Below are positions 1 through 64,000 of a stretch of 64,000 nt of DNA, one piece after another. Positions within the stretch are counted from its first letter, which is position 1. Each line of letters opens with the position of its first letter. The notes under the pieces are model-generated. The model searched no databases. It worked only from the letters and a program-made list of their open reading frames with translations, and was not told the origin of the DNA. The translations under genes and the position numbers were made by a program. Location of the stretch: contig NZ_KB899092.1 in NCBI RefSeq assembly GCF_000378045.1, positions 191,236 to 255,235 on the forward strand. Direction: 5' to 3'. The DNA comes from Marinobacterium rhizophilum DSM 18822 (lineage in GTDB: Bacteria > Pseudomonadota > Gammaproteobacteria > Pseudomonadales > Balneatricaceae).

Positions 1-1
1 T

Positions 2-484
2 GCCCGGGAGCGGCGTTATCGTTATCTGATCCGCTCGGCTGCGGTCAAGCCCGCGCTGCTCGCCCGCGGCGTCACCTGGACCCACAAGAAGCTCGATATT
101 GTGCGCATGAACGCAGCGGCGGCCTATCTTGTCGGTGAGCACGACTTTACCTCTTACCGTGCCATTGGCTGCCAGGCCAAGAGTCCGGTGCGCGAGGTCC
201 GTGTGCTGCAGGTCTATCAGGCCGCAGAGCTGATTGTTATTGATGTGCAGGCCAATGCGTTTTTGCACCATATGGTGCGTAATATTGCAGGTGTGCTGAT
301 GAAAGTGGGCGCCGGCGAGGCGGAGCCTGAGTGGGCGCAGGCGGTGTTGCAGGCGCGGGACCGGCGCAAGGGAGGCATTACGGCGCCGCCCTACGGGCTG
401 TATTTTGTCGATGTGCGTTATCCGGCGCATTTCGAGCTGCCGCCATCGCCGCTTGGGCCCTATTTCCTGGCCGGGGCGGACTGA
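2..484 (+). CDS. truA: tRNA pseudouridine(38-40) synthase TruA, C-terminal part
   Basis: The frame is open from the left window edge, so the start lies outside; about 160 C-terminal residues are present. The stretch GEHDFTSYRAIGCQAKSPVRE followed by FLHHMVRNIAGVLMKVG is characteristic of the C-terminal half of TruA, which makes pseudouridine in the tRNA anticodon stem-loop; its catalytic Asp would lie in the missing N-terminal half. The end MVRNIAG...GGITAPPYGLYFVDVRYP is the usual TruA C-terminus, so the gene is complete at its 3' end. trpF follows after about 50 bases, an arrangement common in Pseudomonas-like genomes and probably cotranscribed. Confidence 0.95.
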   Translation, partial: ARERRYRYLIRSAAVKPALLARGVTWTHKKLDIVRMNAAAAYLVGEHDFTSYRAIGCQAKSPVREVRVLQVYQAAELIVIDVQANAFLHHMVRNIAGVLMKVGAGEAEPEWAQAVLQARDRRKGGITAPPYGLYFVDVRYPAHFELPPSPLGPYFLAGAD

Positions 485-536
485 CTTTCGGGCAGGCCTT
501 CTGTTATTATCGTGCGTTTTCACAGGATCAACGTTC

Positions 537-1163
537 GTGACTACACGCGTCAAGATTTGCGGTATCACTCGACTCGAAGACGGACTGGCTGCGGTACGGT
601 TAGGGGCTCATGCGCTGGGCTTCGTATTTTATGCCAAGAGCCCGCGCTGTGTGACGCCCGAGGTGGCGGCAAGCATCATCGCAGGCCTGCCGCCGTTCGT
701 GACGACCACCGCCTTGTTCGTCGATGCGGCACCGGATTACATCGAGCAGGTCGTGGCCAGCACGGGCGTCGACCTGCTGCAGTTTCACGGCAATGAGTCC
801 GCAGCATTCTGTGGTGGCTTTAATCGCCCCTATATCAAGGCGCTGCGCATGAAACCCGAGGTGGATATTGCCGCTCGCGTGCGGGAATATCCCGACGCCC
901 GCGGTGTTCTGCTGGATGCATATCGGGCCGGAGTGCCGGGTGGTACTGGCGAGGCGTTTGACTGGGCACGCATACCGGTGTCGTTGCGACCGCAGATCAT
1001 TCTGGCGGGCGGTTTGAATCCGGATAATATTCGATCTGCCATAGAGCAGGTCAGCCCCTTTGCCGTGGACGTCAGTGGAGGCGTTGAAGCGGCAAAAGGT
1101 ATCAAAGATCACAATAAACTGAAGCAGTTTATCGAAGAGGTGGCACGTGCCGACAAAAGCTGA
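537..1163 (+). CDS. trpF: Phosphoribosylanthranilate isomerase TrpF
   Basis: This is a 208-residue TIM-barrel enzyme that isomerises phosphoribosylanthranilate to CdRP in tryptophan synthesis. I chose the GTG at 537 because it gives the family's N-terminus [12 protein letters not shown], with the catalytic Cys in KICGIT, and has an AGGA ribosome site about ten bases upstream; an in-frame start further left would run into truA. Other family marks are [11 protein letters not shown] and the phosphate-binding [11 protein letters not shown]...VDVSGGVE near the end. The 3' end overlaps the trpB start, so the two genes are probably translationally coupled. Confidence 0.95.
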
Positions 1164-2367
1164 GCTGGCTGCGCTGATGCAGTTACCGGACGATCGCGGA
1201 CATTTTGGTCCCTACGGCGGTCGTTTCGTTTCCGAAACACTGATTGGGGCACTCCAGGAACTGGAAAGTACCTACGAATCGCTGTGGCGGGATCCGGAAT
1301 TTCAGGCAGAGTTCGACAAGGACCTGGCACACTATGTGGGTCGTCCGTCGCCGCTCTACCATGCTGAGCGACTGTCCAGGGAAAATGGCGGTGCGCAGAT
1401 TTACCTCAAGCGCGAAGACCTGAACCATACCGGTGCGCACAAGGTGAACAACACCATCGGTCAGGCGCTGATTGCCAAGAAAATGGGCAAGCCGCGTGTG
1501 ATTGCTGAAACCGGTGCCGGGCAGCATGGTGTTGCTTCCGCGACTGTAGCGGCGCGCCTGGGGCTTGAATGTGTCGTGTACATGGGCATTGAAGACGTAC
1601 GCCGTCAGGCATTGAACGTCTACCGCATGAAACTGCTGGGTGCCACCGTGGTGCCGGTGGAGTCCGGTACCCGCACGCTCAAAGACGCCATGAACGAAGC
1701 CATGCGCGACTGGGTCACCAATGTCGATTCGACCTATTATATTATCGGTACGGCCGCAGGGCCGCACCCCTATCCCAAGCTGGTGCGGGATTTCCAGAGC
1801 ATTATCGGTCGCGAAGCCCGCCAGCAGAGCCTGGATCAGATCGGTCGCCTGCCGGATGCGCTGGTCGCCTGTGTGGGCGGCGGCTCCAATGCCATCGGTC
1901 TGTTCCATCCCTTTATCGAAGATGCGGACGTTCGCATGTACGGCGTTGAAGCGGGCGGTTATGGCATTGAAACAGGTCAGCATGCCGCGCCCCTGTCGGC
2001 CGGGCGTCCGGGCGTGCTGCACGGCAACCGCACCTATCTGATGGAAGATGACGCGGGCCAGATTCTGGGAACCCATTCGGTGTCGGCAGGTCTTGATTAC
2101 CCCGGTGTCGGGCCTGAACACGCCTGGCTGAAGGATGCGGGTCGCGCCGAATATGTCGATGCCACCGATGAAGAGGCACTGGCCGCGTTCCGCACCCTGA
2201 CCAAGGTTGAAGGCATTATGCCGGCGCTGGAGTCCAGCCACGCGGTGGCCTATGCACTCAAGCTTGCCCGTACCATGCGCAAAGACCAGATTATCGTCGT
2301 TAACCTGTCCGGGCGCGGCGACAAGGATATTCACACCGTTGCCAGCCTCGATGGTATCGACGTCTAA
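1147..2367 (+). CDS. trpB: Tryptophan synthase beta chain TrpB
   Basis: This 406-residue PLP enzyme condenses indole with serine. The PLP lysine is in [10 protein letters not shown] (about residue 99), the glycine-rich phosphate loop is VGGGSNAIG and the C-terminal NLSGRGDKD is typical. The GTG at 1147 lies inside the end of trpF and has a good GAAGAGG ribosome site; an in-frame ATG at 1177 is a possible alternative that would remove ten residues. trpA follows 25 bases later, as expected for the alpha2beta2 complex. Placing trpBA between trpF and accD differs from the Pseudomonas aeruginosa layout, where trpBA is elsewhere. Confidence 0.96.
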
Positions 2368-2392
2368 GCGAATTGCTGGAGTACAGATTGAC

Positions 2393-3196
2393 ATGAGTCG
2401 TATTAAAGACTGTTTCGCCCGCCTGGAGACGGCCGGACGCAAGGCGCTGATTCCCTATGTGACAGCAGGCGATCCGTCGCCGGCGGTCACCGTGCCACTG
2501 TTGCACGCGATGGTTGAGGCCGGGGCCGACATTCTCGAGCTGGGTGTGCCTTTCTCCGATCCCATGGCGGATGGCCCGGTGATTCAGCTGGCCTGTGAAC
2601 GCGCCCTGTCGCATGGTACCCGCCTGCTGGACGTACTGGACATGGTGGCGGAGTTCCGCACAACCGACAGCCAGACTCCCATCGTGCTGATGGGCTACCT
2701 CAACACGGTTGAAGTCTTGGGCTACGCCAATTTCGCCGCGCGCGCCAAGGCCGCCGGTGTCGATGGCATTCTGACGGTGGACTTGCCGCCGGAAGAGTCC
2801 GACGAGTTTGTCGAGGTCATGCGCGCGGCCGAGATCGACGTGATCTATTTGCTGGCGCCGACGACCGACGAGTCCCGCATCAAATCGGTGTGTGAGAAGG
2901 GCAGCGGCTATGTCTACTATGTCTCGCTCAAGGGCGTGACCGGTTCCGCAGCGCTTGATGTTGCGGCCGTGGAAGAAAAGCTGAAACAGGTGCGCCGTCA
3001 TACCGACATGCCGCTGGGTGTCGGTTTTGGTATTCGTGACGATGCGTCCGCCCGGGCGGTGTCCCAGGTCGCTGATGGCGTTATCGTCGGCAGTGTGCTG
3101 GTTAATCGCATTGCTGAGCTGGTGGCTCAGCCGGAGCAGATTCCCGCGCAGGTATCCCGTATTATTGCCGGCATGCGTGCCGCAATGGATGCCTGA
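2393..3196 (+). CDS. trpA: Tryptophan synthase alpha chain TrpA
   Basis: The 267-residue TIM-barrel alpha subunit releases indole from indole-3-glycerol phosphate and channels it to TrpB. The catalytic Glu is in [12 protein letters not shown] (about residue 49) and the second acid in the [12 protein letters not shown] region. The phosphate loop [11 protein letters not shown] and GVIVGSVLV complete the family pattern. The ATG at 2393 gives the normal N-terminus RIKDCFARL; a longer in-frame extension overlaps trpB and is not used. accD begins 40 bases downstream. Confidence 0.95.
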
Positions 3197-3236
3197 AAAT
3201 CGTTGAACAGTTTTCCCGCACAGGGATTGGAGCAAC

Positions 3237-4100
3237 ATGAGTAACTGGCTGGAAAAAATTGTCCCTTCACTGGCGCGTAACGCCCAGAACCGTCGATCCA
3301 ACGTGCCGGAAGGGCTTTGGAAGAAATGCCCCAAGTGTGAGGCGGTGTTGTACCGTCCGGAGCTGGACAAGAACCTGAACGTTTGCCCCAAGTGTAACCA
3401 TCATATGCGCCTTGGTGCCCGCAAGCGTCTGGAGATGTTTCTGGATGCCGACACCCTGCGCGAGATTGGTGCCGACGTTGAGCCGGTTGATCGCCTGAAG
3501 TTCCGGGACTCGAAAAAGTACAAGGATCGCCTGTCAGCGGCACAGAAGGAAACTGGCGAGAAGGATGCCCTGGTTGCCATGCGCGGTGAGCTGGATGGAA
3601 TGCCGGTGGTCGCGGTTGCATTTGAATTCCGCTTCATGGGCGGATCCATGGGGGCTGTGGTGGGCGAGCGTTTCGTGCGTGCCGCCAATGTGTGCCTGGA
3701 AGAGGGTATTCCGCTTGTGTGCTTCTCAGCCTCCGGTGGTGCCCGCATGCAGGAGGCACTGACCTCCCTGATGCAGATGGCCAAAACCAGTGCGGCGCTG
3801 GAAAAAATGCGCCAGGCGGGCATTCCGTACTTCTCGGTGCTGACCGATCCCGTCTACGGTGGCGTATCGGCGAGTCTTGCCATGCTGGGTGATCTCAATA
3901 TCGCCGAACCCAAGGCGCTGATTGGTTTTGCCGGTCCTCGCGTTATCGAACAGACGGTGCGCGAAAAGTTGCCCGAAGGCTTCCAGCGCAGCGAGTTTCT
4001 GCTGGAGCACGGTCAGGTGGATATGATTATTCACCGCAAGGAACTTCGCGAGCGAATCAGCTCGCTGTTGCGCAAGCTTACGCACTATAGCGAAGCTTGA
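3237..4100 (+). CDS. accD: Acetyl-CoA carboxylase carboxyltransferase subunit beta
   Basis: This 287-residue protein begins with a four-cysteine zinc ribbon (KKCPKCEAV...NVCPKCNHH, about residues 24-50) followed by a crotonase-type carboxyltransferase domain with [16 protein letters not shown] and ASGGARMQE, which contributes to the acetyl-CoA site. It works with AccA, encoded elsewhere, in the first step of fatty acid synthesis. The start has a GGAG ribosome site. The trp-accD-folC linkage is common in gammaproteobacteria. A long hairpin separates it from folC. Confidence 0.96.
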
Positions 4101-4116
4101 TTCAGCGCCTTCGAAT

Positions 4117-4167
4117 CCGGGGTCGCCGGGCCGCTGATCACTGATCAGGCGGTTCGGTCGGCCCCGG
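4117..4167 (+). terminator. Long imperfect hairpin between accD and folC
   Basis: CCGGGG at 4117 pairs with CCCCGG ending at 4167. The arms continue almost unbroken to TGATCA on each side of a one-base centre, making a stem of about 24 pairs with a few mismatches. TTTAGCTTTT follows, a broken T-tract, so it could be a weak terminator or an mRNA stability/processing element between the two genes. Confidence 0.4.
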
Positions 4168-4193
4168 TTTAGCTTTTAGCGGATGAAACTTAA

Positions 4194-5474
4194 ATGTTAT
4201 CTGGCAGTCCTGAGAATCTGAGTGAATGGCTTGAACGTATTGAAGCCTGTCATCCCAGTGATATTGAGCTGGGCCTGGATCGCGTGCGGGACGTTGCCGC
4301 CAGGCTTGCGCTGGACTTTCCTCGCAGCAAGGTTGTTACCATCGCCGGCACCAATGGCAAGGGATCGACGCAGACGTTCCTCGATCATATGCTGCGTAGT
4401 GCCGGCTACAGTACGGCCTGCTACAGCTCGCCGCATTTTCTGCGTTATAACGAACGCGTTCGCATTAATGGCGCGGAAGTGTCCGATGCCGTGCTGTGTG
4501 AGGCGTTTGCCGCGGTTGAAGCGGCGCGTGGCACTATTGCGCTGACCTACTTCGAGTATGGCACCCTGGCTGCATTGAAAATATTTGCGCAGCAGGCGCC
4601 GGATGTGGTGCTGCTGGAAGTGGGCTTGGGCGGACGTCTGGATGCGGTGAATATCGTTGATCCCCAGGTTGCCGTGGTGACCACTGTGGCGCTGGATCAT
4701 ACCGATTGGCTGGGTGATACGCGTGAACTGATCGGCCGTGAGAAAGCGGGCATTTTCCGTGCAGGTACTGCAGCGGTGTGTGGGGATCCCGAGCCGCCCG
4801 AGTCCGTGGCCGCCGTGGCGCACGAGCTCGGTGCGTCTATGTACCAGGTCGGCACTGACTTTGCGTATCAGGAGCTGTCGTCCGGTTGGTGCTGGCAGGG
4901 TCATACGCGAGCAGGCGTTGCGGTTGAGCTGACAGATCTGCCATTGCCAGTGTTGCCGCTGCCCAATGCGGCCACGGCGCTGCAGGTGCTGCATCTGCTG
5001 CTTGAGTCGCCATCGCGCAAGGCGATCGAGTCGGCACTGCGTGCCGCAACGATGACCGGACGGATGCAGCAGCTGATGCTCGGCGATACTGAATGTATTC
5101 TGGATGTGGCCCATAACCCCCAGGCGGCGCAGTATATCGCCGGTCGTCTGGCCAAATCGCCGCCCGCCGGTCGCCTGCACGTTCTGCTGGGAATGCTCGG
5201 CGACAAGGATGTTAGCGGTGTATTGACGGCACTTCAGCCGGTGGGGCAGTGCTGGCACTTTGCCAGTCTGGGCGGGCCGCGCGGTCAGAGCGCCGAGGCA
5301 CTGGCCCAGCGCATGCATGTATTGGACCCGCAGGCGCAGTGCTGGACCTATGAAAATGTGCCGTCTGCCCTGTCCGGTGTGCGCCAGCATGTAGGGGCGG
5401 CGGATCGGGTGCTCATTGCCGGTTCCTTCTTTACGGTGAGCGCGGCTCTGGAGCAGCTTGAGCGCAGCACCTGA
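4194..5474 (+). CDS. folC: Folylpolyglutamate/dihydrofolate synthase FolC
   Basis: This 426-residue Mur-ligase-type enzyme adds glutamate to dihydropteroate and to folates. The ATP loop is TIAGTNGKGST (about residues 50-60), followed by the typical TACYSSPHFLRYNERVRINGA folate segment, VLLEVGLGGRLDAVN and the central-domain HNPQAA motif (ILDVAHNPQAAQ). The length fits the family. It lies in the conserved accD-folC-dedD-cvpA-purF order. The start is the first ATG after the hairpin; the ribosome site is weak (GATGAAAC), so the exact start is less certain than the function. Confidence 0.94.
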   Translation: MLSGSPENLSEWLERIEACHPSDIELGLDRVRDVAARLALDFPRSKVVTIAGTNGKGSTQTFLDHMLRSAGYSTACYSSPHFLRYNERVRINGAEVSDAVLCEAFAAVEAARGTIALTYFEYGTLAALKIFAQQAPDVVLLEVGLGGRLDAVNIVDPQVAVVTTVALDHTDWLGDTRELIGREKAGIFRAGTAAVCGDPEPPESVAAVAHELGASMYQVGTDFAYQELSSGWCWQGHTRAGVAVELTDLPLPVLPLPNAATALQVLHLLLESPSRKAIESALRAATMTGRMQQLMLGDTECILDVAHNPQAAQYIAGRLAKSPPAGRLHVLLGMLGDKDVSGVLTALQPVGQCWHFASLGGPRGQSAEALAQRMHVLDPQAQCWTYENVPSALSGVRQHVGAADRVLIAGSFFTVSAALEQLERST

Positions 5475-5634
5475 CACGCTAAGGCGGGCGAGTGTCGTTG
5501 GGGCCTGCCAGATTTTCCGGCACAGGCCGGAGTATCGGGAAATGCCCGGGCGGAATGGATGTTGTGGAATTCCCGGTGTCACAGTCACCGGGACGATGTG
5601 TAAAGGGAACTTGTTTGAATGAAGGGGCGCAAGC

Positions 5635-6192
5635 ATGAATGACGGACTCCGACAGCGGTTGGTAGGTACAGCGGCGGTCCTGGTGGCAGCGCTGGTGTTC
5701 ATTCCGTTGTTTTTTGATGGTGATGGCTATCGGGAGCGGCATCTGCCGAGCAATATTCCGCCAGGGCCGGAGCTTGCCGAGATTGTGAGTATCGAGCCGC
5801 AGTTAGAGGCATTGCCCGATACACAGGCGGTTGCGCCCGCGCTCCAGCCGCGCGATATCGAACCTGTGGTCGAGGCCGTCGTACCGGTGCGGGACGCTCA
5901 GCCGGTGGCGCCGGATCTGGAGCTGAGTGCCGATACGCCGGTGCTGGATGAGCAGAATGTTCCGGTCGCCTGGACACTGCAGCTGGCGAGCTTTAAGGAC
6001 GAGGCAAACGCCAAGTCGTTGCGCAAGAAACTGGTAGGTTCGGGCCACAAGGTGTACACAAGACGTATCGGCGAGCTGGTAAAGGTCTACGTAGGGCCCG
6101 ATATACAAAGAAGCAAGCTTGAAGCGCTGCAGGCAGAGCTCAAGAAGGATTTCGATCTCAACGGTATTATCGTGCGTTTTACCACACAGTGA
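5635..6192 (+). CDS. dedD: SPOR-domain cell division protein, DedD-like
   Basis: This 185-residue inner-membrane protein has a short cytoplasmic N-terminus, one membrane helix (about residues 11-27, GTAAVLVAALVFIPLFF), a proline-rich periplasmic linker and a C-terminal SPOR domain (about residues 112-185, WTLQLASFKDEANAKSLRKKL...VYVGPD). SPOR domains bind denuded septal peptidoglycan. The position between folC and cvpA supports DedD. An AAGGGG ribosome site precedes the ATG. A small perfect hairpin (TCCCGGTG/CACCGGGA, 5571-5593) lies in the 160-base gap upstream; no promoter was obvious. Confidence 0.88.
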   Translation: MNDGLRQRLVGTAAVLVAALVFIPLFFDGDGYRERHLPSNIPPGPELAEIVSIEPQLEALPDTQAVAPALQPRDIEPVVEAVVPVRDAQPVAPDLELSADTPVLDEQNVPVAWTLQLASFKDEANAKSLRKKLVGSGHKVYTRRIGELVKVYVGPDIQRSKLEALQAELKKDFDLNGIIVRFTTQ

Positions 6193-6254
6193 GCATTGGG
6201 TTGTGTCAGGCCCTCTGTTAGAATGCGCGCTGTTTAAAGGATCCGACCGGAATA

Positions 6255-6749
6255 ATGAACTGGGCTGACTGGACCATCATCGCTATCATCGCCATTTCAG
6301 GGCTTTTCAGCCTGAAACGGGGCTTCGTCAAGGAAGCTCTGTCCCTGGCAAGCTGGGTAGCGGCCTTCATAGTCGCGCGACTCTTTACGGCTCCCCTGAG
6401 CCTGGTGTTGCAGGACTACATCGAAATGCCATCGGCGCGTGTTGCCGTGGCCTTTGCTATCCTTTTTCTGGCTACCCTGATCGTTGGCGCCCTCATCAGT
6501 GCGCTGATTGTAGCGCTGGTGCAGGCCACCGGGCTGAGTAGCACCGACCGTATACTTGGAATAGGTTTCGGACTTGCCCGCGGGGCTTTGCTGATCGTGG
6601 TTATGGTAGCGCTGTTAGGCATTACTCCCGCGACGCAGGATCCCTGGTGGCATGATTCGCGTCTAATTCCCCATTTTATTCAAATGGAATCCTGGACACG
6701 TGATTTGGCGCAGGACGTCGTGCGTGCAATATGGAATGTTGGACGCTAG
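6255..6749 (+). CDS. cvpA: CvpA family membrane protein
   Basis: This 164-residue protein has four hydrophobic segments. The N-terminus NWADWTIIAIIAISGLFSLKRGFVKEALSLASWVAAFIVA and the later DRILGIGFGLARG are the hallmarks of CvpA (PF02674), named for a role in colicin V production and implicated in envelope stress resistance. It precedes purF by about 60 bases, the classical cvpA-purF arrangement, so the genes are probably cotranscribed. Confidence 0.92.
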   Translation: MNWADWTIIAIIAISGLFSLKRGFVKEALSLASWVAAFIVARLFTAPLSLVLQDYIEMPSARVAVAFAILFLATLIVGALISALIVALVQATGLSSTDRILGIGFGLARGALLIVVMVALLGITPATQDPWWHDSRLIPHFIQMESWTRDLAQDVVRAIWNVGR

Positions 6750-6810
6750 TTGAACATCCGTAGCGGCAGGTTTCATCAAGGCTTTTCTGAACTGGTTTGA
6801 GGTGCGTTAC

Positions 6811-8331
6811 ATGTGCGGTATTGTCGGCGTTGTTGCCAAATCCTACGTCAATCAGACGATTTTCGACGCGCTTACGGTGCTGCAGCACCGGGGCCAGGAT
6901 GCGGCCGGCATGGTGACCGGTGAGGGGAACCGGTTTTTTCTGCGTAAGGATAACGGCCTTGTAAACGAGGTATTCCGCACCCGTCACATGAAGCGCCTTG
7001 CCGGTAACGCCGGTATTGGTCATGTGCGTTACCCAACGGCCGGTAGCTCCAGCGCTGCTGAAGCGCAGCCGTTTTATGTCAATTCGCCCTACGGCATTGC
7101 GCTGGCCCACAATGGCAACCTGACCAACGCCGATGCACTGGCCGACGAAATGTTCCGTGCCGACCTGCGTCATATCAACACCACCTCCGATTCGGAAGTG
7201 CTGCTCAACGTCTTCGCACACGAATTGCAGGGTCAGCGTAAGTTGCAGCCCACGGCCGACGATATGTTCAGCGCTGTGAAACGCGTTCACGAGCGCTGCA
7301 CCGGTGGCTATGCGGTGGTGGTCATGATCACGGGTTACGGCATTCTGGCGTTTCGTGACCCAAATGGCATACGTCCGCTGTGCTACGGCAAACGCGAGAC
7401 CGAAACCGGCGAAGAGTATATGGTTTCGTCCGAAAGCGTGGCGCTGGATGTATGCGGATTCACCCGCGTGCGGGATATAGAGCCCGGTGAAGCCATTTAC
7501 ATCGACATGGATGGCAACGTCCATACCCAGCAGTGCGCACGTAACACCCGATATGCGCCCTGCCTGTTTGAATATGTCTATCTGGCACGGCCTGACTCCA
7601 TTATTGATGACGTAAACGTGCATATGTCCCGCATGCTGATGGGGGAAAAGCTCGCCGCCAAGGTGCTGCGTGAGCGTCCGGACCACGATATCGACGTGAT
7701 TATCCCCATTCCTGATACCAGCCGGACGGCTGCGCTGGAAATGGCCAAGTCCCTAAAGGTTGATTTTCGCGAAGGCTTTATCAAGAACCGTTATATCGGC
7801 CGTACATTTATCATGCCGGGGCAGGGCGAGCGCAAGAAGTCGGTGCGCCGCAAGCTTAACCCCATTGAGATGGAGTTCCGCGGCAAGGTGGTGATGCTGG
7901 TGGATGACTCCATCGTGCGCGGTACCACGTCCAAGCAGATCGTCCAGATGGCGCGGGACATGGGTGCCAAGAAGGTTTACTTCGCATCGGCATCCCCCGC
8001 GGTACGCTTCCCCAACGTATATGGCATCGACATGCCAGCGGCGAACGAGCTGATCGCCCATGGCCGTACGGAAGAGGAAGTGGGCGCCTATATCGGTACC
8101 GACTGGATGCTGTTTCAGGAGCTGGACGACCTCAAGGCGTGCGTCAGCGCAGGTAATCCGGCAATTCGCGAGTTCGATACCTGCGTGTTTGATGGCAAGT
8201 ATGTAACAGGCGATGTCGATGGTGACTACCTGGCGCGGCTCGAGGCCAAGCGCAACGATGCGGCCAAGTCGGATGACGAAGTTGACACCGAAAGCAATGA
8301 GTCGGCTGATCTGCACACCAAAATCGATTAA
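6811..8331 (+). CDS. purF: Amidophosphoribosyltransferase PurF
   Basis: PurF (506 residues) makes 5-phosphoribosylamine from PRPP and glutamine, the first committed purine step. I chose the ATG at 6811 because it puts Cys at residue 2 (MCGIVGVV), which must become the N-terminal nucleophile after Met removal; an in-frame GTG nine bases earlier would bury it. The glutaminase domain carries HVRYPTAG and NGNL. The PRPP loop [17 protein letters not shown] lies in the C-terminal half. A GAGG ribosome site fits the chosen start. Confidence 0.96.
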
Positions 8332-8349
8332 CAGAGGACATCGCGCAGC

Positions 8350-9561
8350 ATGAAAAAATTCGAGCGCGAAGAACGTATCCAGTTTGATGCGACCGGCTAC
8401 GAGTTCGCTACCCTGGCGGTGCGCTCGGGTCAGCAGCGCACCGATGAAGGCGAGCATGGCGATCCGATTTTCACGACGTCGAGCTTTGTCTATTCCAGCG
8501 CCCGCGAGGCGGCCGCCCGGTTTTCCGGTGATGAAGAGGGCAATATCTATTCCCGCTTCACCAATCCCACGGTACAGGCTTTTGAGCGCCGCATTGCGGC
8601 GCTTGAAGGCGCCGAGCGTGCCGTGGCCACGTCGTCCGGCATGGCCGCGATTCTGAGTACCGTACTGTCATTGCTCAAGGCGGGTGATCATGTGGTGTGC
8701 TCGCGCAGTGTCTTTGGGTCCATCGTGTCACTGTTCGACAAATACCTGAGCCGCGCCGGCATTGAAACCACCTATGTCGACCCAACCGACAATGATGACT
8801 GGCGCAATGCGATTCGCCCCGAGACCCGGTTGTTCTTCCTGGAATCGCCGTCCAACCCGCTGGCACAGCTGGCCGATATCCCGGCCGTGGCGGCCATCGC
8901 CCACGAGCGGGATATCCTGCTGGCGGTCGACAACTGTTTCTGTACACCGGCACTGCAGCAGCCGCTGGCCCTGGGGGCTGATATCATCATCCACTCGGCC
9001 ACCAAATTTCTGGATGGCCAGGGGCGTTGTGTGGGTGGCGCGGTTGCCGGCCCCGAGGGCCTGATGGCCGAAGTGTTCGGCTTTATACGCACCGGTGGAG
9101 CCTGCATGAGTCCATTCAATGCCTGGGTCTTCATGAAAGGTCTGGAAACCCTCAAGCTGCGCATGGACGCGCACTGCGCCAGTGCCATGGCGCTGGCGCA
9201 GTGGCTGATTGAGCAGCCGGGCATCGACAAAGTGTACTACGCAGGTCTGCCGGACCACCCGCAGCATGAACTGGCCAAGCGTCAGCAGAGCGCTTTCGGG
9301 GCAGTCGTCTCGTTTGAAGTGAAGGGCGACCGCGAAGCCGCCTGGCGCTTCATTGATGCGACGCGCATGCTGTCGATCACCGGTAACCTGGGTGATACCA
9401 AGAGCACCATCACGCATCCGGGCACGACGACCCACGGGCGCATGACGGCTGCAGACCGGGCCCGCGCCGGTATCCGCGACAACCTGATCCGCGTCTCGGT
9501 AGGGCTTGAGGACCTGGCGGATATCAAGCAGGACCTGCAGCTTGGACTTGAGGCGCTCTGA
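8350..9561 (+). CDS. metZ: O-succinylhomoserine sulfhydrylase MetZ
   Basis: This 403-residue Cys/Met-metabolism PLP enzyme most likely makes homocysteine directly from O-succinylhomoserine and sulfide. The PLP lysine is in SATKFLDGQGR (about residue 219). The N-terminal GDPIFTTSSFVYSSAREAAARF and the C-terminal GTTTHGRM...IRVSVGLEDLADI are typical. The purF-metZ neighbourhood matches Pseudomonas, where this enzyme is MetZ rather than MetB/MetC. It lies 18 bases after purF with a GAGGA ribosome site. Confidence 0.9.
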   Translation: MKKFEREERIQFDATGYEFATLAVRSGQQRTDEGEHGDPIFTTSSFVYSSAREAAARFSGDEEGNIYSRFTNPTVQAFERRIAALEGAERAVATSSGMAAILSTVLSLLKAGDHVVCSRSVFGSIVSLFDKYLSRAGIETTYVDPTDNDDWRNAIRPETRLFFLESPSNPLAQLADIPAVAAIAHERDILLAVDNCFCTPALQQPLALGADIIIHSATKFLDGQGRCVGGAVAGPEGLMAEVFGFIRTGGACMSPFNAWVFMKGLETLKLRMDAHCASAMALAQWLIEQPGIDKVYYAGLPDHPQHELAKRQQSAFGAVVSFEVKGDREAAWRFIDATRMLSITGNLGDTKSTITHPGTTTHGRMTAADRARAGIRDNLIRVSVGLEDLADIKQDLQLGLEAL

Positions 9562-9637
9562 TCAGCTGACGATTAATCGGACGACTGGGCGTCTGTCGTC
9601 GCTGTTGGTTGCTGCGCCTGTGGTGCTGGAGAGCGCC

Positions 9638-10165
9638 TCAGCCACCGGCGCAGAGGTATTGCGCCTCGATATGGTGCAACGCGCCGGCGGGGCGTAATTG
9701 ACTGCTTTTGAGGCTGAACATGTCAGCCTCAAAACAGAATGCCTGGCCATAAAAGCGTGCGGCTACATGTTCCAGAACGGTACTGAGGCGATTGCTCGGG
9801 CATCTGCCCAGCGTAATGTGGGGAATGAAGCGGCGTTGCTGCAGCGGGATACCGGCGGCGCGCAATGCGCCACCAATCTGGTGCTGCAGTCGCTCCAGTG
9901 AAGGCTGTGGGTCCACCCCGAGCCATATGACGCCGGACGCAAACTGTCCCACGCCCTCGCAACGCAGGTTCATTGGCGAAAACTCGATCTGCTCCAGTGC
10001 GCTGTAAATGGCCTCGAGCCGGTGGGCCGGCTGCTCACCGAGAAAGTGAAGTGTGATATGCATGCGCTCGGGCGCCGTCCAGTGCAGATGACGCACCGGC
10101 TGCTGCAGGCGGCCGATAACGTCCTGTAGCCGGTCGGGCAGATCAATGGCCACAAAAAGTCGCAT
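9638..10165 (-). CDS. thpR: RNA 2',3'-cyclic phosphodiesterase (2H family) ThpR
   Basis: This 175-residue protein of the 2H phosphoesterase family (LigT-like) has two HxT motifs, HITLHFLGE (about residue 40) and HITLGR (about residue 122), which form the active site opening 2',3'-cyclic phosphates. The N-terminus MRLFVAIDLPD and a strong GGGAGGG ribosome site support the start at 10165. It is convergent with metZ and divergent from dusC; a TATAAT box at 10194-10199 lies in the short dusC-side gap. Confidence 0.9.
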   Translation of the reverse strand: MRLFVAIDLPDRLQDVIGRLQQPVRHLHWTAPERMHITLHFLGEQPAHRLEAIYSALEQIEFSPMNLRCEGVGQFASGVIWLGVDPQPSLERLQHQIGGALRAAGIPLQQRRFIPHITLGRCPSNRLSTVLEHVAARFYGQAFCFEADMFSLKSSQLRPAGALHHIEAQYLCAGG

Positions 10166-10231
10166 AACATCCCTCCCTTAATTCTGATCACCGTATAATA
10201 TGCGGTTTTCCACTGTTTAGATGAATACGAC

Positions 10232-11188
10232 GTGAAAATCATACTGGCACCGATGGAAGGCGTGGTCGACTACCTGATGCGTGATGTGCTGACCCGCATC
10301 GGCGGTATCGATCTGTGTGTCACCGAATTCGTTCGCGTAAGCCAGAATCTGCTGCCCGACAGTGTTTTTTATCGCCTGGCGCCCGAGTTGCTGCGTGGCG
10401 GTACCACGCCGAGCGGAGTGCCGGTGATCGTGCAGTTACTGGGCAGTGATCCTGAGCTGATGGCCGCCAATGCCGAGCGTGCAGCAGCGTTGGGTGCGCC
10501 CGGAATTGATCTTAATTTTGGCTGCCCCGCCAAAACGGTCAATCGTAACCGTGGTGGTGCCGTGCTGCTGGAAACGCCGGCAGATGTACATGGCATTGTG
10601 GCCGCGGTAAGGGCTGCGGTTCCTGCGCATATTCCGGTCACGGCCAAGATGCGTCTCGGATACAGCGACAAGGCGCTGGCGCTGGACAATGCCCAGGCCA
10701 TCTTTGAGGCCGGGGCCGATGGTCTGGCGGTGCATGCCCGTACCAAAGTGGAGGGGTATCGACCGCCGGCCTACTGGGAATACATCGCCCAGATTCGTGA
10801 GGCCATTTCCATACCGGTAACCGCCAATGGTGAGGTCTGGAGCTGGGATGACTACCAGCGCTGTCGCGAGGTCAGTGGCTGCGAGGATGTCATGATCGGC
10901 CGGGGCCTGATCTCAAGGCCGGATCTTGCCCGTTCCATCAGGCGCCGCCTGCAGGGTGAAGATGAAGCCGGCATTGACTGGCAGGAAATGCAGGGTGTAT
11001 TGCTCGACTATTTCGACCAGATCGTGGCTGACAAGGTACGTGGTTATGTCCATGGCCGCCTTAAGCAGTGGCTGCATCAGCTGAAAAAACACTACCCCCA
11101 GGCAGAGGACCTGTTCAGCCAGGTCAAGACGCTGCGCGATATTGAGCCCATTCGCCAGCTGCTGCTCGAGCAGCGCGCCGCCGCCTGA
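10232..11188 (+). CDS. dusC: tRNA-dihydrouridine(16) synthase DusC
   Basis: This 318-residue flavin enzyme reduces uridine in the tRNA D-loop. The FMN barrel starts with MKIILAPMEGVVDYLMRDVLT; the catalytic Cys is in DLNFGCPAKTVNRNRGGAVLL. VHARTKVEGYRPPAYWEYI and VMIGRGLISRPDL are typical of the DusC branch rather than DusA or DusB. The start is a GTG directly downstream of a TATAAT-containing promoter region shared with the divergent thpR. Confidence 0.9.
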   Translation: MKIILAPMEGVVDYLMRDVLTRIGGIDLCVTEFVRVSQNLLPDSVFYRLAPELLRGGTTPSGVPVIVQLLGSDPELMAANAERAAALGAPGIDLNFGCPAKTVNRNRGGAVLLETPADVHGIVAAVRAAVPAHIPVTAKMRLGYSDKALALDNAQAIFEAGADGLAVHARTKVEGYRPPAYWEYIAQIREAISIPVTANGEVWSWDDYQRCREVSGCEDVMIGRGLISRPDLARSIRRRLQGEDEAGIDWQEMQGVLLDYFDQIVADKVRGYVHGRLKQWLHQLKKHYPQAEDLFSQVKTLRDIEPIRQLLLEQRAAA

Positions 11189-11202
11189 CCGGTCAAGGCG
11201 CT

Positions 11203-12297
11203 TCAGGCGCTGCGGGCGTGAATGCGCACCGGCATGCGTCGAGCGCCCCAGGTGCCCGGGCCTGCTTCAAAATGCCCCGGCACCTGTGTGCCGCAGTGGC
11301 TGCATTGTCCTGCCGGGTTCAGATTCCATTCCCCAAGCTGATACCAGTCCCGCTCAATGAGCAGTTCGCCGCAGTCCGGACACCAGGTGGAACTGCCTGT
11401 CCTGTCGTGCACGTTTCCGGTATAGACATACTTTAATCCCTGCTCCATTGCGATGCGCCGTGCCCGGGTCAGCGTCGACGGGGGCGTGGATGCCTTGTCG
11501 AGCATCTTCCAGTCTGGATGGAAGGCGCTGAAGTGCAGCGGCACGTCTGGCCCCAGGTTCTCGAGGATCCACTGGCACATGGCCTCGATTTCGCTGTTGC
11601 TGTCGTTTTCATCGGGAATCAGCAGATTGGTGATTTCGAACCACACATCGGTTTCGTGGCGCAGGTACTTCAGTGTATCGAGCACCGGAGCCAGCTCGCC
11701 GCCGCAGATTTTCTTGTAGAATCGCTCGGTAAATGCCTTGAGGTCGACGTTGGCGGCATCGATATGGCGGTAGAACTCGGCCCGTGGCTCGGGGCAGATG
11801 TAACCTGCGGTGACGGCGACGGCGCGGATATCACGCTCACGGCAGGCATCGGCGACGTCCATGGCGTACTCCATGAAGATGACCGGATCGTTGTAGGTGA
11901 AGGCAATCGAGCGGCAGCCCAGTCGCAGGCAGGTGTCCGCGAGATCCTGTGGCGACGCCGAGTCGGCGAGGGTATCCATCTCCCGTGACTTGCTCATGTC
12001 CCAGTTCTGGCAAAACTTGCACGCCAGGTTGCAGCCCGCGGTGCCGAACGACAGTACCGGAGTACCAGGCAGAAAATGGTTCAGCGGCTTTTTCTCGATC
12101 GGGTCGACACAGAAGCCGCTGGAGCGGCCATAGGTGTACAGCATGATCTGGTCATTTTCCCGCCCGCGCACGTAGCACAGGCCACGCTGGCCCTCGCTTA
12201 ACTTGCAAAAGCGCGGGCACACATCGCACTGAATCTTGCCGTGATCAACCTGATGCCAATACCGGGTCGGGACCGGTTTTATATCTGAAGCCTGCAT
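11203..12297 (-). CDS. AmmeMemoRadiSam system radical SAM enzyme
   Basis: This 364-residue protein is related to pyruvate-formate-lyase activases. It has three cysteine groups: an N-terminal CDVCPRFC, the radical SAM site GTAGCNLACKFCQNW (CX3CX2C, about residue 80) and a C-terminal zinc-ribbon-like pair CPDC...CSHC. That arrangement, plus the neighbouring Memo and AMMECR1 genes, identifies the third member of the AmmeMemoRadiSam set; its substrate is unknown. I took the start at 12297 (MQASDIKPVPTRYW) for its GAGG ribosome site; a longer in-frame start at 12369 is less likely. It diverges from the Memo gene and converges on dusC. Confidence 0.88.
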   Translation of the reverse strand: MQASDIKPVPTRYWHQVDHGKIQCDVCPRFCKLSEGQRGLCYVRGRENDQIMLYTYGRSSGFCVDPIEKKPLNHFLPGTPVLSFGTAGCNLACKFCQNWDMSKSREMDTLADSASPQDLADTCLRLGCRSIAFTYNDPVIFMEYAMDVADACRERDIRAVAVTAGYICPEPRAEFYRHIDAANVDLKAFTERFYKKICGGELAPVLDTLKYLRHETDVWFEITNLLIPDENDSNSEIEAMCQWILENLGPDVPLHFSAFHPDWKMLDKASTPPSTLTRARRIAMEQGLKYVYTGNVHDRTGSSTWCPDCGELLIERDWYQLGEWNLNPAGQCSHCGTQVPGHFEAGPGTWGARRMPVRIHARSA

Positions 12298-12514
12298 GCT
12301 GTTGCCTCGTTCTGTTCTGTTCTGCCCTGTATAAAGTTTAGTCAAAGAGTTGCGGTACCGGGGCTGCATGCGGTGGCGACGTCGTACTGCGGGCTATACT
12401 TTTAATAGCGCGTTGGGGGCGAAGCCCAGGTGGTCAGCTGGGGCTGAGTTTGTTGGAGTCGCTCGGGCTTGAAGCAAGCGTGCAGGTCACTCTATCAGCG
12501 TGGGAGGCTTGAAA

Positions 12515-13294
12515 ATGGGAGTACGACAAGCGGCCGTGAGTGGTACTTTTTATCCCGGGGCCAGGGGCGAGCTGGGGTCTATGGTCCAGCAGTTGCTTGG
12601 CGACAATGAACAGCAGGGCGAGCCGCCAAGGGCGCTGATCGTGCCCCATGCCGGACTGATTTATTCAGGCCCCGTGGCCGCCAGCGCCTACAGTCTGTTG
12701 CGCGCCAGCGCCGAGCGATTTCAGCGGGTACTGCTGCTGGGGCCCAATCACCGGGTGCCGCTGCGGTCCATGGTGGTGCCCACCGCCGACGGCTTTGACA
12801 CGCCCCTGGGGATGATGGCGCTGGATACCGAATGTCTGCGGGAGTGGGTGGATCGGGGCTGGGTGGACTATGACGACGAAGCCCATCGGCTGGAACACTG
12901 CATCGAAGTGCAGCTGCCGTTCCTGATCACTATCAATCCGCGCTGGAAGCTGCTGCCGGTGATCGTGGGGCAGGTGGGGCCTGCTGCCGTTGCCAGGCTC
13001 GTGGGGCTCGGGCTGGATGATCCTGACACCCTGGTTGTCATCAGCAGCGATCTGAGCCATTACCATAGCTATACAGTGGCACAGCGCATCGATGCCGCCA
13101 CCTCCCAGCACATTGAACAGCTGGATCCGGGTCTGCATTCAGAGCAGGCCTGTGGCTGTAATGCCGTGAATGGTCTGTTGAGTGCGGCGGCCCAGCGTGG
13201 CCTGAGTGTACGCTGTCTCGATCTGCGAAATTCCGGGGACACGGCGGGTTCCCGGGACAGGGTGGTGGGATACGGAGCCTATGTCTTCAACTGA
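12515..13294 (+). CDS. AmmeMemoRadiSam system protein B (Memo-like)
   Basis: This 259-residue Memo family protein has the family residues in VPHAGLIYSGPVAASAYS (about residue 42), LLGPNHRV, EHCIEVQLPFL and ISSDLSHYHSY, a set of His/Asp/Cys ligands shared with extradiol-type dioxygenases. Human MEMO1 has been described as a metal-binding protein. The bacterial role is not established. The ATG at 12515 sits eight bases after GGGAGG; an in-frame GTG at 12500 overlaps that ribosome site and is rejected. The next gene (protein A) overlaps by 14 bases, so the two are coupled. Confidence 0.88.
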   Translation: MGVRQAAVSGTFYPGARGELGSMVQQLLGDNEQQGEPPRALIVPHAGLIYSGPVAASAYSLLRASAERFQRVLLLGPNHRVPLRSMVVPTADGFDTPLGMMALDTECLREWVDRGWVDYDDEAHRLEHCIEVQLPFLITINPRWKLLPVIVGQVGPAAVARLVGLGLDDPDTLVVISSDLSHYHSYTVAQRIDAATSQHIEQLDPGLHSEQACGCNAVNGLLSAAAQRGLSVRCLDLRNSGDTAGSRDRVVGYGAYVFN

Positions 13295-13955
13295 TGCTCG
13301 ACCCGCTTGCTCTGATGCCGGCGGCAGGGTGCCTGAAAGCCTGCAGTTGAACAGGGATCTGTGTCGTCGTCTGCTGGATGTGGCACGCCAGGCCATCATA
13401 GTGGGTGCCGAGTCGGGGCAGGTGCTGGAGCCGGATCTTGAACATGTGCCCAAGGTGTTCCGTGAGCCTGGTGCGAGCTTTGTAACCCTCTACCGGCGTA
13501 TGGGGCAGGAACGGCTGTTGCGCGGTTGTGTCGGCTCCCTCGAGCCGCGCAGGCCGCTGCTGCAGGATGTGGCGTTTAATGCGTACTGCAGCGCCTTTAA
13601 GGATCGGCGTTTTGCGCCGGTGACTCCGGGCGAGTTGTCCACCCTTGAGCTTGAGCTGTCGATACTGTCGCCACTGGTTGCGCTGCACTTCACCGACGAG
13701 GCCGACTTGCTGCGCCAGCTGGTGGCGGGTGAGGATGGGCTTGTGATTGAGTGTGGGGAGCATCGCGGCACTTTCCTGCCTTCAGTCTGGGGGCAGTTGC
13801 CGAATGTCGATGATTTCTGGATTCATCTCAAGCACAAGGCGGGACTGGCGGCAGACTTCTGGAGTCCCAAGTTGCGCTGCTGGCGCTATCGGGTGCTGAA
13901 GATCCGCGAAGCGGAACAGGTCGAGTTCGATGATTGCGAACCGCAAAGCCAGTAA
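13281..13955 (+). CDS. AmmeMemoRadiSam system protein A (AMMECR1 domain)
   Basis: This 224-residue protein carries an AMMECR1 domain (about residues 25-210) with the diagnostic LRGCVGSLEPRRPLLQDVAFNAYCSAFKD region and LELELSILSP. AMMECR1-domain proteins have no settled enzymatic role; the highly conserved LRGC(V/I)G loop suggests a catalytic or binding surface. The ATG at 13281 starts inside the end of the Memo gene. Gene overlap and the divergent radical SAM gene make a compact three-gene module. Confidence 0.88.
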   Translation: MSSTDARPACSDAGGRVPESLQLNRDLCRRLLDVARQAIIVGAESGQVLEPDLEHVPKVFREPGASFVTLYRRMGQERLLRGCVGSLEPRRPLLQDVAFNAYCSAFKDRRFAPVTPGELSTLELELSILSPLVALHFTDEADLLRQLVAGEDGLVIECGEHRGTFLPSVWGQLPNVDDFWIHLKHKAGLAADFWSPKLRCWRYRVLKIREAEQVEFDDCEPQSQ

Positions 13956-14022
13956 GAGGGTATCCATCACACGACTTGCCGGGTGCTGAGTCACACGTCG
14001 CCGACGATCACGGGAGACTGTA

Positions 14023-14361
14023 ATGAAGCCTGTCAGCGCAGTAAATCTGTTGAGCCAGCTACCGGCGGCGCAGCCGAACGAAGTGTTTGAAAGCCTGTTG
14101 CGGCACCCCGGCTTTCATCTGGAGCGGATTCTGTCCTGGGGGCAGGTGACCCCCGAGGGCGAATGGTACGATCAGGCACAGAATGAATGGGTGCTACTGC
14201 TTGCGGGCGCGGCACGGCTGCTTGTCGAGGGGCAGGAAGCGCTTGCGCTTGGGCCGGGTGATGCTGTGTTGCTGCCGGCACACTGCCGCCATCGCGTGAT
14301 CTGGACCGACCCGGATCAGGCCACGGTCTGGCTGGCGCTGCATTACATGTCCGAGGCGTAA
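14023..14361 (+). CDS. Small cupin-domain protein
   Basis: This 112-residue single-domain cupin has the motifs GEWYDQAQNEWVLLLAGAARL and LGPGDAVLLPAHCRHRV. The metal-binding His pattern is degenerate in the first motif (only the Glu and later His/Cys are obvious), so it may not be an active enzyme; specific function unknown. It follows protein A by 67 bases on the same strand and could be cotranscribed, which gives a weak functional link to the AmmeMemoRadiSam genes. Confidence 0.75.
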   Translation: MKPVSAVNLLSQLPAAQPNEVFESLLRHPGFHLERILSWGQVTPEGEWYDQAQNEWVLLLAGAARLLVEGQEALALGPGDAVLLPAHCRHRVIWTDPDQATVWLALHYMSEA

Positions 14362-14434
14362 GCCATCAGGGTTACAGAGTGAGCGACCGGAATATTGTGA
14401 CAGCGCTTAGGCTGTGGCCGGGATTCAGGCCGGC

Positions 14435-14977
14435 ATGTCGGCGAATCGCTTAAGGGAGGGTGGAACCATCGAATCGCACATTGAGGTTGTGGAGGGCGAT
14501 ATTACGCGCCTGCAGGTGGATGCGCTGGTCAATGCTGCCAATAACAGCCTGCTCGGCGGTGGCGGTGTGGATGGTGCCATTCATCGCGCGGCCGGTCCTG
14601 AGCTGCTGCGTTACTGTCGTACCCTGGGGGGGTGTGCGACGGGTGAGGCCAAGTTGACGCCGGGCTTCAATCTGCCGGCGGCCTGGATTGTACATACCGT
14701 GGGGCCTGTGTGGCACGGCGGTGATCGGGGCGAGGCGTCGTTGCTAGAGCATTGTTATCGCAGTGTGTTTGAGTGTCTGCAGACCATTGATGTCGAGTCG
14801 CTGGCATTTCCGGCGATCAGCTGTGGTGTCTATGGCTATCCGGTGCAGCAGGCAGTTCAAATCGCGGTTCAGACAGTGCGGGAGCAACTGAGGCTGCGCA
14901 AGCAGCCGTTGCGCGTTCTGTTTTGCTGCTTTGATGCCAGCATGGCTGAACTGTACAGGCAGGCGCTCAAGCGCTGA
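14435..14977 (+). CDS. Macrodomain protein, O-acetyl-ADP-ribose deacetylase-like
   Basis: This protein of about 170-180 residues has a YmdB-type macrodomain: VVEGDITRLQVDALVNAANNSLLGGGGVDGAIHRAAGPEL, then GEAKLTPGFNLPAAWIVHTVGP and AFPAISCGVYGYPVQQA. The Asn and Asp of NAANN...GVDGAIH fit an active ADP-ribose hydrolase of the MacroD/YmdB class. The ATG at 14435 is assigned conservatively but has only a weak ribosome site. A very strong AGGGAGGG at 14453-14460 lies seven bases before an in-frame ATC at 14468, which would give the usual short N-terminus, so the true start may be non-canonical. It follows the cupin on the same strand. Confidence 0.85.
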   Translation: MSANRLREGGTIESHIEVVEGDITRLQVDALVNAANNSLLGGGGVDGAIHRAAGPELLRYCRTLGGCATGEAKLTPGFNLPAAWIVHTVGPVWHGGDRGEASLLEHCYRSVFECLQTIDVESLAFPAISCGVYGYPVQQAVQIAVQTVREQLRLRKQPLRVLFCCFDASMAELYRQALKR

Positions 14978-15024
14978 AACGATATGCCATCGGGCTGGTG
15001 CGGGTGGTCGCGGAAAGTCGGCGT

Positions 15025-15053
15025 AATACCGGGCACGCGCAGTGCCCGGTATT
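15025..15053. terminator. Perfect 12-bp hairpin between convergent genes
   Basis: AATACCGGGCAC and GTGCCCGGTATT flank a five-base loop, between the convergent macrodomain and hsp20 genes. There is no long T-tract on either side, but position and stability suggest a shared transcription end. Confidence 0.5.
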
Positions 15054-15065
15054 TGATGCGGGAAA

Positions 15066-15494
15066 TCAGGCCGGATTTTCGATCTCAATCAGGCGCGGCT
15101 TCATCGCCTCGGGAACTTCGTGTACCAGGTCGACGTGCAGCAGTCCGTTATCCATGCTCGCCTTTACAACGCGCACATGGTCGGCAAGCTGAAAGCGCCG
15201 CTCAAAGCTGCGCGCGGCAATACCCTGGTAGAGGTATTTGCGATCACCCGAATCCTGTTGCTTCTGGCCGACGATGATCAGGATGTCCTGTTCACTCTTG
15301 ATGCTGAGTTCAGAATTGTCGAACCCGGCGACAGCCATCGTTATGCGGTAATGGTTTTCGTCCAGCAACTCGATGTTGTAGGGCGGGTACGCCGGCTGGC
15401 CCTGTTCATTGCGGCTCGCGTTGTCCAGCAAGGAGGCGAGGCGGTCAAAGCCGATGGCGGAGCGGTACAGGGGGGACAGGTCAAAATCTCTCAT
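15066..15494 (-). CDS. ibpA: Small heat shock protein, IbpA/Hsp20 family
   Basis: This 142-residue holdase chaperone starts MRDFDLSPLYRSAIGFDRL, nearly identical to the IbpA N-terminus. The alpha-crystallin domain occupies about residues 35-130 (YNIELLDENHYRITMAVAGF...SFERRFQLADHV); the C-terminal I-x-I-like motif is RLIEIENP. Two ATGs compete: 15494 is eight bases from the CGAGG ribosome site and matches the family start, whereas 15500 is only two bases away. Upstream are a sigma-32-like promoter and a ROSE-like thermometer, so heat control is expected at transcription and translation. It binds unfolded protein in the cytoplasm and hands it to DnaK/ClpB. Confidence 0.93.
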   Translation of the reverse strand: MRDFDLSPLYRSAIGFDRLASLLDNASRNEQGQPAYPPYNIELLDENHYRITMAVAGFDNSELSIKSEQDILIIVGQKQQDSGDRKYLYQGIAARSFERRFQLADHVRVVKASMDNGLLHVDLVHEVPEAMKPRLIEIENPA

Positions 15495-15578
15495 GGTCAT
15501 ATCCTCGTTGAGCAATATGGGTGCCCGCACGCTGCGGGCTTACAGGACGCGTACCTTCATCGAAGCGATCACGTCTGA
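15495..15578 (-). promoter_or_regulatory. ROSE-like RNA thermometer in the hsp20 5' UTR
   Basis: Reading the minus strand, the leader ends ATTGCT-CAACG-AGGAT just before the start codons. ATTGCT can pair with AGGAT, burying the ribosome site, with the G of UUGCU bulged or mispaired, the signature of ROSE thermometers upstream of ibpA-type genes. A strong hairpin GCCCGCA/TGCGGGC precedes it, as in the multi-hairpin ROSE layout. No folding program was run; the pairing was done by eye. Confidence 0.6.
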
Positions 15579-15584
15579 TTTTTT

Positions 15585-15613
15585 ATATGAGGATAAGCGG
15601 AAAAAATTTCAAG
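15585..15613 (-). promoter_or_regulatory. Sigma-32-type promoter of hsp20
   Basis: On the minus strand the sequence is CTTGAAA, 14 bases, CCTCATAT. This is close to the heat-shock sigma factor consensus CTTGAAA / CCCCATNT in both boxes and in spacing. It would start a leader of about 80 bases that contains the ROSE-like element. Confidence 0.7.
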
Positions 15614-15722
15614 CCGGCGGGAAGCGAAATTAAGGTACATAGCGCGGGCGTCGCAAAGTCGAATCATTCCTGGGCTCGGCCGGGCAGGTGCTGTCGCAGC
15701 GGGAGAGGGGTTGATTTGCGCG

Positions 15723-15766
15723 AGCCCAGGGAAGCGGTTCCTGTACAGGTGCCGCTTCCCTGGGCT
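15723..15766 (-). terminator. Perfect 15-bp hairpin downstream of the DUF2185 gene
   Basis: AGCCCAGGGAAGCGG pairs perfectly with CCGCTTCCCTGGGCT. The 14-base loop itself contains the palindrome CCTGTACAGG. It lies just after the minus-strand DUF2185 stop codon; no T-tract follows, so it is a probable 3' end or mRNA stabiliser rather than a classical terminator. Confidence 0.5.
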
Positions 15767-15783
15767 GAATTCAATGTGAGGTT

Positions 15784-16188
15784 TTAGCCGCTGAACTGTT
15801 CAGGGTCGTTGGTAATGGTGACGTCGATACTGGAGCTCGGGATACGGAAATCATAGACCCGTTCCCAGTCTGATCCGGGTGCCCGTTCCCAGACGGTGCC
15901 GGCATTGAAGGCCAGTTTTTCCTCAAGGCTCGCATCCATGCCGTAGAGTTTTTCCAGTGGTACGGGCGTCAGGTTGGCGACTTCGTCCTGCAGGAATTCA
16001 TCGTCCTCGTAGCCGCTGAACAGGCGCCAGCCGGTATCGTTCAGGTGCTCGGGAACGGTCTTGTACATAAAGCGTACCGGCAGCTTTTCATCGAAAATCA
16101 GCCGTGATACCAGCGCCAGGAAGCCGCTCTTGGTTTGGCCGGTTTCGTTGTTGCTGTTCGGGGTTTCGGGGGTTGTTGCGTCGCTCAT
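15784..16188 (-). CDS. DUF2185 (Imm33-type) protein
   Basis: This 134-residue acidic soluble protein matches DUF2185, a family also classified as Imm33-like immunity proteins: FDEKLPVRFMYKTVPEHLNDTGWRLFSGYEDDEFLQD and the later LYGMDASLEEKLAFNAGTVWERAPGSDWERV. The start at 16188 has an AGG ribosome site; the first 20 residues are low-complexity and probably disordered. No polymorphic toxin gene is adjacent on either side, so a housekeeping or orphan immunity role cannot be decided. Confidence 0.75.
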   Translation of the reverse strand: MSDATTPETPNSNNETGQTKSGFLALVSRLIFDEKLPVRFMYKTVPEHLNDTGWRLFSGYEDDEFLQDEVANLTPVPLEKLYGMDASLEEKLAFNAGTVWERAPGSDWERVYDFRIPSSSIDVTITNDPEQFSG

Positions 16189-16343
16189 AAGGGCCTCCGG
16201 TAAAAATGCCGGCCTATTATACAGTGAATGGCGGTGTGTATGCAGGGATGCCACCGTGGTGTGGCCGCAAAGCTGCATGGGGTACTGCGCTGGCGCGTTG
16301 GCAATGGGTGTCCTGTGAAGCTGGTTGCCGGTTTGTCAGGCGC

Positions 16344-16373
16344 ATAAAAAAACCCTGCCGAAGCAGGGTTTTC
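16344..16373 (-). terminator. Rho-independent terminator of acnB
   Basis: Minus strand: AAAACCCTGC-TTCG-GCAGGG followed by TTTTTT. A stable stem with a UUCG tetraloop and a T-tract directly after the acnB stop; a classical terminator. Confidence 0.92.
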
Positions 16374-16397
16374 AGGTCAGCTAGATGCCGGCGGCAA

Positions 16398-19028
16398 TCA
16401 GGCTTCTACGGTCGGAATCACGCTGGAAGCGGATTTGACATAGTTATCCATCTGATGGAAGTTCAGGTAACGGTAGATATCACCGGACATGCTGTTGATG
16501 CGCTGGGCGTACTCCATGTACTCGTCAACGCTCGGCAGCTTGCCCATGACCGCTGCGACGGACGCAAGCTCAGCCGATGCCAGGAAGACATTGGCGCCAT
16601 TGCCCAGGCGGTTGGGGAAGTTGCGCGTCGAGGTGGATACAACGGTGGAGTTGTCTGCCACCCGTGCCTGGTTACCCATGCACAGTGAGCATCCCGGTGT
16701 TTCGATACGTGCCCCAGCGCGGCCGAAGATGTTGTAGTAGCCTTCTTCGGTCAGCTGAGCGGCATCCATCTTGGTCGGCGGTGCAATCCACATGCGGGTC
16801 GGCAGGGTCTGGCCCGAGCTTTCCAGCAGTTTGCCGGCGGCGCGGAAGTGACCGATGTTGGTCATGCAGGAACCCACGAAGACTTCGTCGATTTTCTGGC
16901 CGGCGACTTCGGACAGCAGGCGGGCATCGTCCGGATCATTCGGCGCGCACAGGATAGGTTCCTTGATGTCGGCCAGATCGATTTCGATGATTTCTGCGTA
17001 TTCGGCGTCGGCGTCGGCACGCATCTGGCTCGGGTTGGCGAGCCATTCTTCCATCGCCTTGATGCGGCGGGAGATGGTGCGAACATCACCGTAACCTTCG
17101 GAGATCATCCACTTGAGCATGACGATGTTGGACTGCAGGTACTGGGCGACAGACTCATCAGACAGGGTGATGGTGCAGCCGGCAGCAGAACGTTCTGCAG
17201 AGGCGTCAGACAGCTCGAATGCCTGTTCGACAGTGAGGTTTTCCAGACCTTCGATTTCCAGTACGCGACCGGAGAATGCGTTGATCTTGCCAGCCTTGGC
17301 AACGGTCAGCAGGCCCTGCTTGATACCGTAGTAAGGGATGGCGTGAACCAGGTCGCGCAGGGTGATACCCGGCTGCATTTCGCCTTTAAAGCGCACCAGA
17401 ATGGATTCCGGCATGTCCAGCGGCATAACACCGGTGGCGGCAGCAAAGGCAACCAGTCCGGAACCGGCTGGGAAGGAGATGCCCAGCGGGAAGCGGGTGT
17501 GGGAGTCACCGCCGGTGCCGACAGTGTCAGGCAGCAGCATGCGGTTGAGCCAGGAGTGGATAACGCCGTCGCCCGGGCGCAGGGACACGCCGCCGCGGTT
17601 CATGATGAAGTCCGGCAGGGTGTGGTGGGTGTTGACGTCGACCGGCTTCGGATAGGCCGAAGTGTGGCAGAAGGACTGCATGGTCAGGTCGGCGGAGAAG
17701 CCGAGGCATGCCAGGTCTTTCAGTTCGTCGCGGGTCATTGGGCCCGTGGTGTCCTGGGAGCCGACAGTGGTCATCTTCGGTTCGCAGTACATGCCGGGGC
17801 GCACGCCCTCAAGGTTGCAGGCCTTGCCGACCATTTTCTGTGCCAGGGTGTAACCCTTGCCGGTGTCGGCGGGCTGTTCCGGAGTGCGGAACAGGTCGGC
17901 CGGTGCCAGCCCCAGTGCCTGGCGGGCACGGTCGGTCAGGCCGCGGCCGATGATCAGCGGAATACGGCCGCCGGCACGGACTTCGTCCAGCAGGACCTGG
18001 GTCTTGAGGCCGAAGCGGCACAGCTCTTCACCGGTGTCGTGATTCTTGGCAACGCCTTCGTACGGGTACACGTCGATGACATCGCCCATGTTGAGCTTGT
18101 CGACCGGCATTTCGATCGGCAGGGCGCCAGCATCTTCCATGGTGTTGTAGAAGATCGGGGCAATCTTGTTGCCGAAGCAGTAGCCGCCGGCGCGCTTGTT
18201 CGGCACGTGCGGGATGTCGTCGCCGAAGAACCAGAGTACGGAGTTGGTGGCGGACTTGCGTGAAGAACCGGTACCGACCACATCGCCGACGTAGGCTACG
18301 GGGAAGCCCTTGGCCTTGACGGCTTCGATCTGGCTCAGCGGGCCAATTTCGCCGTGCTTGGCAGGTTCGATGCCGTCACGGGTCATTTTCAGCATGGCAT
18401 TGGCGTGCAGCGGGATGTCCGGGCGTGACCAGGCATCGGGGGCTGGCGACAGGTCGTCGGTGTTGGTTTCACCGGATACCTTGAAGACGGTTACGGTGAT
18501 CTTTTCAGCGACTTCGGGCTTGCTGGTAAACCATTCGCCATCGGCCCAGGACTGCAGCACCTGCTTGGCAAACTCATTGCCGGCTTCGGCCTTTTCCTGC
18601 ACATCGTGGAATGCATCGAACATCAGCAGGGTGTGGGACAGGGCCTTGGCGGCGGTAGCGCCCAGGGCTTCGTTGTCCAGGCAGGCGATCAGCGGCTGAA
18701 TGTTGTAGCCGCCCAGCATGGTGCCGAGCAGTTCGGTTGCCTTAACCGCGTCGATCAGCGGAGAAGAGGCTTCTCCGGTGGTGATGGCGGCCAGAAAGCC
18801 GGCTTTTACATAAGCGGCCTGGTCAACACCGGCGGGGACACGGTTGCTGAGCAGATCCAGCAGTGTTTCTTCTTCACCGGCGGGCGGATTTTTAAGCAGT
18901 TCAATCAGGGCTGCGGTCTGTTCCGGATCCAGGGGCTTCGGCGGAATGCCTTCCTGGGCACGTTCTTCTACATGTTTGCGATATGCTTCAAGCACGATAT
19001 AGCCCTCATCAGTTGTCGCTTCTGCCAA
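16398..19028 (-). CDS. acnB: Aconitate hydratase B
   Basis: This 876-residue bifunctional aconitase/2-methylisocitrate dehydratase acts in the TCA and methylcitrate cycles. The AcnB HEAT-like N-terminal domain is present (EAYRKHVEERAQEGIPPKPLDPEQTAALIELL), unlike AcnA. The iron-sulfur cysteines lie in VFVGSCMTNIGHFR and PGCSLCMGNQARV, and the substrate loop in SNRVP and GTGSSRKSATNSV. Length and both termini fit the family. A 400-base upstream gap holds its promoter region and a perfect inverted repeat. AcnB is also a known moonlighting RNA-binding protein. Confidence 0.97.
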   Translation of the reverse strand: MAEATTDEGYIVLEAYRKHVEERAQEGIPPKPLDPEQTAALIELLKNPPAGEEETLLDLLSNRVPAGVDQAAYVKAGFLAAITTGEASSPLIDAVKATELLGTMLGGYNIQPLIACLDNEALGATAAKALSHTLLMFDAFHDVQEKAEAGNEFAKQVLQSWADGEWFTSKPEVAEKITVTVFKVSGETNTDDLSPAPDAWSRPDIPLHANAMLKMTRDGIEPAKHGEIGPLSQIEAVKAKGFPVAYVGDVVGTGSSRKSATNSVLWFFGDDIPHVPNKRAGGYCFGNKIAPIFYNTMEDAGALPIEMPVDKLNMGDVIDVYPYEGVAKNHDTGEELCRFGLKTQVLLDEVRAGGRIPLIIGRGLTDRARQALGLAPADLFRTPEQPADTGKGYTLAQKMVGKACNLEGVRPGMYCEPKMTTVGSQDTTGPMTRDELKDLACLGFSADLTMQSFCHTSAYPKPVDVNTHHTLPDFIMNRGGVSLRPGDGVIHSWLNRMLLPDTVGTGGDSHTRFPLGISFPAGSGLVAFAAATGVMPLDMPESILVRFKGEMQPGITLRDLVHAIPYYGIKQGLLTVAKAGKINAFSGRVLEIEGLENLTVEQAFELSDASAERSAAGCTITLSDESVAQYLQSNIVMLKWMISEGYGDVRTISRRIKAMEEWLANPSQMRADADAEYAEIIEIDLADIKEPILCAPNDPDDARLLSEVAGQKIDEVFVGSCMTNIGHFRAAGKLLESSGQTLPTRMWIAPPTKMDAAQLTEEGYYNIFGRAGARIETPGCSLCMGNQARVADNSTVVSTSTRNFPNRLGNGANVFLASAELASVAAVMGKLPSVDEYMEYAQRINSMSGDIYRYLNFHQMDNYVKSASSVIPTVEA

Positions 19029-19426
19029 GACATTCGTAATATGTCTATTTACTAAACTAGTAATTGTGTCACTAGCAGTGCGGCCTTGGCGGTGTGTCGA
19101 CTCGCTTTCAATTGTTCATTGGCGGGCGCTATTTTAGCGCAATGCAGCTCTCAAGTTAATATGTGTCGACAATCTTGGGGCTTCGACCAAGGCCGTATAG
19201 ATGTATGCCAAAACGTTGTATGTTTAATATTTTCAATAAGTTGTGTTATATACTTCACAACTTATGTTAAACATTTATGCTGTGTATAGTGGGTATGGCC
19301 TAAACATACATCAATGACTTAGCGCTGCCTGCGGTTGAATCCTGCATGTCTGTCGATGCATCTTTAGCCGTGCCGCAACGCCTGTGCAGGGCCGTAATGC
19401 CGGTTGAGGCGCTGCGGGCATGACAC
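19029..19426. other. AT-rich upstream region of acnB, no gene
   Basis: About 400 bases between the acnB start and the end of the aminotransferase, both on the minus strand. The section 19205-19310 is markedly AT-rich and contains a perfect inverted repeat (see 19236-19265). Short frames here lack ribosome sites and family resemblance; I treat it as regulatory DNA for acnB. Confidence 0.6.
19236..19265. repeat. Perfect 10-bp inverted repeat upstream of acnB
   Basis: ATAAGTTGTG and CACAACTTAT are separated by TTATATACTT. The arms are exact and the spacer AT-rich. It lies about 210 bases upstream of acnB and could be a dimeric regulator site or a cruciform; no T-tract supports termination. Confidence 0.5.
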
Positions 19427-20557
19427 TCATTCCACAACCTGGTCCAGCGCCTTTTCCAAGTTTGCAACGGTGCGCTCCGGGTCGTGCAGTTTATCGAGGC
19501 CAAAGAGGCCGAGGCGGAAGGTCTGGTAGTCCTCGGGCTCATCGCACATCAGCGGTACGCCGGCTGCGATCTGCAGGCCCTCTTGCAGGAATTTGCTGCC
19601 GTTGTGGATGCCTTTGTCCTGGGTGTAGCAGACGACGACCCCAGGTGCCTGGAAGCCCGGCGCAGCGACACTGGCAAAGCCCTTGCGTTCGAGCAGGGCC
19701 CGAACTCGAAGACCCAGCTCGATCTGTTCTTCACGCACATCGGCAAAGCCATAGTCACGGGTTTCCTGCATCACGTCGCGCAACTGCCGAAGTCCGTCGG
19801 TGGGCATGGTGGCGTGGTAGGCATGGCCACCGCCTTCGTACGCTTCCATAATTTGCAGCCATTTGCGCAGATCACAGGCAAAGCTGGTGCTGGTGGTGGA
19901 CTCGATGCGTTCGCGGGCCAGTTCGCTTAGCATCACCATGGCGCAGCAGGGCGAGCCGCTCCAGCCTTTCTGTGGTGCGCTGATCAGTACGTCGATGCCG
20001 GTTGCCTGCATATCGAGCCAGACGCAGCCGGAGGCGATGCAGTCGATGACCAGCATGCCGCCTACGTCGTGTACAGCCTCGGCCAGGGCGCGAATGTAGT
20101 CATCGGGCAGGATCATGCCGGAGGAGGTTTCTACGTGGGGGGCAAACACCAGATCGGGTTTTTGTGTCTGGATGGCGTCCACGACTTCGTCGATGGGGGC
20201 GGGTGTAAAGGGCGACTGTGGTGCCGTATCGATTGGCCGTGCTTTGAATACCACGGATTCCGCGGGGATGTCCCCCATCTCGAAAATCTGTGTCCAGCGG
20301 TAGCTGAACCAGCCGTTGCGGATAACGAAACATTTTCGGTCGCCGGCGAACTGACGTGCGACGGCTTCCATGCCAAAGGTACCGCTGCCCGGCACGATGA
20401 TGGCTGAATGGGCGTGGTAGATTTCTTTCAGAGTGCTGGATATGTCGTTCATCACGCCCTGGAAGGACTGTGACATATGGTTCAGTGAGCGGTCGGTGTA
20501 GACCACCGAATACTCGAGTAATCCCTGTGGGTCAACGTCGGGTAAAAGACCGGGCAT
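19427..20557 (-). CDS. Class V aminotransferase, alanine/serine-glyoxylate type
   Basis: This 376-residue PLP enzyme of the alanine-glyoxylate/serine-pyruvate aminotransferase group has the N-terminal pattern SYTDRSLNHMSQSF-like, GSGTFGMEAVARQF, VETSSGMI, the Asp in VIDCIASGCVWLDM and the PLP lysine in VLISAPQKGWSGSPCCAMV (about residue 193). Substrates cannot be read from sequence; glyoxylate is a reasonable amino acceptor, which would fit the glyoxylate metabolism encoded further right, but there is no operon link. The start at 20557 follows a strong AGGAGGA ribosome site; a start seven residues upstream overlaps it. Confidence 0.85.
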   Translation of the reverse strand: MPGLLPDVDPQGLLEYSVVYTDRSLNHMSQSFQGVMNDISSTLKEIYHAHSAIIVPGSGTFGMEAVARQFAGDRKCFVIRNGWFSYRWTQIFEMGDIPAESVVFKARPIDTAPQSPFTPAPIDEVVDAIQTQKPDLVFAPHVETSSGMILPDDYIRALAEAVHDVGGMLVIDCIASGCVWLDMQATGIDVLISAPQKGWSGSPCCAMVMLSELARERIESTTSTSFACDLRKWLQIMEAYEGGGHAYHATMPTDGLRQLRDVMQETRDYGFADVREEQIELGLRVRALLERKGFASVAAPGFQAPGVVVCYTQDKGIHNGSKFLQEGLQIAAGVPLMCDEPEDYQTFRLGLFGLDKLHDPERTVANLEKALDQVVE

Positions 20558-20735
20558 GGCGTCCTCCTGATATAACACCTTTGCTGTAACAGTGTAGCGG
20601 TGGTCTCGGGGTGGTTAGCAGACTAGCAGAACTATGGGTTGCTGTATCCAGTGCCGTTCGACGGGATCTGTCGCGCTGTGTAGCGCGTGGGCCTGTCGAA
20701 TTTCCATGCCGATGAATATTGGCTGCGGGAGCGGC

Positions 20736-21386
20736 TCAGTCGGCATCGCCGTCCTGTTGCACTTGGCTCAGCAGCCTCATCACCTCTGCGTCCGAGACCT
20801 GGTCAAAGTCCTCAAAGTAGGCCCCGACAGCGCCGAGGTAACGGGCTGGAGAATCCAGCGCGATGACGTCGTCAACCTCCGATCGCAGCTTGATGCAGAT
20901 GTCTTCGGGCACCACGGGAATGGCCACGACGATTGAGGCCGCCTGGCGCTGACGGGCGTCGTGAATGGCCGCTTGCATGGTCAGCCCGGTAGCGATGCCA
21001 TCATCCACCAGTATCGCGATCTTGCCAGCGACATCAAGGGGAGCCTGGCCCTGCATGTAGCGAGTGCGTCGGCGCAGGGCTTCCTGATGTTCCCGGGCGA
21101 CCGACGCGCGCAGCCAGTCGGCATCAAGCTGCTCGACCTCATAGGGGTCGCAGAACAGCGTGCCATCCTCGGCCAGGGCACAAACGGCATATTCCGGATT
21201 TCCCGGGTGGCCGATCTTGCGCGGTACGATCAGGTCAAGCGGTATGGACAGGGCCTGGGCGACCTCGACACCCAGCACGACACCGCCACGAGGCAGCGGG
21301 AAAACGATAGCAGGACGGCCACGATAGTGGCTGAGTGCGGCGGCCAGTTGGCGACCTGCATCTTTACGGTTCTTGAATATCATCAC
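20736..21386 (-). CDS. Phosphoribosyltransferase-fold protein
   Basis: This 216-residue type I phosphoribosyltransferase has the PRPP loop IAILVDDGIATGLTMQAAI (about residues 120-138), preceded by PLPRGGVVLGVEVAQAL and the PRKIGHPGNPEYAVCALAEDG insert typical of the stand-alone family (COG1926-like). The nucleobase or other substrate is unknown. It starts MMIFKNRKDAGRQLAAAL; either of the first two Met codons may be used. It is divergent from the RND pump gene, with the pump's operators in the shared gap. Confidence 0.8.
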   Translation of the reverse strand: MMIFKNRKDAGRQLAAALSHYRGRPAIVFPLPRGGVVLGVEVAQALSIPLDLIVPRKIGHPGNPEYAVCALAEDGTLFCDPYEVEQLDADWLRASVAREHQEALRRRTRYMQGQAPLDVAGKIAILVDDGIATGLTMQAAIHDARQRQAASIVVAIPVVPEDICIKLRSEVDDVIALDSPARYLGAVGAYFEDFDQVSDAEVMRLLSQVQQDGDAD

Positions 21387-21473
21387 TTGATCTTTTTGCT
21401 GGGGGTATGACTCCTTACCTTAAACACAGCCTCCTAGTTAGCAGAATAGTCCTATCTCGGTGTCCTGATGAAC

Positions 21474-21527
21474 TTGATTTCATACCAACCGGTATGTTTA
21501 AATTCTCTCGGCATACCGATCGGTATG
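21474..21527 (+). promoter_or_regulatory. Promoter with two TetR-type operators before the RND pump
   Basis: TTGATT (21474-21479) and TTTAAA (21497-21502) are 17 bases apart and could be -35 and -10 boxes. Operator 1, CATACCAACCGGTATG (21481-21496), fills the spacer. Operator 2, CATACCGATCGGTATG (21512-21527), is a perfect palindrome 31 bases further on, about three helical turns. The same 16-mer recurs upstream of the adaptor gene, and a degenerate form upstream of tetR. Confidence 0.75.
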
Positions 21528-21611
21528 AAAATGACCGATGTCAGTTCCATTAGGCAGTGCTGTTGCAGTGCAATTTGATGCCCAGTGGCCAAACCGTGGA
21601 TAGGACTTATC

Positions 21612-24600
21612 ATGAATTTGTCGAGATTCTTTATCGATCGACCGGTCTTTGCCTGTGTGCTGTCGGTGCTGATTTTTCTGGCCGGGCTGCTGGCCATGTT
21701 TCAGCTGCCGGTGTCTGAATACCCGGAGGTAACACCACCGTCGATTGTGGTGAACGCCAGTTTCCCCGGGGCCAATCCCAAGGTGATTGCAGAAACCGTG
21801 GCGACGCCGCTGGAAGAGCAGATCAACGGCGTGGAGAACATGCTGTATCTGTATTCCCAGTCCACCACGGACGGCCGCATGACGCTCACGGTCACCTTTG
21901 AAATTGGTACGGATCCAGATCTGGCGCAGCAGCTGGTTCAGAACCGCGTCTCCCAGGCGTTGCCTCGTCTGCCGGAGGTGACGCGCCAGCTGGGTGTAAC
22001 GACGATCAAGAGCAATCCGGACCTGACCATGGTGGTGCACCTGACCTCACCCAATGACCGCTATGACATGCTGTACCTACGCAACTATGCAGTGCTGAAC
22101 GTCAAGGACGAGCTGGCGCGCATTCGTGGTGTGGGTCAGGTACGGCTGTTTGGCTCCGGCGACTACGCCATGCGGTTGTGGCTCAATCCCGAGAAGATTG
22201 CCGAGCGCAATCTCACCGCGGCCGATGTGATCAATGCCGTGCGCGAGCAAAACGTGCAGGTGGCGGCCGGCATGATTGGTGGTGCGCCCTATGCCGATGT
22301 GGCGCAGCTGCAGTTGCCGGTGAATGCCCGGGGGCGGCTCGACAGCCCGCAGGCCTTCAAGGACATTATTATCCGCACCAGCGCGCAGGGGCAGGTCACG
22401 CGTCTGGGCGATGTAGCGACAGTCGAGCTGGGGGCGTCGGAGTATGCACTGCGTTCCTTGCTGGATAACAAGGATGCGGTGGCGATTCCCATTTTTGCCG
22501 CCCCCGGTGCCAATGCGCTGAATATTTCCCGGGATGTGCGGGCCACGATGGCCGAGCTGAAGCAGAATTTCCCGCAAGGTGTGGATTTCGATGTGGTCTA
22601 CGACCCCACGGTCTTTGTACAGGGCTCGATCAATGCGGTGATCAAGACCCTGCTGGAAGCCGTCGCGCTGGTGGTGCTTGTTGTCGTGGTCTTCCTGCAG
22701 TCCTGGCGTGCCTCGGTGATTCCGCTGCTGGCGGTGCCAGTGTCAATTGTCGGCACTTTTGCACTGATGCACCTGTTCGGCTTTTCGATCAACGTGCTCA
22801 CCCTGTTCGGGCTTATTCTGGCTATCGGTATCGTCGTGGACGATGCGATCATCGTGGTCGAGAACGTGGAGCGCAACATCTCCGATGGCTTGTCGCCGCG
22901 CGATGCCACCATCAAGGCCATGCGTGAAGTTACCGGCCCCATTGTTGCGACAACCCTGGTATTGCTGGCGGTGTTCGTGCCGATTGCGATGATCAGTGGC
23001 CTCACCGGGCAGTTCTACCGCCAGTTCGCGCTGACCATCGCCATTTCCACCGTGATTTCGGCGCTCAACTCGCTGACGCTGAGTCCGGCGCTGGCGCGGC
23101 TGCTGCTCAAGCCTGAAGGTGAAGCCAATGACTGGCTGACCCGCCTGATGAACCGGTTGTTGGGTGGTTTTTTCCGTCTCTTCAACCGCTTCTTTCGCCG
23201 CGCGTCCCAGGGGTATGCCGGGGGGCTAGGTGGCGTTGTAAGGCGCAAGGGGCTGGGCATGCTGGCGTATGCGCTGCTGCTGGTGGCGACCTACGGCCTG
23301 TTCCAGGCCGTGCCCGCGGGCTTTGTGCCGACCCAGGACAAGCAGTATCTGGTCAGCTTTACGCAGTTGCCTGACGGCGCCACGCTGGACCGCACCGAGA
23401 ATGTGATTCGGGAAATGAGTGACATCGCCCTGAACACGCCTGGCGTGACCGGTGCCGTGGCGTTCCCGGGGCTTTCGATCAATGGTTTCACCAACAGTCC
23501 GAGCGCCGGTATTGTTTTCGTGACCCTGGATGATTTCGACCGGCGAACCGACCCCGCGCTGTCGGCCTTTGCCATCAGTCAGCAGCTGCAGCAGCAGTAC
23601 AATACGATCGAGGAGGGCTTTGTCGCCATCTTCCCGCCGCCGCCGGTACCGGGTCTTGGGACCATCGGGGGATTCAAGTTGCAGATCGAGGATCGCACCG
23701 ATCAGGGTTACGAAGCGTTGCAGAAAATCGTGGACGAGATCCAGGCCAAGGCCCGGTCTGCGCCGGAGCTGGCCGGTGTCTTTTCGAGTTACAAGATCAA
23801 TGTGCCGCAGCTGTATGCGGATCTGGATCGTACGCGTGCCAAGCAGCTAGGGCTGAATATTAGCGAAGTCTTCGACACCATGCAGACCTATCTTGGGTCG
23901 ATATATGTGAATGATTTCAATCAGTTCGGTCGTACTTATCAGGTTATTGCTCAGGCTGACAAGGCGTTTCGTGATTCGCCCGATGACATCCTGCGCCTCA
24001 AGGTGCGCAACAGTGACGGCGAGATGGTGCCGCTGGGCGCGGTGATCCGGGTCAGCGAAACCTTTGGTCCCGAGGCTGCGCAACGTCACAATGCCTTTCG
24101 TGCGGCGGACCTGAACGGTAGTGCCGCACCGGGTTACTCTTCGGGTGAGGCACAGGCCGCCATTACCCGCATTCTGGAGGAAACCCTGCCGCCCGGCATG
24201 CAGTTTGAGTGGACGGAGCTGACCTATCAGCAGATTCTGGCCGGTGATACCACGACGCTGGTGATTCCGCTGGTCATCCTGCTGGTGTTCCTGGTGCTGG
24301 CTGCGCAGTACGAAAGCCTGTTGCTGCCGTTATCGATCGTGCTCATCATTCCCATGAGCATGCTGTCGGCGCTGGTGGGTGTCTGGCTGAGCGGTGGCGA
24401 TAACAATATCTTTACCCAGATCAGCCTGTTTGTACTGATGGGACTGGCGACCAAGAATGCAATTCTTATCGTCGAGTTTGCCCGTGAACTTGAACATCAG
24501 GGGCGGGGTGTCGTCGCTGCCGCGATCGAGGCCAGCCGGCTGCGCCTGAGGCCGATCCTGATGACCTCCTTTGCCTTTATCATGGGGGTATTGCCCATGG

Positions 24601-24767
24601 CTGTTTCCACCGGGGCGGGCGCCGAGATGCGCAACGCGATGGGGGTCGCTGTCTTCGCAGGCATGCTCGGGGTCACGCTGTTCGGCCTGATTCTGACGCC
24701 GGTGTTCTACGTGCTGCTGCGCAGTCTTCGGTTGCGCAAAACAGTTGCTGCCCCAGAGCCGCTGTGA
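21612..24767 (+). CDS. RND multidrug efflux pump, inner-membrane permease (MexF/AcrB type)
   Basis: This 1051-residue hydrophobe/amphiphile efflux-1 transporter starts MNLSRFFIDRPVFACVLSVLIFLAGLLAMFQLPVSEYPEVTPP. Twelve membrane helices and two large periplasmic loops are in the usual order; the proton-relay Asp pair is in GIVVDDAIIVVENVERN, and the C-terminal half has GLATKNAILIVEFARE. The protein resembles the MexF/AcrB branch; the drug range is not predictable. The ATG at 21612 is chosen over an upstream in-frame start because it gives the family N-terminus. The adaptor gene is unusually placed after tetR, and no outer-membrane factor gene is present, so TolC from elsewhere is likely used. 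Confidence 0.94.
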   Translation: MNLSRFFIDRPVFACVLSVLIFLAGLLAMFQLPVSEYPEVTPPSIVVNASFPGANPKVIAETVATPLEEQINGVENMLYLYSQSTTDGRMTLTVTFEIGTDPDLAQQLVQNRVSQALPRLPEVTRQLGVTTIKSNPDLTMVVHLTSPNDRYDMLYLRNYAVLNVKDELARIRGVGQVRLFGSGDYAMRLWLNPEKIAERNLTAADVINAVREQNVQVAAGMIGGAPYADVAQLQLPVNARGRLDSPQAFKDIIIRTSAQGQVTRLGDVATVELGASEYALRSLLDNKDAVAIPIFAAPGANALNISRDVRATMAELKQNFPQGVDFDVVYDPTVFVQGSINAVIKTLLEAVALVVLVVVVFLQSWRASVIPLLAVPVSIVGTFALMHLFGFSINVLTLFGLILAIGIVVDDAIIVVENVERNISDGLSPRDATIKAMREVTGPIVATTLVLLAVFVPIAMISGLTGQFYRQFALTIAISTVISALNSLTLSPALARLLLKPEGEANDWLTRLMNRLLGGFFRLFNRFFRRASQGYAGGLGGVVRRKGLGMLAYALLLVATYGLFQAVPAGFVPTQDKQYLVSFTQLPDGATLDRTENVIREMSDIALNTPGVTGAVAFPGLSINGFTNSPSAGIVFVTLDDFDRRTDPALSAFAISQQLQQQYNTIEEGFVAIFPPPPVPGLGTIGGFKLQIEDRTDQGYEALQKIVDEIQAKARSAPELAGVFSSYKINVPQLYADLDRTRAKQLGLNISEVFDTMQTYLGSIYVNDFNQFGRTYQVIAQADKAFRDSPDDILRLKVRNSDGEMVPLGAVIRVSETFGPEAAQRHNAFRAADLNGSAAPGYSSGEAQAAITRILEETLPPGMQFEWTELTYQQILAGDTTTLVIPLVILLVFLVLAAQYESLLLPLSIVLIIPMSMLSALVGVWLSGGDNNIFTQISLFVLMGLATKNAILIVEFARELEHQGRGVVAAAIEASRLRLRPILMTSFAFIMGVLPMAVSTGAGAEMRNAMGVAVFAGMLGVTLFGLILTPVFYVLLRSLRLRKTVAAPEPL

Positions 24768-24823
24768 GGCAGGTCCCTGGGTCGGCAGCGGGTATCGCTG
24801 TCGACTCTAAAACCCTGCGTGGC

Positions 24824-24853
24824 TTGTGGACATACCGAGTGGTTTGTTATAGT
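24824..24853 (+). promoter_or_regulatory. tetR promoter with degenerate operator in the spacer
   Basis: TTGTGG (24824-24829) and TATAGT (24848-24853) are 18 bases apart. Between them CATACCGAGTGGTTTG (24831-24846) matches the pump operator CATACCAACCGGTATG at 12 of 16 positions, suggesting weaker autorepression. Confidence 0.55.
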
Positions 24854-24891
24854 GCAGGCTCATAATAAATACTCAGGAGGCCCATATCGTC

Positions 24892-25551
24892 ATGCGCAAG
24901 CAAACAGATACCCGGGAAAAATTGCTTTGTACCGCGATGAGCCTTATCTGGCAGAGCAATTACACCAGTGTGGGTGTGAATGAGATCTGCAAGCAGGCGG
25001 GCGTTACCAAGGGCAGCTTTTACCATTACTTCGAGACCAAGGCGGATCTGTATTATGCCGCGGTGATGCACTACTGGGAGCAGATGAAGCAGGAGCTTGA
25101 AGGGCTCTTTACCTCCGGGCTGACTCCGCTTGAACAGCTTGAAACGCTGATAGAAATGGTGGTAGGCCATGCGCAGGTGAAAGAAGATGCCTGCGGTGCT
25201 GCGTCGGGCCAAAAGGTCGTGGGGTGTCCTGTATTTACGTCAGGCGGTCAGTGCGGCTGCGAGGAAGACAAGGTACGTCTGGTAGCGCAGGAAATGACCG
25301 AACTCACGATCGCCTACGACATCCGTCTCATTCAGGGCCTCAAGGATGCAGGCTTGCTCAACGGTGACCCGGACCCTGCGCAACTGGGCCGTTTGATGTA
25401 CCAGTACATCCAGGGGCTGCTGATTTACGGTCGCATCTACAATGACCTGGAGCGGATTAAGGCGGACCTGCGCGACGGTGTCTATCGCCTTATCGATCTC
25501 AAGCAGGAATACCGTTTCGTGGCCAAGCCCGCCTGCAGCCAGGTTGCCTGA
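24892..25551 (+). CDS. TetR/AcrR family regulator, cysteine-rich, of the efflux system
   Basis: This 219-residue regulator has an N-terminal TetR helix-turn-helix (about residues 8-55, TSVGVNEICKQAGVTKGSFYHYFETKADL) and an all-helical ligand domain. The ligand domain carries a cysteine cluster, C101, C112, C121 and C123 (VVGCPV and QCGCEED), with two further cysteines at 13 and 33. GCP at this position is common in the family, but the extra CGC is unusual and suggests sensing of electrophiles, oxidants or metal. It lies between pump and adaptor genes, each preceded by matching operators, so it is very probably their repressor. A GGAGG ribosome site and a terminator frame the gene. Confidence 0.9.
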   Translation: MRKQTDTREKLLCTAMSLIWQSNYTSVGVNEICKQAGVTKGSFYHYFETKADLYYAAVMHYWEQMKQELEGLFTSGLTPLEQLETLIEMVVGHAQVKEDACGAASGQKVVGCPVFTSGGQCGCEEDKVRLVAQEMTELTIAYDIRLIQGLKDAGLLNGDPDPAQLGRLMYQYIQGLLIYGRIYNDLERIKADLRDGVYRLIDLKQEYRFVAKPACSQVA

Positions 25552-25573
25552 CTACTTTCACTGTCGAATCTAA

Positions 25574-25597
25574 GGGCCTCATTTTGAGGCCTTTTTT
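25574..25597 (+). terminator. Rho-independent terminator after tetR
   Basis: GGCCTC-ATTTT-GAGGCC followed by TTTTTT, about 25 bases after the tetR stop codon. It isolates tetR (and the pump) from the adaptor transcript. Confidence 0.9.
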
Positions 25598-25697
25598 GTT
25601 GGTGCAGTACTGACCGGCTGGTAAGTGGCTGTAAACCAGGGACCTGTTACCCGCTGTTTCCAAATATCATCTCTTGTTTCTTTAGCAATCAATCCAT

Positions 25698-25753
25698 TTG
25701 ACACATACCAACCGGTATGGTTAACTTCATTCTCTACTAGACCAACCGGTATG
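25698..25753 (+). promoter_or_regulatory. Promoter with two TetR-type operators before the adaptor gene
   Basis: A consensus TTGACA (25698-25703) is followed directly by the operator CATACCAACCGGTATG (25704-25719), identical to operator 1 of the pump gene, with a weak -10 at about 25721. A second copy, TAGACCAACCGGTATG (25738-25753), lies 34 bases on and differs at two positions. Binding would block RNA polymerase directly. Confidence 0.75.
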
Positions 25754-25789
25754 TTTAATGGTTGCTAACAGGCTGCTCGGAGGTGAATT

Positions 25790-26971
25790 ATGAGTATCGG
25801 TAAAGGCAGGGGGCGTGTCGCCCTGGTGGTGACAACGGCAACGATACTGGTGCTGGGGGCTGCGGGTTTTAAGTACTCTCAGCAATCCCAGGCCGCTACG
25901 GCTGAACCCCAGGCAGCGTCGGCAGCGCCCCAGGTGGAAGTCGCAACACTCCAGCCGGAAGCCGTCAATATCTGGAGTGAGTTTTCAGGCCGGCTTGAGG
26001 CGGTGGAAGTGGTGCAGATCAGGCCCAGGGTCAGCGGCACGCTCGACCAGGTGCTGTTCCGTGAGGGCAGCCTGGTTGAGGCCGGAGAACCGCTTTACGT
26101 GATCGATCCGCGTCCCTATGCCGCAGCGGTGGCCAGTGCCAAGGCTGCGCTGGCTTCGGCGCGCTCCAGGGTTGAGTTTGCCCGTGTCGAACTCGACAGG
26201 GTCAAGGGGCTCGAATACCGCAAGGTGATTTCAAAAAGTCAGTTCGACTCGGTGAATAATGACTACCGTGTTGCCCAGGCCGATATGAATGCGGCCGAGG
26301 CCGCACTGGACATTGCGCAGCTCAATCTGGAGTACGCCCATATCAGCGCCCCGACCAGCGGGCGTATCAGTCGCAGCGAAGTGACGCGCGGTAACCTGGT
26401 GGAAGGTGGTGCCAATGGTCCAGTGCTGGCGACCATCGTATCCAGTGACCGGCTCTATGCCGAATTCGATGTAGATGAGCAGACCTACCTGAACCTGGTA
26501 CGGAACCGCAGCGACAAGCCGCTGGCCGTGACACTCAGTCTGGCGGGTGAAGAGGCGATCTACCAGGGCGAGATGCATGCGTTCGACAACCGTCTGTCCA
26601 GCCAGAGCGGCACCATTCGTGCTCGGGCGTTATTTGACAATCCGGACGGCGCCCTGATTCCTGGCATGTTTGCCAGTGTCCGTGTTGCCGCCCCGGTGCA
26701 GGGGCAGGCACTGCTGGTCGAGCAGCGGGCGCTGGGCACCAATCAGGATCAGAAATACGTGTATGTCGTGGATGACAATAACGTCGTGTCGTATCGCCCG
26801 GTGACGCTGGGGGCCGCGGTGGGCGAACGGCGCCTGGTGCTGCAGGGACTCAATGCGGGTGACAAGGTGATGGTAAACAGCCTGTTACGGGTTATGCCCG
26901 GCATGAGCGTTACGCCGGTGGACATCCGCGGTAGCGCAAAGGCGGATGGCAGCGTTGCCTATCAGCTTTAG
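25790..26971 (+). CDS. RND efflux periplasmic adaptor (MexE type)
   Basis: This 393-residue membrane fusion protein has an N-terminal anchor helix (about residues 10-28), no lipobox cysteine, and a Pro/Ala-rich linker. The two lipoyl halves (VVQIRPRVSGTLDQVLFREGSLVEAGEPLYVIDPRPY and LNLEYAHISAPTSGRISRSEVTRGNLV) flank an alpha-hairpin (about residues 95-150). The beta-barrel and membrane-proximal domains follow. It bridges the pump to an outer-membrane channel. An AGGTG ribosome site precedes the ATG. It has its own operator-controlled promoter and is followed after 24 bases by a thioredoxin gene. Confidence 0.92.
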   Translation: MSIGKGRGRVALVVTTATILVLGAAGFKYSQQSQAATAEPQAASAAPQVEVATLQPEAVNIWSEFSGRLEAVEVVQIRPRVSGTLDQVLFREGSLVEAGEPLYVIDPRPYAAAVASAKAALASARSRVEFARVELDRVKGLEYRKVISKSQFDSVNNDYRVAQADMNAAEAALDIAQLNLEYAHISAPTSGRISRSEVTRGNLVEGGANGPVLATIVSSDRLYAEFDVDEQTYLNLVRNRSDKPLAVTLSLAGEEAIYQGEMHAFDNRLSSQSGTIRARALFDNPDGALIPGMFASVRVAAPVQGQALLVEQRALGTNQDQKYVYVVDDNNVVSYRPVTLGAAVGERRLVLQGLNAGDKVMVNSLLRVMPGMSVTPVDIRGSAKADGSVAYQL

Positions 26972-26995
26972 GTTAATCGATAAGGAGCAAAAGCA

Positions 26996-27331
26996 ATGAG
27001 TGATCAGGTAAACAGTGTAAGTGATGCCAATTTCGCGCAGGAGGTTCTGGCCAGCGAATTACCGGTGGTTGTTGATTTCTGGGCGCCCTGGTGCAAGCCC
27101 TGTGAGGATGTGGCGCCGGTTGTGGCGAGTCTGGCACAGACCTATGCTGGCAAAGTGCGTTTTGTAAAGCTGAATGTTGATGAGAACCCGCAGATCACCG
27201 GTGAGATGGGCATTCGGGGGCTGCCGACATTGATGTTGCTGCGTGATGGGGAGGTGGTCAATACGAAGGTTGGCGCGCTACCCGCCGCCCAGATGACAGC
27301 CTGGCTCGACGGCCGGCTGGCTGCAGGCTAA
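26996..27331 (+). CDS. Thioredoxin with atypical WCKPC active site
   Basis: This 111-residue single-domain thioredoxin has no signal peptide, so it is cytoplasmic. The active site is WAPWCKPCED (Cys33 and Cys36), with Lys in place of the usual Gly of WCGPC; the cis-Pro is in IRGLPTLMLL. The change should alter the redox potential and partner choice, and the buried Asp is kept (VVVDFWA). The start is 24 bases after the adaptor stop with a GGAG ribosome site, so it is probably part of the same regulated transcript. A strong hairpin follows. Confidence 0.9.
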   Translation: MSDQVNSVSDANFAQEVLASELPVVVDFWAPWCKPCEDVAPVVASLAQTYAGKVRFVKLNVDENPQITGEMGIRGLPTLMLLRDGEVVNTKVGALPAAQMTAWLDGRLAAG

Positions 27332-27343
27332 CGCAGCACGCCT

Positions 27344-27378
27344 GTCCGCCCACCCGCTGTTGGGCGTGGTGGGCGGAC
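27344..27378. terminator. 11-bp hairpin between convergent thioredoxin and ybaK genes
   Basis: GTCCGCCCACC and GGTGGGCGGAC form a perfect stem around a 13-base loop in the gap between two convergent genes. No T-tract is present; a shared 3' end is likely. Confidence 0.5.
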
Positions 27379-27397
27379 TGCGCGAGCGGGTAGCGGC

Positions 27398-27874
27398 TTA
27401 CAGGTGCTTGGTGGCATCGACCGGTTCGGCAGTTGCCATCAGGCGGCGAAACTCGTTACCCGACAACTTGAGCAGATTCTGGTGGTCGCCGGATTCGATG
27501 AAGACCTCCGCTTCACCCAGCAGGCGGCGGTCAACCAGCGTTTCGAGCTTGTAGGCGCTGCCAACGGGGACCAGTGCACCGGGATCGCAATCGGTGAAAA
27601 TATTCTGCAGTTCCGTTTCGGTCGCCAGTCCGACCGGTTCACCCAGCAGCTGGTGCAGCTGCCCGAGTTGTACCCGGTGATCGGCCGGCAAGACCATCAT
27701 CAGGTAGCTGTCATCGTTGCGCTTGAGTACCACGGCTTTGGCCAGTTGATGGCCTGGCACATGGGCCACTTCCGCCGTACGGGCACTGGACGTCGGACTG
27801 TAATGGTGGTGCTGGGCTTCGTAGACGATTGCGTAACGATCCAGCTGTTCTTTAAGTGTGGCGGCAATGGGCAT
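27398..27874 (-). CDS. YbaK/ProX-type aminoacyl-tRNA deacylase
   Basis: This 158-residue single-domain editing protein hydrolyses mischarged aminoacyl-tRNA in trans. Family features are VPGHQLAKAVVLKRNDDSYLMMVLPADHRV (with the conserved Lys), FTDCDPGALVPVGSAYKLETLVD and the C-terminal GNEFRRLM. The exact specificity (Cys-tRNAPro, Ala-tRNAPro or other) cannot be assigned. The start at 27874 has a GGAG ribosome site. Confidence 0.85.
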   Translation of the reverse strand: MPIAATLKEQLDRYAIVYEAQHHHYSPTSSARTAEVAHVPGHQLAKAVVLKRNDDSYLMMVLPADHRVQLGQLHQLLGEPVGLATETELQNIFTDCDPGALVPVGSAYKLETLVDRRLLGEAEVFIESGDHQNLLKLSGNEFRRLMATAEPVDATKHL

Positions 27875-27983
27875 GGCGATTCTCCTGCGCTTACCGGATG
27901 CCTTAAAGTTTAGTTCAGACTCTATAGGCCGGCAGGAGCTTTGGTGCGAAGCCGCAACGGCCGAACGCTGGCGACATGCGCAA

Positions 27984-28104
27984 ACCGGGCGCCTGCCCGG
28001 TAAATTCAGGTGATTCGAGCATGAGCGCGTACACAGGTGCGCATGCTCAGGTCTAAAGGAACAGCAACATCACTAGGCGCCGGGCGAGAGTCCGGCGCCT
28101 TTTT
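27984..28104 (+). ncRNA. Candidate small RNA ending in a strong terminator
   Basis: Three hairpins occur in 120 bases: ACCGGGC/GCCCGGT (27984-28001), a bulged stem GAGCAT...ATGCTC (28017-28048), and GGCGCCGG/CCGGCGCC followed by TTTTT (28076-28104). The last is a textbook plus-strand terminator, yet no plus-strand gene ends nearby: the thioredoxin stops more than 700 bases earlier, past a minus-strand gene. A noncoding transcript ending here is the simplest reading. No clear promoter was seen. Confidence 0.4.
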
Positions 28105-28159
28105 GCCTATGTCGGCAGGCATTCTGCAAGTGTATCGCGCACAGAGTGAGCTCCTTGTA

Positions 28160-28397
28160 TGTTAAGACTCAACGAAATGATAGGGTTCTTCACCAGTTAC
28201 CGGGGAGGCCGCTGGCTCCTGGAGGCAGCTCTGACTGACCTCGTCCGTAGAGTGGCTCCCCGCCTCATTGCCAACCTCGAAGAGTATCAGGAAGCCAGTC
28301 AGACTGGATTTCGCATCACAAGGTCGAGGCAGCATCAAGTGCGAGGTCGGGGAACCGGTTTCTATTGTGAAGCAAACTTGACCTGGAGTGAAAGTCA
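28160..28397 (+). ncRNA. Putative bridge RNA region of the IS110 element
   Basis: This is the noncoding stretch between the presumed left end and the transposase start. In IS110 elements this region encodes a structured bridge RNA whose two loops specify target and donor DNA. Here GGGGAG (28202-28207) can pair with CTCCCC (28256-28261) around a 48-base loop, CCAGT-CAG-ACTGG forms a second hairpin (28295-28307), and CGCA/TGCG a third. An open frame of 80 codons crosses it but shows no protein-like character. The RNA assignment is by family position, not by alignment. Confidence 0.45.
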
Positions 28398-29390
28398 GTG
28401 AGTGTGTTTGTCGGTGTGGATATTTCAGCCAAGACGTTTGATCTCGTCAGCAGGAAAGCCGGACATAGTTCAAAGACTGAGCAGTTCAAGCAGACACCGG
28501 ACGGTCATGCCAAGGCGATCAAACGGCTCACCGCACTCCAGCCCACGGTCATCGTGCTGGAAGCCACAGGGATCTACTACTTGGACTTGGCGGTGGCGTT
28601 GGTCCAGGCAGGGCTGCCTGTCGCCGTCATAAACCCGAAGAGCTTCCGCCATTTCGCGGAACTCATGTTGACGGGCAGTAAGACTGACGGCATCGATGCG
28701 GCCCTGCTTGCTGAGTATGGTGAACGCATGAGGCCCAGACTCTGGACGCCTCCCGATGAAGCGTGCCTAGCCTTGCGAGACTTGGGGAGGCAGATCAACC
28801 GCTTGACCGCGACGCGAACTCAGGCCAAAAACCGGTTACACGCTCTGCAGTCCAAACGCTCTACGATGCCACTGCTGATTGAGGACGAGCAGGAAGGCAT
28901 CGACTTGCTGGATCGACGTATTGAGCGGTTGAGCAAGGCTGCTCTGGCGCTGATAGCCCAGAACAGAACCCTTTCAAGGAGTTTGGAGAATATGCGGGCG
29001 GCGAAGGGGATAGGGGAGGCTTCGGCTATCGCCATACTGGCCGAGCTATGCGTGCTTCCGCAACACCTGAAAGCGCCACAGGTAAGCCGCTTTGCTGGCT
29101 TGGATGTACGACTGACCCAGTCAGGCACCAGCGTAAACAGGCCAGCGCGCCTGAGCAAGGCAGGCAATGCCTACCTGCGTGCTGCGCTGTACATGCCAGC
29201 GATGAGTGCGGTACGACATGACCCGAGGGCGAAAGCGTTCTACGAGGCGCTGGTATCGAGAGGTAAGAAAAAAATCCAGGCCCAGTGTGCGGTCATGAGG
29301 AAGTACCTGACCGGATTATGGGCCTGTATTCAGACTGAAGCCGCGTTCGACTCAACACTGCTGTTCAGTGACGAGCACATGAACGCTTGA
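28398..29390 (+). CDS. IS110-family transposase (DEDD recombinase)
   Basis: This 330-residue protein has an N-terminal RuvC-like domain with the acidic set Asp8 (VGVDIS), Glu55 (VLEATGIY), Asp97 and Asp100 (KTDGIDA). A coiled-coil linker and a C-terminal Transposase_20 domain (GIGEASAIAILAEL...FAGLD) follow, with the proposed catalytic Ser in ARLSKAGN (about residue 253). All key residues are present, so the enzyme looks intact. It starts at GTG 28398 with GGAG nine bases upstream. Family knowledge: recombination guided by the element's own RNA. Confidence 0.92.
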   Translation: MSVFVGVDISAKTFDLVSRKAGHSSKTEQFKQTPDGHAKAIKRLTALQPTVIVLEATGIYYLDLAVALVQAGLPVAVINPKSFRHFAELMLTGSKTDGIDAALLAEYGERMRPRLWTPPDEACLALRDLGRQINRLTATRTQAKNRLHALQSKRSTMPLLIEDEQEGIDLLDRRIERLSKAALALIAQNRTLSRSLENMRAAKGIGEASAIAILAELCVLPQHLKAPQVSRFAGLDVRLTQSGTSVNRPARLSKAGNAYLRAALYMPAMSAVRHDPRAKAFYEALVSRGKKKIQAQCAVMRKYLTGLWACIQTEAAFDSTLLFSDEHMNA

Positions 29391-29444
29391 CTCTCAACAG
29401 AGTATCTACGCGGATGCAGGAGCCTGGTCTGCGGGCGAATCGAC

Positions 29445-29519
29445 TTATTTATCGCGAATCGAGTGGTTGGCCATGTGCTCCAGGGCCTTGATCATCGCCG
29501 CAGAGGGTAAGCCCCAGTT
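29445..29519 (-). pseudogene. 3'-terminal relic of a second garR
   Basis: Minus-strand translation gives NWGLPSAAMIKALEHMANHSIRDK then stop, matching the end of the intact GarR (NWDHSAMIKALEHMANHSIRD). An in-frame TAA precedes it. The DNA differs from the intact copy at several positions, so it is a diverged paralogue or the former resident gene, not a fresh tandem copy. It lies nine bases beyond the intact stop codon and next to the IS110 right end. Confidence 0.8.
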
Positions 29520-29527
29520 TTAGAGCA

Positions 29528-30415
29528 TCAGTCACGGATCGAGTGGTTGGCCATATGCTCGAGCGCCTTGATCATGGCGGAGTGATCCCAGTTCTCGCCG
29601 CCGAGTGCCGCGCAGGTGCTGAAGTTCTGCTGTGCGCTGGCGGTGTTGGGCAGGTTCAGCTTGAGTGCCCGGGCGCCTTCCAGCGCCAGGTTGAGATCTT
29701 TCTGGTGCAGGCAGATCTTGAAACCCGGATCGAAGGTGCCCTTGACCATGCGCTCGCCGTGCACTTCCAGAATCTTGGACGAGGCAAAGCCGCCCATCAG
29801 GGCTTCGCGTACCTTGGCAGGATCCGCGCCTGCCTTGGAGGCGAACAGCAGGGCCTCGGCTACGGCCTGGATATTCAGCGCCACGATGATCTGGTTGGCG
29901 ACCTTGGTGGTCTGGCCGTCACCGTTGCCACCCACCAGGGTGATGTTCTTGCCCATGGCGTCGAACAGCGGCTTGGCGCGCTCAAAGGCCGCGTCGCTGC
30001 CACCCACCATGATGGTCAGGCTGGCGGCCTTGGCGCCCACTTCACCGCCCGACACGGGCGCGTCCATGTACTCGGCGCCGGTCTCATTAATGCGGGCGGC
30101 AAATGCCTTGGTGGCGATGGGCGAGATCGAGCTCATGTCGATGATGATCTTGCCGGCGGCAGCCCCCTCGGCCACGCCATCGGTACCGAACAGAACCTCT
30201 TCAACCTGGGGGGTGTCAGGCACCATCAGGATGATGAATTCGCTCTCCTGCGTGACCGCCTTGGGGCTTGGCAGGGCTGTGCCGTTGGCGCCCAGCAGAT
30301 CTGCCGGTGCAGGGGAGTGATGCTCGGAAAAATAAAGACTGTGACCTGCTTTTTGCAGGTTTTCTGCCATGGGCTTGCCCATGATGCCAGTGCCGATAAA
30401 TCCTATACGTGCCAT
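29528..30415 (-). CDS. garR: 2-hydroxy-3-oxopropionate (tartronate semialdehyde) reductase
   Basis: This 295-residue beta-hydroxyacid dehydrogenase reduces tartronate semialdehyde, the product of Gcl, to glycerate. The Rossmann loop is GFIGTGIMGKPMAENL; DAPVSGGEVGA binds substrate and the catalytic Lys lies in GDGQTTKVANQIIVALN (about residue 170). It follows hyi by 26 bases in the gcl-hyi-garR operon. It could equally be called glxR; the two are isofunctional. A decayed 3' copy follows. Confidence 0.93.
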   Translation of the reverse strand: MARIGFIGTGIMGKPMAENLQKAGHSLYFSEHHSPAPADLLGANGTALPSPKAVTQESEFIILMVPDTPQVEEVLFGTDGVAEGAAAGKIIIDMSSISPIATKAFAARINETGAEYMDAPVSGGEVGAKAASLTIMVGGSDAAFERAKPLFDAMGKNITLVGGNGDGQTTKVANQIIVALNIQAVAEALLFASKAGADPAKVREALMGGFASSKILEVHGERMVKGTFDPGFKICLHQKDLNLALEGARALKLNLPNTASAQQNFSTCAALGGENWDHSAMIKALEHMANHSIRD

Positions 30416-30441
30416 CTGTATGCTCCGTTCGTCGTTGGGGG

Positions 30442-31224
30442 TCAGATCTGGTTGTAGTCTTTCAGCCAGCCAAGACCGGCTTCGGTGCTGGTGGCCGGCT
30501 TGTATTCGCAGCCGATCCAGCCGTCGTACCCCAGGGTGTCAATGAAGTTGAACAGGAAGTGGTAATTGATTTCGCCGGTACCCGGCTCGTGCCGGCCGGG
30601 ATTGTCCGCCAGCTGGATATGGTTGATGGCGCCGAGGTTGGCCTCAATGGTGCGCGCCAGGTCGCCTTCCATGATCTGCATGTGGTAGATGTCGTATTGC
30701 AGGCTCAGGTTGTCGCTGCCAACCGCGTCGCGAATGGCGAGCGCCTGGGCCGTCGTATTAAGAAAGAAACCCGGTATATCGCGGGTGTTAATCGCTTCCA
30801 TCACCAGTCGAATGCCGGCTTGTTTCAGCTGGTCGGCTGCATATTTCAGGTTGGCAATGAAGGTGCTGCGAGCCTGTTCGTTGCTGACGCCTTGCGGCTG
30901 AATACCCGCCAGGCAGTTGACCTGGCGGTTGCCCAGCACCTGGGCGTAGTCGATGGCGCGCTGTACACCGGCACGGAACTCTTCTGTGCGCTCTGGGTGA
31001 CAGGCGATACCGCGCTCCCCCGCATTCCAGTCGCCAGCGGGGAGGTTGAACAGCACCTGGGTGAGTCCATTGGCGTCGAGTTTCGCCTTGATGTCTGCTG
31101 CTTCATAGTCGTACGGGAACAGGTATTCCACGCCACTGAAGCCGGCCTTGGCGGCAGCCTCGAAGCGATCAAGAAAATCGTATTCAGTAAACAGCATGGA
31201 CAGGTTGGCACATAAGCGTGTCAT
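30442..31224 (-). CDS. hyi: Hydroxypyruvate isomerase
   Basis: This 260-residue TIM-barrel enzyme interconverts hydroxypyruvate and tartronate semialdehyde. Family features: MTRLCANLSMLFTEYDFLDRFEAAAKAGFSGVEYLFPYDY, LVMEAINTRDIPGF with the metal Glu, LQYDIYHMQIMEGDL, and GEINYHFLFNFIDTLGYDGWIGCEYKP. The ATG at 31224 has a GGAG ribosome site; an upstream Met would add eight unlikely residues. It is flanked by gcl and garR, confirming the glyoxylate-to-glycerate route. Confidence 0.94.
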   Translation of the reverse strand: MTRLCANLSMLFTEYDFLDRFEAAAKAGFSGVEYLFPYDYEAADIKAKLDANGLTQVLFNLPAGDWNAGERGIACHPERTEEFRAGVQRAIDYAQVLGNRQVNCLAGIQPQGVSNEQARSTFIANLKYAADQLKQAGIRLVMEAINTRDIPGFFLNTTAQALAIRDAVGSDNLSLQYDIYHMQIMEGDLARTIEANLGAINHIQLADNPGRHEPGTGEINYHFLFNFIDTLGYDGWIGCEYKPATSTEAGLGWLKDYNQI

Positions 31225-31299
31225 GGCAGTCTCCAGTTGTTGGGTCACTCGCCACCCCGGTCTGTGCCGGGGCTGGCTTGATGTTGTACTGGCGGCCCA

Positions 31300-33036
31300 T
31301 CAGGCCGGCAGGGACTCAAATTCATTGATGTTGTCGATCTCGGTACCCATGGAGATGTTGGTGACACGCTCCAGGATAATTTCAACGACAACCGGTACGC
31401 GGTACTGTGCCTTGATGCGCTTGGCCTCTTCAAGGGCGGCGCCAATGTCGTTGGGATCCCGTACCCGTATGGCCTTGCAGCCCAGCCCTTCGACTACGGC
31501 AACGTGATCGACACCGTAGCCTTCCAATTCTGGTGCATTGATATTGTCAAATGCCAGCTGGACGCAGTAATCAATATCGAAGTTGCGCTGTGCCTGGCGA
31601 ATCAGCCCCAGGTAGGAGTTGTTTACCAGTACGTGGATGTAGGGCAGGTTGAACTGCGCACCCACCGCCAGCTCCTCGATCATGAACTGGAAATCGTAGT
31701 CGCCGGAAATCGCAACGACCTCCCGATCCGGGTTGGCCTTGACGACACCCAGTGCCGCGGGCGCTGTCCAGCCCAGCGGACCGGCCTGGCCGGCATTGAT
31801 CCAGTTGCGCGGCTTGTAAACGTGTAGAAACTGGGCCGCCGCAATCTGTGACAGGCCAATGGTGGTGACATAGCACGTATCCTCGCCGAACGCCGCGTTC
31901 ATTTCTGCATAGACACGCTGTGGCTTGACGGGAATATTGTCAAAGTCGCTGCGTCGCCCCATGGTCTGCTTGCGTTCCAGGCAGTCGGCGGCCCAGGCCG
32001 AACGATCCTTGAGACGGTTGGCGGCTTTCCATTCACGCGCGACCTCGACAAACAGCTCCAGCGCGCTGCCGGCATCGGAAACGATACCCAGATCCGGCGT
32101 AAAGACACGGCCAATCTGGGTGGGCTCGATATCGACATGCACGAAGGTACGGTTCTGGGTGTAAACGTCAACCGAGCCCGTGTGGCGGTTGGCCCAGCGG
32201 TTGCCAATACCCAGTACAAAGTCTGATTCAAGCATCGTGGCGTTACCATAGCGGTGCGACGTCTGCAGTCCGGCCATGCCGGCCATCAGCGGGTGATCGT
32301 CTGAGATTGATCCCCAGCCCATGAGTGTCGGAATAACCGGTACACCGATGATCTCAGCGAACTCCACCAGTTTGGCCGACGCGTTGGCATTGATGATGCC
32401 CCCGCCCGCGACCAGCAACGGCTGCTCGGACGCATTGAGCATTTCCAGCGCCCGTTCGATCTGTTTGCGGGTTGCGGTGGGTTTGTAGGCCGACATCGGC
32501 TCATACATTTCGGGATCGAATTCGATTTCCGCCATTTGCACATCAATCGGCAGGTCGATCAGGACGGGGCCTGGGCGACCTGAGCGCATCAGGTGAAACG
32601 CCTGCTGGAAAACCTGCGGCACAAGTCCGGGCTCCAGTACGGTGGTGGCCCATTTTGTAACGGGTTTGGCGATGGTCTCGATGTCCACGGCCTGGAAGTC
32701 TTCCTTGTGCAGCCGGGCTCGGGGTGCCTGGCCGGTAATGCACAGCATGGCAATGGAGTCGGCGGAGGCTGAATAGAGCCCGGTAATCATGTCGGTACCG
32801 GCGGGCCCGGAGGTGCCGATGCAAACGCCGATGTTGCCGGGTGTGCTGCGGGTATAGCCCTCGGCCATGTGGGAGGCGCCTTCAACGTGGCGCGCCAGTA
32901 CATGGTCGATGCCGCCGAGCTTTTTCATGGCCGCATACATCGGGTTGATCGCCGCACCCGGAACGCCGAAGGCCGTGTCGATGCCTTCGATTTTCAGAAT
33001 TTCAACTGCCGCTTCTATTGCTCTCATCTTCGCCAT
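31300..33036 (-). CDS. gcl: Glyoxylate carboligase (tartronate semialdehyde synthase)
   Basis: This 578-residue ThDP- and FAD-dependent enzyme joins two glyoxylates with loss of CO2. The N-terminus [63 protein letters not shown] is characteristic: Gcl has Val in place of the otherwise conserved ThDP-activating Glu, and [10 protein letters not shown] fits this. The ThDP-metal motif is [29 protein letters not shown] near residue 450. First gene of the gcl-hyi-garR operon; the upstream AT-rich region holds IclR-type inverted repeats. Confidence 0.95.
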
Positions 33037-33741
33037 GGTGATGGCCTCCCAGGTCTAGTAGTGAATCCGCATCGAATGGCGCGCCGGGTCGATTAGGTGC
33101 TTGCCGTGCAAGAGTCTGTAACCGGGTGTGCCGCGCTGTTGAGGCCAGTAGAACAGGTATGGGGATACCGTTCAACTATAATGGAAGTTGATTTCATATT
33201 GTGGAAGATGTTTTGTGTTAGTTTTTGTTTGTTAAAATTATTTAAAAACAAAAAGTTATAATCTTTATATAGGTCATTTGTGGAAATCATAAAAATTCCA
33301 CTCAGTAAAAATGAATCTTAAAAAGGTTTTTCTTATAGATGCGTGCCGCTCGGCCAAACGGTGGGCGAGGTGCACTGAACGGACCCGCTCTGTCCTGGAA
33401 AAACGCCGGAGCACGGGGAGGTTGAAACGGGGTAGGGATCGATACGGGTAGTACGCCTGCGCGTCGCGCGGCGGACGGGCTCGCGCAGCGAAGAAGCGCT
33501 TTGTGAAGTCGGTCGATGGGGCGAGGACTGCTGTCAGTCAGGGGGTGGCCGAAAAGGGCGGGGAGGGACTCCGGGTGTTAACCGGCCGTTCAGAGCCGGC
33601 CTGCAGGGCACATCCTGCTAGAAATCCTCGCAGGGCCGGACCCGGTCAGCATGTTCATTTGCACCACGCAAACGGCTGTTTTTCGTCGATCCGGCTTGAT
33701 CAATCCGTTTCAACAGCCTGTTGAGCCATTCGCGCGAGGGC
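33037..33741. other. 700-base intergenic region upstream of gcl
   Basis: Positions 33165-33330 are strongly AT-rich and probably contain the gcl promoter and operators (see 33182-33301). From about 33340 to 33741 the DNA is GC-rich with no convincing gene, hairpin or repeat; the only frame, of 73 codons, resembles nothing. The end, TTTCAACAGCCTGTTGA, is a short palindromic motif often seen next to mobile DNA. Confidence 0.5.
33182..33301. promoter_or_regulatory. IclR-type operator candidates upstream of gcl
   Basis: GTGGAA and TTCCAC flank a ten-base AT-rich centre (33280-33301). TGGAAGTTGATTTCA (33182-33196) matches 10 of 14 defined positions of the IclR-type TGGAAATNATTTCCA pattern. Known AllR/IclR sites upstream of gcl genes look similar. 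The IclR gene at 45369 is a candidate binder. Confidence 0.35.
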
Positions 33742-34482
33742 TCAGGTCTCGCTGTCGGTCAGGGCTGCGCGAATGATGTTCTTTTCCTGTTGCTCGATCT
33801 GGCGCAAGGCGTCACTGACATGGCGCACATGGGCCATGGCGGCTTTTTTTGCCCACGGGGCCTGGCGGCTGATGATGGCGTGGTAGATCTGTCGGTGGTG
33901 CTTGTCGATCTGCTGCTTGAAGGCGGTGCGGTGGCTGAGATTCAGTACCGAGGCCTGCACCGAGTACAGCATCAGGTTCTTCAGGCTGTTAAGAATGTGC
34001 ACCAGCACCGGGTTGTGGGCAGCGCTTGCGATGGCGCGGTGGAAGGCGTGGTCCAGGTGGGCATTGGTCAGGGGGTCAGCCGCCTCCATGGCTTCAAAGG
34101 CCTGGGTAATACGGTACTGGTCCTTGTCGGTGGCACGCTGCGCGGCGAGGTAGGCCGCCTGGCCTTCAAGCTGCTCGCGCACTTCGAACAGGTCGTAGAG
34201 TGTGCGGGCATGGCCAAAATACAGGTTCATTAGCGGACCTGTTTCGTCAGGCTCCGTGACAATACTGGCAACGAAGGACCCCTTGCCATGGCGGGTTTCA
34301 ATGATGCCGCGCCCATGCAGTTCGTGCAGGGCTTCGCGAATGATGGCACGGGAAACGCCGAGTTTTGCCGACAGTGCACGTTCAGACGGTATTTTCTGTT
34401 CCGGTGCCAGGGTGCCGTCAAGAATCAGTTCTTCCAGGTGTCGTGCGATCGACTGGGCGATGGGCGGGGCTTTGTTTTCCAT
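33742..34482 (-). CDS. FadR-subfamily GntR regulator of the glycolate island
   Basis: This 246-residue regulator has an N-terminal winged helix (about residues 8-75: IAQSIARHLEELILDGTLAPEQKIPSERALSAKLGVSRAIIREALHELHGRGIIETRHGKGSFVA) and a C-terminal FCD effector domain with the metal-binding histidines in NAHLDHAFHRAIASAAHNPVL and HHRQIYHAI. It resembles GlcC/LldR-type regulators that sense small hydroxyacids; glycolate is a good guess from context. The ATG at 34482 is chosen because the upstream extension overlaps a palindromic operator. It diverges from the TRAP operon. Confidence 0.9.
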   Translation of the reverse strand: MENKAPPIAQSIARHLEELILDGTLAPEQKIPSERALSAKLGVSRAIIREALHELHGRGIIETRHGKGSFVASIVTEPDETGPLMNLYFGHARTLYDLFEVREQLEGQAAYLAAQRATDKDQYRITQAFEAMEAADPLTNAHLDHAFHRAIASAAHNPVLVHILNSLKNLMLYSVQASVLNLSHRTAFKQQIDKHHRQIYHAIISRQAPWAKKAAMAHVRHVSDALRQIEQQEKNIIRAALTDSET

Positions 34483-34490
34483 CTTTTTGT

Positions 34491-34505
34491 ACTGGTTAGA
34501 CCAGT
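34491..34505. promoter_or_regulatory. FadR-type operator 1
   Basis: ACTGGT-TAG-ACCAGT is a perfect palindrome of the TGGTNNNACCA type bound by PdhR/GlcC/LldR-like regulators. It lies eight bases before the regulator start codon and so probably mediates autoregulation. Confidence 0.75.
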
Positions 34506-34599
34506 TCTCCGTAGCGTATGTACAGGACAGCGCAGCATGGCTGCAGCCCGACATACTATCGACTATAGGCCCTGAAGCGTCCATATCGGGGTGAAATAA

Positions 34600-34614
34600 A
34601 CTGGTCAGACCAGT
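34600..34614. promoter_or_regulatory. FadR-type operator 2
   Basis: ACTGGT-CAG-ACCAGT, identical to operator 1 except for the centre, 109 bases away in the divergent region between the regulator and the TRAP operon. Two sites allow control of both transcripts, possibly with looping. Confidence 0.75.
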
Positions 34615-34771
34615 CGTGTATTCGATGGACGTGGCGCCGCGTTACGGCGAATCTCGGTGCCAGCAAGGGGGCATGGCATTTCGAACGAGCCCGAATCCTG
34701 GGTTCAGATCCGTGCCTCACACCCCCGAGCCACATTGACTAATACAATAACAAGACATCTGGAGACATCCG

Positions 34772-35893
34772 ATGATCAACCCGTACACCAAGACCGATAC
34801 GTCCACACCGCGCCGGCGCGGATTTCTGAAATCTATCGCTTTGGCATCCGCCGCCCTGGTGGGCACGACCCTGTTGGCACCGGCCCAGGCCTCTGCTGCG
34901 CAGACCTGGAAAGTGCAGTCCGTATGGGATGCGGGCACCGTTGGGTATGACCTGTTTGAACAATGGGCCGGCGAGATGGAGGAAAAGACCGGTGGCGAGC
35001 TGAAGATCAAGCCGTTTCCGGCCAAATCTGTTGCGGCAGATAATAATGCCTTGTTCGATGCGGTGCGTAACAACGTGCTGCAGGGTATGAACCCGTTCAC
35101 TATTTACTGGTCCGGCAAGATCCCTGCCTCAGTATTCCTGACCTCGTACCCGGCAGGCCCCGATCAGCCCGCGCAGTGGGACACCATGTTCTACAGCATG
35201 GGCATGCTGGAAAAAACCCGTGAGATCTACAAGAAATTCGGCCTCTTCTATGTCGGCCCCATTCAGCATGACGCCAACATCATCCATTCCAAGAAGGCGG
35301 TTAAATCCCTGGATGACCTCAAGGGCATGAAGATTCGTCTGCCAGGCGGCATGGTGGCGGAAGTCTTTGGCAAGTTTGGCGTATCCAGCGTCAGCCTGCC
35401 GGGATCGGATATTTTTCCGGCGCTGGAGAAAGGCACCATAGACGCAGCGGACTATGTAGGCCCTGCGGTTAACTATGAACTGGGCTTTTCACAGGTGACC
35501 GATACCATCCTGATGGGGCCTCCGGGCGTCATGTCGATCTACCAGCCGGTGGATTTGATGGACCTTACCGTTAACCTGCGTTCCTGGAACAAGCTCTCAC
35601 CCAAGGTGCAGAAAATTGTCGAGGATGAGGTACGCAACTACTCGCAGCGCCACTACCTGACCATCCAGAAGCGCAATATTGCGGCCATGGAAAAGTTCAA
35701 GGCTGATGGCACCTCTGTATCGCGTCTGTCACAGGCGGATGTACAGGCGTTTCGCCAGGCTGCGCTTCCCATCTGGTTCAACTGGGCTAACAAGGATGCG
35801 GATGCCCGGGCGATCTTTGACATCCAGCTCGATTACATGATGAACGATACCGTCGGCTACATCACTCCCGATGACATCAAGGGTCTGAAGTAA
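34772..35893 (+). CDS. TRAP transporter substrate-binding protein, Tat-exported
   Basis: This 373-residue DctP-family periplasmic binding protein has the twin-arginine signal TPRRRGFLKSIALASAALVGTTLLAPAQASA (cleavage near residue 43), so it folds before export. The mature part matches the TakP-like branch (TWKVQSVWDAGTVGYDLFEQWAGEMEEKTGG...GMKIRLPGGMVAEVFGKFGVSSVSLPGSDIFPALEKGTIDAADYVGP). TakP-like proteins often bind 2-oxo or 2-hydroxy monocarboxylates; with glcDEF and gcl here, glycolate or glyoxylate is likely. First gene of the plus-strand operon, with a GGAG ribosome site. Confidence 0.9.
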   Translation: MINPYTKTDTSTPRRRGFLKSIALASAALVGTTLLAPAQASAAQTWKVQSVWDAGTVGYDLFEQWAGEMEEKTGGELKIKPFPAKSVAADNNALFDAVRNNVLQGMNPFTIYWSGKIPASVFLTSYPAGPDQPAQWDTMFYSMGMLEKTREIYKKFGLFYVGPIQHDANIIHSKKAVKSLDDLKGMKIRLPGGMVAEVFGKFGVSSVSLPGSDIFPALEKGTIDAADYVGPAVNYELGFSQVTDTILMGPPGVMSIYQPVDLMDLTVNLRSWNKLSPKVQKIVEDEVRNYSQRHYLTIQKRNIAAMEKFKADGTSVSRLSQADVQAFRQAALPIWFNWANKDADARAIFDIQLDYMMNDTVGYITPDDIKGLK

Positions 35894-35958
35894 CAAAGCG
35901 GGCTGAATACGGGGGAGGGCTGCCGGCCCTCCCTGTTCATTATGCGAGGTAGTAGGTC

Positions 35959-36660
35959 ATGTCTGATTTAGAAGGCTTTGGTTTCGTCATGCCGCACTGG
36001 TTTTACTGGGGCTGGCTGGCGGTTATGCCGCTGATCATGATTGCGCTGGATCGGCGGGAAGTGAAAAAAAGGGGGGCGCTTGCATCCTCGACGACACCGG
36101 AAAGCGAACTCAAGGCCGATGACGATCCCGTAATCAAATACCATTTTAAAGGCAATCGCCTGACCCGGATCATCGACTGGACGAGCGAGAAATCCGGTGT
36201 TTTCGTGTCTTTCTGGACGGTAAACGCGGTCTGCTTTTACTTTTTCGAAGTCATCATGCGCTATGTGTTCAACATGCCGACGGTCTGGGTGCATGAGGCC
36301 AGCTTCCTGTTGCTGGGCATGCAGTACCTGCTGGCGGGCGGTTTCGCACTGTTGCACGGATCCCACGTGCGGGTGGATGTCATGTACAACTTCCTGCCGG
36401 AACGCGGACGTGTCGGCATGGATATCTTTACGTCCATGTTCTTTTTCATCTTCGCGCTGGCCCTGGTCTGGACGTCCTGGACCTTTTTTGCCGATGCCTA
36501 CGCCATGCATGAAACCACGGTGGAAACCTGGGGCATCCAGTACTGGCCGGTCAAGGCCGTCATGCTGCTCGGCGCCGTGCTGATTCTGCTGGCCGGGATC
36601 TCGAAACTGATTAAGGACATTGCGCTGTTCGTCCTTATGGGACGGGGGAAAAACACGTGA
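35959..36660 (+). CDS. TRAP transporter small permease (DctQ type)
   Basis: This 233-residue membrane protein has an extra N-terminal membrane segment (about residues 10-24) and a charged loop before the core four-helix DctQ domain. The core holds the motifs FEVIMRYVFNMPTVWVHEASFLLLGMQYLLAGGFALLHGSHVRVDVMYNFLPERGR. The extension is longer than in simple DctQ proteins but usual for the TakQ-like branch. The stop overlaps the start of the large permease. Confidence 0.9.
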   Translation: MSDLEGFGFVMPHWFYWGWLAVMPLIMIALDRREVKKRGALASSTTPESELKADDDPVIKYHFKGNRLTRIIDWTSEKSGVFVSFWTVNAVCFYFFEVIMRYVFNMPTVWVHEASFLLLGMQYLLAGGFALLHGSHVRVDVMYNFLPERGRVGMDIFTSMFFFIFALALVWTSWTFFADAYAMHETTVETWGIQYWPVKAVMLLGAVLILLAGISKLIKDIALFVLMGRGKNT

Positions 36661-38210
36661 ATACAAAAGTGATGCAAGCAAACCTGAGCCCCCCCCGGTT
36701 GGGAGGTTCGGTCATCGGTAACCTGGGTACCGGGCTGATGATTCTGGCCACGCTGGCCATGGCATTGATCATCGGTGTCGAAGTGATCAATACGCTGTTC
36801 TACGACCCCTATGAAGAGGAGTATTTTCTGTTCCGCCTGGCCGGCAGCCTGGAGAATGTGGCCATCGGGCCGCTGACCTACCTGATGTTCGGTTCTCTGC
36901 TGGTGGCGCTGATGATGGGGCTGCCGCTGACCTTCGTCACCGGCGGTCTGGGGGTGATGTTTATCTACCTGGTGGGGGACTCCACCATGCTGAACATCAT
37001 TCCGGGGCGCATTTTCCCCATGATGACCAACTCGGATCTGGCCGCCATACCGCTGTTCATCTTCATGGCGTCGATGCTGGAACGCGCGGGTCTTATCGAG
37101 GAAATGTTCAACGTCGTCTACAAATGGATGGGTGGCCTGAGTGGCGGACTTGCGACGGCCACGATTCTGGCGTCGACGATCCTGGCAGCGATGGTGGGTG
37201 TTATCGGCGCCGCCGTGGTGACCATGGGCATTATCGCCCTGCCGGCCATGCTCAAACGTGGCTATGACCATCAGATTGCGCTGGGCTCCATCATGGCCGG
37301 TGGCACCCTGGGCATTCTGATACCACCGTCGATCCTGGCGATCCTCTATGCGGTGGTGGCACAGCAGTCGGTGGGCGAACTCTACCTCGGGTCCATCATT
37401 CCGGGGCTGATGCTATCAGGCATGTATATCGCCTATGTACTGATCCGCACCAAGCTTAACCCCACGCTGGGGCCGCCGGTGCCGATGGAAGAACGCATCT
37501 CCTTCGGGCAGAAGTTGATGCTGCTCAAGGATCTGGTCGCACCGCTGGTGCTGGTGATGCTGGTGCTTGGCCTGCTGTTTGGCGGTATCGCCACGCCGGT
37601 GGAAGCGGCCGGGATCGGATCTTTCGGTGCCATGCTGGTGGCGATGAAGCACGGTGCCTTCTCGGTGGAAGCACTCAAGGACGCGTCAGTCACCACCGCC
37701 AAGGCATCCGCCATGGTGCTGTGGATCATGTTTGGCGCCTCTGTGTTCGTCGGCTTTTACATCCTGCAGGGTGGCCAGGAATTCATTACCCAGTCGATCC
37801 TGTCCACGGGCATGTCGGCCTACGGCATCCTGTTCCTGCTGATGATCCTGCTGGTCGTGCTGGGCATGTTCCTCGACTGGGTTGGTATCCTGCTGCTGGC
37901 AGTACCCATCTTCATCCCGATCGTGCAGGCACTGCAGTTTGATGGTCTGTTCGGGCTGCCGGGTGTCGCCGGAGAAGACGTGGTGCTCTGGTTCGGTGTG
38001 CTCTATCTGGTGAACATGCAGATGTCGTTTCTCAGCCCGCCTTTCGGCTACGCGCTGTTCTATATCCGCGGCGTCTGTCCGCCGGAAATCACCATGGCTA
38101 CGATCTTCAAGTCATCCCTGGTGTTCCTGGCACTGCAGGCCCTGGGCTTGATGATCTGCGTGCTGATGCCAAGTGTGGTGACCTGGCTGCCAAACCTGGT
38201 CTATGGCTAG
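36657..38210 (+). CDS. TRAP transporter large permease (DctM type)
   Basis: This 517-residue DctM-family permease is longer than average (about 430) because of an N-terminal extension and a loop near residues 40-70, again as in the TakM branch. The core motifs PLFIFMASMLERAGLIEEMFNVVYKWMGGLSGGLATATILAST, GTLGILIPPSILAILYAVVAQQSVGELYLGSIIPG and the ending MQMSFLSPPFGYALFYIRGV are typical. It uses the sodium gradient. A small GC hairpin (CGGGCC/GGCCCG, 38222-38244) follows. Confidence 0.92.
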   Translation: MNTKVMQANLSPPRLGGSVIGNLGTGLMILATLAMALIIGVEVINTLFYDPYEEEYFLFRLAGSLENVAIGPLTYLMFGSLLVALMMGLPLTFVTGGLGVMFIYLVGDSTMLNIIPGRIFPMMTNSDLAAIPLFIFMASMLERAGLIEEMFNVVYKWMGGLSGGLATATILASTILAAMVGVIGAAVVTMGIIALPAMLKRGYDHQIALGSIMAGGTLGILIPPSILAILYAVVAQQSVGELYLGSIIPGLMLSGMYIAYVLIRTKLNPTLGPPVPMEERISFGQKLMLLKDLVAPLVLVMLVLGLLFGGIATPVEAAGIGSFGAMLVAMKHGAFSVEALKDASVTTAKASAMVLWIMFGASVFVGFYILQGGQEFITQSILSTGMSAYGILFLLMILLVVLGMFLDWVGILLLAVPIFIPIVQALQFDGLFGLPGVAGEDVVLWFGVLYLVNMQMSFLSPPFGYALFYIRGVCPPEITMATIFKSSLVFLALQALGLMICVLMPSVVTWLPNLVYG

Positions 38211-38348
38211 ACCCTCTAATCCGGGCCGTCCGGCGGATGGCCCGCTCAACGACTAAGCCCGCTCAGGGATCGAGAACTTTTTCACGGGACTGGTATGCCG
38301 GCGACGGGGGCATCCTGTCGCCGGTCACAACCAAAGCGAGTAGAAATA

Positions 38349-40565
38349 ATGACCAACAGAATCAAAACCGGTGGGCTCAAGATATCGGCCGACCTCTATG
38401 CGCTGGTTGCCAATGAAATTACGCCCGGCACCGGTATAGACCCTGAGTATTTCTGGTCCGGGTTCGAGACCCTGCTGGATGACCTGGGGCCGGTAAACCG
38501 CCGTTTGCTGGATCGACGTGACAGCCTGCAGCAGCAGATTGACGACTGGCACCGCAGTTATCGCACTCGGCATGGCAACGGGCCTATCGACCCGGTGCAG
38601 TATCAGGCCTTTCTGACAGATATCGGTTACCTGGTTCCCGAAGGTGATCCCTTCGAGATTGAAACGCGCAATGTCGATGAGGAGATCGCCCTTATCGCCG
38701 GTCCGCAACTGGTGGTGCCGGTCAACAATCCCCGCTTTGCCCTCAACGCCGCCAATGCGCGCTGGGGCAGCCTGTATGACGCGCTCTATGGTACCGATGT
38801 CATTGATGCAGGTGAGGGCGGCGAAAAAGGTACACGCTTCAATCCGGTGCGCGCGGCGCGTGTAATCGCCTGGGCAGCGGACTTTCTGGATCAGGCGGTA
38901 CCCCTGGCCAGTGGCAGCCATGCGCTGGTGCTGAGCTATAGCCTGGTGGAGAGCGCGGGCAGCACTCGCCTGGCGGTTAGGCTGGGCAACGGTGAGACAA
39001 CGGCACTGAAAGACCCGCAGCAGTTCGTCGGGTTTGGGACCGAATCCCAGGGCACGGGGCAAACGCTATTGCTGCGCAACCATGGCCTGCATATCGAGCT
39101 GCAGCTGGATCGTGAACACCCGGTGGGCGCGCTGTCGGCGTCGGGCCTGAAGGATGTGGTGCTTGAGTCTGCACTGAGCACCATCATGGATTGTGAAGAC
39201 TCGGTGGCGGCGGTGGACGGGCCTGACAAGGTGCAGGTCTATCGCAGCTGGCTGGGGCTGATGCAGGGCACTCTGCAGGAAACCTTTACCAAGGGCGAGC
39301 AGCAGATAACGCGGCGCCTGAACGGCGATCGCCACTACAGCACGCCGACGGGGGAGCCTCTGTGTCTGCACGGGCGCAGCCTGTTGCTTGTGCGCAATGT
39401 CGGCCACCTGATGACCACCGATGCGGTTCTGGATCGGGACAACCAGCCGGTGCCGGAGGGCTTTCTCGATGCGGTGATTACGAGCCTTTGCGCGTTGCAT
39501 GATCTTCAGGGCACCAACGCAGGGCGTAACAGCCGCGCAGGCAGCCTCTATATCGTCAAGCCAAAGATGCACGGGCCCGAAGAGGCCGCGCTGACGAATG
39601 AGCTGTTCACGCAGGTGGAACAGCTGCTGGGACTGGCACCGAATACGCTAAAAGTGGGTGTCATGGATGAAGAACGTCGTACCTCGGCGAACCTGGCCGA
39701 GTGTATTCGGGCGGTGCGCGAGCGGCTGTTCTTCATCAATACCGGCTTTCTGGATCGCACCGGTGACGAGATTCACACCTGCATGCAGGCGGGTCCGGTT
39801 CTGCCCAAGGATGCCATCAAGGCGCAGCCCTGGATCAGTGCCTACGAGGACCGCAATGTCGATATCGGGCTGGCCTGCGGCTTGCGCGGCCGTGCCCAGA
39901 TCGGCAAGGGCATGTGGGCCATGCCGGATGAGATGAAGCAGATGATCGAGGCCAAGATCGCCCATCCAGAGGCGGGCGCGAGCTGCGCCTGGGTGCCGTC
40001 ACCCACGGCTGCAACCTTGCACGTCACGCACTATCACCGTGTCAATGTGGCGCAGCGTCAGGCGGCGCTGGAAGGGAGCAACCGGGCAACACTCGCAACG
40101 CTGCTGAACCCGCCGCTGCTGGAGGGCACGCGCCTAAATGCTGAACAGGTACAGGCGGAAGTAGACAATAATGTACAGGGGATCCTGGGCTACGTGGTGC
40201 GCTGGATCGATCAGGGTATCGGTTGCTCCAAGGTACCGGATATTCACAACATCGGACTGATGGAGGATCGCGCCACGCTGCGCATATCGAGCCAGCATCT
40301 GGCCAACTGGCTGTTGCATGGCATCTGCACCGACGATCAGGTGATGGATACACTGCGCCGCATGGCCGTGGTGGTGGACGCGCAGAATGCGGCGGATCCG
40401 GCCTATCGGCGCATGGTGCCGGAACTGGAACACAGTGTGGCGTTTCAAGCGGCCTGCGACCTGATTTTTAAGGGTTGTGAACAGCCCAGTGGTTATACCG
40501 AGCCGCTGCTGCATCAGCGTCGGCGCGAAAAGAAGGCATTGCAGCTGATGCAACAGGCGGGCTGA
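38349..40565 (+). CDS. glcB: Malate synthase G
   Basis: This 738-residue single-chain enzyme condenses glyoxylate and acetyl-CoA to malate. The G isoform is clear from length and DPxEFW-like start ([30 protein letters not shown]). Catalytic segments: [60 protein letters not shown] and [24 protein letters not shown] used the ATG at 38349, matching the family N-terminus; an upstream in-frame start is out of register with it. Located between the transporter and glcG, it gives a second exit for glyoxylate beside Gcl. Confidence 0.96.
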
Positions 40566-40654
40566 CTTTATCGCGCGATCGACGCGTACCTGACAGCGGC
40601 TGCACGCGGGGAACGCCCGCGTTTCGCTACGTTTATTTTTATAGGAGCTATACC

Positions 40655-41080
40655 ATGTTAACCATCAATCGACTCGATCAGGCCGATGCGCGCCTTCTTA
40701 TCGCAGGCGCCACAGCACGGGCCACTGAAATAGGTGTGCCCATGTGCATCGCCATTACCGATGAGTCCGGCAACCTGCTGGCATTTGAACGCATGGACGG
40801 TGGCAAGGTCACCAGTATTACCATCGCCCAGGACAAGTCTTTCACTGCCAGTGCGGCGCGCAAGGCGACCCACGAATATAACGCCGCCTGTGTGCCGGGC
40901 AATCTGGTGTTCGGCATTCACACCGCGCTCGGCGGCCGCCTCTGTGTGGTGGGCGGTGGCCTGCCTGTTATGATCGATGGTGAGGTTGTTGGCGGCATCG
41001 GTTTGAGTTCCGGCACGCCCGCCCAGGACATGGACTGTGCCCAGGCCGGCATCGACTATTTTCTTAAAAGTCGATCCTGA
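40655..41080 (+). CDS. glcG: GlcG/HbpS-like protein
   Basis: This 141-residue GlcG family protein (PF03928) has the typical TARATEIGVPMCIAITDESGNLLAFERMDGGKVTSITIAQDKSFTASAARKATHEY and VVGGGLPVMIDGEVVGGIGLSSGTPAQD. It is a companion of glycolate genes whose biochemical role is not settled; related HbpS binds heme. A GGAG ribosome site precedes the ATG, and it sits between glcB and glcD, whereas E. coli has glcDEFGB. Confidence 0.9.
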   Translation: MLTINRLDQADARLLIAGATARATEIGVPMCIAITDESGNLLAFERMDGGKVTSITIAQDKSFTASAARKATHEYNAACVPGNLVFGIHTALGGRLCVVGGGLPVMIDGEVVGGIGLSSGTPAQDMDCAQAGIDYFLKSRS

Positions 41081-41118
41081 GGCAGCACTACCATCCATAG
41101 CAGAAGTGGAGCGCTCTC

Positions 41119-42591
41119 ATGACTGACCAAGACAAACCTGGCAAGGCCCAGTTGGCCGAGATGTTTCGGGATTTCATTGACGCCGAATATGTCATTGTCG
41201 ATGAAGAAACCCTGCGCCCGTACGAGTGCGATGGCCTTTCGATGTACTGCGAAATGCCGCTCATCGTGGTTTTGCCTGAAACCGTCCAGCAGGTGCAGCG
41301 GGTACTGCGTATCTGCCACCAGTATTCGATTCCGGTGGTGGCGCGCGGCGCCGGCACCGGGCTCTGTGCCGGTGCCATGCCCCACGCCGAGGGCGTGGTG
41401 CTTTCGCTGGCCAAGTTCAATCGCATTCTGTCGATCGACCCGCTGGCACGCAGCGCGCGGGTACAGCCGGGGGTGCGCAATCTGGCCATTACGGAAGCGG
41501 CTGCCGAGCATGGGCTCTATTACGGGCCTGATCCGTCTTCCCAGATTGCCTGCACCATTGGCGGCAATGTGGCGGAGAATTCTGGCGGCGTGCACTGCCT
41601 GAAGTATGGCCTTACGGTGCACAACATTTTGAGTGTCGAGATGCTCAGTGTTGAGGGCGAGAAGCTCATTATCGGCAGCCAGGGCCTGGACAGCTGCGGC
41701 ATGGACCTGCTGGCGCTGATAACCGGTTCCGAAGGTTTGCTGGGCATTGTGACGGAAGTCACCGTCAAGCTGTTGCCCCAGCCTGAAAAGGCCCAGGTGG
41801 TGATGGCGGCGTTTGACAGCGTACAACAGGCGGGCGACGCCGTGGGCGGCATCATTTCCCGCGGCATTATTCCCGCCGGGCTGGAAATGATGGATACCCA
41901 TGCCATCCGTGCGGCAGAAGATTTCGCCAAGGCGGGTTATCCCAGGGACGCCCAGGCTTTGTTGTTATGCGAAGTCGATGGTACCGCCGAGGAAGTACAG
42001 GAACATATCACCCAGGTCGAAGGGCTGTTTGCCACCTTTGGTGCCACCTCGGTACGCACCTCGCAAAGCGAGGCCGAACGCGCCCTGTTGTGGAAAGGAC
42101 GCAAGTCGGCGTTCCCGGCGGTGGGGCGTATCTCACCTGATTACTACTGCATGGACGGTACCATTCCTCGAGGCCAGCTGGCCCATGTACTGACCGAGAT
42201 GCAGCGCATGTCCGACGAATACCAGTTGCGCGTCGCCAATGTATTTCATGCCGGCGACGGCAACCTGCATCCATTAATCCTGTTTGATGCGAACGTGCCG
42301 GGCGAGTTTGAGAAGACGGAGGAATTCGGCGCCCGCATTCTTGAACTCTGTGTCGAAGTGGGTGGTTGCATCACCGGTGAACATGGCGTGGGCATCGAAA
42401 AGATTCGCCAGATGCCGATCCAGTTCAATGAACAGGAGCTGGTTCAGTTCAATGCCATCAAGGATGCCTTTGATCCGGCCGGCACGCTGAATCCCGGCAA
42501 GGGCGTGCCGACATTGCGCCACTGCCAGGAGCACCGGGCACTTGAGACAAAGCCCGCGCCCGCATCCATGACCACAAAGGGAGCAGCCTGA
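41119..42591 (+). CDS. glcD: Glycolate oxidase subunit GlcD (FAD-binding)
   Basis: This 490-residue flavoprotein of the vanillyl-alcohol-oxidase fold has the FAD-binding PVVARGAGTGLCAGAMPHAEGVVLSLAKFNRI, IGGNVAENSGGVHCLKYGLT and the C-terminal FHAGDGNLHPLILFD...GGCITGEHGVGIEKI. It oxidises glycolate to glyoxylate with GlcE and GlcF and passes electrons to the membrane quinone pool. The gene starts 38 bases after glcG; glcE begins one base after its stop, so translation is coupled. Confidence 0.95.
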   Translation: MTDQDKPGKAQLAEMFRDFIDAEYVIVDEETLRPYECDGLSMYCEMPLIVVLPETVQQVQRVLRICHQYSIPVVARGAGTGLCAGAMPHAEGVVLSLAKFNRILSIDPLARSARVQPGVRNLAITEAAAEHGLYYGPDPSSQIACTIGGNVAENSGGVHCLKYGLTVHNILSVEMLSVEGEKLIIGSQGLDSCGMDLLALITGSEGLLGIVTEVTVKLLPQPEKAQVVMAAFDSVQQAGDAVGGIISRGIIPAGLEMMDTHAIRAAEDFAKAGYPRDAQALLLCEVDGTAEEVQEHITQVEGLFATFGATSVRTSQSEAERALLWKGRKSAFPAVGRISPDYYCMDGTIPRGQLAHVLTEMQRMSDEYQLRVANVFHAGDGNLHPLILFDANVPGEFEKTEEFGARILELCVEVGGCITGEHGVGIEKIRQMPIQFNEQELVQFNAIKDAFDPAGTLNPGKGVPTLRHCQEHRALETKPAPASMTTKGAA

Positions 42592-42592
42592 T

Positions 42593-43657
42593 ATGGCGGA
42601 TATAGCCAAACGCCTGCAGGAACAGATTCTGTCTGCGCGCGATGCAGGCACAAAACTGAATATCATCGGCGGCAACAGCAAGTCCTTCATGGGACGCGTT
42701 TCCAGCGGTGAACCGCTTATGGTGGCGGGTCACAGCGGTATTGTCAGCTATCAGCCGGTGGAGCTGGTACTTACGGCCCGGGCCGGTACGCCGCTGACCG
42801 AACTGGTGGCGGCGCTGGATGAACAGGGTCAGATGCTGTCCTTTGAGCCGCCACGCTTTAGCAACGAATCGACCCTGGGGGGCACCCTGGCCTGTAATCA
42901 GTCGGGACCAGGCCGGCCCTGGTGGAGTTCGGTGCGTGACCAGGTGCTGGGTATTCGGTTGCTGAATGGCCGTGGCGAACATCTGCGCTTCGGCGGGCAG
43001 GTGATGAAAAACGTCGCGGGCTACGATGTCTCCAGGCTGCAGGCCGGCGCCATGGGCAGTCTGGGCCTGATCACCGAAGTGAGTCTAAAGGTGCTGCCCA
43101 AGCCTGCGGTAACGCGCACTCTGGTGTTCGATATGCCGCTCAATGAAGCATTGGGGCTGATGAACCGGCGCGCCGCCGAGCCCAAGCCGTTGTCGGCGGC
43201 CTGCTGGCTCGATAACCGTCTCTACCTGCGCCTCAGCGGTGCACAGGCGGCGGTGGATGCCACTGTGCGGCAATGGCAGGGGCAGGGGGAACAGCTGGAC
43301 GATGGTGATGCTTTCTGGGCGGCACTGCGCGACCAGGAACTGGCATTTTTCGACGGTGCGGCGCCGCTGTGGCGCTTTTCGGTGAACCCGACCGCAGCCA
43401 ACCCTGCGCTTGAGGGTGACTGGCTGCTCGACTGGGGCGGCGCCCAGCGCTGGTATCGCGGCGATGCGTCGATGGCACAGATGCAGGAGCTGGCGGAGGC
43501 GGCGGGTGGCCAGGTCAGCCTGTTCCGCGGCGGCGATCGGCAGGGGGAGGTCATGCATGCACAGTCCCCGGTGCTCCAAACCCTTCAACAGCGACTCAAG
43601 CAGTCTTTCGATCCGGATGGCGTTTTCAATCCCGGTCGTCTGTATAGCTGGATGTAA
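42593..43657 (+). CDS. glcE: Glycolate oxidase subunit GlcE (FAD-binding)
   Basis: This 354-residue second flavin subunit is shorter than GlcD. It has LNIIGGNSKSFMG, TARAGTPLTELVAALDEQGQMLSFEPPRFSNESTLGGTLACNQSGPGRPWWSSVRDQVLGIRLLNGRGEHLRFGGQVMKNVAGYDVSRLQAGAMGSLGLITEVSLKVLP and the C-terminal FDPDGVFNPGRLYSWM. It is tightly spaced between glcD and glcF. Confidence 0.95.
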   Translation: MADIAKRLQEQILSARDAGTKLNIIGGNSKSFMGRVSSGEPLMVAGHSGIVSYQPVELVLTARAGTPLTELVAALDEQGQMLSFEPPRFSNESTLGGTLACNQSGPGRPWWSSVRDQVLGIRLLNGRGEHLRFGGQVMKNVAGYDVSRLQAGAMGSLGLITEVSLKVLPKPAVTRTLVFDMPLNEALGLMNRRAAEPKPLSAACWLDNRLYLRLSGAQAAVDATVRQWQGQGEQLDDGDAFWAALRDQELAFFDGAAPLWRFSVNPTAANPALEGDWLLDWGGAQRWYRGDASMAQMQELAEAAGGQVSLFRGGDRQGEVMHAQSPVLQTLQQRLKQSFDPDGVFNPGRLYSWM

Positions 43658-43671
43658 CAGGCAGGTTTGCG

Positions 43672-44883
43672 ATGAAAACAAACATAGTATCCGAGTTCAA
43701 ACAGAGCGCCCGCGGGCAGGAAGCCGAGGCTATTCTGCGCAGCTGCGTGCACTGCGGTTTTTGCACGGCGACCTGCCCGACCTACCAGGAGCTGAATGAC
43801 GAGCGTGACGGTCCGCGTGGGCGTATCTACCTGATCAAGCAGTTGCTGGAGGAGGGCACGGTCACCGAGAAAACCCGCACCCATCTGGATCGCTGCCTGA
43901 CGTGTCGCAGCTGTGAGACGACCTGTCCGTCGGGCGTTCAATACGGACGGCTGGTGGATATCGGCCGCGCCATCGTGGACGAAAAACTTGAGCGCCCACG
44001 GGCTCAGCGCTTGCTGCGCTGGGGGCTGCGCAAGGTGCTGCCGTATCCGGATCGGTTCGGACCGCTGCTGCGCCTTGGACAGAGTGTAAAACCGTTGTTG
44101 CCGGCAGCGGTCAAGGCAAAACTGCCGCCACGGCGCCAGGCCAGCCCCTGGCCGACCAGCAGCCATCCCCGGGTCATGCTGGCCCTGGCCGGCTGTGCCC
44201 AGCCGGCAGCGGCACCGAACACCAATGCGGCAGCGGCGCGGGTGCTGGATCGTTTGGGGATCACCCTGGTGGAAGCCCCCCGGGCCGGCTGTTGCGGGGC
44301 GGTGAGCTACCATTTGTCGGCACAGGATGAGGGGCTGGATTTCATGCGCCGCAATATCGATGCCTGGTGGCCGGCGATTGAGGCTGGCGCCGAGGCCATC
44401 GTCATGACCGCATCCGGTTGTGGCGCCATGGTGCAGGAGTACGGACACCTGTTGCGCTCTGACCCGGCCTACGCTGAGAAGGCGCGCCGCGTCAGCGAGC
44501 TGACGCGGGACCTGGGGGAGGTGCTGTTACAGGAAGACCTCTCGGCGCTGGGGGCCAATGGAAAAGACGCAGGCAAGGTGGCGTTCCATTGCCCCTGCAC
44601 GCTGCAGCACGCCATGAAGCAGAGTGGTGTGGTGGAACAGGTATTGGAGAAGGCCGGCATAGAACTGGCCAAAACCCGGGACAAGCACCTGTGCTGCGGC
44701 TCCGCCGGCACCTATTCGATCCTGCAGCCGGAAATGAGCCAGAAGCTGCTGAAGAACAAGCTCGAGGCGCTGACCGGCGATGATCCCAAACGGATCGTCA
44801 CGGCCAATATCGGCTGCCAGCTGCATCTGGAATCCAAGGCGGACCGTCCGGTTCAGCACTGGATCGAACTGCTGGATCGCTAG
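43672..44883 (+). CDS. glcF: Glycolate oxidase iron-sulfur subunit GlcF
   Basis: This 403-residue protein has two N-terminal 4Fe-4S motifs, CVHCGFCTATCP and CLTCRSCETTCP (about residues 24-90), followed by two cysteine-rich CCG domains (GCCGAVSYH and LCCGSAGTYSILQ). It carries electrons from GlcDE to the respiratory chain. It ends the plus-strand operon. The last 91 bases are almost duplicated about 225 bases downstream (see the relic). Confidence 0.95.
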   Translation: MKTNIVSEFKQSARGQEAEAILRSCVHCGFCTATCPTYQELNDERDGPRGRIYLIKQLLEEGTVTEKTRTHLDRCLTCRSCETTCPSGVQYGRLVDIGRAIVDEKLERPRAQRLLRWGLRKVLPYPDRFGPLLRLGQSVKPLLPAAVKAKLPPRRQASPWPTSSHPRVMLALAGCAQPAAAPNTNAAAARVLDRLGITLVEAPRAGCCGAVSYHLSAQDEGLDFMRRNIDAWWPAIEAGAEAIVMTASGCGAMVQEYGHLLRSDPAYAEKARRVSELTRDLGEVLLQEDLSALGANGKDAGKVAFHCPCTLQHAMKQSGVVEQVLEKAGIELAKTRDKHLCCGSAGTYSILQPEMSQKLLKNKLEALTGDDPKRIVTANIGCQLHLESKADRPVQHWIELLDR

Positions 44884-44904
44884 CGGGCCTAGGGTTTATG
44901 GTCA

Positions 44905-45109
44905 GGCGGCAGGTAGGCACTGGGAATATCCATGCTGCTGCCGATCATGAGCGAGCAATACTGCCAAACAAACTTAAGGCCTTGACCGGGTACTCTTTAT
45001 CAAAAAGACGCGCGAACGGATCGTAACGGCCAATATCGGCTGCCAGCTGCATCTGGAATCCAAGGCGGACCGTCCGGTGCAGCACTGGATCGAACTGCTG
45101 GATCGCTGA
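44905..45109 (+). pseudogene. 3'-terminal relic of a second glcF
   Basis: Positions 45017-45107 match 44791-44881 of glcF at all but two bases. Further left the match is looser but still clear: ATGAGC...AAACTTAAGGCCTTGACCGG against ATGAGC...AAGCTCGAGGCGCTGACCGG, and GGCAC...ATCC before that, with a one-base deletion and other indels that break the frame. No start or iron-sulfur motifs remain. It mirrors the garR relic at the other end of the island. Confidence 0.85.
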
Positions 45110-45116
45110 GATCCGG

Positions 45117-45222
45117 CTGTTTCCCACAGCTGCGCTGCGGATGTCGGAACTCGCTACGCTCATTTCCAACCTACGGGTTGCAGTTTGTAGGCTGGAATGA
45201 GCCTGCGAATTCCGGGAAACAG
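45117..45222. repeat. REP-like imperfect palindrome
   Basis: Outer arms CTGTTTCCC/GGGAAACAG are exact. Inner arms CGGAACTCGCTACGCTCATT (45145) and AATGAGCCTGCGAATTCCG (45195-45214) pair with few mismatches and continue into CCTAC/GTAGG around a 12-base loop. The sequence type GTAGG-TGGAATGAGC-GCGAATTCCG is a familiar dispersed palindrome of gammaproteobacteria. Confidence 0.7.
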
Positions 45223-45368
45223 GGGGCAGCGATGTGGGCATTTGGGTGATAAACTGGCGCCCATTGAGTCTGCCGGCTCCCGCTGATTGCACCTGTGATG
45301 TGGGATAGCCTTCTTGGGAGAACCGGCAGTTTGTGTGGCGCAGGCCTTCTGCAAGGATTCCAGAACCC

Positions 45369-46202
45369 ATGAACGACAGTCCGAATGACGGGCCCAAAGC
45401 CGGCAAGAAAACCTCCTCCAGCGCGGTACAGGTACAGTCCCTGACCCGCGCTCTGCTGCTCCTTAAACGCATATCCTCCTCCGACATCGGGCTGAATCTG
45501 ACAGAGCTGGCCGGTGATCTGGGTCTAGCCCCCTCTACTGCGCACCGCCTGCTCAACAGTATGCGCCAACTGGACTTTGTCGATTTCGATGAGCAGTCCG
45601 GGCTCTGGTCAGTGGGCGTTACGGCGTTTTCGGTGGGCAGCGCCTACCTGAAGAAACGCGATTTCGTGGCCGAGGCCCGGGCGCACATGAAACGCCTGGT
45701 GGCAGAAACCGGTGAGACTTCGAACCTCGCAATTCTGGACGGCTTTAACCATGTGTTTGTCGGCCAGGTGGAATGCAACGAAGTCATGCGCATGGTGGTG
45801 CAGATCGGCAGCCGCGGCACCTTGCACGCAGCCGGTGTCGGCAAGGCGCTGCTGTCGGGCCTTAGCGATGCGGAAGTCACCAACATCATCAACCATACCG
45901 GGCTTGCGTCCCTGACGCAGAAGACCATCACCACCCCGGCGGCTTTTATGGAAGAGCTGCGCAGGATTCGGCAACAGGGCTATGCCGTTGATGATGAGGA
46001 ACAGGTGTCAGGCCTGCGCTGCATCGCGGCCAATATCTATGACGAGAATGCAGAAGTCATTGCCGCGGTGTCCATCTCCGGGCCGTCCGTGCGTGTCGGT
46101 ACCGATCGGCTGGATCATTACAGCGCGGCGGTGATGCGCGCCGCCGATGCGATTACCCGCGCCATCGGTGGCACCCGTCCGGCACAGCGTGTATCAGCCT
46201 GA
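45369..46202 (+). CDS. IclR family regulator
   Basis: This 277-residue regulator has a winged helix (about residues 20-85: VQSLTRALLLLKRISSSDIGLNLTELAGDLGLAPSTAHRLLNSMRQLDFVDF) and a GAF-like effector domain (about residues 100-265: GSRGTLHAAGVGKALLSGL...GLRCIAANIYDENAEVIAAVSISGPSVRV). Related AllR/GclR-type members sense glyoxylate, and candidate sites of this class precede gcl. The ATG at 45369 gives a typical polar N-terminal tail. lrgA follows by about 50 bases on the same strand. Confidence 0.9.
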   Translation: MNDSPNDGPKAGKKTSSSAVQVQSLTRALLLLKRISSSDIGLNLTELAGDLGLAPSTAHRLLNSMRQLDFVDFDEQSGLWSVGVTAFSVGSAYLKKRDFVAEARAHMKRLVAETGETSNLAILDGFNHVFVGQVECNEVMRMVVQIGSRGTLHAAGVGKALLSGLSDAEVTNIINHTGLASLTQKTITTPAAFMEELRRIRQQGYAVDDEEQVSGLRCIAANIYDENAEVIAAVSISGPSVRVGTDRLDHYSAAVMRAADAITRAIGGTRPAQRVSA

Positions 46203-46255
46203 TAGGGCGCTAAAAACATCCTCAGGTTAAACAAGGCATAGCAAAGGACGGATTC

Positions 46256-46624
46256 ATGCTCGGTGCATTGACACTGATTATTGGCCTGCAGGTACTGGGC
46301 ACCCTACTGGCCGAGCTATTGGCGTTGCCCGTACCGGGGCCGGTGGTCGGCATGGTGCTGTTCTTGCTGGTGCTGGCCGTGATGCGGGGCCACTGGCAGG
46401 AGCTGGAGCAGGTTAACAATTTCTTTCTGGCCAACCTGTCGTTACTGTTTGTGCCGGCGGCCGTTGGTATAGTGAGTCATCTGGATCTGGTGAGTCCCAT
46501 TCTGGGGCGGCTGGTGCTGGTGCTGGTGGTGAGCCTGCTGGCAGGCCTGGTGGTTGCATCCTGGGTATTTGCTCGCCTGGCGCGCCGTTTCACGCCCGCG
46601 CGGGAAGAGGAGTTACTGCCATGA
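46256..46624 (+). CDS. lrgA: CidA/LrgA family membrane protein
   Basis: This 122-residue protein has four membrane helices, with LGALTLIIGLQVLGTLLAELLALPVPGPVVGMVLFLLVLAV and FLANLSLLFVPAAVGIVSHLDLV typical of LrgA. Originally named holin-like; plant PLGG1 (a fusion of LrgA and LrgB types) carries glycolate and glycerate, and bacterial pairs carry small organic acids. Next to glycolate genes a transport role is more likely than lysis. The end overlaps lrgB by four bases. Confidence 0.88.
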   Translation: MLGALTLIIGLQVLGTLLAELLALPVPGPVVGMVLFLLVLAVMRGHWQELEQVNNFFLANLSLLFVPAAVGIVSHLDLVSPILGRLVLVLVVSLLAGLVVASWVFARLARRFTPAREEELLP

Positions 46625-47340
46625 ATGCAGATTTCGGGCAATTCTGGGTGTATCTAGGGCGCGATCCGCTGGCCTGGCTGCTCATTACGCTGGCCGCCTT
46701 TGTGCTGTCACGCGCGCTGTATGAGCGGGCAGGGCAGACCGCGTTTTTAAACCCCATGGCGCTCACCGTGTGCCAACTGGTTCTGTTGCTCAGTATCACC
46801 GGGGTGAGCTATGACGAGTATTTCGCCGGCGCACAGTTTATCCACGTGTTGCTCGGTCCTGCAGTGGTCTGTCTGGCGCTGCCGATCTGGCAATACCGGC
46901 GCAGCATCAGACGCAGTCTGCCGGCGCTGATTCCGGCGCTTGTGGCCGGCTCGCTGGTCTCGGTGCTGAGCGCCGTCGGGCTGGGCTGGGCGCTGGGGCT
47001 CGACAGTACCATTTTGCTGACCCTGGTACCCAAATCAGCCACCGCACCGGTGGCCATGGGCATTGCTCAGGATCTGGGCGGCATTCCGGAGCTGGCCGCT
47101 GTGCTGTGTGCCATAACCGGTATTTTTGGTGCCATTATCGGCGTACCGCTGATGACGCGCCTGGGTGTGCGTGATGCGCGGGCCCAGGGGCTGGCCATGG
47201 GGGTTACCTCCCATGGCATTGGGACTGCCGCGGCTTTCCAGGTTAACAGTGTCATGGGGGTCTACAGCTCTATCGGCATGGCGCTGAATGCGATGCTCAC
47301 GGCGATACTGGCGGGTACCCTGCTCGTGGTCTGGCTGTAG
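46621..47340 (+). CDS. lrgB: CidB/LrgB family membrane protein
   Basis: This 239-residue polytopic partner of LrgA has the conserved LLGPAVVCLALPIWQYRRSIRR, LTLVPKSATAPVAMGIAQDLGGIPELAAVLCAITGIFGAIIG and VTSHGIGTAAAFQ. The pair probably works as one organic-acid carrier or exporter (see lrgA). The ATGA overlap implies equal expression. Confidence 0.9.
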   Translation: MNADFGQFWVYLGRDPLAWLLITLAAFVLSRALYERAGQTAFLNPMALTVCQLVLLLSITGVSYDEYFAGAQFIHVLLGPAVVCLALPIWQYRRSIRRSLPALIPALVAGSLVSVLSAVGLGWALGLDSTILLTLVPKSATAPVAMGIAQDLGGIPELAAVLCAITGIFGAIIGVPLMTRLGVRDARAQGLAMGVTSHGIGTAAAFQVNSVMGVYSSIGMALNAMLTAILAGTLLVVWL

Positions 47341-47539
47341 CGGCGGGCTTTACATAGGCTGTTTGCGCGTTCAATCGCGACAGCAAAAGCGTGATCCTCG
47401 ATACCAATATCGCGCAGGGCGTCAAGACGGCGCGCTGACGGGCCCGTGCAATGAGGGTATCGCAAGCTTGCGCCCCGGTCGCATGGACCCGATTGACCTG
47501 GGCCACATGACGTCGTTAGCAAGACCGGCCGCTGCGAAA
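47341..47539. other. Intergenic stretch before the DctM relic
   Basis: About 200 bases with no recognisable gene. A minus-strand frame across it has no ribosome site or family match. Given the decayed gene that follows, it is probably also degraded DNA. Confidence 0.4.
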
Positions 47540-47873
47540 TTCGTGCAAGCCATTACCTCATCCGCGTGCCGGCGGGTATCTCCGACTGGCTGCTATCGGC
47601 AAACCTCACCCCGCTAAGCCTTATCCTGGTGATCATCCTCGTCATGGGCATATGCCTGGACCTGATTGGGATTATCCTGATGTTCACATTGATATTTTTT
47701 GTCGCCGGGCAGTTGTCGCGCCGACGGTGGCGATGAATTTGCGTGTGTTCAAGGGCATTACGGATGAACCGCTGTCAGAGGTTATAAGGGGGCCTATCCT
47801 TAAATTGTCACGCTGTATTCGGTCTGGCTGTGCTGGTTGCGTGCTTCGGGCTAGCGACTGTGCATTCGTACGG
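47540..47873 (+). pseudogene. Decayed TRAP large permease (DctM) relic
   Basis: One frame reads SHYLIRVPAGISDWLLSAN and then LTPLSLILVIILVMGICLDLIG, the pattern of an inner DctM helix. After a stop the text NLRVFKGITDEPLSEVIRG resumes, a typical DctM C-terminal loop, and after a shift of frame VFGLAVLVACFGLATVHSYG, the last helix. About 60 residues between are deleted. It differs from both intact DctM genes, so it is from a third TRAP system. Confidence 0.75.
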
Positions 47874-47935
47874 TGCCGGTTACGGGCTCTGGTCCTGTCG
47901 CCCGGTAAAGTACCCGAAATCTGGAGGGTAAGAAG

Positions 47936-49030
47936 ATGACTGATCTGTTTGAAAATCCCGCTGGCCTCTGCGGTTTCGAATTTGTCGAATTTGCCGGGCC
48001 CGACCCCGAAAAGGTTGCCGAAGTGTTTCGGCTGCTCGGCTTCACGAAGGTGGCGCGTCACCGCTCCAAGCAGGTGGATCTGTATCGCCAGGGCGGCATC
48101 AACTTCATCCTCAACCGGGAGAAGAAAAGCCTGGCCGACTACTTTGCCCAGGAGCATGGCCCCTCGGCCTGCGGCCTTGGCTTTCGAGTGCGCAATGCGC
48201 AGCAGGCTTACAAATACGTGCTCGACAAGGGCGCGCAGCCGCTGGAGATCCCGACCGGCCCGATGGAGCTGCGGCTGCCGGCCATCAAGGGCATCGGTGG
48301 CGCTCCGGTCTATCTGATCGACCGCTTCGACGAGGGGTTGTCGATCTACGATATCGACTTCGAGTTTCTCGACGGCGTGGAGCGGCATCCCGAAGGCTGC
48401 GGCTTCTACGAGATCGATCACCTGACCCATAATGTCTACCGCGGGCGCATGGCCTACTGGGCCGATTACTACACGCGTCTGTTCAACTTCCGTGAAATCC
48501 GCTACTTCGATATCAAGGGCGAATACACGGGGCTTACCTCCAAGGCCATGACGGCGCCGGACGGCAAGATCCGCATTCCGCTGAACGAGGAGGCGTCCGG
48601 CGGCCACGGTCAGATCGAGGAGTTCCTGATGCAGTTCAATGGCGAAGGCATTCAGCACATCGCTCTGCGCTGCAACGACCTGCCGGCCTGTGTTGACCGC
48701 CTGCGCGAGCGGGGCGTGCCGCTGATGACTGCCCCCCCCGAGACCTATTACGAGATGCTCGAAGAGCGCCTGCCGGGCCACGGAGAGCCGGTGGATGAAC
48801 TGAAGGCGCGGGGCATCCTGCTGGATGGCACCACCGAAGGCGGCACACCGAAGCTGTTGCTGCAGATCTTCTCCAACACCCTGCTGGGGCCGGTATTCTT
48901 CGAGTTTATTGAGCGCAAGCTGGACGATGGCTTCGGCGAAGGCAACTTCAAGGCGCTGTTTGAATCGATCGAGCGCGACCAGATCCAGCGCGGCGTGCTA
49001 AAAGGCGACAAATTAGAAGGCGACAAATAG
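47936..49030 (+). CDS. hppD: 4-hydroxyphenylpyruvate dioxygenase
   Basis: This 364-residue Fe(II) dioxygenase of tyrosine breakdown makes homogentisate. The vicinal-oxygen-chelate domains carry the metal ligands His in [15 protein letters not shown], His in [11 protein letters not shown] and Glu in [10 protein letters not shown]; the ending [18 protein letters not shown] is the usual C-terminal lid. No homogentisate dioxygenase gene lies nearby. GGAGGG precedes the ATG by about ten bases. Confidence 0.95.
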
Positions 49031-49128
49031 AATCCGCTGCAACACCCTGCCCGACAGGTACAGTACAATTCTTTTTCAGCGCCCGGCCCCCGTGCCGTGG
49101 CGCTGATCTTTTTTATAAGGAGCTCAGA

Positions 49129-49653
49129 ATGGCGATCTATCAGTACGACGGTCAGGTGCCGGACATTCACGACGACAGCTATGTGGCGGATCAGGCCACG
49201 GTGATTGGCAAGGTGATCTTGCGCCAGGGCGCCAGTGTCTGGCCCCAGGCGGTGCTGCGCGGTGATAACGAGACCATCGAGATCGGTGTCGGCAGCAATG
49301 TACAGGAAGGCGCGGTGTTTCATACGGACATGGGTTTTCCGCTGACCCTGGCTGCGAATGTGACCGTTGGCCACCAGGCCATGTTGCACGGCTGCACGGT
49401 GGGCGAAGGTTCCCTCATCGGCATTCAGGCGGTGGTGCTCAATGGCGCAGTGATTGGCAAGAACTGCCTGGTGGGGGCAGGGGCACTGGTCACCGAAGGC
49501 AAGGTCTTTCCGGATAACAGCCTGATTATCGGCAGCCCGGCCAAGGTTGTCAGGCAGCTTGACGAGGCAACCATCGCCGGCCTGCGCGCCAGTGCCGAGC
49601 ACTACGTCGAACGGGCGAGACAACACAAGACAACTCTCAAGCGGATCGACTAG
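49129..49653 (+). CDS. Gamma-class carbonic anhydrase-like protein (YrdA type)
   Basis: This 174-residue left-handed beta-helix protein has hexapeptide repeats (about residues 15-140) and the zinc histidines in FHTDMGFPL and [13 protein letters not shown]. YrdA/CaiE-type members are called carbonic anhydrases but many have weak or no activity. A GGAG ribosome site precedes the start. A stem CTCAAGCG/CGCTTGAG spans its stop codon. Confidence 0.88.
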
Positions 49654-49664
49654 ACGCGCTTGAG
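49636..49664. terminator. Hairpin shared by convergent genes
   Basis: CTCAAGCG and CGCTTGAG around a 13-base loop, overlapping the stop of the carbonic anhydrase gene and close to the kdgK stop on the other strand. Only short T runs follow on either side. Confidence 0.45.
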
Positions 49665-49713
49665 GGTTTGCCCTGCGGAGCTTTTTGCTTCTGGATAGGC
49701 GGTCAGTGAGTCA

Positions 49714-50640
49714 CTAAGCGGTCAGTGTCGGCAGAACCGCATCGCTGGGCAGGATGGCGCCGCGATGCTGGATAACCTGGGCGGCCAGACGGTGTGCCAG
49801 GCGGGCACTGGCTTGTGGCGCCAGGCCCGACAGTCTCCCGGCCAGGTAGCCGGCATTAAAGGAGTCGCCGGCACCGGTGGTATCCACCGGCTTGATGCCA
49901 ATCTCGGCGGGGACACTGAGTCGATCGGTCGAGATCAGGCATCCTTCGCTACCCTGCTTGATCAGGACTTCGGCAGCGCCGAGTGCCTGCCAGTGCGCGA
50001 TCACCTGGTCGGCATCGTCCAGGCCGTGCAGCAGATGCTCGTCATCCAGGGTGGTAAGTACCGTTGCATGACAGGCGGCGATCTCGGCCATGGCCGCGGC
50101 GGCCTCTGTCGCGGATGACCAGAGCGCCGGTCGGTAGTTGGGATCAAAGACGATGCGTGCCTGGCTGCGGCGCAGCATGTCCATCAGGCGCTGACGTGCA
50201 TCCGGCGCCAGGATGGCCAGGGATATACCCGACAGATACAGCACATCATAGTTGGCAAGGGCGTCAAGCAGCGCCGTGCCGGCGGCACCGTCGAACATCG
50301 ACCGCGCGGCTGACTGTTGGCGCCAGTACTGAAACCAGCGCTCGCCGCTATCATCGTTCTCCACCATGTAAAGGCCCGGAGAGCGGCCCGCCAGGATCGA
50401 TATCAATCGGGTATCCAGACCACTGCTCTGAAATTGCGCCAGCATGCGCTGGCTAAGGCGATCATCACCCAGGGCGGTGATGTAGCTGACGTGGGCGCGG
50501 GACCCCAGCAGTTGCTTGAGGTAATAGGCGGTGTTGTAGCTGTCGCCGGCAAAGCCCTGGCGATACAGGCCATCCCCGGCGGGGGCCAGCTCCACCATGC
50601 ATTCGCCGATACAGGCGACAGAGGGCAGGCTCGTCGTCAT
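49714..50640 (-). CDS. kdgK: 2-keto-3-deoxygluconate kinase
   Basis: This 308-residue PfkB-family kinase phosphorylates KDG to KDPG. It has [35 protein letters not shown] at the N-terminus and the anion hole/catalytic Asp in [19 protein letters not shown] (about residue 255). It is last in the minus-strand operon; its ATG overlaps the uxuA stop. The KDPG aldolase needed next is not in the window. Confidence 0.92.
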
Positions 50641-51830
50641 GGCTGCCGGCTCCCAAGTACATAGCGCTTGATGGCCAGTTCCGCACCGCGCAGTTCTGCC
50701 AGGCCTTTCATGCGGCCCAGCGCCGAGTAACCCGGTTTAACGGCTTTTCTCAGGTCGTCCATGATCTGGTGTCCGTGGTCGGGCCGCATGGGAATAGCGG
50801 GCAGGTCGCCGGCCTGTTCACGGCGCTGTTCTTCTTCCAGCAGGATGCGGATCACATCGATCAGGTTGGCGTCCCCAGCCAGGTGCGAGGCTTCATGGAA
50901 GCTGCCTGGCGTCGCTTCCCGTTCGGTGGAACGCAGATGGGTAAAGTAGATGCGATCGGCGAAGGTGCTGGCCATGGCGCAGAGGTCGTTGTCTGCCCGT
51001 ACACCGTAGGAACCGGTGCAAAAGGTAATACCGTTGGCCTGGGAGGGCACCTGTTCGATAAGCCACTGCACGTCTTCGCGGTTCGAGACGATGCGCGGCA
51101 GGCCGAGGATGGGTCGGGGCGGATCATCGGGGTGAATCGCCAGGCGCATGCCGCATTCTTCGGCTACCGGGATGATGGCTTGCAGGAAGAGCCTGAGATG
51201 CTCACGCAGCCTGTCCTTGTCGATATCCTGGTAGGCCGTCAGGGCATGCTGGAAGTCGTCCAGGGTATAGCTTTCTTCGGCCCCCGGCAGGCCGGCGATG
51301 ATGGTGGCCACCAGCTTGCTGTGACCGTCGGGCGACAGACTTTCCAGGTAGGCGCGTGCGGCGGCCTGCTCATCGGCACTGTAACTGGCCTCAGCGCCCG
51401 GGCGTTTGAGAATATACAGTTCAAAGGCGGCAAAGGCGATCTGGTCAAACCGCAGGGCGCGGGAGCCGTCGGGCAGCTCGTAGGCCAGATCGGTGCGTGT
51501 CCAGTCGAGCATGGGCATGAAGTTGTAACACACGGTGCTGATGCCACAGGCCGCCAGATTGCGCATACTTTGCTGATAGGCGGCAATGTACTGGGCATAG
51601 TTGCCGCAGCGTCGCTTGATGTCTTCGTGGACCGGAATGCTCTCCACCACGGACCATTGCAGACCCGCCGCCTCGATCATGGCCTTGCGGGCCTGGATGG
51701 CCTCCAGCGGCCAGACGTCGCCGTTGGGAATCTCATGCAGTGCGGTCACGATGCCGGTTGCGCCCGCCTGGCGGATGTCGCTAAGGGTAATGTCGTCACT
51801 GGGTCCGAACCAGCGCCAGGTATGTTCCAT
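50637..51830 (-). CDS. uxuA: Mannonate dehydratase UxuA
   Basis: This 397-residue TIM-barrel metalloenzyme dehydrates D-mannonate to KDG. Family marks are [85 protein letters not shown] and HLRSTERE. It is unrelated in sequence to the ManD enzyme at the start of the same operon, which catalyses the same type of reaction. It lies 11 bases after uxuB. Confidence 0.95.
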
Positions 51831-51841
51831 GTTGTGATCCT

Positions 51842-53299
51842 TTAATCGGAATGTGCGGTCAGCTGCTTGAGCAGTTCGGGCAGGGGGCCCTGCTGCAGAG
51901 CGCTATAGGCATGGCTCAGAGCCTCCTGAAACCGGCTGTTGGCTGCGAGCGCGGGGGCAAAGATATCGTCCTGGGCCAGGAAGGCAGCGAGCAGCTCCTG
52001 CGGCTGGTCACGATGGCTTTCAGCCAGTGCCAGAAGCCGCGGGGCCAGCGGGTCATTGAGTTCGCGCCGCTCGCTCTGGGCCTGCTGCACGTGGTTTATC
52101 CAGGCGGCAATGCCAAGCGCCGTACAGGCAATAGGCCGATGCGTGTCGAGCAGGACCTGGCAGCCATCGAGCCAGCGCTGGGGCAGCTTTTGCGAACCGT
52201 CCATGGCGATCTGGTGCAGCTGATGCTGCAGGCTGTCATTGGCGAAGCGCTGCAGCAACCGCGTTGCGTAGGCCTGCAGTTCTGCCGGGTCAATACCCTG
52301 CAGCGTGGGTACGGCTTCGTGCAGCATATAGTGATGCAGAAAGTTGCGTATCGCGGGGTCTTGCATGGCCTGGGCCACGGTCCGGTACCCGGCCAGCGGG
52401 CCCAGATAGGCCAGCAGCGAGTGGCTGCCGTTGAGCATGCGCAGTTTCATGGTTTCAAAAGGCGTTACATCGTCCACCATCTGTACGCCCACGCATTCCC
52501 ACTCGGGGCGCCCAAGGCTGAAGTTGTCTTCCACCACCCACTGACTGAAGGACTCGCAAATCACTGCTGTCGGCTCCGTGCAGTCGAGTTCCCGTGCCAG
52601 GCGCGCAAAGTCCTCAGGGGTCATGGCCGGTACGATACGGTCCACCATCGAACCCGGGAAGCAGACGTGGGTCTTGATCCAGTCGTGCAGCTCGGGGTCT
52701 TGCCGGCTGGCCAGGGCAAGCACGGCGGCCCGGGTACGGCGGCCGTTATGGGGCATGTTGTCGCAGGACAGCACCGTAAAGGGCGCGATACCCGCCAGGC
52801 GCCGCCGCCGCAGAGCTTCAAGCAGCAATCCCGGTGCGGTTTTGGGGCTCTGGGGCCGGGCCAGGTCGTGCTGGATAGCCGGATCATCCAGGCGCAACCG
52901 CGCCACACTGGGTTCCAGGTAGTAGCCCTTTTCCGTGATGGTCAGGGTGACGATACGGGTGTCGGGTGCCGCCAGGCGTTGTAACAGTGTCTCGCGCCCG
53001 GCGTCAGACCCCGCGAACAGGGCTTCTTGAATGGCGCGGATTTCGCGTACGCAGGCCTGTTCGCGGCTGCGGTATTCCACCACCGGGTAGCGGTACTCTG
53101 CTGCACTGAGCTGGTCAACCAGGGTCTGGTTGGCGCGAATATTGGCACTGCAAATGCCCCAGTCGCCCCCTTTTAGCGCCAGGTACTGCTCCAGGTACAC
53201 CGCCTGGTGGGCGCGGTGAAAAGCGCCGAGTCCCAGGTGGACGATGCCCGTTGCCGTGGAATCGGTAGCGCGGCTGCTTGCGATGCGTTCAATCTGCAT
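51842..53299 (-). CDS. uxuB: Mannitol dehydrogenase family, D-fructuronate/mannonate oxidoreductase
   Basis: This 485-residue polyol dehydrogenase has the NAD-binding [23 protein letters not shown], the long C-terminal helical domain with [22 protein letters not shown], and [28 protein letters not shown] with the catalytic Lys in the family pattern. By context it reduces fructuronate to mannonate. Other members act on mannitol, altronate or arabinitol, so specificity rests on its neighbours uxuA and kdgK. Confidence 0.88.
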
Positions 53300-53325
53300 T
53301 TTGAATAGGTCCTGGTTTTAAATCG

Positions 53326-54600
53326 TCAGTCCATCAAAGACGGAAGCCACAGCGAGATGGAGGGTACATAGGCCACCAGCAACAGCACCAGCAGGTTGCA
53401 GATCAGGAAAGGCCAGATGGCGCGCACTACCTTGGTGATCGGCAGTTCGCCGATGCCCGCGGCAACAAACAGGCAGACACCGACCGGCGGGGTGGTCAGG
53501 CCAATCATCAGGTTGAGTACCGCCATGATACCGAAATGGATAGGGTCCATGCCGATGCCTTCGGCCACCTTGAGCAGGGTCGGGAACAGGATGATGAGTG
53601 CGGCGATGGTTTCCATGAAACCACCGACCAGCAGCAGCACCAGATTGATGATCAATATCACAATGATGGGATTGCGGCTGATATCAAAGATCGCCGAGGC
53701 CAGCATCTGCGGGATCTGCTCACTGGTCAGAATCCAGCCGAAGAGGTTGGCCATGCCTACCAGGATAAGCAGCGCCGAGGCACTGAGGGCCGTATCCAGC
53801 AGCAGCTTGGGCAGATTGTTCCAGCTCAGGCCCTTGTAGACGAACATGCCGACAATGAACGCATAGAGACTGGCGACAATGGAGGCTTCGGTGGGGGTAA
53901 AGAGGCCGCCGATGATGCCGTAAAGGATAATGAAGGTCATCAGCAGCGCCCAGAAGGCACCGCGGCCGACACTGAGAATCTGCCGCAGCGATGCGCGCTC
54001 TTCGCGCGGATAATTGCGCCGCACGGCGATAATGTAGGTTGTCACCATCATGGCCAGACCCATCAGCAGGCCCGGGATGATGCCGGCCATGAACATCTTG
54101 CCGACGGAAATGCCACTCAGGGACCCGACAATGATCATCGGCACGCTGGGGGGAATGATGGGTCCCACGGTTGAGGATGCGGCCGTCACGGCGGCGGCAA
54201 AGGGCTTGTCATAGCCGCTTTTGGCCATGCCCGGGATCATGACTGCACCAATGCTGGCGGTATCGGCCACGGCGGTACCGGAAATGCCGCCGAAAATCAT
54301 CGAGCCACCGACGTTGGCAAGGCCCAGACCGCCACGGATGTGGCCGAGCAGGGCGTTGCTGAAGCGAATGATATAGTCGGTGATGTTGCCGACGTTCATC
54401 AGGTTACCGGCCAGGATAAAGCCTGGGATGCACAGCAGCACAAAGGTATCCATGCCGGCGTAGAGGCGCTGCGGCACGATGGTCAGGGGAATGCCGGCCA
54501 ATGTCAGGTAAACCAGAGAGGCAATACCAAGGCAAAAGGCAATGGGGACGCCCAACACCAGCAGCACAAAAAAAATGGCGAACAGCAGTATTACTTCCAT
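53326..54600 (-). CDS. TRAP transporter large permease of the hexuronate/aldonate operon
   Basis: This 424-residue DctM protein of usual length has VPIAFCLGIASLVYLTLAGIPLTIVPQRLYAGMDTFVLLCIPGFILAGNLM, GLGLANVGGSMIFGGISGTAVADTASIGAVMIPGM and IIPPSVPMIIVGSLSGISVGKMFMAGIIPGLLMG. Resembles permeases next to uronate and aldonate genes. Its start codon shares a base with the dctQ stop (TAATG). Confidence 0.93.
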   Translation of the reverse strand: MEVILLFAIFFVLLVLGVPIAFCLGIASLVYLTLAGIPLTIVPQRLYAGMDTFVLLCIPGFILAGNLMNVGNITDYIIRFSNALLGHIRGGLGLANVGGSMIFGGISGTAVADTASIGAVMIPGMAKSGYDKPFAAAVTAASSTVGPIIPPSVPMIIVGSLSGISVGKMFMAGIIPGLLMGLAMMVTTYIIAVRRNYPREERASLRQILSVGRGAFWALLMTFIILYGIIGGLFTPTEASIVASLYAFIVGMFVYKGLSWNNLPKLLLDTALSASALLILVGMANLFGWILTSEQIPQMLASAIFDISRNPIIVILIINLVLLLVGGFMETIAALIILFPTLLKVAEGIGMDPIHFGIMAVLNLMIGLTTPPVGVCLFVAAGIGELPITKVVRAIWPFLICNLLVLLLVAYVPSISLWLPSLMD

Positions 54601-55148
54601 TATCGGGCTCCGGGGCTGCGCAGATCGTTAAGAGCGCTTATCGCACCCAGGGCGCTGTAAACAGCGGTCAGCGCAAAAAACACCACCATCGATAGAAAAA
54701 CCCATACCATGGGCACTTCCAGTGCGGGGGAGGTCTGCCATCGGCCAATCATGGCGTATTTCCAGGCATAGGGCAGAATGTACACCGCAAAGGCGCCGGT
54801 CAGCAGATGACACAGGGCCTGATAAACGGCCTGGTTGCGGGGTGACAGGGCATGCTGGAACAGCTCCAGTCTTACGTGGCGGTTCTGGCGTATGACCAGC
54901 CCGGAACTCAGTACGATCAGATAGATAAACAGGTAGCGTGACAGCTCCTCGGTCCAGACCGGGGAGCTGGGCAGCATAAAGCGCGAGACGACCTGCAGAA
55001 TCACCACGGCGGCGATGGCCAGCAGTGCGGTGATCGCCAGGAAACCGAACAGTCGGTCCATCCAGCGCAGGCAGCCGCTCAGCCAGTGGACGGCTGTGCG
55101 CTCGGGCTTGCTGGCAGTCGGGTTGCGGGGTTTGGTCGACACACCCAT
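54600..55148 (-). CDS. TRAP transporter small permease of the hexuronate/aldonate operon
   Basis: This 182-residue DctQ protein has four helices; the core VSRFMLPSSPVWTEELSRYLFIYLIVLSSGLVIRQNRHVRLELF is the family signature. It follows the binding protein by about 50 bases and overlaps dctM by one base. Confidence 0.9.
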   Translation of the reverse strand: MGVSTKPRNPTASKPERTAVHWLSGCLRWMDRLFGFLAITALLAIAAVVILQVVSRFMLPSSPVWTEELSRYLFIYLIVLSSGLVIRQNRHVRLELFQHALSPRNQAVYQALCHLLTGAFAVYILPYAWKYAMIGRWQTSPALEVPMVWVFLSMVVFFALTAVYSALGAISALNDLRSPGAR

Positions 55149-55201
55149 CTTGTTCTCTCCGAAAGAGGCCCTGGCAGGCCAGGGCCCCGGTTATCACCCG
55201 A

Positions 55202-56158
55202 TCAGATTTTATTGAACAGTTCGATCTGTTCCGGGGTCAGCGATTCCATGACCGCGGCCCGGGCCTTGGTTTTAAACGCTTCTGTATCGACCTCGATCAG
55301 CTCCATGCCCTTGCTCTTGAGGGTGTCGGCCAGCTGCTGCTCGTCAGCGGCAAACATGTCATGCTCGTAGGCCTGCATTTCGGCGGCGGCATCCCAAACG
55401 ATCTTTTGCAGGTCGTCTGGCATGCTGTTCAGCTTGTCCTGGCCAATGACGACATAGATCCAGCTGCGCACATGGCCGGTGAGGTTGACGTATTTCTGCA
55501 CTTCAAAGAAGCTGGCGCTGTTGATCAGGCTCAGAGGGTTTTCCTGGCCATCAATGGTATTTTGCTGCAGGGCGGTAAACACTTCGCTGAACGCCATGGG
55601 AATCGGCTTGGCGCCCAGGCGTTCCCAGGTCTTGACGAACAGCGGAACGTTGGGAACGCGCAGCTTGAGTCCGTCCAGCTCGTCCGGGGTACGGATCGGG
55701 CGGTTGGATGTCAGGTGGCGGGCGCCGCGTTCAAACCAGGCGAGCGGCACCAGTCCTGCGCGTTCGGTAATCTGCTCGCTGATTTCGCGGCCGACCTCAC
55801 CCTCGACTGCGCTGCGCAGCTGTTCGGAGTTGGTGAACGCATAAGGGACTGCCAGCAGCGCAGCCTTGGGCGCCCAGTTTTGCAGTGACTCGCCGGTAAT
55901 GGTCATGTCTGCAGTACCCAGCTGAATGCTATTGATGACATCCATTTCCTTGCCCAGCTGTTCGCTCGGGTATACCTGCACGCTGATTCGGCCCTCTGAT
56001 TTTTCTTCAGCGGACTGTTTGAATTTCAGTGCCGCCTTGTGCCAGATATTGTCTTCATTGGCCGGGTGGCCGAGCTTTAGCGTGAAATCGGCTGCGTTTG
56101 TGATGGATGCAAAGACGATTGAGCTTGCAATCGCCGCTTTGAGAAGGGTTTTGAACAT
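55202..56158 (-). CDS. TRAP substrate-binding protein of the hexuronate/aldonate operon
   Basis: This 318-residue DctP-family protein has a Sec signal (MFKTLLKAAIASSIVFASITNA, cleavage near residue 22). The mature part has FTLKLGHPANEDNIWHKAALKFKQSAEEKSEGRISVQVYPSEQLGKEMDVINSIQLG, GLKLRVPNVPLFVKTWERLGAKPIPMAFSEVFTALQQNTIDGQENPLSLI. The Arg in LKLRVPN anchors the carboxylate of the ligand, likely a hexonate or hexuronate from the surrounding enzymes. Confidence 0.92.
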   Translation of the reverse strand: MFKTLLKAAIASSIVFASITNAADFTLKLGHPANEDNIWHKAALKFKQSAEEKSEGRISVQVYPSEQLGKEMDVINSIQLGTADMTITGESLQNWAPKAALLAVPYAFTNSEQLRSAVEGEVGREISEQITERAGLVPLAWFERGARHLTSNRPIRTPDELDGLKLRVPNVPLFVKTWERLGAKPIPMAFSEVFTALQQNTIDGQENPLSLINSASFFEVQKYVNLTGHVRSWIYVVIGQDKLNSMPDDLQKIVWDAAAEMQAYEHDMFAADEQQLADTLKSKGMELIEVDTEAFKTKARAAVMESLTPEQIELFNKI

Positions 56159-56204
56159 CGTGAGTCTCCAGTTTTTGTTTTTGGCTGGTTGCGAACATGT
56201 CGCG

Positions 56205-57227
56205 TTAGCCCTTCATTTCAACCAGCACCTTGCGGGTGAGGCTGGGATGATCTTCGATGAGGCTGATCGCCTCACACATTCCATTGAGCTCGACGCGATG
56301 GCTTATCAGGGCACAGGGGTCCAGTCGGCCATCGGCGATCATGTCGAGCACCTCGGCAAAGCGGCCGTTATTGAGTCGCGAGCCGACCAGGGTCAGTTCT
56401 TTCTTGATGACTTCGAGCTGCACCAGATCACTGGGTGTAGCCGTAAATCCCAGCAGGCCGATACGACCGGCCGGCGAGGCGATCCGCAGCATCTGCGGCA
56501 GCAAAGCCGGGATGCAGGCGGCGTCCGCGATCAGTGGCACGCCTTCAGCTGCCGTCAGCTCGCTGATCCGGGCTTCCAGGTCCTGTTCCGCGCTGTTGAT
56601 GGTTTCGCTGGCACCCAGTGCTTTGGCGGCTTCGAGCCTTTCGTCGATGATATCGGAGACAATAATCCGCTCGATGCCAAGGGCCCGCGCTACCTGCACG
56701 ATGGTCAGACCGATCACGCCGGCGCCATACACCAGCAGCGTATCGCCCGGCAGTGGAGCCATGCGGTTCAGTACATTGGAGGCGATGGAGTAGGGTTCGA
56801 CCAGTGCGGCCTGTTCCAGCGTAACAGTCTCAGGCAGACGGATGACATTGCCGGCCGGCACGCAGCTGTACTCGCCAAAACCGCCATCGCGATGTACCCC
56901 AATCACCTGCAGCTTGCTGCATACATTGGGCCGACCGATGCGACAGGGGTAGCAATGACCGCAGCTTACCACCGGGTCGACACACACGCGGTCGCCCACC
57001 TGTATACCTTCTACCGCGTCGCCCACGGCAGCAACGGTGCCGGAATATTCATGTCCGGTGATGCGCGGGAATTGCACGAATGGATTTTGACCGTGGATAA
57101 TATGCATGTCGGAGCCGCAGATACCGGCGAAAGCCGTACGGATCAGCACTTCCTTTTCTTTTACCGCGGGAGTCTGTACATCTGCCAGCGCATAGTTTTG
57201 CACGGCATTTACCTGAAATGCTTTCAT
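56205..57227 (-). CDS. Zinc-type alcohol dehydrogenase (RspB/LgoD-like), probable hexonate 5-dehydrogenase
   Basis: This 340-residue medium-chain dehydrogenase has the catalytic zinc site GICGSDMHIIHGQNPF and GHEYSGTV, structural-zinc cysteines CGHCYPCRIGRPNVC, and NAD loop LLVYGAGVIGLTIVQVARALG. It is placed directly after manD (seven-base gap). RspB/YjjN-like enzymes next to ManD have been shown to oxidise L-gulonate (to fructuronate) or L-galactonate; L-gulonate fits uxuB-uxuA here. The ATG at 57227 gives the family N-terminus. Confidence 0.85.
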   Translation of the reverse strand: MKAFQVNAVQNYALADVQTPAVKEKEVLIRTAFAGICGSDMHIIHGQNPFVQFPRITGHEYSGTVAAVGDAVEGIQVGDRVCVDPVVSCGHCYPCRIGRPNVCSKLQVIGVHRDGGFGEYSCVPAGNVIRLPETVTLEQAALVEPYSIASNVLNRMAPLPGDTLLVYGAGVIGLTIVQVARALGIERIIVSDIIDERLEAAKALGASETINSAEQDLEARISELTAAEGVPLIADAACIPALLPQMLRIASPAGRIGLLGFTATPSDLVQLEVIKKELTLVGSRLNNGRFAEVLDMIADGRLDPCALISHRVELNGMCEAISLIEDHPSLTRKVLVEMKG

Positions 57228-57234
57228 TGTCTTC

Positions 57235-58446
57235 TCACCAGTGCCAGAGAGTGCCGTCTTCAAGCCGGTTTACCGGCAGGTAGGCTGGTTTGTAGGGGTA
57301 GCGTGCCGCCAGTTTTTCATCAATGTCCACACCGTGTCCCGGCGTTTCGCCCGGGGTGAAATAGCCTTGCTCGAAGCGGTAAGCATGGGGAAAGACCGCG
57401 TCGGTTTCGTCACTGTGGGGCATATGCTCCTGGATACCGAAGTTGGGCACCCAGGTGTCAAAGTGCAGGGCTGCGCCCATGCACACCGGCGATAGATCCG
57501 TGGCGCCGTGGAAGCCGGTTCGCACGTGATACAGGGCAGCGAAATCGGCGATGCGACGTACGTGGGTGATGCCGCCGGCGTGGGTCAGTGTAGTGCGTAT
57601 GTAGTCGATGGACTGGCTCTGAATCAGTTCCCGACAGTCATGAATGCTGTTGAACACCTCGCCCACGGCCAGCGGGGTGGTGGTGTGCTGACGGATAAGC
57701 TGAAACGCCTGCTGATTTTCCGCCGGCACGCAGTCTTCCAGCCAGAATAGGTGGTAGGGTTCTACCAGCTTGCCAAGACGCGCGGCTTCGATGGGGGTCA
57801 GGCGATGGTGCACATCGTGCAGCAGGTGCAGGTCCGGCCCGAATTGTACCCGTACGGCTTCAAACAGCCGAGGCACGAAGTTGAGGTATTTTTCGGTGGA
57901 CCAGACATGCTCGGCCGGCAATTCTGAATCCGCCGGTTCGTAGCGCTGGCCTGGCACCTTGGCGACTCCATATGTCGAGGCGATGCCGGGAATGCCGCAC
58001 TGTACGCGCACGGCCTGATAGCCCTGGCTGACATGGCGTTCAACTTCTTCCAGGCAGCCCTGGATATCCGTGCCGGTAGCATGGCCATATACCATCACCC
58101 GGTCGCGGCTCTTGCCACCGAGCAATTGATACAGCGGCATGTTGGCCATTTTTGCCTTGATATCCCAGAGTGCCATGTCTACAGCTGCGATTGCGGTCAT
58201 GGTCACCGGACCGCGGCGCCAGTAGGCTCCGCGATACAGGTACTGCCAGGTATCCTCGATGCGCTGCGGATCGCGGCCGATCAGGGCGGGCACCAGATGA
58301 TCTTCAAGATAGGCGACGACCGCTTTCTCACGGCCATTGAGGGTGGCATCACCAATACCGTAGATGCCTTCATCGGTCTCAATCTTGAGGGTGACCATAT
58401 TGCGCCCGGGGCAGGTCACGATTACTTTGGCCGCGCGAATTTTCAT
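57235..58446 (-). CDS. manD: ManD-type mannonate dehydratase, enolase superfamily
   Basis: This 403-residue enolase-superfamily protein of the ManD subgroup (also RspA) has an N-terminal capping domain and a barrel with [48 protein letters not shown] and [31 protein letters not shown]. ManD proteins dehydrate D-mannonate, or D-gluconate, with either high or low efficiency; the low-efficiency type occurs beside a real UxuA, as here. First gene of the eight-gene operon, facing the GntR regulator. Confidence 0.92.
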
Positions 58447-58477
58447 GCTGTTACCCGAGAGGCTATGGGATTATTTT

Positions 58478-58489
58478 TTGGTATGCCAG
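58478..58489. promoter_or_regulatory. UxuR-like operator before manD
   Basis: TTGGTATGCCAG matches 10 of 12 positions of the UxuR/ExuR-type core TTGGTATACCAA. It lies 31 bases upstream of the manD start. Confidence 0.5.
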
Positions 58490-58529
58490 TTGTCAGGGGA
58501 CGGTGGCAGTTCGGTTAAGTGGGCTTGAT

Positions 58530-58584
58530 ATTGGACCAATTTTGCGGCGTGTGCAACCAAAGATACAGAATTGGTGAACCAGAT
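58530..58584. promoter_or_regulatory. Further GntR-type operators in the manD/gntR gap
   Basis: ATTGGACCAAT (58530-58540) is a perfect palindrome with short spacing, and AATTGGTGAACCAGAT (58569-58584) resembles the UxuR-type core. A half site ATACCAAT occurs at 58651. Together with 58478 they suggest control of both divergent transcripts. Confidence 0.5.
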
Positions 58585-58710
58585 GTGAATATCTTTTGAA
58601 TTTAATGGTCAAATATGGCGTACAGGGCGTCATCGCCATGCTAAGATGTCATACCAATCTGCCGCTAAAAAGGGCAGTGGAACCGGTCAACATTACTGAA
58701 ATTAGATACT

Positions 58711-59460
58711 ATGGCTGAACGACTCTATCGTGATATTGGCGAGCATATAAAAGATGAAATCAGGGCGCAGGGCTTGAAACCCGGCGCCAAGCTGCCGACC
58801 GAACGCGTCTATGCGGATCAATATGGCGTCAGCCGCACGGTGGTGCGTGAAGCCTTTATCATGCTGGAAATTGAAGAACTGATAGAGGTTCGCAAGGGAT
58901 CCGGCAGCTACCTGATAAAGGTGCCGGGCGATGGCCGCATGATCAAGAGCTTTGCTGAAGACATAGGTCCTTTCGAGCTGCTGCAGGCGCGCCAGGTACT
59001 GGAGAGCTCGATAGCCGCCTGTGCAGCCCAGGTGGTCACCAAGCACGATATCCAGCTGATGCAGGAGACCCTGGATCTGGAAGGCGCGGAGCTGGACTCG
59101 ATCGAAAAAAGCGATGCGGCGGATCGCGAGTTCCATCTGCTGATTGCCCGCTCGACACAGAACAGCCTGTTGCTCGAAACCTGCACTCAGTTGTGGGATC
59201 TGCGTGAGCGCAGCCCCATGTGGAAAATCCTGCACTCAAGGATTAAGGATACGTCCTACCGCGGCCAGTGGCTGGACGATCACCGCGAGGTGCTCGCACA
59301 CCTGCGCCGGCGCAATGCGGAGGGCGCGCGTCAGGCAATGTGGCAGCACCTGGAAAACGTGAAGGTGACACTCTTTGCACTGTCCAATACCGAAGATCCT
59401 GACTTTGACGGTTTTCTGTTTACCAGTCTCAGTCCGGGTCAGAAGCCCGGGCAGCTTTGA
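58711..59460 (+). CDS. GntR/FadR-family regulator of the hexuronate/aldonate operon
   Basis: This 249-residue regulator has a winged helix (about residues 1-70: YRDIGEHIKDEIRAQGLKPGAKLPTERVYADQYGVSRTVVREAFIMLEIEELIEVRKGSGSYL) and an FCD domain (about residues 85-235) with metal histidines in DREFHLLIARSTQNSLL and HREVLAHLRRRNA. It is UxuR/ExuR-like in both halves. Divergent position and the operator set in the gap make it the likely repressor of the manD operon. Confidence 0.92.
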   Translation: MAERLYRDIGEHIKDEIRAQGLKPGAKLPTERVYADQYGVSRTVVREAFIMLEIEELIEVRKGSGSYLIKVPGDGRMIKSFAEDIGPFELLQARQVLESSIAACAAQVVTKHDIQLMQETLDLEGAELDSIEKSDAADREFHLLIARSTQNSLLLETCTQLWDLRERSPMWKILHSRIKDTSYRGQWLDDHREVLAHLRRRNAEGARQAMWQHLENVKVTLFALSNTEDPDFDGFLFTSLSPGQKPGQL

Positions 59461-59636
59461 TCGCGCATACCGTTCGCCAAGGGGCCTGAAATTACTCGTT
59501 GTATTGGTGCATAGGGAGGGCGCTGAGCGCCTTCACGCCTGGCAAGATGTGCATACGGTTACACAAGCCTGAAAAATCTGCCCCTGAGGTTGCGTTTAAA
59601 GCTTGAAATTTTGCGCCGATAGCTGACACTTCGGTG

Positions 59637-60377
59637 ATGACGCTAAAACTACAGTCCAGCGCAACGCTGCTTGGAATCGCCATTGTCGGATTGTCGCTGT
59701 TTGCCGTGCCGCAGGGCCAGGCAGATAGCCTGCGCCGTATTGTCCATCCGGACGGGCGTATCGAATACACCAATGTCGGCCGCCCCGCGCGTGGCGACAA
59801 GGTGCTGAACACCCGCAGCGGGCCGAAAATCTACAAGTACCGCAAGGACAATGGCGTCCTGAGTTTCACCGATGCCAAGCCACCGGGCCATGTCGACTAC
59901 GAGATCGTCAAGATCCAGTGCTATGCCTGTAATCCGGTGTCATCCGTGAATTGGCGCACGACGCCACTCAACATTACCGCCTATGCCCAGCTGGTTCGCC
60001 AGGCCGCCGCGCAGCACCAGGTCGATCCTGCATTGGTGCGAGCGCTGATTCATGCGGAGTCGGCTTTCAATCCGTCTGCTGTGTCCCACATGGGGGCTCA
60101 GGGGTTGATGCAGTTGATGCCGGCGACTGCTGCATCCCTGGGGGTTCAAAATGCCTTCGATGCGCGGCAGAACATTGACGGTGGTGTAAAGCATCTGGCC
60201 GATCTGTTGCAAACGTTCAAGGGCGATGCGCGCCTGGCAGTTGCAGCCTATAACGCCGGTGCCGGCGCGGTGCGCAAGTACGGCGGTGTGCCTCCTTACG
60301 CTGAGACCCAGGTGTACGTGGAACGTGTGGCGATTCTGCGCCAGCGTTATAATCAAAAGGCGGGCCTGGCCCCCTGA
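59637..60377 (+). CDS. Lytic transglycosylase with DUF4124 domain
   Basis: This exported 246-residue protein has a Sec signal (cleavage after about residue 29, GQADS), a short DUF4124-like segment (about residues 30-85, RRIVHPDGRIEYTNVG) and a C-terminal SLT lysozyme-like domain (about residues 110-230) with the catalytic Glu in ALIHAESAFNPSAVSHMGAQGLMQLMPATA and VAAYNAGAGAVRKYGG. It cleaves peptidoglycan in the periplasm. A GTG one codon upstream is an equally possible start. Confidence 0.88.
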   Translation: MTLKLQSSATLLGIAIVGLSLFAVPQGQADSLRRIVHPDGRIEYTNVGRPARGDKVLNTRSGPKIYKYRKDNGVLSFTDAKPPGHVDYEIVKIQCYACNPVSSVNWRTTPLNITAYAQLVRQAAAQHQVDPALVRALIHAESAFNPSAVSHMGAQGLMQLMPATAASLGVQNAFDARQNIDGGVKHLADLLQTFKGDARLAVAAYNAGAGAVRKYGGVPPYAETQVYVERVAILRQRYNQKAGLAP

Positions 60378-60518
60378 AAGCCCTGGAGCATTTGCGTGGT
60401 TCGCGCGCGGACCGGTGTTTTGGGGCTGGCAGTGGCCCCCTCGTTGGTTGTACCCTTAGCGCCGGTCGCGCGGGGACGTTGTTACGCCCCGCAGAATTTT
60501 TCAGGGGAGTTCGTGACG

Positions 60519-61565
60519 ATGTCAAACCTACTGCGTATCCGCTATCCGGATGACTGGCACCTGCATGTGCGTGATGGTGAGGTGCTGCAAAAAGTATTGC
60601 CCGAAACCACGCGCTGGTTTCGCCGGGCCATTATCATGCCCAACCTCAAGCATCCCGTGGTCACCACCGCCCAGGCACTTGAATACCGCGCACAGATAGA
60701 AGCGGCTTGCCCGGCGAGCGACCCTTTTACACCGCTGATGACACTCTACCTGACCGAGAAGACCGACCCGGCTGATGTGCGCCAGGGTTTCGAAGCCGGT
60801 CATGTCGTCGCAGCCAAGCTGTATCCTGCGGGCGCCACAACCAATTCGGCGGCCGGTGTCAAAAAGGTCGAAGCCGTGTACGACGTGCTGGCGACCATGG
60901 AAGAAATTGGCATGCCGCTGCTGGTTCATGGTGAAGTGGTCGATGCAGACATCGATATCTTCGATCGTGAAGCGGTCTTTATCGATCGTGTGCTGAACCC
61001 GGTACGCAGTCGGTTTCCGAAGCTCAAGATTGTGCTTGAGCATGTCACCACCAGCCATGGCATCGAGTTTGTGAAGTCCTGCGCTGAAAACACCGCCGCG
61101 ACCATTACGCCGCACCATCTGGTGATCAATCGCAACGCCATGCTGGTGGGGGGCATCAAGCCGCACTATTACTGTCTGCCGGTTGCAAAGCGTGAAAGCC
61201 ACCGCCTGGCGCTGCGTGCAGCGGCGACCTCCGGGGATCAGCGTTTCTTCCTGGGAACGGATTCTGCTCCGCACCTGCGTTCTGCCAAGGAAAGTGCCTG
61301 TGGCTGCGCCGGCATTTTCAATGTCTCGGTGTGCCTGGAAACACTTGCCACGGTATTCGAGCAGGAGAATGCGCTGGACAAACTCGAAGCCTTTACGTCG
61401 TTGAATGGCCCGGCGTTCTATGGCGTTGAGCCTAACAGCGACTTTTTGCTGCTGGAAAAAACCGCTGAGGCACTGCCGCTGCCCGCGAATGTCGAGGCCC
61501 AGGGGGAATCGATCCAGGTGTTTGATCCGGGCTTCGCTCTGCATTGGCGCGTAAGGGCCGAGTAG
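60519..61565 (+). CDS. pyrC: Dihydroorotase PyrC
   Basis: This 348-residue zinc enzyme cyclises carbamoyl-aspartate in pyrimidine synthesis. Metal ligands are in [21 protein letters not shown] (the carboxylated Lys), [15 protein letters not shown] and the catalytic Asp in FLGTDSAPH. The ATG at 60519 gives the E. coli-type N-terminus and is nine bases after CAGGGGAG; the longer frame to 60396 overlaps the transglycosylase end region and is not used. Confidence 0.95.
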
Positions 61566-61625
61566 CATGCGCCCCGTTGGCCGTTTCTGGGTTGCAGGTT
61601 AACGCGCACAGGGCGGTTTGATACC

Positions 61626-61659
61626 AAAAAATGCCGGCATTGAATGTCGGCATTTTTTT
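61626..61659. terminator. Bidirectional terminator after pyrC
   Basis: AAAAAATGCCG-GCATTGAATGT-CGGCATTTTTTT: a stem with A-tract on one side and T-tract on the other, between the convergent pyrC and endopeptidase genes. Confidence 0.9.
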
Positions 61660-61703
61660 GTTTTCAGGGCAGGATCGCGGGTGGCTGCCCGCCAGCGGTG
61701 GCT

Positions 61704-62618
61704 TTAGCGTTTTTGCAGTTCGGCATTCTTGCTGCGTTCATAGTCCCTGGCAGCGCCGGCAATGGTGCCGCTGTCGCCGGTCTGAATCCACTTGCGGATG
61801 CGATTGGCGTCACCGGTGGGCGTGCGTTTGCCAAAGGAGTCCAGCATGACCATGACCACATCGCGGTTCTCGATTCTGGCCAGCATGACCAGACAGCGTC
61901 CGGCCTCGTCCAGGTAGCCGGTTTTGCTCAGGCGAATGTCCCATTTTCCGCCGCGGACCAGCGCATTGGTATTGGTATACGCCAACCGGTAGCGCGGGCT
62001 CTGGAAGTTGGCGGTAAACACTTTCGTGGTGGTGTAATCGCTAATCTGCGGGTATTTGGCGGCAGCACTGACCATGCGGGTCAGATCGGCGGCGGTGGAA
62101 ATGTTGTTGGGTGACAGGCCGCTGGCGTCGACGAAGCGCGTGTTGTTCATGCCCAGTGTCTTGGCCTTCGCATTCATGGCATTAACGAACGCCTTGAAAC
62201 CGCCGGGATAGTTGGTGGCCAGCGCGGTCGCGGCGAGGTTCTCGGAGGACATCAGCATGATGCGGATAACATCTTCGCGGCTGAGTTCCGAGGCGGTACG
62301 AATGCGGGAATAGTAGTTGTGGGCCAGTTTTCGGTCGTTGCGGGTAAAGGTGATGTTTTCCTTTAGCGACTGCTTGCCATCGAGGATGACCATGGCGGTC
62401 ATGAGCTTGGTAATGGAGGCGATGGGTACAGGCACATCGGCGTTCTTGCCGTAGAGGCGCTTGCCGCTTTTAAGCTCGACAATGGATGCACTGGCCGAGG
62501 CCAGTTGAATGTTTTTGATTTGCTCGACTGCGGCCGGTGTTTTGGCGGCAGGTTCGCTATGGGCCATGGACAGAGATGAGGCCAGTACCAGTAACAGGGA
62601 TGCGGACAGTTTTTTCAT
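61704..62618 (-). CDS. pbpG: D-alanyl-D-alanine endopeptidase (PBP7-like)
   Basis: This exported 304-residue serine peptidase of the S11 family has a Sec signal (cleavage near residue 20), SxxK in IASITKLMTAMV (about residue 68), SxN in MLMSSENLAATAL and KTG in LSKTGYLDEAG. It cuts peptidoglycan cross-bridges. The ATG at 62618 precedes the signal peptide; the longer frame upstream adds 43 unlikely residues. Confidence 0.92.
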   Translation of the reverse strand: MKKLSASLLLVLASSLSMAHSEPAAKTPAAVEQIKNIQLASASASIVELKSGKRLYGKNADVPVPIASITKLMTAMVILDGKQSLKENITFTRNDRKLAHNYYSRIRTASELSREDVIRIMLMSSENLAATALATNYPGGFKAFVNAMNAKAKTLGMNNTRFVDASGLSPNNISTAADLTRMVSAAAKYPQISDYTTTKVFTANFQSPRYRLAYTNTNALVRGGKWDIRLSKTGYLDEAGRCLVMLARIENRDVVMVMLDSFGKRTPTGDANRIRKWIQTGDSGTIAGAARDYERSKNAELQKR

Positions 62619-62792
62619 TATATTCACGCAGATGACGATGGATTCAACAATAAATACAGATACATATGGCTCAGCATGATACAGCAGCCACAGTCTTTTC
62701 GCATCGAGGGTTGCGCTAACTCCGGATGAATATTTTATTCGCCACATCCCTCGTGGCTGTGTATTCGGGCTGGCATCCTGCCGCCCCAGGGG

Positions 62793-62999
62793 TCAGGCAT
62801 CTTCTTCGTGTATCATGCCATCGACCAGTTCCATTTCTTCGACAAAATGTTCGTCGTGCCGCGCCAGTCGAAAGCTGCCGTTAAGCATGTTTACCAGGTA
62901 GATGGTGTCGCCTTCGCTGGCTTCAAGGGCTTCAATTACCACAGGTGGCAGTACCACACCAAGGCCTTCGCCCATCTTGCAAACTTTGAGTTCAATCAT
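62793..62999 (-). CDS. AbrB/MazE-type antitoxin, no toxin partner
   Basis: This 68-residue swapped-hairpin AbrB DNA-binding protein has LKVCKMGEGLGVVLPPVVIEALEASEGDTIYLVNM followed by an acidic tail that in such antitoxins binds the toxin. The neighbouring DNA (62619-62792 and 63000-63292) has no Doc, MazF or PIN gene, so it looks orphaned. It could act as a stand-alone regulator. The start has a GGAG-like ribosome site (GGGAGAA). Confidence 0.85.
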   Translation of the reverse strand: MIELKVCKMGEGLGVVLPPVVIEALEASEGDTIYLVNMLNGSFRLARHDEHFVEEMELVDGMIHEEDA

Positions 63000-63292
63000 G
63001 CCGGTTTCTCCCGTGCCAGGTACAGTAGCACCCCCGCAGGTGGGGTTTCTGCCTTTGCCCGTCTCTGGATGACGACGGGCTTGTTGTGTGCAAGCTTGTG
63101 CCTAGTGTTCTTTTTGGCGTCTGTTGTGAACTCTGCTAAGTGTAATGGCAAAGCGCTCGTACGGCGCTGCGACGGCAAAATATTCCTGCGGCGTAGGGGT
63201 GGCGCGGCCCGGCAGAGGCGTTAGCGGGTTACTGTGCAGCATGATGCATCACGCGCTTGGCGCTGTCCGAGGTACGCAAACGCAGTTCCGGC
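63000..63292. other. Intergenic region, no gene seen
   Basis: About 290 bases between the antitoxin and the diguanylate cyclase, both on the minus strand. I see no toxin, RNA gene or clear hairpin here; it probably holds the antitoxin promoter. Confidence 0.5.
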
Positions 63293-64000
63293 CTATTGAG
63301 ATGTATGTTCATCCGTCGCGGTTGGGGGGCGATGGTGTGTGTGGACCCTGTTTCGGCCCGCTTTTTTTGCGTCGTAGAGTGCAAGGTCGGCGCGGCGTAG
63401 CAGTGTCTCGAGGTTGTCATCCGGTCGGCACAGGCAGGTACCTGCACTGATGCTGAGGCTGATGGCCTCTGTGCTGGTCTGCAGTGGATTTTGGGCCACG
63501 CTGTCACACAGACGCAGGCTGAGTGCGTTCAGTCTCGACAGGTCGCAGTCGTGCAGCAGCACCAGAAATTCATCTCCGCCCCAGCGCGCAGCGCCATCGC
63601 CATGGCGGATCTGGGCGCGGATCAGCTCGGCAATATGGATCAGCGCGGCGTCACCCTGCGTGTGTCCATACTGATCGTTGATGATTTTAAAATGATCCAG
63701 GTCGAGCCAGATAATACCCAGTCCATGGCCGTGACAATGGCAGTGCTGCAGCTCTGTACGGATTTGCTCGGCCATGCCGCGGCGGTTTAGCAACTCTGTC
63801 AGCGGATCGGTACGGGTCAGCTTTTCCAGGGCTTCGGTGCGCAGCTGCACCTTGTGTTCAAGCTCTTGTCTGGATTCCAGCACCGACTGCGCCATGCACT
63901 TGAAGTGCGTGACCAGCCTGCCGATCTCATTGGGTTGAACCCGGGGCAGGGACTGTGCATTGAAGTTCCCGCGGCTGACCCCATGCATGGCCTGTTCCAG
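63293..64000 (-). CDS. Diguanylate cyclase, C-terminal part (HAMP-GGDEF)
   Basis: The frame is open to the right window edge, so the N-terminus (probably membrane sensor) is missing; 235 residues are seen. A HAMP end (NEIGRLVTHF) and coiled coil (about 30 residues) lead to a GGDEF domain with GIIWLDLDHFKIINDQYGHTQGDAAL and the intact active site RWGGDEFLVLL. An RxxD inhibitory site (RHGD) lies five residues upstream, so c-di-GMP feedback is likely. The enzyme makes c-di-GMP from GTP. Confidence 0.9.
   Translation of the reverse strand: MEQAMHGVSRGNFNAQSLPRVQPNEIGRLVTHFKCMAQSVLESRQELEHKVQLRTEALEKLTRTDPLTELLNRRGMAEQIRTELQHCHCHGHGLGIIWLDLDHFKIINDQYGHTQGDAALIHIAELIRAQIRHGDGAARWGGDEFLVLLHDCDLSRLNALSLRLCDSVAQNPLQTSTEAISLSISAGTCLCRPDDNLETLLRRADLALYDAKKAGRNRVHTHHRPPTATDEHTSQ

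Follow-up and report, generated by a model that had tools for sequence, protein, structure and literature searches.

The AmmeMemoRadiSam (Amr) locus is an ordinary, complete member of a known set. Most probably (about 0.82) it occupies a variable slot of an inherited chromosomal block, in which the cupin and macrodomain genes behind it are separate long-term tenants. The link to the macrodomain looks like a shared address rather than a sign of ADP-ribose chemistry, and a tempting lead is weakened. Since human MEMO1 has its bacterial relative in this trio, following a wrong functional lead costs work. The genes were placed as follows in the window, i.e., the whole 64,000-nt stretch of DNA that was analysed.

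10232-11188, forward strand: DusC-like tRNA-dihydrouridine synthase, bounding the slot on the left (Pfam Dus, 237.9 bits, cut-off 20.4)
11203-12369, reverse strand: AmrS, AmmeMemoRadiSam radical SAM enzyme (TIGR04337, 658.9 bits, cut-off 220)
12500-13294, forward strand: AmrB, Memo-like protein (TIGR04336, 243.4 bits, cut-off 26)
13281-13955 (probable start), forward strand: AmrA, AMMECR1-domain protein (TIGR04335, 170.7 bits, cut-off 99)
14023-14361, forward strand: small cupin of the 2opk type, 112 aa (Pfam Cupin_2, 33.8 bits, cut-off 27.2)
14414-14977, forward strand: YmdB/MacroD-type macrodomain (NF001664, 223.4 bits, cut-off 200)
15066-15530, reverse strand: IbpA-type small heat-shock protein, usually bounding the slot on the right (HSP20, 71.6 bits, cut-off 20.8)
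15784-16278, reverse strand: Imm33-domain protein, bounding the slot on the right (PF09951, 61.2 bits, cut-off 25.4)
16398-19028, reverse strand: aconitase B-like gene, end of the conserved block (876-aa ORF)

The trio spans positions 11203-13955, and all three proteins exceeded curated NCBIfam cut-offs. The preliminary description had named a complete trio with a divergent radical SAM gene, followed on the AmrB-AmrA strand by a cupin and then a macrodomain, and all five genes were found at these places. AmrS lies on the strand opposite to AmrB-AmrA. Of the 59 named loci that have an AmrS match, 44 are oriented in this way (one of the 44, L119, by a weak match of 37%). The downstream cupin and macrodomain are extra to the system, and this arrangement was seen in four genera of one family. 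Besides the trio, the only ORF clusters present in at least 15 of the 80 named AmrA loci were four apparent shadow frames of the trio, judged by eye; no other conserved neighbour was found at that frequency.

AmrS is 388 aa long as listed, and the family model begins at residue 35. The radical SAM motif CxxxCxxC, i.e., C113-x3-C117-x2-C120, was kept in at least 95% of the 51 aligned family rows, some of them partial, as were the N-terminal cysteines C48, C51, C55, and C65 and the C-terminal cysteines C330, C333, C356, and C359. A relative with a solved structure was searched for up to E 1e-6, and none was found. Most likely, the radical SAM cluster of AmrS would modify a substrate, and AmrB, a putative iron protein with a His-His-Cys site and the fold of extradiol dioxygenases, would act with AmrA in the next step. 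Titles and abstract openings of the literature searched held no experimental report on the function of the trio. Burroughs et al. (2019, J Biol Chem 294:10211) reportedly described wider Memo gene contexts and connected them with the modification of nucleotide bases and isoprenoids; the paper is cited in PMC7159879 and PMC7694686.

The overlap of the AmrB and AmrA genes, also described before, is real but small. The AmrA ORF was listed as 13206-13955 (forward strand). An internal ATG is flanked in 16 relatives by a common PM-S(T/P)-like stretch, so the start is probably at 13281 and the overlap 14 nt, not 89. The cysteine of the AmrA LRGC motif was invariant in 16 relatives. AmrB-AmrA fusions were found as 22 ORFs at 21 places; the two proteins, overlapping here and fused in other lineages, may act as one unit. 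The natural fusions are single-chain proteins usable for biochemistry.

By alignment, bacterial AmrB keeps the His-His-Cys iron site of human MEMO1, and this site is almost invariant across the bacterial sequences aligned. Residues H50, H84, and C218 were kept in at least 95% of family rows (n=61; 57/58, 56/56, and 57/57 in the columns of alignment A3) and align with the human metal ligands H49, H81, and C244, which are named as iron ligands in a passage of PMC11081632. For MEMO1, a passage of the same paper describes a Cys at the position where extradiol dioxygenases have a Glu as iron ligand, and this distinguishes the two types of site (PMC11081632). A model of an AmrB-AmrA fusion was predicted with pLDDT 95.5 and pTM 0.81. 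In fold comparison, for which the Memo part of the natural fusion L120 was used, human MEMO1 (PDB 7kq8, 7l5c, 7m8h, 3bcz) matched with Z 35.2 and rmsd 1.7 over 257 residues. Extradiol dioxygenases of the LigB/DesB/aminophenol type have the same fold, with Z about 12 to 16. Unlike that of human MEMO1, the gene of bacterial AmrB stands next to those of AmrA and AmrS.

The cupin had been called degenerate. Its first motif, W-Y-D-Q-x3-E, does depart from HxH...E, the usual first motif of cupins and of their canonical metal site, while the Cupin_2 cut-off is exceeded. The motif is invariant in 16 relatives (alignment A1). Because D50, Q51, E55, and H90 are invariant in these relatives, the cupin is, judged by residue conservation, a conserved family of its own and not a decayed one. 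Its solved relative is 2opk_A (108 bits, E 2.6e-30), and relatives were found in 54 of 72,556 plasmid records.

The macrodomain exceeds the cut-off of NF001664, the O-acetyl-ADP-ribose deacetylase model, and is a predicted O-acetyl-ADP-ribose deacetylase or ADP-ribosyl hydrolase. Known YmdB/MacroD macrodomains (PDB 5cb3, 1spv, 2x47) matched nearly the whole domain, with E values from 1.2e-48 (5cb3_A, the best) to 1.1e-47, and no notable difference from them was seen. The GGGGVD loop was kept in at least 95% of family rows (n=38). The GTG at 14414 may lie upstream of the true start, and an in-frame ATG lies at 14435.

The block has the order purF-metZ-thpR-dusC-slot-ibpA-imm33-acnB, in which purF, metZ, and acnB are the names we presume for these genes, acnB being the aconitase B-like gene at 16398-19028. 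At the borders, the DusC-like protein scored 303 bits with the DusC model NF007838, under its cut-off of 395, and the IbpA-type protein 187.9 bits with the IbpA model, under its cut-off of 212. The acnB gene adjoins imm33 in those relatives whose examined stretch extends that far.

Occurrence was compared over 116 genomes of the family. AmrA was found in 61, AmrS over the cut-off in 61 (out of 70 with a match), and both in 60. Broken AmrS copies adjoin AmrB in G004 and G011, each of which has an intact copy elsewhere, and in G055 the AmrS match is cut by a contig end. The YmdB-type macrodomain, counted from 130 bits upward, was present in 38 of 44 matching genomes (G016, G017, G060, G073, G078, and G109 omitted). 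The cupin was counted in 52 of 57 matching genomes; G008, G014, G089, G102, and G111 (E 2.5e-4 to 8.7e-4) were omitted, as was an additional weak match in G025.

Of the 38 macrodomain genomes, 34 have a block gene in the examined stretch with the macrodomain gene. Amr and macrodomain stand together in the slot in 24 of these 34, with G032 included despite a contig break between them. In the other 10 the macrodomain lies in the block with no Amr beside it: G061, G064, G068, and G105 have no AmrA match, and G034, G052, G053, G054, G056, and G057 carry AmrA elsewhere in the genome. Conversely, Amr lies in the block without the macrodomain in 23 genomes (G002, G014, eight of g5, eight of g7, and five of g11). 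It is reasonable to consider the Amr trio, the cupin, and the macrodomain as separate occupants of a variable slot in a vertically inherited purF-acnB block. The cupin and macrodomain genes lie downstream on the same strand, so they probably share the Amr transcript, and they would do so here only through that position. The macrodomain tree roughly supports vertical descent of the macrodomain gene. Its support is weak, with one very long row (G039), and genera are mostly, not wholly, together; g9 is scattered, and G013, G105, and G064 stand apart from their own genera.

The linkage is not absent from the relatives. AmrA and the macrodomain, both present in 32 family genomes, lie within 1.3 kb on one strand in 24 of them, always in the order AmrA, cupin where present, macrodomain, with the cupin between in 15. 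The three-gene order was found in three genera and AmrA-macrodomain in a fourth. The preliminary description took such linkage as a hint of a pathway with ADP-ribose or a nucleotide-like product. In that case all five genes would form one pathway, whose Amr product, nucleotide-like or ADP-ribosylated, would be bound or hydrolysed by the cupin and macrodomain. The fixed order on one strand would suit this, as would the frames, which abut or overlap between AmrA and macrodomain in genus g2 and abut between AmrA and cupin in G029 and G033. The gaps separating AmrA, cupin, and macrodomain held no terminator-like site, in a scan whose total was no richer than shuffles (1 promoter and 4 terminator sites, against 1.5 and 3.6). 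No RNA family or tRNA was found within the window.

This pathway is nevertheless very unlikely, and the hint gained no support from the survey. The 10 genomes with the macrodomain in the block without Amr and the 23 with the reverse argue against it, and the macrodomain family also occurs in genomes without AMMECR1, including E. coli, one of the controls. A class-wide draw of 370 genomes, G000 included, held no other family member among the matches listed. With G000 omitted, the neighbour test covered, among the matches listed, 149 of 184 genomes with AmrA, 148 of 161 with the macrodomain, and 56 of 56 with the cupin. Among these listed matches, AmrA and macrodomain were neighbours in 0 of the 80 genomes with both; they shared a contig in 13, none closer than 33 kb, and were on different contigs in 67, where a contig break could hide neighbours. 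Cupin and AmrA were likewise neighbours in none of the 29 listed genomes with both. Of 80 named AmrA loci, 74 of which extend 1.5 kb or more downstream, one has the cupin and macrodomain behind it, inside the same purF-acnB block. In these two samples, AmrA-macrodomain linkage was not encountered outside one family or one block.

Alternatively, the cupin and macrodomain could be a two-gene unit of their own, e.g., a sensor with an ADP-ribose hydrolase, and Amr a mere neighbour. Of the 33 family genomes that have both, 18 carry them side by side, among them G064 and G068, in which AmrA gave no match. This reading is also unlikely: g2, g9, and G034 have the macrodomain in the block with the cupin elsewhere or not found, G062 has the cupin in the slot without the macrodomain, and no neighbours were found in the 22 class-draw genomes with both, among the matches listed. 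There is also a very slim chance that in one gammaproteobacterial family Amr recruited the cupin and an ADP-ribose hydrolase, so that a coupled operon makes, senses, and clears a nucleotide-derived Amr product; genomes lacking a part would then rely on a copy at another locus or no longer carry out the step.

Separate tenancy of the slot was also weighed against kinship. A tree of the block's backbone proteins was built from 55 genomes (13 without a usable backbone protein omitted; 13 of the 55 rows under half filled), and it grouped them by genus, genus g15 being together with low support (34). On it, slot AmrA needs 5 changes, the macrodomain 3, and the cupin 4. Macrodomain and slot AmrA showed no co-change, with only 3 independent pairs (same way 0.5, other way 0.6), a number too small to speak firmly against a link, and whole-genome AmrA against slot macrodomain gave 0.3 and 0.4, also with 3 pairs. 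Cupin against macrodomain on well-supported branches gave 0.4 the same way and 0.2 the other way, with only 2 independent pairs, which likewise lends no help to a two-gene unit.

A functional link from co-occurrence was considered and rejected. Joint presence of AmrA and macrodomain (32 both, 29 AmrA only, 6 macrodomain only, 49 neither) gives Fisher p 1.4e-6, which would favour a five-gene pathway but ignores kinship, and the tree-aware tests, with 2 or 3 independent pairs, are without trend.

The slot has further contents. The cupin occupies it without Amr in G062, G064, and G068. Other tenants, named by eye at three loci, were 667-aa and 627-aa chemotaxis-receptor-like ORFs and a 290-aa AraC-like ORF.

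The locus is real and well kept, and within the known but unsolved AmmeMemoRadiSam (Amr) set it is ordinary. All five genes named in the preliminary description, i.e., amrS, amrB, amrA, cupin, and macro, were found among the window ORFs and in family scans, on the strands stated there. AmrS (radical SAM), AmrB (Memo-like), and AmrA (AMMECR1-domain) scored above the thresholds curated for TIGR04337, TIGR04336, and TIGR04335, respectively. The own genome carries a single AMMECR1 gene and a single Memo gene, both at this locus. The longer listed AmrA frame consists mostly of AmrB codons in another reading frame. Because an internal ATG at 13281 lies within the region kept among relatives, the described AmrB/AmrA overlap, which is real, would measure about 14 nt.

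The solved structure 2opk is a relative of the cupin (108 bits). The cupin had been called degenerate; its first metal motif is indeed non-canonical, but D50, Q51, E55, and H90 show no variation across 16 relatives. The macro protein matches YmdB/MacroD proteins across nearly the whole domain, and at least 95% of 38 family sequences retain its GGGGVD loop. A scan of the window found no terminator-like site between AmrA, cupin, and macro. An Imm33-domain protein (PF09951), here at 15784-16278, regularly lies next to ibpA or acnB in the family.

Among the 116 family genomes, AmrA and AmrS over its cut-off were each found in 61, cupin in 52 (five weak genomes excluded), and YmdB-type macro in 38 (six weaker genomes excluded). 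AmrA and macro lie at most 1.3 kb apart on one strand in 24 of the 32 genomes having both, so the proposed AmrA-cupin-macro linkage is conserved within this family. The order AmrA-[cupin]-macro holds in all 24; cupin stands between the two in 15 and is absent there in nine genomes of genus g2. The frames abut or overlap in g2, G029, and G033. The association of AmrA with macro over the 116 genomes, 49 of which have neither gene, gave a Fisher p of 1.4e-6, with kinship ignored.

As far as the searches reached, the linkage did not extend beyond one family and one block. A draw of 370 genomes of the wider class, including the own genome, had AmrA in 185, macro (E up to 1e-20) in 162, and cupin (E up to 1e-15) in 57. 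Among the matches listed, 80 genomes had both AmrA and macro; the two shared a contig in 13, never closer than 33 kb, and for pairs on different contigs a contig break could hide adjacency. Likewise among the matches listed, AmrA and cupin were neighbours in 0 of 29 genomes with both, and cupin and macro in 0 of 22. The named AmrA loci, i.e., the best 80 of at least 585, held the trio in 58, AmrA and AmrB in 20, AmrA alone in one, and all five genes in one; at least 1.5 kb downstream of AmrA was covered in 74. The sole five-gene locus, L073, carries the same block as the window.

This block, with purF-metZ-thpR-dusC as its left part and ibpA-imm33-acnB as its right part, is common to much of the family; some genera lack thpR or ibpA, and acnB often lies outside the fetched stretch. 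A variable slot separates dusC from the right-hand genes. Both Amr and macro occupy this slot in 24 genomes (including G032, where a contig break parts them); it has Amr but no macro in 23, macro but no Amr in 10, and cupin with neither of them in one (G062). An AmrA match is absent from four of the 10 macro-only genomes (G061, G064, G068, and G105), and AmrA lies elsewhere in the other six (G034, G052, G053, G054, G056, and G057). In the five genomes of g9, only the right-hand part was seen near macro, which is 0.1 to 3.8 kb from imm33. Of the 61 genomes with AmrA, 47 have it inside the block, and no block genes were seen in the fetched stretch of the other 14. Near macro, none were seen within the fetched stretches of G018, G039, G103, and G063. 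The block map is the simplest answer to why the linkage is conserved, and a shared address explains it better than the modification pathway hinted at earlier, which would involve ADP-ribose or a nucleotide-like product.

Across 6802-19028 of the window and loci L152-L231, the slot swaps its tenants (Amr genes, cupin, macro, chemotaxis receptors, and an AraC-like regulator). The last two, i.e., chemotaxis-receptor-like and AraC-like ORFs, were named by eye in three loci examined. The slot is a minor hot spot for cargo. Within genus g10, AmrS lies apart from the slot in G058, G059, G065, and G067; in G063 it is on another contig, and the AmrB-bearing contig begins at AmrB. In G004 and G011 of g2 (L167 7098-8224, and L195), the AmrS copy adjoining AmrB is broken by stops and an intact AmrS lies elsewhere, which suggests replacement of the resident gene by a second copy.

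Four block proteins gave a tree of 55 genomes that grouped the genera together; it was built by a quick method with a simple model, 13 of 55 rows were under half filled, and g15 was weakly held. Slot AmrA needs five changes on it, macro three, and cupin four, so the 24 genomes with adjacent genes represent no more than a few events. The macro-differing pairs, only three (AmrA same way 0.5, other way 0.6), give AmrA-macro coupling no support and are too few to reject it firmly.

AmrB is a Memo protein. A natural AmrB-AmrA fusion of another gammaproteobacterium, L120, was modelled by AlphaFold2 with an alignment of 88 rows (pLDDT 95.5, pTM 0.81). The first part of the predicted model matched human MEMO1 (Z 35.2, rmsd 1.7, 257 residues), with extradiol dioxygenases ranked next (Z about 12 to 16), and the second part matched archaeal AMMECR1 proteins (best 1vaj, Z 23.8, rmsd 1.6, 183 residues). 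In MEMO1 the iron ligands are H49, H81, and C244; dioxygenase activity has not been found for this protein (PMC11081632). The conserved AmrB His, His, and Cys align onto these ligands, with the numbering offset taken from the structure comparison. The three residues occur in 57/58, 56/56, and 57/57 rows (window residues H50, H84, and C218), and the AmrA LRGC cysteine is kept in 51/51. Fusions were found as 22 ORFs in 21 places, a count and not a frequency, many loci having been fetched for their long frame:

AmrB-AmrA fusions, about 445-486 aa, several lineages: L096, L108, L115, L120, L190, L221-L225, L233, L234, L238-L243, L246, L247

These natural fusions are useful as single-chain material.

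AmrS would likely make a radical modification, and an AmrB-AmrA iron unit would likely act after it. Nucleotide-base or isoprenoid links were reportedly proposed by Burroughs et al. in 2019. In the Amr flanks of the 80 named loci, IspD-like and IspF-like ORF clusters, assigned by eye, were seen in nine and eight, respectively (e.g., L136), which fits the isoprenoid proposal.
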